A stretch of 37,705 nucleotides of DNA from a virus: positions 1-37,705 of IMG/VR virus record IMGVR_UViG_3300038451_000206. One strand, 5' to 3'. The position numbers and the translations under genes were made by a program. The notes beneath the pieces were generated by a model, which was not told the origin of the DNA, made no database searches, and was given only the letters and a program-made list of their open reading frames with translations. Shown one piece after another: positions 1 through 37,705 of this stretch (positions are counted from its first letter, which is position 1; every line of letters starts with the position of its first letter).

Positions 1-750
1 TCGAAAGTTTCCGCCAGCGCCGGGGCGATCGACACGATCAACCAAGGACAACCGCCAGGGCCCCGGACTGATGGCGTGAAGGGTGAAACCGTCCTAATCA
101 AAACCCTGACCGGTCCGCCGACAACCGAAGACCAGTTGGCCGCGGAACAGCGGGCCCGGATCGTCGCGGAAGGTAAGGCGGACGAAATCGCGAAGGCATA
201 TCATCAGGCCCAAAGTGACGCCGACGCCCAGAAGTCCCGCGCGGACAAGGCGGAATCCGACCTGAAGACCGCGAATGACGACCTGGCGAAAGTCCCGGAT
301 CGGATCGCCGCCGCGATCAAGGACGCCCAGGCCGAAGCGCAAAAGAAATCCGACGCGGCATTCGCCCAGGTCAAGGCCGACGCGGACCGGCGGGTCGCCG
401 AAGCGAATTCCGCGACGCGCAAGCTTCAACTGGCGATCTTCTTCGGCTTCGGGGCCCTGCTTTTCGCGGTCGGGGTCGTCGTCCTGTTGACGGCCGCACA
501 AGTCCCCATGTTCGGACCGAAGGCGGGCTTCGGATTGATGGGCGCCGGGGCGGGCCTGATCGCGATCGGCGTCGTCGTCAGCGAAGTCCAAAACTTCATC
601 GATCAACATCCCTGGATCATCGGCGCCGGTCTGGGCCTGGTCGGGGCGCTGGTCGTCGCGGCCGCGGCCCTCATGTTCGCGAATCATCATCATCACCTTG
701 CCTCCCTTTCGGCTTCCCCCGCAACCGCAACCCCCGCTAAAACATCATGA
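1..750 (+). CDS. Coiled-coil protein with three membrane segments (5' partial)
   Basis: The reading frame is open from the first base of the window, so the true start probably lies upstream. A GTG at 76 is the only late alternative, and the codons before it already fit the phage style. The visible 249 residues have a charged, Ala/Glu/Lys/Gln-rich helical stretch (about residues 45-140) that should form a coiled coil. Three hydrophobic segments follow at about 144-166, 175-193 and 205-227, then a His4 patch and a low-complexity Ala/Thr/Pro tail. The stop overlaps the next start (ATGA), so the two are translationally coupled. I do not recognise the family. A membrane-anchored phage protein next to other small membrane proteins could belong to a lysis or host-takeover module, but nothing in the sequence proves this. 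Confidence 0.75.
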   Translation, partial: SKVSASAGAIDTINQGQPPGPRTDGVKGETVLIKTLTGPPTTEDQLAAEQRARIVAEGKADEIAKAYHQAQSDADAQKSRADKAESDLKTANDDLAKVPDRIAAAIKDAQAEAQKKSDAAFAQVKADADRRVAEANSATRKLQLAIFFGFGALLFAVGVVVLLTAAQVPMFGPKAGFGLMGAGAGLIAIGVVVSEVQNFIDQHPWIIGAGLGLVGALVVAAAALMFANHHHHLASLSASPATATPAKTS

Positions 751-929
751 CCTTCCTGACTTGGCTTCTTGTATTCGTCGCTCTTCTGATCGGCCTGATC
801 CTGGGCGCCCGCTTCGCGGCGATCCTTTGGCCGTTCTTCGTCCGGATCTGGCAAAAGGTGACGCCCTGGATCAAGCGGGGCGAAGCTGCGGCCCTGGCGG
901 AAGCGAACCGGGTGAGGGGCCAAAAGTAG
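747..929 (+). CDS. Small single-span membrane protein
   Basis: This 60-residue protein starts at an ATG that overlaps the preceding stop by four bases. Residues 3-32 are strongly hydrophobic and form one or two tightly packed membrane helices. A short basic, amphipathic C-terminus (WQKVTPWIKRG) follows. Size and topology would suit a holin-like or spanin-like accessory protein, and the neighbours on both sides also have membrane segments. There is no diagnostic motif, so only the membrane prediction is firm. Confidence 0.65.
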   Translation: MTFLTWLLVFVALLIGLILGARFAAILWPFFVRIWQKVTPWIKRGEAAALAEANRVRGQK

Positions 930-938
930 CGGGCCGAA

Positions 939-945
939 GTGGACA
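939..945 (+). promoter_or_regulatory. GTGGACA word in an intergenic gap (copy 1)
   Basis: An AAGTGGACAG string lies in the 49-base gap before the gene at 979. The same GTGGACA core occurs in three later intergenic gaps (22514, 24419, 28879), although such gaps are scarce in this genome. Its role is unknown; a promoter element or protein-binding site is an inference. Confidence 0.3.
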
Positions 946-978
946 GGGTCGCCTTTCCTGACGATCTTCTCTGACCCG

Positions 979-1254
979 ATGGCCCTTCCCTTCATCCTTT
1001 CAAACGCCGACTGGCAAAACCTGAAACCGCGGATCACGGAAGGCTTGGCCGATCCCGACGTCGGCGTCGATCCGAAACAGGCCAAGGTCCTGAACGTGTT
1101 CCGGACGCTGGACCTTCGGGTCGAATGGGATTGCCGACAAACCGTCATCAACCGCAATTTGCTTTTGCTGGTCGCGGTCCTGACCTTCGCCCTGACCCTT
1201 CTTCACTTGGCGCAAATGGTCCCGCTTTTCCGGATCATCGCCGGAAGCCTCTGA
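979..1254 (+). CDS. Small protein with C-terminal membrane anchor
   Basis: A 91-residue protein with a soluble N-terminal part (about 1-55) and one hydrophobic helix at about 60-85 (NLLLLVAVLTFALTLLHLAQ). It would be a tail-anchored inner-membrane protein. It follows a 49-base gap with the GTGGACA word and is followed by one spacer base and the receiver-domain gene, so these two are probably co-transcribed. I do not recognise the family. The downstream two-component-type gene makes a signalling link conceivable but untested. Confidence 0.6.
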   Translation: MALPFILSNADWQNLKPRITEGLADPDVGVDPKQAKVLNVFRTLDLRVEWDCRQTVINRNLLLLVAVLTFALTLLHLAQMVPLFRIIAGSL

Positions 1255-1255
1255 C

Positions 1256-1780
1256 ATGAATTCGCGATTTCCCTTTTTCTCGCGTCAGCCCGCCGCGGTT
1301 GCGGCGCCGTCCCTGACTGACCAGTTGCGGACGATCCTGATCGAAAACGGCCGGAAGTCGGTCCTGTTCGCCGCGGACGATCCGGATCTGTTAACCTTGG
1401 TCGATGTGCTCGAGCAGGTTTTCCAGGCGGACATCGTCACCGTGAACAGTTGCGCCGATCTGAAGCTGATCCTGACGAAGCGTAAGTTCGACATCGTCTT
1501 CCTGGATTACAAGCTTTCGAACGGCGATTCGGCGGACATTTACCGCGAGCAGCTTTCGAAATGTCCGGGGACCCAGGTCGTCTTCCTGACCGGTCAATCC
1601 CTGGACGAAGTTTCGTCGAAGATTCATTCGGCGGGTCCGGCCCTGATCTTCCCGAAACCGGCCGCGTTCACGCTGCCCTTCCAGGTTCATTTGCTCGCCC
1701 AGATGGGCGTCTCTGTCCGGCGTCCGCTCCGGTCGGTCAGCTTCCCGGACGATCCGGCCGTCGCCGCGGTCGCCCACTGA
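1256..1780 (+). CDS. Stand-alone response-regulator receiver (CheY-like) protein
   Basis: The 174-residue product has a complete CheY-type receiver fold. It carries the acidic pair D41/D42 after strand 1, the phospho-acceptor D84 in FLDYKL, T112 in FLTG, and K134 in FPKP with the usual following proline. There is no output domain, only a short N-terminal extension and a roughly 25-residue tail, so it should act by protein-protein contact after phosphorylation by a histidine kinase. No kinase is encoded nearby, so a host kinase or phosphate donor would be needed. The stop at 1780 directly abuts the stop of the convergent minus-strand gene. A receiver gene inside a phage genome is unusual. Fold assignment is strong; biological role is unknown. 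Confidence 0.8.
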   Translation: MNSRFPFFSRQPAAVAAPSLTDQLRTILIENGRKSVLFAADDPDLLTLVDVLEQVFQADIVTVNSCADLKLILTKRKFDIVFLDYKLSNGDSADIYREQLSKCPGTQVVFLTGQSLDEVSSKIHSAGPALIFPKPAAFTLPFQVHLLAQMGVSVRRPLRSVSFPDDPAVAAVAH

Positions 1781-2494
1781 TCAGATCACGCCACAGTCGC
1801 GGCAGAGCCTTCGTAATTCCCGCGGGAACTTCCAGGCGAATTGCATCGGGACAGTCCGGCGACAGGCATTGATTAGATCCAAGTGAACAATCTGAAGATC
1901 CGGTTCGCCTTCGTCGGTTTCAGTCCATAAATCATGATATGCGCAATCGAACCGACGGGGCGCCTTCTTCACCCAGGTCAGGGCGTCAGCCTGGATGATC
2001 GTCACGCGGGGACCCGCCAGGGATGGACCGACAAGCTTCAAGACGTCGATTTCCCGTTCAATGACGACGACATGATCGACACGCGGGTTCGCCAATAGGC
2101 CCCGGACGACGCAACCCAGACCAAGACCCGTAACCAGGACCCGGCCGCGGGCCTGCATCATGAATTGAAGATGGGTTTTCAATTCGTTCGGCGTGTCATT
2201 CATGACGCCTTCCCCGAACTTCTGGTTCAAGGTCGACAGGGTCCAACGAAATAGCGTTGTCCAGGTCCCGGTCGGAACCCATCCCATTTTCGGGACGAAG
2301 ACCGCCCGGGGCAGGAAACAACGCTTCACCGACCAAAGCCCGGACTCGGCTTCGGGGATCAGGGTCGCGCGGGCCGCAATCATGATCTGATGGGGATCGG
2401 GCTTCCTTTGCCCCTGGCGCGGACCCCCGCCGTCATCTATCGCGGGGGCGTCTGATCGGGCCAAGGCGGGCAAATCTGCCGGGTTCTGGGTCAT
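1781..2494 (-). CDS. SAM-dependent methyltransferase / spermidine-synthase-fold protein
   Basis: The 237-residue product has a Rossmann-type core with the glycine loop VTGLGLG (about 121-127), the acidic E146 at the end of strand 2 (VVVIERE) and an acidic D170 (IIQAD). D188 follows in YHDLW. This pattern is typical of class I SAM methyltransferases and of spermidine-synthase-like proteins, which bind (decarboxylated) SAM. The substrate is unknown; phage DNA or a host metabolite is possible. I chose the ATG at 2494, one base after the previous stop (TAGaATG), like other junctions here. An ATG at 2512 would add six residues and overlap the upstream gene by 17 bases. It is the last gene of the leftward cluster. 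Confidence 0.65.
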   Translation of the reverse strand: MTQNPADLPALARSDAPAIDDGGGPRQGQRKPDPHQIMIAARATLIPEAESGLWSVKRCFLPRAVFVPKMGWVPTGTWTTLFRWTLSTLNQKFGEGVMNDTPNELKTHLQFMMQARGRVLVTGLGLGCVVRGLLANPRVDHVVVIEREIDVLKLVGPSLAGPRVTIIQADALTWVKKAPRRFDCAYHDLWTETDEGEPDLQIVHLDLINACRRTVPMQFAWKFPRELRRLCRDCGVI

Positions 2495-2495
2495 T

Positions 2496-3032
2496 CTAGA
2501 CGCTTGGGACATCGGATCGACAGGGTGTCGCGGTCCCCGCGCGGGCCGGGGTCAGGGGATCAAACGGAAGTTCTTCGTTCATCAGGTCCCAGGCCGTGAC
2601 CGCCAGGGCGAACGCCGACCATTCGTCGCCCGCCAGCCCGTAAGTCCCCCCGGGCGCCTTCTTGGTCCCCGGCTTCCCGAATCGGTCGATCAAGGCCTGA
2701 CGGATGTTCGAATCCTTTGCCCGCGTGTCGTGGCAAACATTGCGTTTGACGTCCAAGCGGTACAACAGGCGCCACTTCGCCCCCGCCTGGGCCGCGACTT
2801 GGACGCACCGGCCCAGAAATAGGCAAGTCTCAAAGACTTCCCGACCTACGGCCATACCATAGCTTGCAATCATTTCGCCGACAAAGAGTTTGGGAATCTT
2901 CGCGGAACATAGAGCCGTAAGGGATGACAGGATTTCGGCATTCGGAAGAATGGCGTGTTGCATGATCCGAGCTCCATCGAAACAGACTAAGCCGGATTCC
3001 TCGGGCCCCGGGTCGATCGCAATGATATTCAT
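2496..3032 (-). CDS. RuvC-like nuclease (putative Holliday-junction resolvase)
   Basis: The 178-residue product has an RNase H-like core. It carries D7 in MNIIAIDPG, E53 in VGEMIASYG, and a C-terminal acidic pair D136/E137 in GDEWSAFALAVTAWD, matching the catalytic pattern of RuvC-type resolvases. These cut four-way junctions using Mg2+. In a phage this would resolve branched replication or recombination intermediates before packaging. The start at 3032 is fixed by an ATGA overlap with the preceding stop; an in-frame upstream ATG at 3089 would run into that gene. It lies downstream of the helicase loader, consistent with a replication/recombination operon. Confidence 0.72.
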   Translation of the reverse strand: MNIIAIDPGPEESGLVCFDGARIMQHAILPNAEILSSLTALCSAKIPKLFVGEMIASYGMAVGREVFETCLFLGRCVQVAAQAGAKWRLLYRLDVKRNVCHDTRAKDSNIRQALIDRFGKPGTKKAPGGTYGLAGDEWSAFALAVTAWDLMNEELPFDPLTPARAGTATPCRSDVPSV

Positions 3033-3364
3033 TCGGGGATGTCCTTTTTTGCCGATGTTGCGACGAAATCGATGACCGGGGCGGACCAATCCAAAGCGAT
3101 CCCCAAATCGCCCGCATGGGCCCTTCTGATCGTATTCGTGAAGAGCCTGATGGCTTCTTCAAGTCCAGGGCGCGGACCTCCTTCGCGCAATCCGACAAGC
3201 ATTTGCAGGGTCCGCGCGGCAGTAAAAACCGAAAGGTAATGACGCGCGATCGCTTCGGCCTGTCCTTCCGGGTATTCATGCAACCGGAAATAAGTGATCG
3301 CCAGACGTTCGCGTTCGAAGCGTGCTTCCGATCGCGTTTGTGGGGATTCGGGTTCGTGGTTCAT
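3029..3364 (-). CDS. Small hypothetical protein of the replication cluster
   Basis: A 111-residue, mostly helical, charged protein. The N-terminal half is Arg/Glu-rich and contains AITYFRLHEYPEGQAEAIAR; the C-terminal half includes a possible two-helix segment. Both ends are coupled by ATGA overlaps (with the gene ending at 3361 and the RuvC-like gene starting at 3032), which supports the start and the reality of the gene. No domain is recognised. Confidence 0.65.
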   Translation of the reverse strand: MNHEPESPQTRSEARFERERLAITYFRLHEYPEGQAEAIARHYLSVFTAARTLQMLVGLREGGPRPGLEEAIRLFTNTIRRAHAGDLGIALDWSAPVIDFVATSAKKDIPE

Positions 3365-3582
3365 TTTAGGGAAATATGTTGTTCGACCAGGTCGACTTCC
3401 TGGGTTGCGCCGGACGATCCCTGGACCTTCAGGCGATAGTTCGGAAGCCGACCGCGTTCAGTGTAGCCGATGAAGTCTTGGGTGAGAATCCAGCCCGATA
3501 GTCGTTTGCCATCGGGCCCATCGAAGGAACATTCCAGGCCGACAAAACGATTCGGTCGAGGGTGGGGATCAGCTTCCGGCAT
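3361..3582 (-). CDS. Small beta-rich hypothetical protein
   Basis: A 73-residue product predicted to be mainly beta strand, with LECSFDG, GWILTQDF and NYRLKVQG segments in the spacing of a small barrel or SH3-like fold. It starts two bases after the stop of the helicase loader gene and ends in an ATGA overlap with the next gene. No family is recognised. The compact barrel and position suggest an accessory replication factor, but this is inference. Confidence 0.6.
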   Translation of the reverse strand: MPEADPHPRPNRFVGLECSFDGPDGKRLSGWILTQDFIGYTERGRLPNYRLKVQGSSGATQEVDLVEQHISLK

Positions 3583-3584
3583 GA

Positions 3585-4412
3585 TCAGAAGGGGATTTCG
3601 CCTTCATCAACATTCGCGGGGACCGCCTTCCGTGGGAACGGGATGACGCGGGCGCCTTCCCGGATCCGCCGGTTTAGGGCTTCGATCCGCTTCTTGTCCG
3701 CGGCCGTGATGTCGTCCCCGAACTTCTTCGCCTGTTCGACGACGTCGTCCCCGCCGACCTGGGTCGTCAGGATGAACCGGCGGTTGTATCGGTCCCGATA
3801 GTCGACCAGGTCCTTCAGGAAGTCGGCGATCCGTTCGTCCTGGGCCCCGGTCAGAAGGGAATCGTCCAGAAGCAACAGGTCGAACCGGCCCCAGGATTCG
3901 ACCATTTCAAGGCGGTCGTGGGTCCACTTGACGGACTTCAGCTTTTCGGGCCAAAGGATTCCGACGAAGGTCCCGTTCTGGAACAGCAACCGGCGAAGGG
4001 TCAGGATCGCCAGTCGCGTCTTCCCAGTCCCAGTGTCGCCGTGAAAAATCAGGTTTTCGGTCCCCTGGTAGTCCTTCAGAAGATCATACTGGGCCCGCGG
4101 GAAGCCTTCATGATTGACGTCGGTTTCTTCAAATGCCGGGGGACAGGTGCGGCGCCAGTAGTCGCGGAACTTCGCGTCGCGTTCATCCGTCCGATATTTC
4201 GCGCAACAGTCATCGCAGGCTGTCACCTTGGCGAAGATCGCGGTCGCCCGGATCGGCTTCCCGCACTTGGCGCAAGCCGTGTCGACCTGTTGCATCGCCG
4301 GATGTTCAGGATGATGTTTCAGCCAACCCAGGGTCCGGGCGGAAATTCCCCCGAATTCCTGGGGAAGATCGACCTGGGCGATCGGGACGGGAAGGTTCAG
4401 TCGGTCGGTCAT
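3585..4412 (-). CDS. DnaC-like AAA+ helicase loader with zinc finger
   Basis: The 275-residue product has a four-cysteine zinc-binding region (C47-x2-C50 and C66-x2-C69/C70), then an AAA+ core. The core has Walker A GDTGTGKT at 125-132, Walker B LLLLDD at about 179-184, a sensor-1-like ILTTQ at about 214-218, and a C-terminal arginine region (LNRRIREGARVIPF) as in DnaC/IstB-type loaders. Such proteins load the replicative helicase on single-stranded DNA. The start at 4412 has a GGGAGAG ribosome-binding site and an ATGA overlap with the preceding ORF. It follows a replisome-organiser-like gene, the usual pairing in phages that borrow the host helicase and polymerase. Confidence 0.85.
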   Translation of the reverse strand: MTDRLNLPVPIAQVDLPQEFGGISARTLGWLKHHPEHPAMQQVDTACAKCGKPIRATAIFAKVTACDDCCAKYRTDERDAKFRDYWRRTCPPAFEETDVNHEGFPRAQYDLLKDYQGTENLIFHGDTGTGKTRLAILTLRRLLFQNGTFVGILWPEKLKSVKWTHDRLEMVESWGRFDLLLLDDSLLTGAQDERIADFLKDLVDYRDRYNRRFILTTQVGGDDVVEQAKKFGDDITAADKKRIEALNRRIREGARVIPFPRKAVPANVDEGEIPF

Positions 4413-4609
4413 ATTCTCTCCCATCGAATTTCCCGAACGATTTTGCCATTCCAACAGCTTCCGATTTTCGGCGTGTGCATCGGAAGAAGCGGGAAATCCT
4501 TCCGCCTGATCCAATGATGGGTCCAAACCTCTGAACCATCAGAAAGAACGATGATGAACCGCATTTGACAAAACCCGATCAACTTTAACAGGGAAGGGGG
4601 CAATTTCAT
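4409..4609 (-). CDS. Small hypothetical protein between replication genes
   Basis: A 66-residue ORF lies between the organiser-like gene (six-base spacing) and the helicase loader (ATGA overlap). The product is short, has a beta-like MRFIIVLSDGSEVWTHHW segment and a basic C-terminus. An internal ATG at 4564 may be the true start, giving 51 residues. The exact fit between two genes supports it, but there is no recognisable domain. Confidence 0.5.
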   Translation of the reverse strand: MKLPPSLLKLIGFCQMRFIIVLSDGSEVWTHHWIRRKDFPLLPMHTPKIGSCWNGKIVREIRWERI

Positions 4610-4615
4610 GACGGA

Positions 4616-5038
4616 TCAAAACTTCGTGTAATCAGACGCGGGGCGGTCGGACTTCTTCGCGGGGAATGACGACCGCGGTCCCCCGTAGGTGTAACCCATG
4701 CGTTTCGCCATTCGAAGCTTCGATTGCCAATTCTTCATCGGGACGCCGTTCGGTCGCCAGCCGATCGCGTCGTAATGGTCGACGAACGCGGCGCCGTCGA
4801 TGGGCCAACCGATCTTCTTCCCGTAGGCGGTCACTTCTTCGGGCGTCGGCGGGATGTTGTCGCCCGCCCGTTGCTTCTTCCCGGTCGCCGGGTTCAGGAC
4901 GAAGTCCGGGCGGGTCATGGCGAATTCTTCATCGATGATCCGGGCGATCGCTTCCCGGTTCAACGCCGTATTGACGCGGGCTTCATATAGGCGATCAACG
5001 CAGCGTTGACCGAAGGTTTTGTTCGGGGCGTCCGGCAT
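4616..5038 (-). CDS. Replisome-organiser-like protein (DnaD/phage replication C-terminal motif)
   Basis: The 140-residue product ends with FVDHYDAIGWRPNGVPMKNW. This matches the F-x2-YY-x3-GW-x-pMKdW signature at the C-terminus of many phage replication-initiation and DnaD-like proteins. There it contacts DNA or the helicase-loading complex. The N-terminal half is charged and helical, but no full winged-helix domain is obvious, and the protein is shorter than typical initiators (about 200-300 residues). It stands just upstream of the DnaC-like loader, which supports a role in origin recognition or helicase recruitment. The start at 5038 lies four bases after the previous stop. Confidence 0.6.
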   Translation of the reverse strand: MPDAPNKTFGQRCVDRLYEARVNTALNREAIARIIDEEFAMTRPDFVLNPATGKKQRAGDNIPPTPEEVTAYGKKIGWPIDGAAFVDHYDAIGWRPNGVPMKNWQSKLRMAKRMGYTYGGPRSSFPAKKSDRPASDYTKF

Positions 5039-5042
5039 GGCT

Positions 5043-5573
5043 TCAGGGTTTTTCTTCGTCTTCCCCGTCGCCCGCGGCCCCGGCGTCGAAGTTGATCAGA
5101 CCTTGCGCCCGTTCCCCTGCGACATATTTCTTCGCCTCTGCGATGAGATGATCGATCAGGGCGACCGCGTGTTTCGGAAGCGGGATCGCCTTCGGGCCGG
5201 GTTCGAGCGTGGTTCCTTCGACCGGTTCCGGGGCGAACAACAGGCGAAGCGGCGTCGCGATGTTGAACGGCCGGTTGCTTTCCGGGACATCCTTCTTCGC
5301 GATGATCGTGATCAGTTGGGCGTCGATCGTCCCGGCAAGCGTGATTCCGCCGACCGTCATCTTGTCGACGTAGGCCGGGGGCAATGCGCAGATCACGCAA
5401 ACCAAGGACGTCAGGGCGTCCAGGGCTTCGTTGAACGATGGAAGCGGGTTTTCGCGGGACTTCAGCGTTTGATCTTCGTTGCCGTGGGTGTAGGCGATGA
5501 AGATATGGGTCCGGGTTCGCCTGATCTTCTGGATCGTCAGCGATGACGGGTCGGGGTTCGGATTCGATGACAT
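5043..5573 (-). CDS. Hypothetical protein, replication cluster
   Basis: I chose the ATG at 5573, giving 176 residues that begin MSSNPNPDPSS. An ATG at 5645 with a GGAG-like site would add 24 residues but overlap the preceding gene by over 100 bases. The core alternates beta strands (HIFIAYTHG, KMTVGGITLAG, AQLITIIAKK) with a C-terminal helical segment and an acidic tail (GDGEDEEKP). The acidic C-terminus recalls single-strand-binding-type proteins that recruit partners through acidic tails, but there is no clear OB-fold signature. The function is unknown. Confidence 0.55.
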   Translation of the reverse strand: MSSNPNPDPSSLTIQKIRRTRTHIFIAYTHGNEDQTLKSRENPLPSFNEALDALTSLVCVICALPPAYVDKMTVGGITLAGTIDAQLITIIAKKDVPESNRPFNIATPLRLLFAPEPVEGTTLEPGPKAIPLPKHAVALIDHLIAEAKKYVAGERAQGLINFDAGAAGDGEDEEKP

Positions 5574-5884
5574 GGCTTTTTGTTTTTGGGTTTGGGTTTC
5601 GGACGGAAAGGGGTCAGGCGGAAAAGTTTCGTCTTCGGCGGGCATTGCTCCGGATCCAGCGCATAGAATTCGAAACGGAGCTCGCCGGAAATGATCGCGT
5701 CCGGTTTCGAACGGACGACATCGATCTTCATCAATCGCGCGATCGCGTGAAGGACGCCAATCGCGTCCCCGTAGCTTTTGCCCCGGCGGGACCAGGCTTC
5801 GAAGTCCTTCAGGACCGCGACGTCGACCAGGGGGCCCCCTGCAAGGCGCCGCCGGGGTTTGGTTCCTTTCAGGTGTGCGGACAT
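5537..5884 (-). CDS. Hypothetical protein with basic C-terminus
   Basis: A 115-residue product from the ATG at 5884. The middle (VAVLKDFEAWSRRGKSYGDA to LRFEFYALDP) looks folded; the last 30 residues are very rich in Lys, Pro and Arg and may be a disordered nucleic-acid-binding tail. The end overlaps the next gene by 37 bases, and the start overlaps the end of the preceding 53-residue gene by 16. No family is recognised. Confidence 0.5.
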   Translation of the reverse strand: MSAHLKGTKPRRRLAGGPLVDVAVLKDFEAWSRRGKSYGDAIGVLHAIARLMKIDVVRSKPDAIISGELRFEFYALDPEQCPPKTKLFRLTPFRPKPKPKNKKPCHRIRTPTRHR

Positions 5885-6030
5885 GGGAAGATGACTTTCA
5901 GGCCCAGGATCCATCTTTCGATCAGGGTCGCCCGGACGCGGATCTTCAGCATTCGGAACGGCATCTTGTATCGAAGGACGTTTCCTTCGTAAAACAGCAA
6001 CCAGTTCGGGTCAGCGTAGACGTTGCGCAT
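5869..6030 (-). CDS. Small protein of 53 residues
   Basis: This short ORF starts one base after the stop of the upstream membrane-protein gene (TAAcATG). It ends inside the start region of the next gene, so it fills a gap that would otherwise be the only large hole in this tightly packed cluster. The product is rich in aromatic and basic residues (DPNWLLFYEGNVLRYKMPFR) and ends with ILGLKVIFPCPHT. It has no recognisable domain. The exact junctions and the phage-like codon use are the evidence. Confidence 0.5.
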   Translation of the reverse strand: MRNVYADPNWLLFYEGNVLRYKMPFRMLKIRVRATLIERWILGLKVIFPCPHT

Positions 6031-6031
6031 G

Positions 6032-6307
6032 TTAGAGCAGTTCGCACGGTCGCGAATACTTCGCTGCGATCTTCCGGGCGTGTTCGATGTTGTCGGGTTT
6101 GGTCGGCGGATCCAACAGGACGGCGATCGTCTGCAGATCGGACAACATTTCGCCTTCGTGATCGGCCGACCGGTCCAGGATCGCCTTGTTTTCGGTTTCC
6201 GCCTTCAGCCAGCCAAGACCGAACAGGATCAGGGAGATCAATAGCAACGCAGGGACGACGATCATCCAGGCGATCGTCGAATCGGAAAAGGTCAGGGAAG
6301 CGATCAT
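6032..6307 (-). CDS. Small membrane protein
   Basis: A 91-residue product starting MIASLTFSD. The start at 6307 is chosen because it overlaps the preceding stop as ATGA. One hydrophobic helix (about 12-35: AWMIVVPALLLISLILFGLG) is followed by a charged cytoplasmic part of about 50 residues with helical heptads. A single-span protein in a replication operon could tether replication to the membrane or act on host functions; neither is shown by the sequence. Confidence 0.6.
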   Translation of the reverse strand: MIASLTFSDSTIAWMIVVPALLLISLILFGLGWLKAETENKAILDRSADHEGEMLSDLQTIAVLLDPPTKPDNIEHARKIAAKYSRPCELL

Positions 6308-6489
6308 GATGTTGATGATTTGAAGGTTCGTTGAATCCAAGAAAGGGCCCGGTCGCCCAGGGCGATCGCCAGTTCGACCCCGACAATGACGCCGATCACG
6401 AAGCCAACCAAGACGAATCCCAAGATCCCCGCAGCGACGATGACCGGACTTCCGATGACCAGAAGGGCGATGACGACCGGTTTCTTCAT
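6304..6489 (-). CDS. Small two-helix membrane protein
   Basis: A 61-residue product that is hydrophobic for residues 4-45 (VVIALLVIGSPVIVAAGILG and FVLVGFVIGVIVGVELAIAL), then a short basic tail. Topology fits two membrane helices in a hairpin. It is coupled to the nuclease gene (ATGA at 6486-6489) and to the next membrane protein (ATGA at 6304-6307). No family is recognised. Confidence 0.6.
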   Translation of the reverse strand: MKKPVVIALLVIGSPVIVAAGILGFVLVGFVIGVIVGVELAIALGDRALSWIQRTFKSSTS

Positions 6490-7640
6490 GGGGAAGACGG
6501 TTTTGGGAACGGCGGTTCGGACAGACCGCGGTCGCGGTCTAGGGCCGGGGCGTTCTGCTTTTCATCGATGCAACCGCGAAGCAGGGATTCGACCGTCGCG
6601 TCGGCCCATTGGCCCCGGCGCCCAGTCGCTTCGACGACCAGTTGGCGCAACCGGCCGCGATCGATGATGACCGCGCGAAGGAAAGCTTCCTTCGAAATCC
6701 CGATTTCGAACGCACGCTGGAAGACCGTTTCGGGATCCGTGACGAAGGTTTTGACGTCGCCCGGTTTCAGGCGCCAGCCGGGGACCGCTTCGCCCTTCGC
6801 CAGCCGCCGCTTCGCTTCGTCCTTCATCGCCCGGATGACGTCTTCGGACGCATGGCACCGGATCAAGAATTCGCCGATCTGCCGGTTGTCCGGCATTCCG
6901 GCCGGGTTCAGTTCGCCGAGGGTCAGCGCCGCGGCCCGGGCTTCCAGACAGGACGTCCGGCAGGGGCAATAGCGACACCATTCCCCGGCATGGCGCAAGG
7001 CGTCCGGATTTTTAGCCGCGGTCAGGTCCGCGAACAGGTCCGCGCGGGCCCGCGTCAGGTCGTCTTCCGAATAATAGCAGATCGAAAAGGGCGGGCGGAA
7101 CCAGGGTTGATTGACGGCGACGAACCCGGTCTTGAAGCCGAAGTTTTTAACGACCAGGACCGCCAGGGCCCGAAGCTGAAGGTTCCCCGTCGCCTTCTGG
7201 ACTTCAATCCGACCGCTTTTGTCATCGATGATAACGAAGTCTTCCCCGGCGGTGACGTTCGCCATAAAGTCGAACCGACCGGAAAAGATCAATCTTTCGG
7301 TCGGATCATCAGTCGTCATCGGCGCTGATGACTTCAACCAAAGGCGTTCTTCGCTTCGCGTTTCCAGGATCGTTCCTTCGCCCAGGGTGACGTTGAGGAT
7401 GTCCCGGCGACCAGCGATCAGGGCCCGGAACGTCACCTGTTCTTCATCGGTCAGGGCGTCGGGCCTTAAGATCCCCTCGAGGGCCTGGGCGATCCGCTTT
7501 CCGGACAGGGTCCAGCTTTCCGCGTCCGGGAAAGCGGTCAGGGTCGCCTTCAGGTTCAGATACCCCGGGCAATGATGGATCCGGGGATATTCTGAAGCCG
7601 AAGGAAGCCCCCGGCGTTCATCGGGCGGACTTGTTGTCAT
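6486..7640 (-). CDS. PD-(D/E)XK nuclease, Cas4/AddB-like with probable Fe-S cluster
   Basis: The 384-residue product carries the PD-(D/E)XK core: D124 in SGRFDF, the D-x-K motif IIDDKSG (D139/D140, K141) and Q155 in NLQLRALAVLV (the QxxxY-like helix). One N-terminal cysteine (C24 in HHCPG) and a C-terminal C222-x2-C225-x5-C231 set give the four-cysteine pattern that binds a 4Fe-4S cluster in Cas4 and AddB. Phage members (DUF2800-like) act as exonucleases in recombination. It lies directly downstream of the putative annealing protein, suggesting a RecE/RecT-like pair that resects ends and anneals strands. Both junctions are ATGA overlaps. Assignment of fold is strong; activity is inferred. Confidence 0.8.
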   Translation of the reverse strand: MTTSPPDERRGLPSASEYPRIHHCPGYLNLKATLTAFPDAESWTLSGKRIAQALEGILRPDALTDEEQVTFRALIAGRRDILNVTLGEGTILETRSEERLWLKSSAPMTTDDPTERLIFSGRFDFMANVTAGEDFVIIDDKSGRIEVQKATGNLQLRALAVLVVKNFGFKTGFVAVNQPWFRPPFSICYYSEDDLTRARADLFADLTAAKNPDALRHAGEWCRYCPCRTSCLEARAAALTLGELNPAGMPDNRQIGEFLIRCHASEDVIRAMKDEAKRRLAKGEAVPGWRLKPGDVKTFVTDPETVFQRAFEIGISKEAFLRAVIIDRGRLRQLVVEATGRRGQWADATVESLLRGCIDEKQNAPALDRDRGLSEPPFPKPSSP

Positions 7641-8821
7641 GATGACCGGGGAAGCGCGAGTTTAGGAAGGTTGGGGCGAAGCAGATCCAGGACGATCGTC
7701 GGACAGGCGAACAGTTCGTCAACGCCCTGGGGGACCAGGTTCAGACCCTTCAGATAGTCGAACGCCTTCGACTCCGGGACATTCAGGTCCAGAAGCTTGT
7801 TTTTGACGTCCGTGATGATCGCTTCCCGTTCGGCGGGCCAATAGACGCGGCCTGCCCCTTCCGAGACCGAAGCCGTCCCGGACTGAGACCTTTTTGATCC
7901 GCCCACTGGCGGGCCCGCCGGGGCCTGTCCTTTCCCCGCCTTGTCATCGAATAGGGGTCGCCCGACTGATCCCCCTTCCTTTTTGACATCGGCCCCAGGA
8001 AGGAGCGGAAACGCTTCGTCGACCGTCGTGTCGCCGTCCCGGATCGCGGTCCGGACGCCAGTCAGGGTTTCCAGTTGCTTGACGCCCAGATCGGCTTCGC
8101 CCGCGATCCCCAGGGATGCAAAGACCCGGGCCCGGTCGATCTGCATTTCATCGGCCCAGGTCAGCGCCAGCTTCCGGCGTTTGGCGATCGTCTTCGAATC
8201 GCCCAGTAGGACTTCCCGGACCCGGTTTTCGATTGGCTTCAGCAAGCCGCGGGGGATCACCTGAAAAATCGCGTCCCTTCTCGCCTTGGCAAGACACGCC
8301 TTCGCGACGACCGCCCGCATTCGTTCCGAATAGGGTTGGCCCGTCCGGGTCACGGTCGATTCGATCGCTTCCGACGAGCTCGCGAAGTTTCCTTCGACGT
8401 CGAACGCCATTCCCCGGCATCGGACGAACCGCGGGGTCGCTTCGATCAGCATCGCATAAACCCGGATGTTTCCGTAACAGGCCGCGGCGATTTCCGCCAG
8501 CCGGACGGACATCCCGGAAGCGAATTCCGTCACCTTCCGACCGTTGATGATCTTCGTCCCGACCGGCCGGGTGTAGACGCAGCTTTCGGCGATTTCCTCG
8601 TCCTGCGTCGCAAGCGTCATCGCGCTTTTGTGGAAAAGTTCGATCGACCGGGGAAACTTCTTCGCCGTCGCGATCTGGCGGTCGATTTCGACGGTTTCGA
8701 TTCGCTGCAGTTCGGATTCCTTGACGACTTCGATCGGGGCGGACGGGAATTCGGAATCAGGTGGGGGACTCGCCGGGGGATTGACTTGTTTGTTCGGTTC
8801 CTTCTTGGATTTCATGAGCAT
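7637..8821 (-). CDS. Putative recombination / strand-annealing family protein
   Basis: The 394-residue product has a conserved-looking core: EIDRQIATAKKFPRSIELFH, then SCVYTRPVGTK, then a helix with MSVRLAEIAAACYGNIRVYA. It continues through RMRAVVAKACLAKARRDAIF and a lysine-rich linker. This resembles an uncharacterised phage/plasmid family that I remember beside phage nucleases; I cannot confirm the name. The direct ATGA coupling to the Cas4-like nuclease makes a single-strand annealing or RecT-like role the best guess. An ATG at 8815 would remove two residues. The C-terminal 100 residues hold a Gly/Ser/Pro-rich linker and a small helical domain. Confidence 0.6.
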   Translation of the reverse strand: MLMKSKKEPNKQVNPPASPPPDSEFPSAPIEVVKESELQRIETVEIDRQIATAKKFPRSIELFHKSAMTLATQDEEIAESCVYTRPVGTKIINGRKVTEFASGMSVRLAEIAAACYGNIRVYAMLIEATPRFVRCRGMAFDVEGNFASSSEAIESTVTRTGQPYSERMRAVVAKACLAKARRDAIFQVIPRGLLKPIENRVREVLLGDSKTIAKRRKLALTWADEMQIDRARVFASLGIAGEADLGVKQLETLTGVRTAIRDGDTTVDEAFPLLPGADVKKEGGSVGRPLFDDKAGKGQAPAGPPVGGSKRSQSGTASVSEGAGRVYWPAEREAIITDVKNKLLDLNVPESKAFDYLKGLNLVPQGVDELFACPTIVLDLLRPNLPKLALPRSS

Positions 8822-9134
8822 TCGGGATTTCGGGTTGAGTGACAGGGTTTGGGGAGGCGGGGATGACAGCGATCGGCTTCGCGCGGAAGAACCGGCCGCT
8901 GCGACCGCAAGTCCCGCGGATCACGGCGACGAAATCATTGTCCGCGCGTTCGGTTTCGCAGAAGGGCCGAAGGTCCGTGATCTGGCGGGGAAAGCCGGTC
9001 AGGGGATGGGTCGGCGCCGGATTCTTGATTCGGCGGGAACAACGGGCCTTGCGTCCGGCGTTGATCGCGAAGCGGCAGTCCCGGCAAAGGCGGGACGAAG
9101 GACGAACGGGTTCAGTCGATGGGGTTTGTTTCAT
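8757..9134 (-). CDS. Small zinc-binding phage protein
   Basis: A 125-residue product with LCRDCRFAINAGRKARCSRR, then DLRPFCETER and RGTCGRSGRFF. This gives a set of Cys residues (CxxC, C, C, C) in the pattern of a common small phage protein whose conserved end reads CGxxGRxF. It probably binds one or two zinc ions. The C-terminal 40 residues are Pro/Thr/Glu-rich and overlap the start of the annealing-protein gene by 65 bases, so that end is probably unstructured. Function unknown. Confidence 0.65.
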   Translation of the reverse strand: MKQTPSTEPVRPSSRLCRDCRFAINAGRKARCSRRIKNPAPTHPLTGFPRQITDLRPFCETERADNDFVAVIRGTCGRSGRFFRAKPIAVIPASPNPVTQPEIPNAHEIQEGTEQTSQSPGESPT

Positions 9135-9151
9135 AGGCAGAATGGGAAAGT

Positions 9152-9511
9152 TCAGTCATCGTCCGCTTCCGGCGGACCGGGCGGGGGACCGAAAACGAGT
9201 TTGACGACGTCATGATCGGCCGTTGCCGTCCCCATCGTCGTGTTCGGCGGGGGCGCCGCTTCGGGCGGATCTTCCGGGATGATTTCAATCAAGCGACGGG
9301 CCCCGATCCCCTTCAGAGCGTCGCGGCCCAGGCCGACGACGTCGCCCTGTTTCATTTCCCGGAGAACGCGGGCCTGACAGTCCGGGCAGATCGTATGACT
9401 GACCCGGAAGCCCGCCGCAGTCGCTTCGGCGGTCTTCTGCTTCGAATCCGGGCACCAGGCGCAGATCCGGACGAACTTCGGTTCGTCCTGGGGATTTGTG
9501 GGAAGTCTCAT
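9152..9511 (-). CDS. Zinc-ribbon-like hypothetical protein
   Basis: The 119-residue product starts at an ATG overlapping the previous stop (ATGA at 9508-9511). It has ICAWCPDSKQK and, 15 residues later, SHTICPDCQARVLREM, a CxxC...CxxC pair that should bind one zinc, as in small zinc-ribbon regulators. A helix-loop region (GLGRDALKGIGARRLIEIIP) and a Pro/Asp-rich C-terminus follow. Such ribbons are often DNA- or polymerase-binding adaptors; the target here is unknown. Confidence 0.65.
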   Translation of the reverse strand: MRLPTNPQDEPKFVRICAWCPDSKQKTAEATAAGFRVSHTICPDCQARVLREMKQGDVVGLGRDALKGIGARRLIEIIPEDPPEAAPPPNTTMGTATADHDVVKLVFGPPPGPPEADDD

Positions 9512-9891
9512 GCGATCCTTCGGGGATAGAACTTCCCGGACTTCGACGCAAGGATCCAGACCCCGGCTTCGAGCTTGATCCGGTTCATCGGATAATTCCA
9601 GAAGGCGTTTGCGACCTGGCGGAATTCCCGCCGTTCCGGGGCCCAGTTGCCAAACACGGCGACCAGGCGTTTGAAGCAATCGACTTCGCTGGTCCCGGCG
9701 ACATAGATATGGCCGACGCGGACCAGGCCGTTCGCCGGGGTTCGAAGGTGAATCAGGCCGGGACCGGGGAAGTTGAACAGAAGAAGCTTCGCCTGGTTCG
9801 GAAGCGGGTCATGGAGGGGCGGGACATGCTGACAGGTCACGGTCCCCGTCGATCGATCAACGGGAATTGCGGACACTCTGAAGATCGTCAT
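9508..9891 (-). CDS. Hypothetical protein
   Basis: A 127-residue product with alternating beta strands (KLLLFNFPGPGLIHLRT, VRVGHIYVAG) and a helical C-terminal half ending in GVWILASKSGKFYPRRIA. ATGA overlaps join it to both neighbours. No domain is recognised. It sits among zinc-containing small proteins and may belong to the same early regulatory set. Confidence 0.6.
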   Translation of the reverse strand: MTIFRVSAIPVDRSTGTVTCQHVPPLHDPLPNQAKLLLFNFPGPGLIHLRTPANGLVRVGHIYVAGTSEVDCFKRLVAVFGNWAPERREFRQVANAFWNYPMNRIKLEAGVWILASKSGKFYPRRIA

Positions 9892-10550
9892 GATTCGTCG
9901 TCGGTTGCTGGCGTTGCAGTTGTCTCGCCTGCGGGAAGGATGTCTTTGACCAAGGTGATCCCGCGGTCGGCGATCTTCCTCAGTTCGTCTTCGGATTCGG
10001 TCCCTTTGACGACGTATTCGATCGCCGTCGGCCGGAAGAACATGAAGACGCCGGGTTTTGTCGCTGCTTCAAAGGGGCGCTGATCATCGCCGGGAATCGC
10101 CGAACTGATTTCGACGACGATCGCCCGAATATGGGCGAACAGGACCCAGGTCTTCCCCAGTTCGAAGCCGTGTGGGATCGACTTGATTCGGCGACTGATC
10201 CCCATCTTCGCCGCTTCCGCCGTGAAATCGGATGTCTTCGGGTAAAACTTTTCGCCAACCCAAATCAGACCCGCGCGGCCCATTAGACCAGTTGCCGCCG
10301 GACAACGCTGATCGAAATGACCGCAAAGGTCTTCCTGAAGAAGACAGCGAATTTCTTTGAACAACCGATCGGCATCGACCCAGGTCCAGCCCCGGGAAAA
10401 CTTGATCCCCTGTCCGCAACAGGGGCAAACCGACAGTTCCAAGGGAAGCTTTCCACAAGGGGCGGACGGCGCCCCGGCAACCAGGTAAAGCCCGCCGGGT
10501 TTACGATGACCGCAACCGCGGGCGGGCGTGATTCGGGTTTCAATGTTCAC
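9888..10550 (-). CDS. Zinc-containing conserved phage protein
   Basis: The 220-residue product starts with RGCGHRKPGGLYLVAG, then PCGKLPLELSVCPCCGQGIK and FSRGWTWVD, a Cys arrangement (C, C, CxxC) typical of a small conserved family seen in phage early regions. A second part (SRRIKSIPHGFELGKTWVLF) and a Thr/Asp-rich tail follow. Additional cysteines (LLQEDLCGHFDQRCP) may complete a second zinc site. It ends in an ATGA overlap and starts four bases inside the repeat-protein gene. Function unknown. Confidence 0.65.
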   Translation of the reverse strand: MNIETRITPARGCGHRKPGGLYLVAGAPSAPCGKLPLELSVCPCCGQGIKFSRGWTWVDADRLFKEIRCLLQEDLCGHFDQRCPAATGLMGRAGLIWVGEKFYPKTSDFTAEAAKMGISRRIKSIPHGFELGKTWVLFAHIRAIVVEISSAIPGDDQRPFEAATKPGVFMFFRPTAIEYVVKGTESEDELRKIADRGITLVKDILPAGETTATPATDDES

Positions 10551-11419
10551 TTGCAGGCCTTTCCCTTCTTCGGCGTTGGCTTGGTTTCGACCAGAATTCC
10601 GAAGGCCACCGCACCTTTAATCAATCTTTTGCACGTGATCTTCAGTTCGTCGGGTTCTGGTAAGCGGTGCATGATTAGACCGGCGAAAATCCGCAGGCGA
10701 ACGCTAATGCCCGAACCGGCCGTGATGCCCTCACCGGCCGTGATGCCCTCACCGGCCGTGATGCCCAAACCGGCCGTGATGCCACAACCGGCCTCGATGC
10801 CCGAACCGGCCGTGATGCCCCAACCGGCCGTGATGCCCAAACCGGCCGTGATGCCCAAACCGGCCTCGATGCCCGAACCGGCCGTGATGCCCCAACCGGC
10901 CGTGATGCCACAACCGGCCTCGATGCCCGAACCGGCCGTGATGCCCTCACCGGCCGTGATGCCCCAACCGGCCTTGATGCCCAAACCGGCCGTGATGCCA
11001 CAACCGGCCTCGATGCCCGAACCGGCCGTGATGCCCCAACCGGCCTTGATGCCCAAAACGGCCTTGATGCCCCAACCGGCCTCGATGCCCGAACCGGCCG
11101 TGATGCCCAAACCGGCCGTGATGCCCAAACCGGCCTCGATGCCCGAACCGGCCGTGATGCCACAACCGGCCTCGATGCCCGAACCGGCCGTGATGCCCAA
11201 ACCGGCCGTGATGCCCAAACCGGCCTCGATGCCCGAACCGGCCGTGATGCCCGAACCGGCCTTGGCGAAGATATAGCCGACAGCCCTCAGTGCAGCGAAA
11301 AAGACTGTCCCGAGATTGATTTCGATTTCGATGTTGCCTTCAAACGCGGTCAAATCGGTTGTGCCGATGTACTGATTTTGGGAGTCGAGTTGTTCTTTTG
11401 TGACAATGTGTGTTTTCAT
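10547..11419 (-). CDS. Hexapeptide-repeat protein (G-x-G-I-[TEK]-A)
   Basis: The 290-residue product has a non-repeat N-terminus (MKTHIVTKEQLDSQNQYIG...) of about 50 residues. Then come about 31 tandem hexapeptides of the form A-G-x-G-I-y, with x mainly S, L, W, C or E and y T, E or K, and a C-terminal cap (ISVRLRIFAGLIMHRLPEPD). Regular Gly/Ile hexads suggest a parallel beta-helix or stacked-sheet rod. I recall a bacterial/phage family with a similar N-terminus and 'IKAGGS'-type repeats. The ATGA overlap with the next gene and its position in the leftward cluster support this strand. All reading frames are open across the repeat, so other strands are not evidence of genes. Function is unknown. 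Confidence 0.7.
   Translation of the reverse strand: MKTHIVTKEQLDSQNQYIGTTDLTAFEGNIEIEINLGTVFFAALRAVGYIFAKAGSGITAGSGIEAGLGITAGLGITAGSGIEAGCGITAGSGIEAGLGITAGLGITAGSGIEAGWGIKAVLGIKAGWGITAGSGIEAGCGITAGLGIKAGWGITAGEGITAGSGIEAGCGITAGWGITAGSGIEAGLGITAGLGITAGWGITAGSGIEAGCGITAGLGITAGEGITAGEGITAGSGISVRLRIFAGLIMHRLPEPDELKITCKRLIKGAVAFGILVETKPTPKKGKACK
10707..11264. repeat. Tandem array of 31 x 18-bp repeats
   Basis: Thirty-one contiguous 18-bp units with a nearly fixed core (on the plus strand ATGCC-n3-CCGGCC-n3, written in two short parts). Only two codon positions vary, and one unit has ACGGCC instead of CCGGCC. The array lies fully inside the minus-strand hexapeptide-repeat gene and keeps its frame. 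Repeat number could change by slippage or recombination without frameshift. Confidence 0.9.
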
Positions 11420-11431
11420 GAGCGGAAAGAT

Positions 11432-11587
11432 TTAGGACATCAGATCAAAGGCGAATAAAAGGGCCGCGGTTGCTGTTTCATGCCCTCGGGTCGATCCATC
11501 GATCCAGCGGGCGGAATAGGTCCCATCAGCCTCCAGGAAAACGAACAAGCCGAACAGGGCTGCTTCCAGGGCGATTGTCGGGTTCAT
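11432..11587 (-). CDS. Small protein of 51 residues, first gene of the leftward cluster
   Basis: The ATG at 11587 opens a 51-residue product (MNPTIALEAALFGLFVFLEA...). It has one hydrophobic stretch and ends LLFAFDLMS; an in-frame upstream ATG at 11677 would add 30 residues of less phage-like sequence. It lies 12 bases before the repeat-protein gene. There is no clear ribosome-binding site and no known domain. It is the outermost minus-strand ORF, so the leftward promoter should lie between about 11590 and 11860. Confidence 0.5.
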   Translation of the reverse strand: MNPTIALEAALFGLFVFLEADGTYSARWIDGSTRGHETATAALLFAFDLMS

Positions 11588-11794
11588 GCTGGTATTTTTG
11601 AGTGTTGCCCGGGATCGTAGAGATCTTAGCCGTTCCGGGATTGACCGAAGATGGATCAAACCGACGGTGGTTTGCAAGCCTCAAATGTAATGATCGATGA
11701 TCGTCTGGTTTTTCGTTGCCTTTTTACGATCCCCCGTTTTCGGTCCGCTTTGTCACGGTTGGGCGTCATGCTGGCGCGCAACTGTTCGGCGTGG

Positions 11795-11830
11795 GGCGCC
11801 CCGGATTTAGCCGTCTGGGGCGCCTTTTTT
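11795..11830 (+). terminator. Intrinsic terminator-like hairpin
   Basis: An 8-bp perfect stem GGCGCCCC / GGGGCGCC (11795-11802 with 11817-11824), a 14-base loop and six T residues (11825-11830) form a classic rho-independent terminator on the plus strand. No plus-strand gene ends just before it, so it may stop antisense read-through or an untranslated RNA. Confidence 0.7.
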
Positions 11831-11856
11831 GTCGGGGGACAACCTGGGAATAACTA

Positions 11857-11990
11857 TTGACATCGAAACCGCCGTCGCTTTCGTTCCTATCTGCCGTATC
11901 CCGCTTTCACGCGCGGGAGCACAGTCCGAGAAATGGTGAAAAAGAGTTGGCCCCGGAAGTGACCTAAGCTTCCGGGGTCGCTTTTTTGGA
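11857..11990 (+). ncRNA. Candidate small RNA between two terminator hairpins
   Basis: Downstream of the first terminator a TTGACA (11857-11862) could be a -35 box, although no good -10 is seen at 16-18 bases. A small hairpin (TCCCGC / GCGGGA, 11899-11918) and a second intrinsic terminator (11951-11987) follow, with no ORF between. This is the layout expected for a short structured RNA of about 100 bases. The call rests only on structure and position. Confidence 0.3.
11951..11987 (+). terminator. Intrinsic terminator-like hairpin
   Basis: A 9-bp stem CCCCGGAAG / CTTCCGGGG (11951-11959 with 11969-11977), a 9-base loop, a short TCGC spacer and six T residues (11982-11987). On the minus strand the same stem is followed at some distance by five T residues, so weak bidirectional use is possible. 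Confidence 0.65.
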
Positions 11991-12224
11991 TTTGACTTTC
12001 TGATTTCCATCTTCGATCCGATCAAAACCCTTTTTTCACGCAGACTCGGACTGACCTGGCGGTCGCGAATACCAGGAGGCGTCACGAACCCCGCGTCGCG
12101 GGCGACACAGATCAAACGGCGTCAGCCTGACCACTTACCGGCTGGCTTAATTCCTGGTCCTTTGGACCTGAAGGCGTTCCTTCGGCAAGCGTTCGAAAAG
12201 GAGTACCGTAGCGCGGAACGTAAA

Positions 12225-12584
12225 ATGAACCCGCATACCAAACGAAAAACCACGGTTTCAAACCACTTCATCCCCCGGATGGGTGAAGTGTGTCCCGCCC
12301 CTCCGAAAAACAAGGGTTCCAACCCGGAAATTGAAAAGATCGTCCTGACCGAAGCTTTGATCGAAAGATGCCGGTCGACCCGCGGACAATATACGGCCGC
12401 AACCGCGCGATTCCTAGGCGCCGACTTCCCCCTGACCCATGGATGGCTTCAACGCTTGGTTGGGAAGATCATCCCTGTCGCTGATTATCAGGATGCAGTT
12501 TCGGCCCGAGATGGCGACCTGGGAAAGTTCCAGCCCTGGTTCGCGCGTTCGCCTGGTCAACGGTCGCTTGGCTTGGAACTTTGA
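12225..12584 (+). CDS. Putative DNA-binding (HTH-like) protein
   Basis: From the ATG at 12225 the product is 119 residues; a TTG at 12162 would extend it by 21. The middle (ALIERCRSTRGQYTAATARF, then LGADFPLTHGWLQRLVGKI) has the spacing of a helix-turn-helix in which a recognition helix begins at LTHGWLQR. Codon use in this part is phage-like, whereas the first 30 codons are less so. It is the first rightward gene after the control region, a usual place for an early regulator. The HTH reading is moderate only. Confidence 0.5.
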   Translation: MNPHTKRKTTVSNHFIPRMGEVCPAPPKNKGSNPEIEKIVLTEALIERCRSTRGQYTAATARFLGADFPLTHGWLQRLVGKIIPVADYQDAVSARDGDLGKFQPWFARSPGQRSLGLEL

Positions 12585-12623
12585 GGTTAACTCGGATCAA
12601 ACCCTTAGCTGGAAAGGACGATC

Positions 12624-12875
12624 ATGTCTTGGTCAATCAAAGCAATCGGCGAACGTTTTGCTGTGAAGTTGGAAGTCCAGAAAAACCCGACAATGCCGCA
12701 AGGCATTAAAGATGCGGTTTCTGAAATTCTGGATGATGCGCCCCCGGGCGATACGCCGGACGGCGCCCGCGTCGAAGGTTACGGTCACACCGGAGGCGGT
12801 TTCGGTTCTATCGGCAAACTTGAAGTCGAAATCTTCAAGCTGGTGAAGATTCAACCGGTCAAATCGTCAGTCTGA
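12624..12875 (+). CDS. Small conserved phage protein
   Basis: An 83-residue product starting MSWSIKAIGERFAVKLEVQK, with TMPQGIKDAVSEILDDAP and a Gly-rich GYGHTGGGFGSIGKLEVEI end. The general form (short N-terminal strand, helix with PQGIKDAV, C-terminal strands) recalls a small uncharacterised phage protein. The start has an AAAGGA-type site. Its 3' end overlaps the convergent minus gene by nine bases. Confidence 0.65.
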   Translation: MSWSIKAIGERFAVKLEVQKNPTMPQGIKDAVSEILDDAPPGDTPDGARVEGYGHTGGGFGSIGKLEVEIFKLVKIQPVKSSV

Positions 12876-13103
12876 CTTCTTTTCTTCCGTTTTGCTGAAC
12901 GGATGGCGGACGTCCGGGACCGCTTCGTTCCAGGCTTGGCGCCGTTGCTGGCAACCGCCGCAACCCTGGACGTTCGTCCCGGCGACCGCGTCGATCGCCT
13001 TCGCGATGGGATGAAAAACCGCGTAAGCGACATCGCCCAGGCCGACCGGCTTCGGCGCCGTTCCCGCCGGGAAGATCTGCAGTTCGGACTTGTGGATGAT
13101 CAT
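12867..13103 (-). CDS. Small conserved CGGC-motif phage protein
   Basis: From the ATG at 13103 the product has 78 residues. PVGLGDVAYAVFHPIAKAID and GCGGCQQRRQAWNEAVP match the GLGD...CGGC-x2-R-x3-LN/WN pattern of a small family that is common in phage structural and early regions. The two cysteines may bind metal or form a disulfide. It lies on the strand opposite to its neighbours, convergent with the gene ending at 12875 and divergent from the gene at 13175. The start is uncertain, as the frame is open upstream. Confidence 0.55.
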   Translation of the reverse strand: MIIHKSELQIFPAGTAPKPVGLGDVAYAVFHPIAKAIDAVAGTNVQGCGGCQQRRQAWNEAVPDVRHPFSKTEEKKSD

Positions 13104-13174
13104 CGGCCGGGAAGCTGGCGCAACCGTTTGTCCTTTACAATTCGTTTTTTCGCTGCGAATCGAACGGAAGCGCG

Positions 13175-13558
13175 ATGATCGACCCCGATTCGATGTCTGA
13201 CGGACACGACCCCGCTTCCGATTTGGAAGAAAAGGAAGCAACCGTCGACCGCCCGATCGAAGACTATTCCGCCGCGGTCGGCCGGGTCCTGGCGTGGTTC
13301 GTCGAAGGCACGAACCTGGCGCAGATCGGGCTTCGCGTCCTGGTCGCGACGCACAAATTGCGGCCGGACCTGATCGGCGGGATGGCATTCGAGGAAATCT
13401 CCGCGATGGCGGGCTTCGGCCGGTCGGCCGCGCACAACCTAAGCGATGACTTTGAAAAGACGTTCCCGGTCCGCGGCATTCACGACCGGTCGACATTGGC
13501 GCGGGCCCACTACCGCGACGCACGGCGGAAACCTGATCGCAAACGATCCAAACGATGA
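13175..13558 (+). CDS. Putative HTH DNA-binding protein
   Basis: The 127-residue product has a helical core. LIGGMAFEEISAMAGFGRSA followed by AHNLSDDFEK reads as a helix-turn-helix with FEEISAMAGF as the first helix and GRSAAHNLSDDF as the recognition helix. N- and C-terminal tails are charged, the latter very basic (RDARRKPDRKRSKR). It overlaps the next start as ATGA, so it is coupled to the nucleotidyltransferase gene. Likely a phage regulator; the target is unknown. Confidence 0.65.
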   Translation: MIDPDSMSDGHDPASDLEEKEATVDRPIEDYSAAVGRVLAWFVEGTNLAQIGLRVLVATHKLRPDLIGGMAFEEISAMAGFGRSAAHNLSDDFEKTFPVRGIHDRSTLARAHYRDARRKPDRKRSKR

Positions 13559-13893
13559 AAACCGGACTTTACATCGGGCGCTTCCAACCGTTCCACGATG
13601 GTCATCGGAAGTGCATCGAACACATTTTGGGCGAATGCGATCGCTGCGTCGTCCTGATCCGGGGCGGTTCGCCGAGCTCGGACAATCCCTTTGATCACAC
13701 GGAAATCAGCCTGATGATCCGGCACGCTTTTCCCAATCCGGTCCGCGTTGCGATCCTGGTCGCGTCCGATCCCGGATATGACCTGACGGTCTATTTCGGG
13801 CGGGAAGTCGGTTACAAGCTGATCCACCTGGACGCGGCAACCGAAGGAATTCACGCGACCGACATCCGGGCGAAACTGAAAGAGAAATTATGA
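13555..13893 (+). CDS. HxGH nucleotidyltransferase (short NMNAT/cytidylyltransferase-like)
   Basis: A 112-residue product starting MKTGLYIGRFQPFHDGH, with the ATP-binding HDGH motif at 14-17. Later come FGREVGYKLIHL and the second signature HATDIR (about 100-105, the ISxTxxR equivalent). These are the landmarks of the nucleotidyltransferase superfamily that contains NMN adenylyltransferases, cytidylyltransferases and ATP sulfurylase. At 112 residues it is shorter than typical NadM/NadR-type enzymes (about 170). It transfers a nucleotide to a phosphate-bearing or acid substrate that I cannot identify. Both ends overlap neighbours as ATGA, including the APS-kinase-like gene, so the two may form a pathway. 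Confidence 0.75.
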   Translation: MKTGLYIGRFQPFHDGHRKCIEHILGECDRCVVLIRGGSPSSDNPFDHTEISLMIRHAFPNPVRVAILVASDPGYDLTVYFGREVGYKLIHLDAATEGIHATDIRAKLKEKL

Positions 13894-14330
13894 ACGGCGT
13901 CAGGAAGCTTCTGGTCATGGGCTTGCCGGGGGCCGGAAAAACGGCGCTGGCCCGGGAAATCGCGATCCTGTTGGGCGCCGTTCACTGGAACGCCGACGAA
14001 GTCCGCGCAAACCTGAACAAAGACCTGAAGTTCACGACCGCCGATCGGATCGAACAGGCCCGCCGCATGGGGTTCTTGTGCGACATGACCGTCCGCGCGG
14101 GCGTCTGGGCGATCGCCGACTTCATCTGTCCGACCGCGGATTGCCGGACGGCGTTTGCTCTGAAAGGGCCGTTTCGCCTGATCTGGGTTGATCGGATCCA
14201 GGTCAGCCGGTTCGACGACACGAACCGGATCTTCGAACCGCCGGAACATTGGCTGGTCCGGATCAAGGCGGAACCGAAATTGACGCCCGCAGCCTGGGCG
14301 CAAATCGTCAGGGAACGCTTGATTTCCTAA
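13890..14330 (+). CDS. APS-kinase-like P-loop kinase
   Basis: The 146-residue product has Walker A GLPGAGKT at 11-18, WNADEVRANL at 33-41 (the DGDxxR-like element of adenylylsulfate kinases) and FTTADRIEQARRMG at about 48-61 (FSxxDRxENxRR-like). ADFICPTADCR (75-85) and IWVDRIQVSRFDDTNRIFEP follow, matching strand/helix landmarks of CysC. APS kinase phosphorylates adenylylsulfate to PAPS, the sulfate donor. Overlap with the nucleotidyltransferase (ATGA) and the next gene (TAATG) shows an operon. The family could also phosphorylate another substrate. A broken sulfotransferase-like start at 19340 makes the PAPS idea interesting. Confidence 0.7.
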   Translation: MNGVRKLLVMGLPGAGKTALAREIAILLGAVHWNADEVRANLNKDLKFTTADRIEQARRMGFLCDMTVRAGVWAIADFICPTADCRTAFALKGPFRLIWVDRIQVSRFDDTNRIFEPPEHWLVRIKAEPKLTPAAWAQIVRERLIS

Positions 14331-14701
14331 TGCCGGATCCTGATCAACGCTTCGACGCCTTCGCCCTGTTGGGAAAGGGTGAACCGCTTTCCTTCCAGAT
14401 CGCCCGCGGCCGTCTGAACCAGAAGCCGGTCAGCCTGGTTTGTTTCGCCTTGGACGCGCGGGCCGCGGAATGGACGCGCGAACAGATCGAACACACGATC
14501 GCGATCGCCTGCGCTAACAATTCGATCCGGTTTTCGCGCGATGGCTTCCGCCGGTCGCTGATCGCGCTCTGGGTCCAGGCGGGACGGCGGAATTCGCCGC
14601 AATGTTGGGCCGAAATGAAGAAGCGGTTCATCGACCGGACCGAACGGCATGAACGACATAAGGCAAGGGAACTTTATGGAAACGAAACGACCGACAACTG
14701 A
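14330..14701 (+). CDS. Hypothetical protein
   Basis: A 123-residue product from the ATG overlapping the previous stop (TAATG at 14328-14332). The sequence is compact and mixed alpha/beta (QIARGRLNQKPVSLVCFALD, EQIEHTIAIACANNSIRFS), ending in a basic tail (RTERHERHKARELYG). No domain is recognised. It follows the nucleotidyltransferase/kinase pair closely, so it may be the third member of that set. Confidence 0.6.
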   Translation: MPDPDQRFDAFALLGKGEPLSFQIARGRLNQKPVSLVCFALDARAAEWTREQIEHTIAIACANNSIRFSRDGFRRSLIALWVQAGRRNSPQCWAEMKKRFIDRTERHERHKARELYGNETTDN

Positions 14702-15272
14702 ACTTCAGGTCGCCAGTTCGACGGCGATCGACGAAAGCCGAAAGCAACAGATCATCACCCTCGCGGCCCGCGCGATGACCAAGGCGGCGCAGACCCGCGA
14801 AAGCGCGAAGTTTTCCGTCGAAACTGCCTTGGAATGCGGCGCCCTGTTGCTGGCGGAAAAAGCCGCGATCGAAGAACGATACAAGCGGCAACGCGGATTC
14901 TGGACCGAATACTTCAACGCCCACTTCGCGAAGCACGTTTCGTTTACGACCGCTTGGCGCTGGATGAAGATGGCGAAGCTCGCCGCCGAAAAGAAGACGC
15001 CGTTTGAAAACATCCAGCGGATCGGCGTCCTGTCCCTGGGGATCATGCCGACCAAGGTCCATCCGAAGGTCCCGGGCAACCGGCCGGTCCCGCGGTTCCC
15101 ATCCCATCTGTCCTTCATCAACCGCTTCGACAGTTGGCTTCGCGCGTTCGCCCCCGCCCATCCCGGCAACGCCCTGACCGACGCGGAGCGGGCGCAACTG
15201 AAGGCGGACTTCCGGCCCGTCATCGACTTCGTCCAGACTTGGGGGCTGATCGATCCGCCGAAGCCGTCCTAA
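14676..15272 (+). CDS. DUF3102-like helical protein
   Basis: From the ATG at 14676 (AAGGGA site upstream) the product has 198 residues. ETALECGALLLAEKAAIEER followed by FWTEYFNAHFAKHVSFTTAW and RWMKMAKLAA resembles the DUF3102-type pattern, in which a helix ending in a 'W..w...' segment precedes an HTH-like 'S-x2-TAxRxM-x-LA' motif. These proteins are common in phage and plasmid regulation regions and are thought to bind DNA. The second half has a Pro-rich linker and a helical end. Overlaps the preceding gene by 26 bases. Confidence 0.55.
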   Translation: METKRPTTELQVASSTAIDESRKQQIITLAARAMTKAAQTRESAKFSVETALECGALLLAEKAAIEERYKRQRGFWTEYFNAHFAKHVSFTTAWRWMKMAKLAAEKKTPFENIQRIGVLSLGIMPTKVHPKVPGNRPVPRFPSHLSFINRFDSWLRAFAPAHPGNALTDAERAQLKADFRPVIDFVQTWGLIDPPKPS

Positions 15273-15360
15273 GATTTCATGAAATGTTAATCTGTCGGTC
15301 CTTTATTGAGTTGCAAAAGCCGCTTCCCCTTGCCAACTGTCCATCGAAACAAATTCCAGC

Positions 15361-16248
15361 ATGATAATCGATGTCCAAATGGTAGGTCATCTTCCTGCAT
15401 CGATTGGATCCTTGGAAGCATGGCGGGAAAACCCGGAAGTCTTTTTTGATCGCTTACATCGATGGGCGAATGCGCGAAGGCGCCACAATCAATCTAAAAA
15501 CTGGCAACGCTGCCATCTTTATTATCTGAAACATCGTAAAGAACTGTATGAACGCAAGCTCCGCTTTCGTCGCGAAAATCCGATCTGTGTCGCCCGGTGG
15601 AATGAAAATGCAAAAGAAAAAAGAAAAAGATCGATAGCACGATTCTTTGATCTCTTCTTTTGTAATTCCTTTCTGCTTAATGGGTGGGTTGAATGGCTGA
15701 CGGAAATTCGACGACAACAGATTGAAAATAAGAGGCGTCGTAACAGGGAATATCTTGCCAAACATCGCAAAGAACGAATCAGTTATTATCGAGAGAATCG
15801 GGAGGCGATGTTAGCCCGAAATAGGGGATATGCGCTTTCAGCCAAACGCAGGAAATGGGATTATCTCTTGCGACTTTGGTTCATCTATCCCGAAACACTA
15901 AAACGATGGATTGGTGGATTGGAAAGTTTACGGGAACGCAGCAGAATAAAAGCGCGAGCGCGGGACAAAAGAACGAGGCAAAAACATCAAGAACAGATCA
16001 GGTTAAGACAGCGTAAATGGCGGAAGAAGAACGCCCAAAGGCTTTTTATTTGGGGAAGAAAATATAGGGCAGAACATCGCGAACAAGCAGCATTGCGGAT
16101 GAGGTTATACAGGGAAAAACATCCCGACAAAAAACGGGCAGAAAATCAAAGGTATACTGCGACACAACGGCAATTCGAAATGATTGCCTCGATACGGAAG
16201 CTTCAAACGACACTTGCTCATGAAAACACAAATACAGTCAGTCAGTAA
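15361..16248 (+). CDS. Very basic repetitive protein in a low-G+C island
   Basis: The 295-residue product is extraordinarily rich in Arg and Lys. Its helical repeats of the kind Y-x3-NRE/HRK-x4-RxxxYR recur about every 20 residues (REYLAKHRKERISYYRENRE, KYRAEHREQAALRMRLYREK). Similar repeats occur next to HNH homing-type endonucleases, but no HNH or zinc motif is present. A DNA- or RNA-binding or packaging role is inferred from charge alone. The G+C is much lower than in neighbours, roughly 40-50% by eye, and codon choice differs, so it looks recently acquired. No clear ribosome-binding site. It overlaps the next gene by 29 bases. Confidence 0.6.
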   Translation: MIIDVQMVGHLPASIGSLEAWRENPEVFFDRLHRWANARRRHNQSKNWQRCHLYYLKHRKELYERKLRFRRENPICVARWNENAKEKRKRSIARFFDLFFCNSFLLNGWVEWLTEIRRQQIENKRRRNREYLAKHRKERISYYRENREAMLARNRGYALSAKRRKWDYLLRLWFIYPETLKRWIGGLESLRERSRIKARARDKRTRQKHQEQIRLRQRKWRKKNAQRLFIWGRKYRAEHREQAALRMRLYREKHPDKKRAENQRYTATQRQFEMIASIRKLQTTLAHENTNTVSQ

Positions 16249-16783
16249 AATCGTTAACGCGGCAGAACTTGCCGCTCGAATCAATCAAGTCGGCGCTGAT
16301 CTAGTCGCCATCGCAAAAGACCTGGTCGCAGCAATCGATCTAAAGGAAAGTTTCAAAGACGAACTGGCGAAACAAGGGATCAATCGCGAGTTAATCCGGA
16401 GACTTGAAAGAGTAGGTCGTGCACAGATCGACGAACGCCTGATCCTCGCAACGGGCCCCGCAGTTCGTTTGCTGATGGCATGTCCGCTCTCTGAACAAAG
16501 GAAGATCTTGACGGATGGGATCGAAGTGATGGAAGCCGATGAAAAGACTGTGCGAAAGATTCAATTCGAATCACTGACCTTTCCGCAGATTCAGCGGGTC
16601 TTCGCCCAAGGACACATACGCGACCTTGGAGAACAGCGAACTTGGATTCGAAACAACCGCAACGAAATGCCGACGCCCGAACCGGCGGACGAATATAAAG
16701 TCTTCAAGGATCATGTCGTCACTCGGAAGCCTGGGGTCTGGACGAAACAAATGATTCTTGGTTGGCTTCAGCAAATGGGTTAG
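16220..16783 (+). CDS. Hypothetical protein with 'RLERVGRxQ...LSEQRK' core
   Basis: From the ATG at 16220 the product has 187 residues. The first 45 residues are helical. INRELIRRLERVGRAQIDER and LMACPLSEQRKILTDGIEVM resemble a widespread uncharacterised phage family that has an 'LERVGR...' helix and an 'LPLSEQ...' segment, sometimes beside regulatory genes. It could be a DNA-binding protein. G+C is intermediate between the low-G+C island and the structural genes. Its 3' end is followed by a possible terminator. Confidence 0.55.
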   Translation: MKTQIQSVSKIVNAAELAARINQVGADLVAIAKDLVAAIDLKESFKDELAKQGINRELIRRLERVGRAQIDERLILATGPAVRLLMACPLSEQRKILTDGIEVMEADEKTVRKIQFESLTFPQIQRVFAQGHIRDLGEQRTWIRNNRNEMPTPEPADEYKVFKDHVVTRKPGVWTKQMILGWLQQMG

Positions 16784-16820
16784 GGGATACCGCGGCTAAG
16801 GAATCTTTTTACAATTGCGC

Positions 16821-16854
16821 GGGCCGAAGGTATCGCGAAGCCCCGTTGTTTTTT
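16821..16854 (+). terminator. Possible terminator before the packaging genes
   Basis: GGGC (16821-16824) can pair with GCCC (16840-16843), with inner CGA/TCG pairs, followed by CGTTG and six T residues (16849-16854). A larger alternative pairs GATACC (16786-16791) with GGTATC (16829-16834). The stem is short, so the call is weak. The same segment holds TTTACA (16808-16813) and TATCGC (16831-16836) 17 bases apart, a possible late promoter. Confidence 0.3.
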
Positions 16855-16892
16855 CGTGAGTCACCTTGGCGCAAATTTTACATTCAAAGATC

Positions 16893-17492
16893 ATGGCCCT
16901 TTTCGGACACAGGAAAACGATCGCCGAACTTCAGGAAGACAACCTGAACAACATTCGGGCCCGGCTGAAGGTGGGGAAGACGCTGACGAAGGCGGAACAG
17001 GCCGCACTTGAACGCGCGGAGCAACAGGCGGCGACCCCGGTCAAGGCGCGGAAGCTTCAACTGGCGCTGATGCTGAACATCAGTCGCCCGACGCTGGACG
17101 CTTACCTGACGATTCCCGGGGCGCCGACGCCGGATGATGAACGGCGTTACGACGTCGAAGCGGTCGCGGCCTGGGTCGCGAAGAATGCCCCGACCGCGGG
17201 GGCGGATCAACCGACCCAGAACTGGCGGGCGGAAAAGACCAGGATCGAAGCCGAAAACCTGGCCTTCGACCTGCAGGTCAAGCGGGGCGACTACTTCCGG
17301 AAGGCGGACGCGATCCCGGTCCTGGCTGCGCTGGTCGGGGAAGTCCAGGCGTTGCTTCGGGAAAAGTTCGAAGACGAACTTCCGCCCCGCTACGTCGGGA
17401 AGACCTGGGTCGAATGTCAGGCGATGAACCGGGAGGCGATTGACCTGATCGTCCGGCGGATCAAGGCGGGCGGGAAACCTCTGACGTCCTGA
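16893..17492 (+). CDS. Terminase small subunit (Nu1-like)
   Basis: From the ATG at 16893 the product has 199 residues. KLQLALMLNISRPTLDAYLT is a helix-turn-helix of the Nu1/terminase small-subunit kind (recognition helix SRPTLDAYL), followed by DERRYDVEAVAAWV and a long charged helix (ENLAFDLQVKRGDYFRKADA). It binds the packaging site and recruits the large subunit. It stops four bases before the large-subunit start. A TTG at 16866 gives a longer version; the ATG seems better. Position and order support the call more than sequence similarity alone. Confidence 0.75.
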   Translation: MALFGHRKTIAELQEDNLNNIRARLKVGKTLTKAEQAALERAEQQAATPVKARKLQLALMLNISRPTLDAYLTIPGAPTPDDERRYDVEAVAAWVAKNAPTAGADQPTQNWRAEKTRIEAENLAFDLQVKRGDYFRKADAIPVLAALVGEVQALLREKFEDELPPRYVGKTWVECQAMNREAIDLIVRRIKAGGKPLTS

Positions 17493-17496
17493 CGTC

Positions 17497-19338
17497 ATGA
17501 CCCAGGACCAGGAAACCTTCCTGCAGGACATTCGCGACCTGTTCGTCGAACCCGACCGGCGCCCGATCTGGCAATGGGCCGCGGAATACATCGATCTGAA
17601 GTCGACCGAAGCCTTCAAGGGCCATTATTCCGTCGAAAACACGCCCTGGACCCGGGCCTTGCTGGACGCCTTCGCGAATCCCTACGTTCGCGAAATCACC
17701 TTCATCGCCCCGCCCCAGGAATCCGGGAAGACCTTCGCTTCCCAGATCGCGGTCCTGCATCGGGCCTGCAATCAGCCCGCGAAGATGGCGTTCAACTTCC
17801 CGACGAACGTCAAGGCGGACACGTTTTCGGAAACCAAGTGGCAGCAATCGATGAACGCCTGTTCGAAGATCGGGGAACGGTTTTCGGACAACCGGCATCA
17901 GAAGAAACGGCGCCGGATCATCTTTCGGGACGGGTCTTACCTGATCATCCAGGGCGCCGAAACCGCCGGGAACCGGCAAAGCGATTCCTTCGAAGTCCAG
18001 GTGAACGACGAAGTCGCCCTGTGGGACCGGCCCTGGTTGGCCCAGATGCACAACCGCCTGCGGGCCTACCGCGAAACCCGGAAGATCATCAACATTTCGT
18101 TCGGGGGCGTGAAGGGGACCGAAATCGACGAACACTTCCGCGCGGGATCGCAGGCCGAATGGTCCCATCACTGTCCGCAATGCGGGCGCCTGTTCCAGTA
18201 TGTCTTCGACCTGAAGTCGCCGAAGTGCAACATCCGGTTCGATCTGTCGAAGGCGGTCCTGCACGCCGACGGGTCCCTGGACCTGACCGAATTCGCGAAG
18301 ACGGTCTTCGTGAACTGCCAGCATCCCCATTGCGGGTTTAAGATGGCCTGGTCGCCCGACCTGCTGGCGCGGTTGAACCAGAACGGCGAATTCGTCCCGA
18401 TGAACCCGACGGCGCCGCCGGAAATCGTTTCCTTCCATGTCAACAGCTTCGCGATCGGCCGTCGGCCCTGGTCGCAAATCCTGGAACCCTGGGTCCGGAT
18501 GAACCTGAAGGGGTCGATCTTCGCGACCGAAGTCCTGAAGGAATTCGTTCAGATGGAACTCGCGGAATTCTGGGAAGACCGGCCGATTGTCGTTTCGTCG
18601 GCCCTGAAGTTGGGGGATTACGCGCGGGGCGACATCCTGAAACCGGGCGCCTGGAAGGACGAATGGATCCGCCTGATGGCGGTCGATAATCAACGCGGGG
18701 CCCACGGCGACATCCCCCATCGCTGGTTTGTCTGCCGCGCCTTCGCCCGGGACGGCCGGACCCGCCTGGTCGATTGCGGCCGCGTGAACGAATGGGAAGA
18801 CATCCGGACGAAGCAACGCGAACTGGGCGTCCCGGACTGGACCCCGGAACGGCCGGGGCCCTGGGTCGTCGTCGATCGCGCCTACGACCCGACGACGGTC
18901 GACGAAGTATGCGCGAAGTTCAAATGGTTCGGGATGTTGGGTCAGCCGACCGACGAATTCCTGCACGGTCCCCGGTCGCCGTATGCCGGTCAGCGAATGC
19001 TTTTCACGGAACCGCGGGCGATCGACATCGGCTTCGGGACGCCGGAAGCGGGCCGCGACTTCGCCGTCTACTACCTCTGGTCATCGGAGAAGGTCCAGGA
19101 TTTGCTGGCGGCGCTGCGGGACAACCCGGAACAGTTCGCCCTTCCGTCCGACCTGATGAATTTCGCCCCCGAGTACGCGGATCATATCAACTCGCACCGG
19201 CAGACGATGAAGATGCAGCCGACGGGACAGGAAAAGTTGACCTGGGTGAAGATCGGCGGTTGGCCCGATCACCTTTACGATTGCGAATCGATGCTGGTCG
19301 TCCTGGGCCTGATGGCGGGCGTCTTCCGAAGGGAATGA
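17497..19338 (+). CDS. Terminase large subunit (lambda GpA family)
   Basis: The 613-residue product cuts and pumps phage DNA into proheads. It has an adenine-binding N-terminus (GHYSVENTPW), Walker A variant APPQESGKT (71-79) and Walker B-like VNDEVALWD (169-177). A zinc-binding pair follows, CPQC (226-229) and CQHPHC (274-279). The nuclease domain has D397 in LMAVDNQRG and D460 in VVVDRAYD. Layout and length match GpA-type terminases (lambda gpA, 641 residues). The stop at 19336-19338 is followed within one base by the ATG of a truncated sulfotransferase-like gene. Confidence 0.92.
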   Translation: MTQDQETFLQDIRDLFVEPDRRPIWQWAAEYIDLKSTEAFKGHYSVENTPWTRALLDAFANPYVREITFIAPPQESGKTFASQIAVLHRACNQPAKMAFNFPTNVKADTFSETKWQQSMNACSKIGERFSDNRHQKKRRRIIFRDGSYLIIQGAETAGNRQSDSFEVQVNDEVALWDRPWLAQMHNRLRAYRETRKIINISFGGVKGTEIDEHFRAGSQAEWSHHCPQCGRLFQYVFDLKSPKCNIRFDLSKAVLHADGSLDLTEFAKTVFVNCQHPHCGFKMAWSPDLLARLNQNGEFVPMNPTAPPEIVSFHVNSFAIGRRPWSQILEPWVRMNLKGSIFATEVLKEFVQMELAEFWEDRPIVVSSALKLGDYARGDILKPGAWKDEWIRLMAVDNQRGAHGDIPHRWFVCRAFARDGRTRLVDCGRVNEWEDIRTKQRELGVPDWTPERPGPWVVVDRAYDPTTVDEVCAKFKWFGMLGQPTDEFLHGPRSPYAGQRMLFTEPRAIDIGFGTPEAGRDFAVYYLWSSEKVQDLLAALRDNPEQFALPSDLMNFAPEYADHINSHRQTMKMQPTGQEKLTWVKIGGWPDHLYDCESMLVVLGLMAGVFRRE

Positions 19339-19339
19339 C

Positions 19340-19417
19340 ATGATCATTCAACCGCTTCTGTGCGTCAGCTTCCCGCGGTCCGGCGCCTGTTTGCTGGAAG
19401 AATCTCGCAGTTTATGA
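19340..19417 (+). pseudogene. Truncated sulfotransferase-like N-terminus
   Basis: An ORF of 25 codons starts one base after the terminase stop. It reads MIIQPLLCVSFPRSGACLL before changing style. SFPRSG is the phosphosulfate-binding (5'-PSB) loop signature of PAPS-dependent sulfotransferases at the expected distance from the N-terminus. After about codon 19 the sequence changes to codons that fit another frame (an HTH gene), and this frame stops at 19417. So the gene appears cut by an insertion or rearrangement near 19395. The identification rests on a short motif only. Confidence 0.45.
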
Positions 19418-19767
19418 CGCGCTGACCGAGATCGCGTCCGACGAAGAGAGCGAGACATTCGCAACGACGCACGCCTGGATTCAACGGATGAGCGGAGTTT
19501 CGACGAGGAGCATCCAGCGGATTCTGCCGATTCTGTCCGAACTTGGTCTTGTCGGCATCTCGACGCCAAGGATGCGCGGTCCGTCGACGTACACCTTGCC
19601 CCCGTTCGGCCATGATGGCGTAACGTTCGGCCATGGTGACGGAACGTTCCGCCATGGTGCAAAACAGGCTTCGTGGCGGACATCAGAAGAATCTCAGAAG
19701 AAAGGTTCTGAAGAATCTCCAGAACAAGCCTCGCAAAGAACTCCTACGATCGCGGTCATTCCCTGAA
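19396..19767 (+). pseudogene. 5'-truncated HTH protein fragment (HTH_36-like)
   Basis: In the frame ending at 19767 the sequence reads KNLAVYDALTEIASDEESET and then AWIQRMSGVSTRSIQRILPI with SELGLVGIS. This is a winged-helix HTH (recognition helix STRSIQRILPILSELGL) as in HTH_36-type replication/regulatory proteins. No usable start precedes it; the frame runs back into the sulfotransferase-like start with unrelated residues, so its true beginning is missing. The C-terminal half is low-complexity with three short repeats and a Ser/Glu/Gln-rich tail. Its stop overlaps the end of the convergent gene by 12 bases. Base and codon use differ from the phage genes. Confidence 0.6.
19605..19662 (+). 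repeat. Three imperfect 21-bp tandem repeats
   Basis: Units beginning TTCGGCCATGATGG, TTCGGCCATGGTGA and TTCCGCCATGGTGC follow one another, encoding FGHDGVT, FGHGDGT and FRHGAKQ in the HTH fragment. Units two and three are close copies; unit three is degraded at its end. Confidence 0.55.
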
Positions 19768-20184
19768 GACACTGTTGGCCTTCATCTCCGGGAATGCCTT
19801 GTAGATCGAGGAGACTAGCTGTGCGAAGCCCAGGTCGCGCACGAATTTGGCAAGCTGCGAGATGTAGCCGGAAACCTCCGGCTTCTGAGCTGCGAGAATC
19901 GCTTTGCCTTTCTCTCTGCCTGCCGCCGTAAGCCCGTAGCCGCGGTACTTCGACGCAGGACTCGTGTTGATCACCACCAAGGCCTCGTCGCGCAGCTTGT
20001 AAAGTGACTGATAAATCGATTCGTCAAAGGGGCCGTAGTCGTAGGGGCGAAATTTGAAATGCGGACCGCCCGTCATAGACGCGGCCTTTTTGTCCAGCAG
20101 GAACATCGTCTTCTGGATTTGTACCGGGGAAAATTCCCCGTCGGCCGAAGCCAGGGTCGCAAGCAATAATTCCTCTCGGGTCAT
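19756..20184 (-). CDS. YwgA/DUF4065-like protein
   Basis: From the ATG at 20184 the product has 142 residues. LLLATLASADGEFSPVQIQK followed by TMFLLDKK, FKFRPYDYGPFDESIYQSLY and YGLTAAGREKGKAI follow the layout of the Panacea/DUF4065 and YwgA-like families. These have an N-terminal 'xxLQKxxFLLD' helix, a 'YxxGPF' segment and a C-terminal winged-helix-like 'LTxxG'. Members of the wider Panacea group are often antitoxins or proteolysis adaptors, some phage- or plasmid-borne. It is the only complete gene in the foreign-looking 1-kb insertion and is opposite to the phage genes. No toxin partner is seen. Confidence 0.65.
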   Translation of the reverse strand: MTREELLLATLASADGEFSPVQIQKTMFLLDKKAASMTGGPHFKFRPYDYGPFDESIYQSLYKLRDEALVVINTSPASKYRGYGLTAAGREKGKAILAAQKPEVSGYISQLAKFVRDLGFAQLVSSIYKAFPEMKANSVFRE

Positions 20185-20234
20185 ACGACCCAAACTACGC
20201 AAACGCTATAGGCAACGCAAGCACAGGTTCCGTC

Positions 20235-20269
20235 AAAAACCCCCGCCCCTGGCGAACCAGAGACGGGGG
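20235..20269 (-). terminator. Minus-strand terminator with UUCG loop
   Basis: Read on the minus strand, 13 paired positions (CCCCCGTCTCTGG with CCAGGGGCGGGGG, wobble pairs included) close a TTCG tetraloop and are followed by five T residues (plus-strand A5 at 20235-20239). This is a strong rho-independent terminator for leftward transcription. It lies just upstream of the YwgA-like gene, so it probably ended a gene formerly to its right. It is absent from the phage context. Confidence 0.75.
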
Positions 20270-20347
20270 CACCTTCGCCCGTGACCGTGAAACGCCCTCC
20301 AAGGGTTCGAAATGCTGAGATTGCCTGCGGATTTTGGGCGATCCTTT

Positions 20348-20412
20348 TCACTGGCTGACCTTCGAGGGCAAATCGGTTCCGCGGTAACGCACGCGGACGT
20401 ATTTGAGGCCGT
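20348..20412 (-). pseudogene. Possible 3' end of a truncated leftward gene
   Basis: A minus-strand frame ends at a TGA (20348-20350) with NGLKYVRVRYRGTDLPSKVS just before it. The codons look natural, and the UUCG terminator follows about 80 bases downstream, as expected behind a gene. Rightward it meets phage sequence with no start. The call is speculative and depends on only about 20 codons. Confidence 0.2.
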
Positions 20413-20438
20413 TTGTTTGTGGTAATGGTGGAAGCGTT

Positions 20439-20672
20439 ATGACTTCCATCGATCAAATCCCGGTCCGGCCCGAAACCTTCCGGCTGCCGACGAAAGGCGT
20501 CGATCCGCACTTCGGTTTCAGTCGTCCTTGGTACTACGCAGCCGAAGCCCGCGGCTGCTTCAAACTAATCAGGATCCGCGACCGGGGCAAGAAAAGGGGC
20601 GTCGTTTTGGTCCCCTATGCCGACGTCCTGGCCTTCATCAAGCAACAGTCCCAAACCGGCGCCGTCGCGTGA
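20439..20672 (+). CDS. Small excisionase-like DNA-binding protein
   Basis: From the ATG at 20439 the product has 77 residues. FRLPTKGVDPHFGFSRPWYY, then KLIRIRDRGKKRGVVLVPYA and DVLAFIKQQ follow the small winged-helix pattern of excisionase- or AlpA-like proteins. The GFSRPWYY part is the recognition helix and the basic RDRGKKRG hairpin is the wing. It is the first recognisably phage gene after the insertion, and its stop overlaps a GTG start of the next ORF (GTGA at 20669-20672). A transcriptional or late-control role is inferred. Confidence 0.6.
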   Translation: MTSIDQIPVRPETFRLPTKGVDPHFGFSRPWYYAAEARGCFKLIRIRDRGKKRGVVLVPYADVLAFIKQQSQTGAVA

Positions 20673-20978
20673 ATCCGGCCGTCCCTGAAATTGGGTTCGA
20701 AAACGGCAAGCCCGTGCGCCTTTTTTGGCCGGAGCAATTCCGGCCGCGGGAGCAACTGTCTGCCGGCACCGTCCGCGCGGCTGAAATCAGGATGATTGCG
20801 CTCAGGTTTCTTTGCGGGCTGGAACCGCAGTCGATGGCCGACGTCGCTCGGCAACGTGGCGTCTCGAGGAATGCCATCAGTGCGGTCCTGGCGTCATACC
20901 TGGCGCTTTTTCTGTTCCGAAGACTTCCGCCAATTCGCGAAAAGTTTCGATCCGCCCGTTTACGATGCTTCCCCATGA
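20669..20978 (+). pseudogene. HTH regulator with +1 frameshift
   Basis: From the GTG at 20669 the frame reads VNPAVPEIGFENGKPVRLFW and a clear HTH, MADVARQRGVSRNAISAVLA. After ASYLALF the frame becomes rich in rare codons (CGA, AGA, TTA). Moving one base forward at the T5 run (20907-20911) gives phage-like codons, EDFRQFAKSFDPPVYDASP, and a TGA that overlaps the next ATG as ATGA, the junction type used throughout this phage. So the gene has a one-base insertion in a homopolymer (mutation, sequencing error or programmed shift). Without a shift it fuses in frame to the glycosyltransferase gene. Confidence 0.55.
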
Positions 20979-22492
20979 AAAGAAATCCGAAAACCTTTGT
21001 CGAACTGGGTCGCGCGGGCGACATCCTGAATGTCCTTCCCCTGGTCAAGCGGGAATTCGAACGGCATGGGATCCGGCCGCGCGTCATGATCGCGGCGCCT
21101 TACGCGGAGTTGTTCCAGGGGATCACCTACGCGGAACCCCTCGTTTGGCCGGGGATGTTCGAAGACATCAAGGCGGCGATCTGGACCGCGAAGCAGCTTC
21201 CGGGCGAAGTCATCATCCCGCAGATTTACGGTCACGAATGGAACGTGCCCCGGCTTTGCACTTCGTTCCTTCGCGAGTCCTGGCGTTGCGCCCGGGCGGA
21301 CGTTCCCTGGGGATCGCTGCCCTTGGAATTTGACCGGCGCAACCGTCGCCAGGAAAACCGGATCGTCCGCGAGCTCGCCGGATCGACGGCGAAGCCGATC
21401 GTCCTGCTGGCGGCGCAAGGCTATTCATCGCCCTTCGGCGGGGCGGACTATTGCCTGAAAGCCCTGTTGACCCTGAACCTGGGCCGCGGGTTCAAGGTCA
21501 TCAACCTGACGAACTACCGGGCGCCCCGCATGTTCGACCTGTTGGGACTGTTCGAACGGGCGCATTGCCTGGTCACGATCGACACCGGGATCAAACACCT
21601 GGCGCGGGCCTGCCGGGTCCCCGTCATCAGCCTGAACGGGCGGGTCCCGACGAAATGGCACGCTTCATCCTGGCACCCGAACGACGTCGGCCGGTTCTTT
21701 TATGACGAATTCCCGACCTGTTCGCGCGACATCGTCGAAGCGATCCGTCACGCCGAAGACGCGGGCTTCGGCCCGAAGATCATTCACACCTGGGCCGACT
21801 TCCGGTCGGAGTTGCCGGACGACAACACGGCCCGCCGGATGAAGCTGGCGCGGGCTTCCTGGGAAATCGAATACGCGACCGGCCGATGGAAGTCCCGGCG
21901 GTTCTTCCAGTCGGTCGCCGATCGCGATTCCCGCATGGTCGGCGATTCGCGGCCGGTCCCCTTCGTCCATGATCTGATCGATCACGCGATCAGGGCCGCG
22001 CGGAGGCCGTCGGACATCATCGCCCTGACGAACGCCGACGTCGGTTTCACGCCCGGCCTGACCGGTTGGGTCCTCGAGGCGATCCCCCGGCATGGCGCCG
22101 CCTTTACCCATCGATGGGACTTCGACCGCCTGGACCGGCCCTGCGTGTCCGAAGCCGAAGTCATGACGCGCGGGAAATGGTATTCGGGAAGCGACGCCTT
22201 CTTCTTTTCGGTCAAATGGTGGAAGGAACACGGCGCCGAATTCCCCGACATGATCCTGGGCCGCGAACATTGGGACGAAGTCTTCCGCCAGTTGATCAAG
22301 CGGTATCAGGGTTCCGAAATTTGCGGGGCGATCTACCACGAAAAGCATGATTCGTTTTGGCAGCAGCCCGAAGAAAAGACGGGCAACCCGGCCAACTGGC
22401 ACAACCGGAACCTGTTGAAGGCCTGGTTCGCCCGGACGGGTTATCGGATGATGGACGGCGACTGGTGGAAGGTTCCGCCGGGGAATTTCTGA
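20975..22492 (+). CDS. Putative two-domain glycosyltransferase
   Basis: The 505-residue product has an N-terminal GT9-like (heptosyltransferase-type) domain. It has FVELGRAGDILNVLPLVKRE (8-27) and FERAHCLVTIDTGIKHLARA (193-212), the latter like the donor-site 'TxDTGxxHLA' motif. A second region (about 320-480) resembles a GT-A-type sugar transferase with TNADV (352-356) and YSGSDAFFF (403-411). It probably transfers sugar from a nucleotide donor; acceptor unknown (host surface, virion or DNA base). It lies between the terminase and head genes, an unusual place. The ATG at 20975 is chosen because it overlaps the TGA of the frame-corrected HTH gene; an unshifted reading would start at 20669. 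Confidence 0.6.
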   Translation: MKRNPKTFVELGRAGDILNVLPLVKREFERHGIRPRVMIAAPYAELFQGITYAEPLVWPGMFEDIKAAIWTAKQLPGEVIIPQIYGHEWNVPRLCTSFLRESWRCARADVPWGSLPLEFDRRNRRQENRIVRELAGSTAKPIVLLAAQGYSSPFGGADYCLKALLTLNLGRGFKVINLTNYRAPRMFDLLGLFERAHCLVTIDTGIKHLARACRVPVISLNGRVPTKWHASSWHPNDVGRFFYDEFPTCSRDIVEAIRHAEDAGFGPKIIHTWADFRSELPDDNTARRMKLARASWEIEYATGRWKSRRFFQSVADRDSRMVGDSRPVPFVHDLIDHAIRAARRPSDIIALTNADVGFTPGLTGWVLEAIPRHGAAFTHRWDFDRLDRPCVSEAEVMTRGKWYSGSDAFFFSVKWWKEHGAEFPDMILGREHWDEVFRQLIKRYQGSEICGAIYHEKHDSFWQQPEEKTGNPANWHNRNLLKAWFARTGYRMMDGDWWKVPPGNF

Positions 22493-22513
22493 CCCGGGCC
22501 CAGGATCGCGGAA

Positions 22514-22520
22514 GTGGACA
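22514..22520 (+). promoter_or_regulatory. GTGGACA word (copy 2)
   Basis: AAGTGGACAA lies in the 40-base gap between the glycosyltransferase and the gpW-like gene, 19 bases before its ATG. It shares the GTGGACA core, followed by R, with copies at 939, 24419 and 28879. Confidence 0.3.
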
Positions 22521-22532
22521 ACCCGCGGTTCG

Positions 22533-22829
22533 ATGATGGCAAATCCCGTCCTAGACTTCGGCGCCTTCACGACGGCGGAAAAGACCGACCTTCTGAAACA
22601 GGTCAAAGCGGAATACGTCAAACGGCTGACCGGACGGGTTTCGCAAGGGTCGTCCGCGGCGCAAAGCTACGGGTTGAACCTGATGGAAGTCGGCGACCTG
22701 ATCCGCCTGATCAACGGCCTGACGATGGACCTGGGTCTTCAGACCGTCGAAGTCCGCGCGGCCCCGAACTTCAACCAGGGCCCGAAGACCGGTCCCTATC
22801 AACCGTCAAACCCCCTGGGCTTTCCATGA
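22533..22829 (+). CDS. Head-tail connector (gpW-like)
   Basis: A 98-residue product directly before the portal gene, as lambda gpW is. The pattern FGAFTTAEKTDLLKQVKAEY followed by KRLTGRVSQGSSAAQSYGLN fits the small helical gpW-like connector family, which closes the portal after packaging. Two ATG codons occur in tandem (22533 and 22536); either may be used. The stop overlaps the portal start (ATGA). Length and position match, but sequence similarity is weak. Confidence 0.65.
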   Translation: MMANPVLDFGAFTTAEKTDLLKQVKAEYVKRLTGRVSQGSSAAQSYGLNLMEVGDLIRLINGLTMDLGLQTVEVRAAPNFNQGPKTGPYQPSNPLGFP

Positions 22830-24415
22830 GACTGACCGACCTTGCTTATTCGCTTTTGACCGGGCAATGGCGCCTGGACCGGATGCGGACGAAGGAATTC
22901 CTGACCGTCGCCGCACAGCGGGCGGAAAGAATGCGCCTTTACGCCGGGGCGAATCCGGACGGCAACCGGCCGACGCCGAACGTCCTGAACACGCCGGAAG
23001 ACTTCAAGCAGGCTTACGAACGGATTGTCCTGATCCGCGCGGCCCGCCAGCTCGAGGAAGACTTCCCCTTCATCGACGGGATCCTGGGCGACTTCGAAAC
23101 TTTCGTCGTCGGCGACCTGACCTATCTTCCCAACACCGGCAACACGGACGCCGACAAGCAAATCCGCGATTATCTCGAGGCCCAATTCGCGGACCCGGAC
23201 ATTTCGCAACGCCTGGACCTGGCGACGATCGCGCGGGTCGCCATGCGGACGAAGAAGCGCGACGGCGAATGCGGGTTCAAGATCATCGATGTCGGCGATA
23301 CGTTGAAGTTGGCTTACTTTTCGGCGGACCGGATCGGGAATCCCCTGGTCGGGGCGAACATCGGACCTTCCAATTACAACGGAATGATCGTCGACGAAAC
23401 GACCGGGGCGGTCGTCTATTATGACCTGTATAAGCGGTTGCCGAAGCTGAACGCCTACGTCTTCCAGGAACGGATTCCGGCGAACTGGTTCATTCACTTT
23501 TACGACCCGTTCCGCTTCGAACAGTATCATGGCGTGACGGTCTTCAAGAACGCGATCGAACACGCCTTCGACATCGATCAGATCATCGAATTCACGAAAC
23601 TAAATATCAAATATCGGTCGGCCCAACTTCCCTTCGTCCAGAATGAACAGGGCCGTCCGCGCGGGGTCGGCTACGATTCGCAACCGCCGTCGCAGACTGG
23701 CGAACCCAAGCCGATGACGTTCGCGATCGACGGGGTCCAACAGACCTTCATGAAGCTCGGGGAACAGGTCGTCGAATTCCCGCATGACTTCCCGAATCAG
23801 CAATTCCTTCCCGTCGTCACGGAATTGAAGCGCGACATCGCCCTGGGCGCCAAGCTTCCCTTCGAATTCGTCTACCGGTCGGAAACCGGGGGCGTCGTCC
23901 AGAGGTTTTACGTTTCGAAGGCGGAACGAACCTTCGACGAGGAAAAACGGCAACTGAAGCGGGTCCTGTTGAACCCCTTTAAAAACCGCCTGATCCAAAA
24001 GGGGATCAACACCGGTTTCCTGAACCTGGACGGTTTCGGGAACCTGTCGGATTCCCAGGAACGCTTCCGCGGGACCTGGCACCTGGGCCGGACCATTTCG
24101 GTCGACTACGGCCGCGAAACCGACGCCGACATCAAACTGATCGACGCGGGCCTGATGTCGCCGGACGAACACGCGGCCGACAACGCCCGCAACATGCCGG
24201 ACATCCGGGCCGCGATCAAGATGAACGCGACCGCGATCATCAAGGACGCCCAGGACGTTTCCAAGGAAACCGGCGTCCCGATCGAAATCGTCCTTCCGTT
24301 CCTGGTCAAAAAGTTCCCGAATCAACGCGGGGGCGGGGGCGGCGCCGGGGGCGGATTCGGGGGCGGCGAAGGCGCCGCGGTCCCGGGCGGAGAAACCGCC
24401 GACGTCGTCGCCTAA
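22826..24415 (+). CDS. Portal protein (lambda gpB family)
   Basis: The 529-residue product matches the lambda portal in length (533) and order. It has the N-terminal helix-rich part (TPEDFKQAYERIVLIRAARQ), a clamp region with RIPANWFIHFYDPFRFEQYH, a long C-terminal domain and a Gly-rich tail. It forms the 12-mer ring through which DNA enters and exits the capsid. The start is fixed by an ATGA overlap with the gpW-like gene at 22826. The Gly-rich segment (about 497-515) is probably disordered. It is followed by a 25-base gap containing the GTGGACA word. Confidence 0.85.
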   Translation: MRLTDLAYSLLTGQWRLDRMRTKEFLTVAAQRAERMRLYAGANPDGNRPTPNVLNTPEDFKQAYERIVLIRAARQLEEDFPFIDGILGDFETFVVGDLTYLPNTGNTDADKQIRDYLEAQFADPDISQRLDLATIARVAMRTKKRDGECGFKIIDVGDTLKLAYFSADRIGNPLVGANIGPSNYNGMIVDETTGAVVYYDLYKRLPKLNAYVFQERIPANWFIHFYDPFRFEQYHGVTVFKNAIEHAFDIDQIIEFTKLNIKYRSAQLPFVQNEQGRPRGVGYDSQPPSQTGEPKPMTFAIDGVQQTFMKLGEQVVEFPHDFPNQQFLPVVTELKRDIALGAKLPFEFVYRSETGGVVQRFYVSKAERTFDEEKRQLKRVLLNPFKNRLIQKGINTGFLNLDGFGNLSDSQERFRGTWHLGRTISVDYGRETDADIKLIDAGLMSPDEHAADNARNMPDIRAAIKMNATAIIKDAQDVSKETGVPIEIVLPFLVKKFPNQRGGGGGAGGGFGGGEGAAVPGGETADVVA

Positions 24416-24418
24416 TAG

Positions 24419-24425
24419 GTGGACA
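24419..24425 (+). promoter_or_regulatory. GTGGACA word (copy 3)
   Basis: AGGTGGACAGG follows the portal stop by a few bases and lies 22 bases before the protease ATG. This gap is only 25 bases long, so the word makes up a large part of it. See copies at 939, 22514 and 28879. Confidence 0.3.
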
Positions 24426-24440
24426 GGCCCGCGGTAAGTG

Positions 24441-25613
24441 ATGAGTTTTGATTTCAAGGTCCAGTTGGCCGCGGGTCGGGTCGATGCCGCAAGCGGGGTC
24501 ATTTACGAAGTGACGATCGCGAAGGCGGGCGTCCCGGCCGTGGGCAAGTTCGTTTTCGTCGACGCGAATGGTCAGATCGTCAAGGATCCGACCAAGGCGG
24601 TCCGGAAACTTCCGGTCTGGACCGACGCCGAAACCTTGCGGACGCTGATGGGCGCCTTCCAGGACATCGGGGGCCGCGCGAAAAGCCGCGTCGATCACAA
24701 TGACGCGATCGAAGCAAGGGCCGGATGGACGGAAAACCCCCGCCAGGTCGACGATCGGGTCGTCGGCGATCTTCACCTGTTTGAAAGCTTCGCCGCCCGC
24801 GACATCGTCCTGGAAGCCGCGGTCAAGACCCCCGACATGATCGGGATGTCGATCGACTTCCTGCCGACCTTCGAAATCCGCGGCGACCGCGCGTTCATGC
24901 GGATCAGCGAAATCGGCGCTGTGGACATCGTTGATGAAGGTGCGATCACGCCCGCCGGGATGTTCCTGAATCGCGGGCGAGTGGACAACGTTCCAACAGA
25001 TAGAAACCCGCCCCCTCCTATGGCCGATCCAATCAAGAATCCCCCCCAGGGTCCCGAAGCAATGGAAGCCGCGATCAAGACCCTGACGGGTCGTTGCGAC
25101 GGACTGGAAGCCAAGCACGCCGAACTCGAGGCGTCGCACAAATCACTTCTCGAGGCCCACAGGGACCTTCTTTCCAAGCACGCGGCGCTCGAGGCGTCGC
25201 ACAAGACCCTCGCCGGGATCGTCGCCCCGCCCAAGAAGGGCGATGAAACGACCCCGCCCGAAGCCAAGAATCCTTCCGGGATGGAAGCTTCGATCACGAA
25301 GTTGACCGAAGGACTTGCGGCCCTGCGGACCGACTTCATGGAATTGAAGAAGACGTCCGCGGCCCTGGGAATGAAACCGGGCGGTCAACCCGGATCCGGC
25401 GCCCCCGGAACGGGCCCGTCGGCCGACTCTGCCGCCGATCCGACCGGTCGCCAGGTCGACCGACCGAAGGATTACCTGACCCTGGTCGCCGACAAGCGGA
25501 AGGAAAACGCGAAGATGTCCGCGTCCCAGGCTCATGAAACGGTCCAGCGGGAAAATCCGGACGCCTACCGGCTGCATCAGGAAAAGCTCGGGATCTGGCC
25601 GAAAGCTTCCTGA
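24441..25613 (+). CDS. Prohead protease fused to scaffold domain
   Basis: From the ATG at 24441 (a GTG at 24438 also fits) the product has 390 residues. The first half has VDHNDAIEARAGW (His nucleophile partner) and MIGMSIDF (Ser in the G-x-S-I motif), followed by EIGAVDIVDEGAITPAGMF. This is the HK97/lambda-like prohead serine protease layout. The second half is a Gln/Glu/Ala/Lys coiled coil (AELEASHKSLLEAHRDLL, ALEASHKTLAGI), as expected for a scaffold, with a proline-rich tail. An internal ATG at 25020 (MADPIKN) may produce free scaffold, as Nu3 does in lambda. It should cleave itself and the scaffold during head maturation. Confidence 0.8.
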   Translation: MSFDFKVQLAAGRVDAASGVIYEVTIAKAGVPAVGKFVFVDANGQIVKDPTKAVRKLPVWTDAETLRTLMGAFQDIGGRAKSRVDHNDAIEARAGWTENPRQVDDRVVGDLHLFESFAARDIVLEAAVKTPDMIGMSIDFLPTFEIRGDRAFMRISEIGAVDIVDEGAITPAGMFLNRGRVDNVPTDRNPPPPMADPIKNPPQGPEAMEAAIKTLTGRCDGLEAKHAELEASHKSLLEAHRDLLSKHAALEASHKTLAGIVAPPKKGDETTPPEAKNPSGMEASITKLTEGLAALRTDFMELKKTSAALGMKPGGQPGSGAPGTGPSADSAADPTGRQVDRPKDYLTLVADKRKENAKMSASQAHETVQRENPDAYRLHQEKLGIWPKAS

Positions 25614-25672
25614 TCCCCACGACCCTTTGATCGAACCGAAACCCTGACCCCTTCAATCAACCCCCGAACGTC

Positions 25673-26080
25673 ATGTCCGCTTACTTCAACAAAGAAATCA
25701 CTGATGGCCCTTACGGGTCATTCCAGGCCGACCCCGGTCAGGCTGACATCCCGATTTACTCGCGATGCAAATTCGTCGCGGGTCCCGCCGCCGACGGTCA
25801 GCCGATGCTGCAGGTTTGCGGCATCGCCGAGGCTGCGGATTGCGTCGCGATGCAACCGATCGTCGCGGGCGCCTGGGGAACGGTCAAGTTCACGAACGCC
25901 GGGGGAACCCAGTTCGGCAACGCGACCGAAATCATCGACGTCGGCGACTTGGTCTATTCGGCCGCGGGCGGGGCCTGTTCGAAGTCGACCGGCAGCGGCG
26001 CCGTCCTGCAGGGCAAATGCGTTCTCGCCGCGACCGCGGGCAACGTCTTCGTCTATTGTCCGCTTGCCGGAACCGCCTGA
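25673..26080 (+). CDS. Capsid decoration protein (gpD/DUF2190-like)
   Basis: The 135-residue product lies between the protease-scaffold and the major capsid genes, the position of lambda gpD. It is rich in Gly, Ala and beta strands (GSGAVLQGKCVLAATAGNVF), with PIYSRCKFVAGPAADGQ and GDLVYSAAGGACSKS segments, typical of small capsid-stabilising proteins. It would bind the expanded capsid as trimers. No firm sequence signature, but position and composition agree. Confidence 0.65.
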   Translation: MSAYFNKEITDGPYGSFQADPGQADIPIYSRCKFVAGPAADGQPMLQVCGIAEAADCVAMQPIVAGAWGTVKFTNAGGTQFGNATEIIDVGDLVYSAAGGACSKSTGSGAVLQGKCVLAATAGNVFVYCPLAGTA

Positions 26081-26119
26081 CCCCGGGGACCCGAACCGAA
26101 AAATCCAACCCCTTCCGCC

Positions 26120-27079
26120 ATGATCTATCAAAACACCGTAGCGCAGCCCCGCCAGGAATTGACCGACGTCATCATGGAGTCGATCACTCTCGACGAAATG
26201 TTCATCGGGCTTAAGGTCCTTCCCCCGGCCCCCCTCAAGCTCCCGACCGGACACGTTCCGAAGATCACGGTCGCGATGGGCGATTCCATGCGGGCGACCG
26301 GCAAGCACCGCAAGCCCGGGGCCCTGTTTGATCGCTGGCAATCCGCTGTCAGCGACGCGGCCCTGGTCCTGGAACAGGTCGCTGAAGAACTGCAGATCCC
26401 GGACGAACAGGCCCTCATCTATGATGATTATTTCGCGTTCGAACAGGTCTACGCGAAGGAATGCACGAACCGCCTTCGCCGGGGCGTCGAACTGGACGTC
26501 GCCGCGACGGTCTTCAACCAGAGCACTTTCACGCATGTCGCGGCCCTGGTCGCCTACACGCACGCCAACCTTGCGACGATCACGGCCGTCGAAGACATCC
26601 TGGCGGCGATCCGCCGGGTCAAGGGACTGGGCGAGCGGGCGAACACGCTGGTCTTCCCCGGGCCGGTCTTCGACCGGATCCGGATCACGCCGGACATGAA
26701 GTCCTTCGTCGCCGGTTCGGTGAACCCGGGCGCCCGCGTGACGGCCGGGACGATCCAGATGGCGTTCGAACCCCATGGCATCAAGTCGGTCCTGATCGCC
26801 GACGGCTACGTCAACCAGTCCGAACCCGGCAAGAACGACGTCATCAACCTGATGTGGCCCACGACCGAAGTCGGCGTTTTCTCCTGCATGGAAGGACAAC
26901 TTCTGGCGGGCGGAATCGGCCGAACCTTCTGGTGGGAAAAGGAAGGTCCCCTGTTCAACATCCAGTCCTACCGCGACGAGCCCCGCAAATCGAACGTGAT
27001 CCGGGCCCTGCACACGACCCTCGAGGGGATCACGAATTCCCGTTGCGGGACGCTGATCGACACGAACTACACCCCGTAA
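26120..27079 (+). CDS. Major capsid protein (lambda gpE family)
   Basis: The 319-residue product is near the lambda gpE length (341) and directly follows the decoration gene. Key segments are an N-terminal arm (LTDVIMESITLDEMFIGLKV), ANTLVFPGPVFDRIRITPDM in the P-domain region, RVTAGTIQMAFEPHG and a C-terminal strand LFNIQSYRDEPRKSN with VIRALHTTLEGI. This matches the gpE-type HK97 fold. It forms the icosahedral shell. A strong terminator follows, which suggests that the head genes end as a transcription unit here. Confidence 0.88.
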   Translation: MIYQNTVAQPRQELTDVIMESITLDEMFIGLKVLPPAPLKLPTGHVPKITVAMGDSMRATGKHRKPGALFDRWQSAVSDAALVLEQVAEELQIPDEQALIYDDYFAFEQVYAKECTNRLRRGVELDVAATVFNQSTFTHVAALVAYTHANLATITAVEDILAAIRRVKGLGERANTLVFPGPVFDRIRITPDMKSFVAGSVNPGARVTAGTIQMAFEPHGIKSVLIADGYVNQSEPGKNDVINLMWPTTEVGVFSCMEGQLLAGGIGRTFWWEKEGPLFNIQSYRDEPRKSNVIRALHTTLEGITNSRCGTLIDTNYTP

Positions 27080-27106
27080 GGGTTCCCTCTCTTTGTTTCA
27101 TGAGCA

Positions 27107-27142
27107 GCCCCGCCTTCGGCCCTCGCCGGGGCGGGGCTTTTT
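27107..27142 (+). terminator. Intrinsic terminator after major capsid gene
   Basis: GCCCCGCC (27107-27114) pairs with GGCGGGGC (27130-27137), followed by five T residues (27138-27142). A 15-base loop could itself fold into a short inner stem. It lies 28 bases after the capsid stop, so it should reduce read-through into the head-tail and tail genes. Confidence 0.75.
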
Positions 27143-27157
27143 CTTCCGACCAAGCGA

Positions 27158-27466
27158 ATGAATGATCTTCACGAAATGCTGCTGGCGGGGTCGCATGACG
27201 CGCAAGCGGTCATCGGTCAGGACTTCAGCTTTCAAAACCGGACCTTCACCGGGGTTTTTTCCCAGGCCGACGAAAAACTTCTGATGGAGTTGGCCGGATA
27301 CCTGGACGAAGCGGACATGATCTGCGTCGCCCCGATCGACCAGTTCGAAGGGGCCCTTCCGCCGGAAGGCGGGCAACTGGTCTTCGGCGTCGACACCTAT
27401 TCGATCCGCGGTCGGAAGGTCGACCAGTCGTCGGTCGTCCTGGTTCTGAAGAAGATTTCGAAATGA
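27158..27466 (+). CDS. Head-tail joining protein (gpFII-like) candidate
   Basis: A 102-residue product just after the major capsid gene, the place of lambda gpFII and other small adaptors. It has HEMLLAGSHDAQAVIGQDFS, EADMICVAPIDQFEGALPPE and a final beta strand VVLVLKKI. Assignment is by size and position; the sequence itself is not diagnostic. The stop overlaps the next start as ATGA. Confidence 0.55.
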   Translation: MNDLHEMLLAGSHDAQAVIGQDFSFQNRTFTGVFSQADEKLLMELAGYLDEADMICVAPIDQFEGALPPEGGQLVFGVDTYSIRGRKVDQSSVVLVLKKISK

Positions 27467-28269
27467 AGCCCGTCCTGAACATGGCCGAAGCCGAAAAGAA
27501 CATGGGCGCCGTGATCAACGCCCTGGGATCCCTGACGGGCTTCCCTCGCGAACAGATCGTTATCGCCGAAGCGGGCGTGATCCTGAAGACCTGCGCCGCG
27601 CGGTCCCCGGTCGCGAAACCGGCGAAGACCGACCTTCGGTCCCGCCTGACCGCGATCCGGGACCTGGGCCTGACGAAGGGCGACATCACGGTCAACGCCG
27701 GGTTGCGCGGTCCGGAAGGTCGCGTCTGGGCCCGAAGCCGCGGTCCGCGCGGTCGAACGGATACGTTCCGCATGTTGCGGGGCCCTGGAAACCTGATCGG
27801 ACCCGCCGTCCCCTACCACTGGCGCAACGATGACTGGCGGTCCTATCAACAGACCTTGGCCGACTACCGGAACACGGCAAAACGCCTGATGACCCTGGGG
27901 CGCCAGTCGGCCGGACTCGCGCGACAGTCCTGGGTCCAGATCGCCGACCGCCTGGGGATTCCCCTCGAGACGGTCCCGGGCGGGGGATCGCTTTCGCCGA
28001 ACCAGATCGCCCAGGCGCGACGGGCGACGAATTCCCGCGGGAAGTTTTACCTGAACGGACAGGCGGCGAAGGAAAAGTCAGCCGAACGCTTCTTCGTCAC
28101 CCTGATCAATAACCTGCCGTTCGGAACCCGGATTCACTTCGACGCCCTGTTGGAACGGGTCATCATGGGCCGCGTGAAATACTTCGCGACCAGTCTGTCA
28201 AAGGGCGTCTTTCAATCGATGGAAACGGTCGCCAGGCGGTTCCCGGGGTTTTCCGCGACCTGTGGGTGA
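27463..28269 (+). CDS. Head-tail connector / minor tail protein (gp10-like) candidate
   Basis: The 268-residue product has a helical N-terminus (ALGSLTGFPREQIVIAEAGV), a basic Gly-rich segment and a long Arg/Gln-rich part. Position between FII-like and tail-terminator candidates fits the HK97-gp10 or lambda-Z class of connector proteins. No motif confirms it. ATGA overlap joins it to the previous gene. It is more basic than usual for the class. Confidence 0.5.
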   Translation: MKPVLNMAEAEKNMGAVINALGSLTGFPREQIVIAEAGVILKTCAARSPVAKPAKTDLRSRLTAIRDLGLTKGDITVNAGLRGPEGRVWARSRGPRGRTDTFRMLRGPGNLIGPAVPYHWRNDDWRSYQQTLADYRNTAKRLMTLGRQSAGLARQSWVQIADRLGIPLETVPGGGSLSPNQIAQARRATNSRGKFYLNGQAAKEKSAERFFVTLINNLPFGTRIHFDALLERVIMGRVKYFATSLSKGVFQSMETVARRFPGFSATCG

Positions 28270-28348
28270 CGATGGGCTGACCCGCAACCCCGCCTGGACC
28301 GAATCTGCCAGTCAGAAGACCCCTTCCCGTCCCGAATCCAATCCCCCG

Positions 28349-28855
28349 ATGCCAACCCCACCCCCGGCCCCCGACTTCTCGACCCTTTACGACTTCGAAA
28401 CGCCGATCGAAACCGCCTTCGCCGCCATTCTGAAGGCGAACGGGATCGCGAACGTCTACCCCTCGAGGGACCCGAACGAAATCATGACCCCGGCCGTCGT
28501 CCTGCGGTTCGTGACGGGTTCCTGCGGAATGCAGCGGATCGTCCAGGGGATTCCGCCCCGCCAGGTCCCGAAGGATTTCGAAGGACTCATGATCGCCCAG
28601 GTCGTCACCGGCCGGAAGCTGGCAGACGCCCCGAAACACGGCCCCTTCCGGGGCTTGGTCCGCTACCTCTTTTCCCCGTCAGCAAACCTGATCAACCAGG
28701 TCAACATGCCCTGGGTCCAGATCGTCGAATTCCTTCCCGCGGGCGGGACGCCCCAGACGACGGACGAAAAGGAACTGGACCGGTCCGAACTGCATTTCGC
28801 GATGAAGTTTGTCATCCGGGATTCGGCTTGGCCCGCCCCGATCCCGCCCCCCTAG
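28349..28855 (+). CDS. Tail terminator-like protein candidate
   Basis: From the ATG at 28349 the product has 168 residues. A GTG at 28262 would extend it and overlap the previous gene by eight bases, but the intervening codons look like spacer. A helix-strand pattern (IETAFAAILKANGIANVYPS, PAVVLRFVTGSC, EGLMIAQVVTG, RDPNEIMT) and the C-terminal strand ELHFAMKFVIRDS recall tail-completion proteins of the gpU/gpZ kind, which cap the tail tube. Function is inferred from position before the tail tube candidate. Confidence 0.5.
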   Translation: MPTPPPAPDFSTLYDFETPIETAFAAILKANGIANVYPSRDPNEIMTPAVVLRFVTGSCGMQRIVQGIPPRQVPKDFEGLMIAQVVTGRKLADAPKHGPFRGLVRYLFSPSANLINQVNMPWVQIVEFLPAGGTPQTTDEKELDRSELHFAMKFVIRDSAWPAPIPPP

Positions 28856-28878
28856 GCCCCTTCCCGCAGACCGCCACA

Positions 28879-28885
28879 GTGGACA
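28879..28885 (+). promoter_or_regulatory. GTGGACA word (copy 4)
   Basis: CAGTGGACAAC lies 28 bases before the start of the tail tube candidate at 28907, with AAGAAGGA (28893-28900) as a clear ribosome-binding site in between. Shares the GTGGACA core with the other gap copies. Confidence 0.3.
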
Positions 28886-28906
28886 ACTGACAAAAGAAGG
28901 AATCCC

Positions 28907-29257
28907 ATGTCACTCCCCGCAATCTATTCGGACGGCACCCAGGTTTTCGGCGTTCCGGCGTCGCCGGTCACGATCAACAATGTCACCTACATCGCCGAAG
29001 ACATCACGATCACGCGGCCGACGACCCGCCCGGTGATCAAGGACGCGAACGGGGTTCCGATCGGTCAGACCATCATCCCTGACGTCGACACCGGGACCGC
29101 CAAGCTTCAATTGGCCGCATCGAACACGGCGATCCCGACCCGGAGTCAGACGATGACCCTGGAAACCGCGACCTGGATCCTGACTGAAGTCGGCGAAGCC
29201 TACACCCAAGGCGCCTACGCTTACGTCAATATCAGTTTTGCCCTGAAACTGAACTGA
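28907..29257 (+). CDS. Major tail (tube) protein candidate
   Basis: The 116-residue product is beta-rich (FGVPASPVTINNVTYIAEDI, TTRPVIKDANGVPIGQTIIP, SQTMTLETATWILTEVGEAY) with the spacing of strands expected for a tail-tube fold. It is the first gene of the tail block, has the strongest ribosome-binding site of the region (GAAGGA) and would have to be made in many copies. It is smaller than lambda gpV (246), so a truncated or minimal tube protein, or a different structural protein, remains possible. Confidence 0.55.
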   Translation: MSLPAIYSDGTQVFGVPASPVTINNVTYIAEDITITRPTTRPVIKDANGVPIGQTIIPDVDTGTAKLQLAASNTAIPTRSQTMTLETATWILTEVGEAYTQGAYAYVNISFALKLN

Positions 29258-29276
29258 CGTCGCGGGCCCCCCGCCC

Positions 29277-29891
29277 ATGACCGGGACACTTTACGACCTG
29301 ATCCCCGGTCTTCGCGAAGCAGAAGAAGCCTTTCGCGACGAGCAACTGGAAGCGTTCACCGGGATCGAAGCCCCTATTTGCGGGATTGAAGTCCGGCCGT
29401 TCACGCCTAGAATGTTCCTGGAGTTGGACGGGGTCGAAAACGATCTGCTTCGCGAAGTCGAAGCCCCGCGGGTCGAACACCTGGGCATGTTCCTTTGGCG
29501 GATTTCCCAGGCCTTCGACCGGTTCAATTTCCGGCGGCGCCGCCGGTTCCTTCGCCGCTTTTATCGGCGGGTCGATTACGGACCCGCGGTCGTCCAGGTC
29601 CGGACCTACCTGAAAAAGAATTATGCGCCGATGCCGAACATCCGGCGGGGCGGCGAAGACACGATCGCGGTTTGGCCGTCGGTCGTCGTCCATGTCTTCG
29701 CGTCCGAATATCATTGGACCGAAGACGTCATCCTGGACCTTCCCTTCCGGCGCCTGTGGCAATACCTGAACCGGATCTTCGAAAAGCGCGATTCGCATTA
29801 CCGGCAGAAGTGCGACGCCGCGATGAAACTCCGCGCGGAATGGCTTGCGAAGGTCAACGCCCGGTCCGCAACTCCGGCCGTGAACAACTGA
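29277..29891 (+). CDS. Tail assembly chaperone-like protein
   Basis: The 204-residue product sits between the tail tube candidate and the tape measure, where tail assembly chaperones are found. EDVILDLPFRRLWQYLNRIF and FLWRISQAFDRFNF resemble the helical C-terminus of chaperones that coat the tape measure. The pattern of a -1 frameshift pair (G/GT) is not seen, so it would be a single-gene version. A very Arg-rich stretch (RRRRRFLRRFYRR) is notable. Confidence 0.5.
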   Translation: MTGTLYDLIPGLREAEEAFRDEQLEAFTGIEAPICGIEVRPFTPRMFLELDGVENDLLREVEAPRVEHLGMFLWRISQAFDRFNFRRRRRFLRRFYRRVDYGPAVVQVRTYLKKNYAPMPNIRRGGEDTIAVWPSVVVHVFASEYHWTEDVILDLPFRRLWQYLNRIFEKRDSHYRQKCDAAMKLRAEWLAKVNARSATPAVNN

Positions 29892-29901
29892 TCCTTAGAA
29901 C

Positions 29902-31335
29902 ATGGCCTTTACTTCCTCCATCACCGGTCGCCTGGGCCTGGATTCCTCCGATTACAAGAAGGGACTCCAGACCGCCAGCGGGTCATTCCAGGAATTCGTC
30001 CGGGGGACCGCGAAGGACGCGGAGTCCGGCGGCAGCGTGACCGGACAGAAGTTCGGCCGCGCGATGGAACGGTCCTTCGGCCTGCGTCACGCCTTCCTGG
30101 GCCTGTTCGCGGCCCTGGGCCTGAACATGGACAAGATCGCGAACACGATCGCCGGGGCGATCGCGGGCGGATCGAAGGAAGGCTGGCAGAAGGCGGGCGA
30201 AATCGCCGACCGGGAAAGCGAACTGATCGAAAAGAAGATCGAATCGCACCTGGGCGGGGCCCGCCTGACGGCCCATCTGCAGAAGGAGCTCGGCCACGCG
30301 ATGGAAGTGAAGCCGACCGGCGGGGCGACGGGCGAAGTCGTCGCGTCGGTCGCGGGCGCCGTGCTTCCCGCCGGGGGCGCGATCGAGGGGATGTTGCGCA
30401 TGTTCGGGATCGGCCGGACCGATGCCGAAAAGCTCGCGGACACGGAAGAACGCACCGTCAAGACCCTCGAGGCCGAAGCGAAGCTTCAGGAAAATCTCAC
30501 CGAGGAACGCAAGAAGCAGATCGCCCTGGCTGAAAAACAGGACGACATCGCGGTCAGCCACCTGAAGCACAACGAAGCGATCGACTATCTGTTGAAGCGG
30601 TACGTCGCGGTCATGGCCGAACAAAATCAGTTTGGAAAGGGTTCGGTCGAATATGAGGAAAAGCGGAAGCAACTGGAGGGGATCCGCCTGAAGATGGGCG
30701 AACAGGAAGCCGCCCAACTCGCTTTCGAAAAGGAACAACAGAAGGAAATCGCGGCCCTGCAGGAACAGCGCAACGAAATGATCCGCAAGTATCAGGTCGA
30801 AGCCGCCGCCGACGACAAGAAGGCGGGCCTGATCAAGGCGGACCTGCTCCGACTGGACAAGGCGATCGCCGATGCCGCGAAGGACAAGGTCCTGCAGCAA
30901 CAGTTGATCAACGAAAAGACCAAAGTCGAACTGGGCTACCGCGAACAGATCCTCAAGGCGGAACAATCCAAGAAGACCGCGACCGCGGCGCTGGAGCAGG
31001 CGAAGGCGGATCGCGCAAACCTGGCGCTGACCGAACTGGCGGGCCTGGGAAAGTTCGCCCCGGGCGTGTCGGTCGAAACGGGCGCCCAGGCGGAACAGGC
31101 CCGCAAAGCCCTGGACCTGCAGCGGCAGGCCGAGGAAAAGCGGACGGCCGGTCAGCGGGACGAAGCAAAGGCGTTGTTCGAACAGGCCGATCAGATCCGG
31201 TCCGACCTAGTCAAGTCCGGCGGCATCAAGTCCAACGAAATGCCGTTCGAGCAGATCGTGAAGAAACTCGAGGAATCGAACAAGATCCTGATCGAACTGG
31301 GGACCATCTTCAAAGGAAAGTTCGTCGCCCAGTGA
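29902..31335 (+). CDS. Tape measure protein (short)
   Basis: The 477-residue product starts MAFTSSITGRLGLDSSDYKKGL and SFQEFVRGTAKDAES, the characteristic opening of tape measure proteins (parallel to 'l..d.s.f..gL..A'). It has two hydrophobic segments (about 63-85 and 145-170) and then a long coiled coil (about 185-400; QNLTEERKKQIALAEKQ-like, many Glu/Lys/Gln/Ala). Tail length scales at roughly 1.5 angstrom per residue, giving about 70 nm. It is short for a siphovirus (lambda gpH 853). It is produced before the tip genes and fills the tail tube. Confidence 0.85.
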   Translation: MAFTSSITGRLGLDSSDYKKGLQTASGSFQEFVRGTAKDAESGGSVTGQKFGRAMERSFGLRHAFLGLFAALGLNMDKIANTIAGAIAGGSKEGWQKAGEIADRESELIEKKIESHLGGARLTAHLQKELGHAMEVKPTGGATGEVVASVAGAVLPAGGAIEGMLRMFGIGRTDAEKLADTEERTVKTLEAEAKLQENLTEERKKQIALAEKQDDIAVSHLKHNEAIDYLLKRYVAVMAEQNQFGKGSVEYEEKRKQLEGIRLKMGEQEAAQLAFEKEQQKEIAALQEQRNEMIRKYQVEAAADDKKAGLIKADLLRLDKAIADAAKDKVLQQQLINEKTKVELGYREQILKAEQSKKTATAALEQAKADRANLALTELAGLGKFAPGVSVETGAQAEQARKALDLQRQAEEKRTAGQRDEAKALFEQADQIRSDLVKSGGIKSNEMPFEQIVKKLEESNKILIELGTIFKGKFVAQ

Positions 31336-31355
31336 CCGCAGGCGAACTCTGACCC

Positions 31356-32033
31356 ATGTCCAACCTTCCCGCAATCGTGATCGACGGCAACTTCGACAAC
31401 CCGGTCGAAATCGAGGGGTCGCCGACCTTCACCGTCGACGAAATCACTTATTCGCTGATCCTGACCCGCCGTTATGCGGTTCTGAAGACGGCTTACAAGC
31501 CGATCCCGCAAATGACGCCGGATTCGGTCTATAAGGGCTGCTACCTGATCAACGAGGTTTCCGACAGCGCCGAAGGGCCGATCCTGAAGTTCCATCGCGT
31601 CTATGCGCAAGTCCCTTCGACCCGCCTGGAACGGCGCCTGATTTCCTTCACCTTCCCCGGACAGTCCGCGACCTACTATTCGCAGCTTACCGGAATGCCG
31701 ATCGGCTGGAACAAATACGGGGTCGCCCCGCCGGTCAACCGCCTGGTCCTGGCGCTGGTCATCTATCAATACACGCTTGGCCCGCCGCTCGCGCTTTCGA
31801 CGCAGCTTTCGAAGATCACCTACCAGGGGCAGGAAGTCGATTTCCTGGGCGAAGTATTCGTCCCGGTCGGCAACGTCCCGATCCTGGGCAACCAGACCGA
31901 ACCCCGCTACGTGTACCAGGGCCAAACCTCCCCGATGTTCATGTTTTATCCCTGGATCGTTTTGATGGGTTCCCGGCGCTGGATGGGGCCGATCTGGGAA
32001 ACCGAAACGGTCGAAGTCATCGCCCCCTACTGA
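31356..32033 (+). CDS. Hypothetical tail-tip protein
   Basis: The 225-residue product is beta-rich, with many aromatic and proline-glycine turns (FFMFYPWIVLMGSRRWMGPI-like end, QGQTSPMFMFYPW). Repeated strands with Tyr and Phe suggest a structural, baseplate or distal-tail protein. It follows the tape measure as distal tail protein genes usually do. No family is recognised; lengths match a distal tail (Dit-like) protein. Confidence 0.5.
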   Translation: MSNLPAIVIDGNFDNPVEIEGSPTFTVDEITYSLILTRRYAVLKTAYKPIPQMTPDSVYKGCYLINEVSDSAEGPILKFHRVYAQVPSTRLERRLISFTFPGQSATYYSQLTGMPIGWNKYGVAPPVNRLVLALVIYQYTLGPPLALSTQLSKITYQGQEVDFLGEVFVPVGNVPILGNQTEPRYVYQGQTSPMFMFYPWIVLMGSRRWMGPIWETETVEVIAPY

Positions 32034-32037
32034 CGAA

Positions 32038-32373
32038 ATGGTCCCGATCAAGCCACTGGAGAAGGGCGCGACGCCGTCGCCGATGGAAACGGCCTACTTC
32101 AACCAGATCGTCTTCCTGTTGAACGCCCTGATCGCGGCCCAGGTCACGCCCGGGGGATTCGGCAAGATCAACGTCGGCGAACGGAACATCGTCTTCGATT
32201 TCTCCTCCTACGCGGGCGACGTCGAAAACCGCCTGAAGAACCTGGAATCGCAACTGACGAACGCGAACACCCAGATCGCCCAACTCCTGAACGCCCTGAA
32301 GGGCGCCAGCGTGTCGGCGACCTGCAATCCGGACGGATCGATTTCGATCACGATCAACTTCCCCGGCATTTGA
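32038..32373 (+). CDS. Small coiled-coil structural protein
   Basis: The 111-residue product has a helical middle (MENRL-like heptads: DVENRLKNLESQLTNANTQI) of about 30 residues, suitable for a trimeric coiled coil, and a C-terminal beta strand SISITINFP. This is the profile of a short fibre or attachment domain. It lies four bases after the preceding stop. Role inferred from position among tail genes. Confidence 0.55.
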   Translation: MVPIKPLEKGATPSPMETAYFNQIVFLLNALIAAQVTPGGFGKINVGERNIVFDFSSYAGDVENRLKNLESQLTNANTQIAQLLNALKGASVSATCNPDGSISITINFPGI

Positions 32374-32386
32374 CCGGGCGCCCCCG

Positions 32387-34054
32387 ATGACGATCAAGGT
32401 CAACACGGGTCCCTGTCCGGGATGTTGCGGCCGGAAGAACGGGGCCCTGAACTGTCAGTCCCAATCGGCCCAGGCGTGTCTGTGCGGTTGGCCCGAATTC
32501 GTGCCCAGTTTTCCGGCCCGGTTTTATCGGAAACGGATCAAGTCCGGGTCGTTCCTGCGACATGAATTCGCGAATGCGACTTGCGCGGGCGGAACCATCG
32601 TCCCGGTCGGGATGTCCTGCCGGACCCGCGGGGGTACGGCATCGTTGATCGGGTTCGATGAATTTATCGCGTCATCGCCCCCGAAGAAGTATCGCACGAA
32701 AACTTTCAGCGGCGGCCACCTCCGGTGCAACTTCAATTCAGAGATCGACTGCGCCAACGGCAGCCCTGAGGCAGGCTCGGATGACCACGTGTTCACGATG
32801 GTCTGCCAGTATGACAAGATGACCGGTGCCTTGATGAGCACCGGCAGCAACGTCGTCCATCAGGACTTGGGATTTTGTCCGGCCGTGACTGTGTTGACGA
32901 CCTTTGATTGTACCTACAACATCATCCCCACTGAACAGTTTGGCGTTAACCAGACCCAAACTAATCAGACGGAATACATCATCGGTCAATGCCTCCACCA
33001 TGGCATCGTTTGGTCGCGTATCTCGACCAACGAGAAGATCGACCTATCCGACGAGGATACCGAAACCGACGCGATCAACCGGTTGCTGGCGGGCGGGGGC
33101 GGGACCTGGTCCGGATGGACCGTGACCGGCGACGGATCGGGCGGGACCTGCATCCCCTCGGCCTGTTGCCTGTCGCGTTACGAACAGCGGACGTCCGGCT
33201 TCACCTTCGTTTATCAGGAAGCGCAATTCCAGATCAACCAGACCGGCCTTTCCGCCAACACGGTTTATAATGTTTCGGTCGACCTTTGGCGCCGGTCCTT
33301 CGGGATCGGATCCTTCGCCTTCTGGAAAACGATCATCGTCACCGGCACGACCGACAACGCCGGAACCCTCTTGATCGATCAACAGGACGTCCCGATTGAC
33401 GTCGGGTTCGAAACCTACGCGGCGACCGCCTACATCACGGAATCTTGGCTGACCGAAACATCCGACCTCTGGGCCTATGCGGGCGAATACACCCTGCCGG
33501 GTTGCGTGCTTTCGGAAGTCGATACTTCGCAACGCCTGATCAATGGGGTTCCGGCCGGGAAGCCCGATGAAGCCGACTACGCGGGCTTCGACACGGTCAC
33601 GGTCGAAGCGACCCAACGGACGATCGCCGGGACGAACGTCTGTGTTCAGACCGGCGGAAGTTCCTCGGCGAAGCTGTCCGGATCGATGACCGACGCCCTG
33701 TCGGAAGAAGACACGATCGCCGCCGCGATCACGCGGGCCTTCGCGTCAGCCGCCTGGTCGGGGGCGGGGTGCGTGTCGGCGATCCAGAACCGCAACCCCG
33801 GGGAAAATTGTTTCGGCGTGAAGAAGTCGCGGGCCCAGGGCATCTTCAGCAAATTGACGCCGGGGGCGGATTATATCGGTTACATCGTCTTCCAGGGCCG
33901 GGTCGTCGGGTCGGCCGATCCCTGGGGTTCCTACGGCCAACAGGTCATCAGCTTCACCGCGACAAGCGACACCGAAACGACCCCCTGGGTGGACGTTCCG
34001 CTTGTCAGTGGAATGGAAATTCAAGCCGCCTACTGCTACGCCGCCCCCGCCTGA
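32387..34054 (+). CDS. Cysteine-rich tail/fibre protein
   Basis: The 555-residue product begins with a cysteine cluster (CPGCCGRKNG, then CLCGWPE) and has further cysteines throughout, followed by long beta-rich segments. Two similar stretches, DTETDAINRLLAGGGGTWSG and EDTIAAAITRAFASAAWSGA, look like internal repeats of one domain. The N-terminal cysteines could bind zinc or form disulfides. The region 32715-33060 uses codons unlike the flanks, hinting at a swapped segment. It is probably a virion surface protein. No family name is certain. Confidence 0.55.
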   Translation: MTIKVNTGPCPGCCGRKNGALNCQSQSAQACLCGWPEFVPSFPARFYRKRIKSGSFLRHEFANATCAGGTIVPVGMSCRTRGGTASLIGFDEFIASSPPKKYRTKTFSGGHLRCNFNSEIDCANGSPEAGSDDHVFTMVCQYDKMTGALMSTGSNVVHQDLGFCPAVTVLTTFDCTYNIIPTEQFGVNQTQTNQTEYIIGQCLHHGIVWSRISTNEKIDLSDEDTETDAINRLLAGGGGTWSGWTVTGDGSGGTCIPSACCLSRYEQRTSGFTFVYQEAQFQINQTGLSANTVYNVSVDLWRRSFGIGSFAFWKTIIVTGTTDNAGTLLIDQQDVPIDVGFETYAATAYITESWLTETSDLWAYAGEYTLPGCVLSEVDTSQRLINGVPAGKPDEADYAGFDTVTVEATQRTIAGTNVCVQTGGSSSAKLSGSMTDALSEEDTIAAAITRAFASAAWSGAGCVSAIQNRNPGENCFGVKKSRAQGIFSKLTPGADYIGYIVFQGRVVGSADPWGSYGQQVISFTATSDTETTPWVDVPLVSGMEIQAAYCYAAPA

Positions 34055-34066
34055 TCCGGTTTTCCC

Positions 34067-35986
34067 ATGAACACGCAACTTTTCATCAACACGGCCGCGC
34101 AAAGCCTCGCCGCGGCCCTGGTTCGCTCCCTGACCGACATGACGCCGGTCGCCCTGCCGGAGCTCGTCATTGGCGACACGCGGGCCTTCGACCTTTACTT
34201 CGTCGATGGCCTGGGCGGTTATGCTTCCTTTTCGGGCGATGCCAGCTATCAGCCTTCCCTCGCGATCGGCGAATTCGGGTTCCCGACCGGCGGGACCTTT
34301 ACCCTTTCCTTCGGCGGTTACACGACCGGCAACCTGGCATACAATGCGCCCCTGGCGACTGTCCAAGCCGCGTTGCAGGGATTGACGTCGATCGGGGCGG
34401 GCAACTGCAAAGTGACCGGCGTCCCGGGCGAATACTACATCGTCGAATTCACCGGGGCCCTGGCGGACGCCCCGCAAGCCGCGATCACGGCCGACTTCAG
34501 CCTCCTGACGCCGGATTCGACGGTCGAAGTCTCCATCACAACCGCGGGCAGCGTTTCCCCGCCGGTCGATTGCGTCCAGCTTTTGAGCCTGACGCAAAAC
34601 CCGATCATCTTTTCGGACAGCTTCACGACGATCTCGCACGGTTGGACCGGGACCCTGTCGCTGAACACGATCGCGGCCCTGGAAGCCCTGATCGCCGCGC
34701 GGCCCGCCGCGTTCATGACCCAACTGTTCGAAGTCGAAGTGACGGATCCTTCCGGCGACGCCGCAACCTACTTCGAAGGCAACGTCAAGATTTACGACAC
34801 GATCATCAACCCGTCCGCCTTCGCGGGCGCCCAGGCGCCGGTCCTGGCGACCCTGGCGCAACTGCAGGCCGCGATCCTGGGCCTGAACAATTTCACCTGG
34901 CAAACCGCCGCACCCGCGGTCCCCGGCGACACGAACATTTCGCCGCCCGCGACGTCGCGCTATCATTCCGCGGTCGTCACACCTTCCGGCGGGGCCGGGA
35001 CCTACAACCTGTCCCTGTTGACGTCCCAGGCGCCCGCGGCCGGGGCCCTGATCCGCCTGTCGATCAACCCGCCCGCAACCGCGGGCCTGGTCTTCAAGAT
35101 TTACAACGCGACGACCGGCGGGACGCTCCTGAAGACCATCACGACCGACGACACCGGCAGCCCCTTCGAAGTCATCGCGGGCTTCACCGGATCGGCCTGG
35201 ATCATCCTCGCGGACGATTCGCCCCTCCTGACCAAGCTCGGCAATCTCGCGGGGCTCGCGTCGACCCTGGCGGCGAAGATCAACCTGGCGACCCTCTTTT
35301 CGCAGCTTGCGAACAAGTCGGCCGCGTTCGTCATCGATCCGACCGAAGAGGGGACCCTGTTCATGGTCAGCGCCGCGGGCGGGGCCGTCGTCGCGACCCT
35401 TCCCGCCGCCGCGACCGCGGGCGCCGGGTTCCTGGTCGCCGTGAAGAAAACCGACACTTCGGCCTACACCGTGACGACCAGTCCGGCGACCTATTCGCTG
35501 ACCGCCCAGGGCGACACCGTCGTCCTGGAATCGGACGGATCGAACTGGAAGGTCGTCCTGTATTCGAACACGGCCGGAAGCGGGGGCACGGTCACGCCTT
35601 CGGTCTTCCGCCTGGACGCCGTCGTCAACGGCAACGGCCTGGGCGTGACGGGCCTGACCGGGGGCGGGGCGACCAAGCTGGACGGACTCCCCACTTCCGA
35701 CGGGACCTATCAGGCCGGGGCGATGATCGAAGTCGTCGAAGCCGGTCCCCTGGTCCTGACCTACCGCCTGCGGGCGGGCACCGACGCGCAAAATGTCCCC
35801 TGGATCGTCCGGCCCGCGGATTACAACGGGGTCACGAATCAACTGGTCTGGGAATTGCTCCGCGTCGTTTATCAGGGTTATCCGGTCATCTGGAACCACA
35901 CACAGAGCAAATGGCAGGCGATTAGCGCGTCCGGAACGCCCGGATCCGAAAGGATTTCGTTCGGGACCGGGTTCGTCATCAACTGA
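34067..35986 (+). CDS. Large tail fibre-like protein
   Basis: The 639-residue product is beta-rich with repeated Gly/Ala/Thr turns. A stretch FTLSFGGYTTGNLAYNAPLA followed by ATVQAALQGLTSIGAGNCKV and YYIVEFTGAL has the pattern of a common phage tail-fibre repeat domain ('FTLTYGG-x2-T...Y-NA...QAAL...GAGNVTVTG'). The C-terminal part (LDAVVNGNGLGVTGLTGGGA) is Gly-rich and would form a fibre shaft or tip. It is a candidate receptor-binding or fibre protein. The long minus-strand frame under it is a codon-bias shadow. Confidence 0.65.
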   Translation: MNTQLFINTAAQSLAAALVRSLTDMTPVALPELVIGDTRAFDLYFVDGLGGYASFSGDASYQPSLAIGEFGFPTGGTFTLSFGGYTTGNLAYNAPLATVQAALQGLTSIGAGNCKVTGVPGEYYIVEFTGALADAPQAAITADFSLLTPDSTVEVSITTAGSVSPPVDCVQLLSLTQNPIIFSDSFTTISHGWTGTLSLNTIAALEALIAARPAAFMTQLFEVEVTDPSGDAATYFEGNVKIYDTIINPSAFAGAQAPVLATLAQLQAAILGLNNFTWQTAAPAVPGDTNISPPATSRYHSAVVTPSGGAGTYNLSLLTSQAPAAGALIRLSINPPATAGLVFKIYNATTGGTLLKTITTDDTGSPFEVIAGFTGSAWIILADDSPLLTKLGNLAGLASTLAAKINLATLFSQLANKSAAFVIDPTEEGTLFMVSAAGGAVVATLPAAATAGAGFLVAVKKTDTSAYTVTTSPATYSLTAQGDTVVLESDGSNWKVVLYSNTAGSGGTVTPSVFRLDAVVNGNGLGVTGLTGGGATKLDGLPTSDGTYQAGAMIEVVEAGPLVLTYRLRAGTDAQNVPWIVRPADYNGVTNQLVWELLRVVYQGYPVIWNHTQSKWQAISASGTPGSERISFGTGFVIN

Positions 35987-36019
35987 TCGAAGGGCCGCGA
36001 CTCACGCGGTCTTTAGGCC

Positions 36020-37705
36020 ATGTCCCAACCGACGCCCCCGACCCCGTCCGTCAACGCCCTGACGATCAACGCGGCGACGCTGGATCTGATCGACTCGTTC
36101 AACGTCCCGTCGGGCGTGAACATCGTCTCCAAGCCGGGGGCCGTGATCGACTTCCGCCTGGGTTCGGCTTACGTCGCGATGACGGCCCTGGGCGATGTCC
36201 TTTACGGCGGGACGAACGGGATCGCGACCCGCCTTGCCGGGGAAACGACGACGACCCGGAAATTCCTTCGCAGCGTCGGCGTCGGCGGGGTTGCGACCGC
36301 CCCCGCCTGGGATACGCTGCAGGCGGGCGATATTCCCGCCCTTGCTTACGAACCGGCCCTGGGGAATCCGGCCGTGAACGGTTACGTCCTTTCGTCGACG
36401 ACCTTGGGCGTCCGGTCCTGGATCGCCGCCGGAGCCGGATCCGGGACCGTGACGACTGTCAGTTGCGGGGACCTGTCGCCGCTTTTTACTTCGAATGTCG
36501 CGAATCCTTCCACGACGCCTTCGATCACCTTCACGCTTTCGACCCAGGTCAAAAATACGGTCTTGGCGGGACCGACAACCGGCGTCGACGCAGCGCCGAC
36601 CTTCCGGATCCTGGTCGCCGCGGACATCCCGGCCCTGTCCTACATTTCGACGACCCTCGCGTCCGCAAACATTTTGGTCGGCAACGGATCGAACATCGCG
36701 ACGGCGGTTGCGCTTTCCAATGATGCTTCGATCACAAATGCGGGCGCCCTGACCGTGACGGGATTGAAGGGCGTCCAGCTTGCGGCCCTGGCGACCGGAT
36801 TCCTTTATTATTCCGCCGGGGGCGGGACCTTTTCCTGGTCGGCCGGATCTGCGTCAGGCGCGAATCCGTCCGCGTCCGTCGGTTTGACGGCCGTCAACGG
36901 AAGCGCGGCGACTTTCCTTCGCAGCGATGGGGCTCCAGCCCTTTCCGTTTCGATTGTTCCGACTTGGACCGGAATTCACACCTTCAACGCGATCCCGGTC
37001 ATCATCAAGGTCGGGATCATGCAATACTCGACGACGGGCAATGCAGCGACCGTCTGGATCGGGAACCGGACCGGCGCGGGCAATCAGGGGATGATGCTGT
37101 CGGGGACACCGGTCAGTAACAACTTCTCCGTCATCGCGCTGGCGACCGGGACGACGAAGATGAACGTCGGCTTCGGAATCTTCACCAGCGACATCGATGC
37201 CGGCGGAACCGCCAATTACGCGACGGCATACATGAAGGGACAGTCGACTTCGTCAGATTGGGTCTTCAACACGGCGATCGCGGACAGCGACCGCGGCGAC
37301 ATCGTCTTCACGCCGCAGGCCACCGAGCTCCTCCGCCTGTCCAAGAAGACCGGCAACATCACCTTCACCGGGACGACGCCCAGCGCCTATCCAGTCATCG
37401 TTGGTTCGACTCCCGCCACCCTTCAAGCTGATTCCGCCCTCTATGTGGTCGGCAGTGGCCTGAATGTTTCAGCGGCAATTCTCTCCTATGGGGGTTCTAC
37501 CGGAATCAACCTGCGACAGGGAACCTGCGGCGGCACGGCGAGCTCACCCAGTGCCACTGGCTCCGGCATTCGAATCATGGGCATTGGCGGTCAAGGTTGG
37601 GGAACGGCGTGGGCGACTGGCGCCGCGATCTGGGTCTATACGAGCGAAGCATGGAGCGGCACGAATCAGGGCTGCTACATGCAGTTCTACACGACTTTAA
37701 CCGGC
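36020..37705 (+). CDS. Tail fibre / spike (3' partial) with chaperone-type end
   Basis: From the ATG at 36020 the frame stays open to the window end (562 codons visible). The N-terminal half is a beta-rich shaft with a typical AGSGTVTTVSCGDLSPLFTS then VAADIPALSY and a LTAVNGSAATFLRSDGAPAL motif. The last part, INLRQGTCGGTASSPSATGS followed by GSGIRIMGIGGQGWGTAWAT and AIWVYTSEAWSGTNQGC, matches the segment before peptidase S74-type intramolecular chaperones. So the full protein probably ends with a self-cleaving chaperone outside the window. The last 300 bases differ in codon style, consistent with a mosaic receptor-binding tip. Confidence 0.75.
   Translation, partial: MSQPTPPTPSVNALTINAATLDLIDSFNVPSGVNIVSKPGAVIDFRLGSAYVAMTALGDVLYGGTNGIATRLAGETTTTRKFLRSVGVGGVATAPAWDTLQAGDIPALAYEPALGNPAVNGYVLSSTTLGVRSWIAAGAGSGTVTTVSCGDLSPLFTSNVANPSTTPSITFTLSTQVKNTVLAGPTTGVDAAPTFRILVAADIPALSYISTTLASANILVGNGSNIATAVALSNDASITNAGALTVTGLKGVQLAALATGFLYYSAGGGTFSWSAGSASGANPSASVGLTAVNGSAATFLRSDGAPALSVSIVPTWTGIHTFNAIPVIIKVGIMQYSTTGNAATVWIGNRTGAGNQGMMLSGTPVSNNFSVIALATGTTKMNVGFGIFTSDIDAGGTANYATAYMKGQSTSSDWVFNTAIADSDRGDIVFTPQATELLRLSKKTGNITFTGTTPSAYPVIVGSTPATLQADSALYVVGSGLNVSAAILSYGGSTGINLRQGTCGGTASSPSATGSGIRIMGIGGQGWGTAWATGAAIWVYTSEAWSGTNQGCYMQFYTTLTG

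Follow-up and report, generated by a model that had tools for sequence, protein, structure and literature searches.

A foreign-looking fragment with broken edge genes between the terminase and glycosyltransferase genes of a phage

Between the terminase and head genes of a phage known from an IMG/VR virus record of 37,705 bases (the whole of this record was analysed and is called the window below) lies a stretch of DNA that looks unlike its surroundings, and we asked whether it is real, where it ends and how it may have come there. The gap between the terminase large subunit (TerL) gene and the GT9-like glycosyltransferase (GT) gene in the window is 1636 nt; downstream of the latter lie a small gene at 22533 and then the portal gene at 22826. 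The features of the locus are as follows.

17497–19338, plus strand: terminase large subunit TerL (GpA type), left phage flank (PF05876 GpA_ATPase, 7.7e-23; phrog_15, 2.4e-45)
19340–19394, plus strand: interrupted beginning of a possible sulfotransferase gene (MIIQPLLCVSFPRSGACLL); about 19 codons with phage-like codon use
19395–19766, plus strand: winged-HTH-like ORF, 5′-truncated, at the left end of the foreign stretch (best matches weak: Replic_Relax 0.041, TrmB 0.27)
19756–20202, minus strand, likely ATG at 20184: intact, solo YwgA/Panacea-like gene, DarG C-terminal-like (PDC-M19A, DarG and phrog_14939 matches)
20228–20275, minus strand: intrinsic terminator with UUCG loop (14 bp stem, fold −28.8 kcal/mol, z −4.4; also found in the scan)
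20439–20672, plus strand: 77-aa ORF (ribosome site GGAAG 4 nt upstream; codon z −2.2)
20669–20974, plus strand: 102-aa HTH ORF, right end of the foreign stretch (MarR_2 0.013, Sigma70_r4 0.021, both below cut-off)
20975–22492, plus strand, ATG at 20975: GT9/heptosyltransferase-like glycosyltransferase, right phage flank (PF01075 2.1e-4, just below cut-off; TIGR02193 1.4e-4)

The 5′-truncated HTH gene, the complete leftward YwgA/DUF4065-like gene (ORF 20202–19756) and the strong minus-strand UUCG terminator described in the first-pass annotation were all confirmed, whereas its possible end of another leftward gene was not supported, a 33-codon frame being all that is present. As for the sulfotransferase-like start that it saw cut after about 19 codons, the frame is present and contains SFPRSG, which we take to be a plausible sulfotransferase motif, but the identity is weak, as the fragment had no Pfam or other profile match and no tblastn match in phages (a low-power search with a query of only 21–25 residues). 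The 77-aa ORF resembles, by eye, small excisionase-type DNA-binding proteins, and no relative of it was found outside the same phage. Its stop is overlapped by the GTG start of the following HTH ORF (GTGA), which in turn runs in frame and stopless into the glycosyltransferase ATG.

An abrupt change of composition and strand together with broken genes is what an artificial joining of phage and bacterial sequence during assembly would leave, and this had been one of the options offered for the locus. The insert was, however, found without any difference in two other assemblies. IMGVR_UViG_3300038418_000518 (L003) showed 0 differences over window 16829–20885, thus taking in the left junction and the greater part of the insert (its match ends about 90 nt short of the insert's right edge). 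IMGVR_UViG_3300039412_000145 (L002) matched from 16829 onward and spanned both junctions; it showed 3 differences over 15,584 nt compared, 0 of them in the insert. L002 and L003 are separate metagenome assemblies, perhaps from one project, so that their independence is incomplete; given both, we regard an assembly chimera as very unlikely indeed. Both records begin at exactly window 16829, just before the terminase small subunit gene, and this shared start could mark either a physical end of the genome or a point where strain variation made the assembly branch.

The foreign stretch is about 1.58 kb long with one broken gene at either end: the left HTH ORF has no start and the right HTH ORF has no stop. 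DNA similarity to the closest relative, L004, ends at 19331 and is back at 20973. Since similarity resumes there, and since the ORF at 20669–20974 has atypical codons and is fused to the glycosyltransferase ATG, the right edge is placed near 20973 (about 20967–20974) and not at 20438. The earlier proposal of about 1 kb of foreign DNA at 19380–20438 was mostly right, with a right boundary set about 535 nt too early. For the left edge, any position within roughly 19340–19395 would fit, depending on the reality of the sulfotransferase-like stretch.

Codon use was scored as z against a codon model of the phage's late genes, and length-matched late-gene stretches served as comparison (5th percentiles −3.2 to −3.8, minima −5.3 to −6.1). 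Three of the four insert ORFs fell far outside these stretches: codon z was −8.9 for the truncated HTH ORF (19395–19766; 5th percentile matched by length −3.2), −8.0 for the YwgA-like ORF (−3.8) and −6.9 for the 102-aa HTH ORF (20669–20974). With the leftward orientation of the YwgA-like ORF, these values bear out the claim that codon use and strand of the insert are unlike the phage. The 77-aa ORF, at −2.2, is nearly phage-like and not clearly foreign, and values of −0.4 and −0.9 were obtained for the 19 sulfotransferase-like codons and the first 100 glycosyltransferase codons, respectively. Because some early genes of the same phage are also atypical (z to about −8), codon use alone is no proof of a cellular source.

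The nearly phage-like score of the 77-aa ORF, and the switch of gene direction after the terminator, would suit a mosaic made in two steps, in which only 19395–20438 is foreign and the pair at 20439–20974 came separately, from another phage or from the phage's own lineage. The HTH ORF coupled to the 77-aa ORF is nevertheless atypical and fused to the glycosyltransferase start, and neither ORF was present in any relative examined, so we hold two separate arrivals to be rather unlikely.

Two further stretches of the window stood out. Just upstream of the terminase small subunit gene, window 15235–16797 is also atypical, with codon z of −22.6 for ORF 15361–16248, in a region where GC drops to 41–47%, and −13.5 for ORF 16184–16783; its counterpart in L004 (7822–8549) is a different, HNH-like ORF. 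At window 10707–11250, a leftward ORF contains a short-unit tandem repeat whose copies, ATGCCCGAACCGGCCG and variants of it, lie at multiples of 18 nt from one another.

Searches with terminase and portal yielded six distinct relatives with about 60–79% terminase identity, in which the GT9-like protein is 61% identical (L004) or 41–47% identical (L018, L019, L026 and L027). The first-pass annotation had proposed looking for an empty site, and three relatives have one: 3, 4 and 12 nt separate the TerL stop from the glycosyltransferase gene in L026, L027 and L019, respectively. In L004 the gap is 715 nt and corresponds to a GT17 gene (PF04724, 9.1e-20); in L018 and its close match L020 it is 1021 nt, occupied by an ORF that looks HNH-like by eye and by a GT17 relative; and in L017 a different ORF follows TerL, with no GT gene. 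The distant phage P8625 (24% TerL identity) has an endonuclease VII-like gene after TerL. Since the interval is empty or differently filled in relatives, it is a recurrent and lineage-specific cargo site of the phage group at the terminase/head boundary, and adjacent TerL and GT genes would be the simplest ancestral state for the group. Extra DNA was also seen in L027 (3928–5421) between the glycosyltransferase gene and the small pre-portal gene, which suggests that this gene cluster has a second place for cargo.

The idea of a cargo ('moron') locus thus gained support from relatives that show an empty site or other cargo. Like a phage moron, the insert is extra DNA that separates two conserved late genes and is missing from relatives or has a different counterpart there, and its codon use is atypical against the flanks. 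A classic moron is a whole gene that carries a promoter and a terminator of its own. Here, by contrast, the genes at both edges are broken; the search for a sigma-70-like promoter came up empty, and the strong minus-strand terminator sits upstream of the YwgA-like gene and not after it.

As to the source of the fragment, the collections searched (genome contigs, plasmids and phages) yielded no close cellular relative of the insert. The proposed search of the HTH and YwgA-like proteins for bacterial kin brought up nothing in one genome-contig scan each, scans that detect close relatives only. The only notable YwgA-like relative in the plasmid and phage collections was a distant one (27.8% identity), encoded by a plasmid of the archaeon Salinirubellus. 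No donor sequence was found, and the case for a foreign origin is built on codon use, on the truncated genes and on the lack of the stretch in relatives. As for the illegitimate transfer of host or plasmid DNA proposed earlier, the transfer is supported by the broken gene at either edge, and a host or plasmid is a candidate source.

The earlier remark that neither a transposase nor a terminal repeat was obvious agrees with our searches, in which no insert ORF matched a transposase and none of the window's six 16-nt inverted word pairs lay at the insert ends (this word length does not cover shorter or imperfect repeats). A transposon or insertion sequence was rejected, there being no transposase and no long inverted ends. 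The 7-nt word GCTTCCC is common to both edges (at 19368 and 20967), a match equalled by 11% of random pairs; a target-site duplication was rejected on this ground, and the word would suit a microhomology junction, yet is not beyond chance.

The one clearly intact gene of the insert encodes a YwgA-like protein (142–148 aa) whose profile matches suggest kinship with the DarG C-terminal antitoxin domain and the candidate-defence family PDC-M19A. Among PADLOC models it matched the N-terminal part of PDC-M19A (1.7e-11, model positions 3–125), only the C-terminal region of DarG (6.8e-7, model positions 161–273) and a type I specificity model; phrog_14939 was matched at 2.7e-6. Similarity to the Panacea/SocA (DUF4065) antitoxins was weak and below all curated cut-offs (Pfam PF13274, E 0.17, 13.3 against 25.7 bits; NCBIfam NF047745, E 0.031, score 14 against 190), and the score with the DarG model NF048014 was likewise below its cut-off (19.8 against 250). 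Unlike DarG, the protein has no macrodomain or NADAR domain and stands alone; unlike a DarTG system, the locus has no recognised DarT gene, as none of the neighbouring ORFs tested against PADLOC matched the toxin, and no other toxin gene and no macrodomain were recognised beside it, so that the toxin partner of Panacea antitoxins is missing too.

Such a gene could have been kept for its own sake, as an orphan antitoxin or anti-defence protein that would, for example, occlude a DarT-type toxin of the host, the rest of the fragment being passenger DNA. Consistent with this, the YwgA-like protein is whole, unlike the products of the two edge genes, and its matches fall on DarG positions 161–273 and PDC-M19A positions 3–125. 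There is also precedent: AdfB of ICP1 is a phage-encoded antitoxin against DarT (PMC11481870), and Panacea antitoxins neutralise many toxins (PMC8832971). Against it, no consensus sigma-70-like promoter was found for the gene, the gene opposes the late operon, and the related domain occurs in other contexts too, as the type I specificity match indicates. The three copies of the gene do not differ and so give no measure of selection, and the AlphaFold model (pLDDT 40) was unusable, being too poor for a fold search. On balance, we consider retention by selection improbable; the gene may be expressed and of use, for instance as an orphan antitoxin, or it may not. A still more specific version remains a long shot: soon after transfer from a host defence locus, the stand-alone protein would block a toxin-based host defence, DarT-like or other, through the occlusion known for DarG. 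PMC11481870 states, with reference to Deep et al. 2023, that the C-terminal domain of DarG stops DarT by filling the site where DarT takes up DNA.

We consider it probable that the cargo site was filled or overwritten in the window's lineage by a fragment of about 1.58 kb from another genome, via illegitimate recombination. The donor might be a bacterium, a plasmid or an unrelated mobile element. A single capture event would have brought the foreign fragment to the tolerant TerL/GT site and left a gene severed at either end, and these broken genes speak for unguided capture. The fragment probably displaced most of a sulfotransferase-like cargo gene. As the only strong terminator acts on the minus strand, late rightward transcription can probably read through to the head genes, and the insert is probably tolerated.

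The cargo-locus and illegitimate-transfer readings, both supported, thus fit together, and the insert is a real foreign-looking fragment and a good example of the known, ordinary gene mosaicism of phages. The one thing that could make it more notable is antitoxin activity of the solo YwgA-like protein; the locus would then record an antitoxin domain entering a phage minus its toxin. As it stands, the locus offers a snapshot of phage cargo-site turnover, in which the site is empty, holds glycosyltransferase- or HNH-type genes or, as here, holds a raw foreign fragment with its edge genes still broken.
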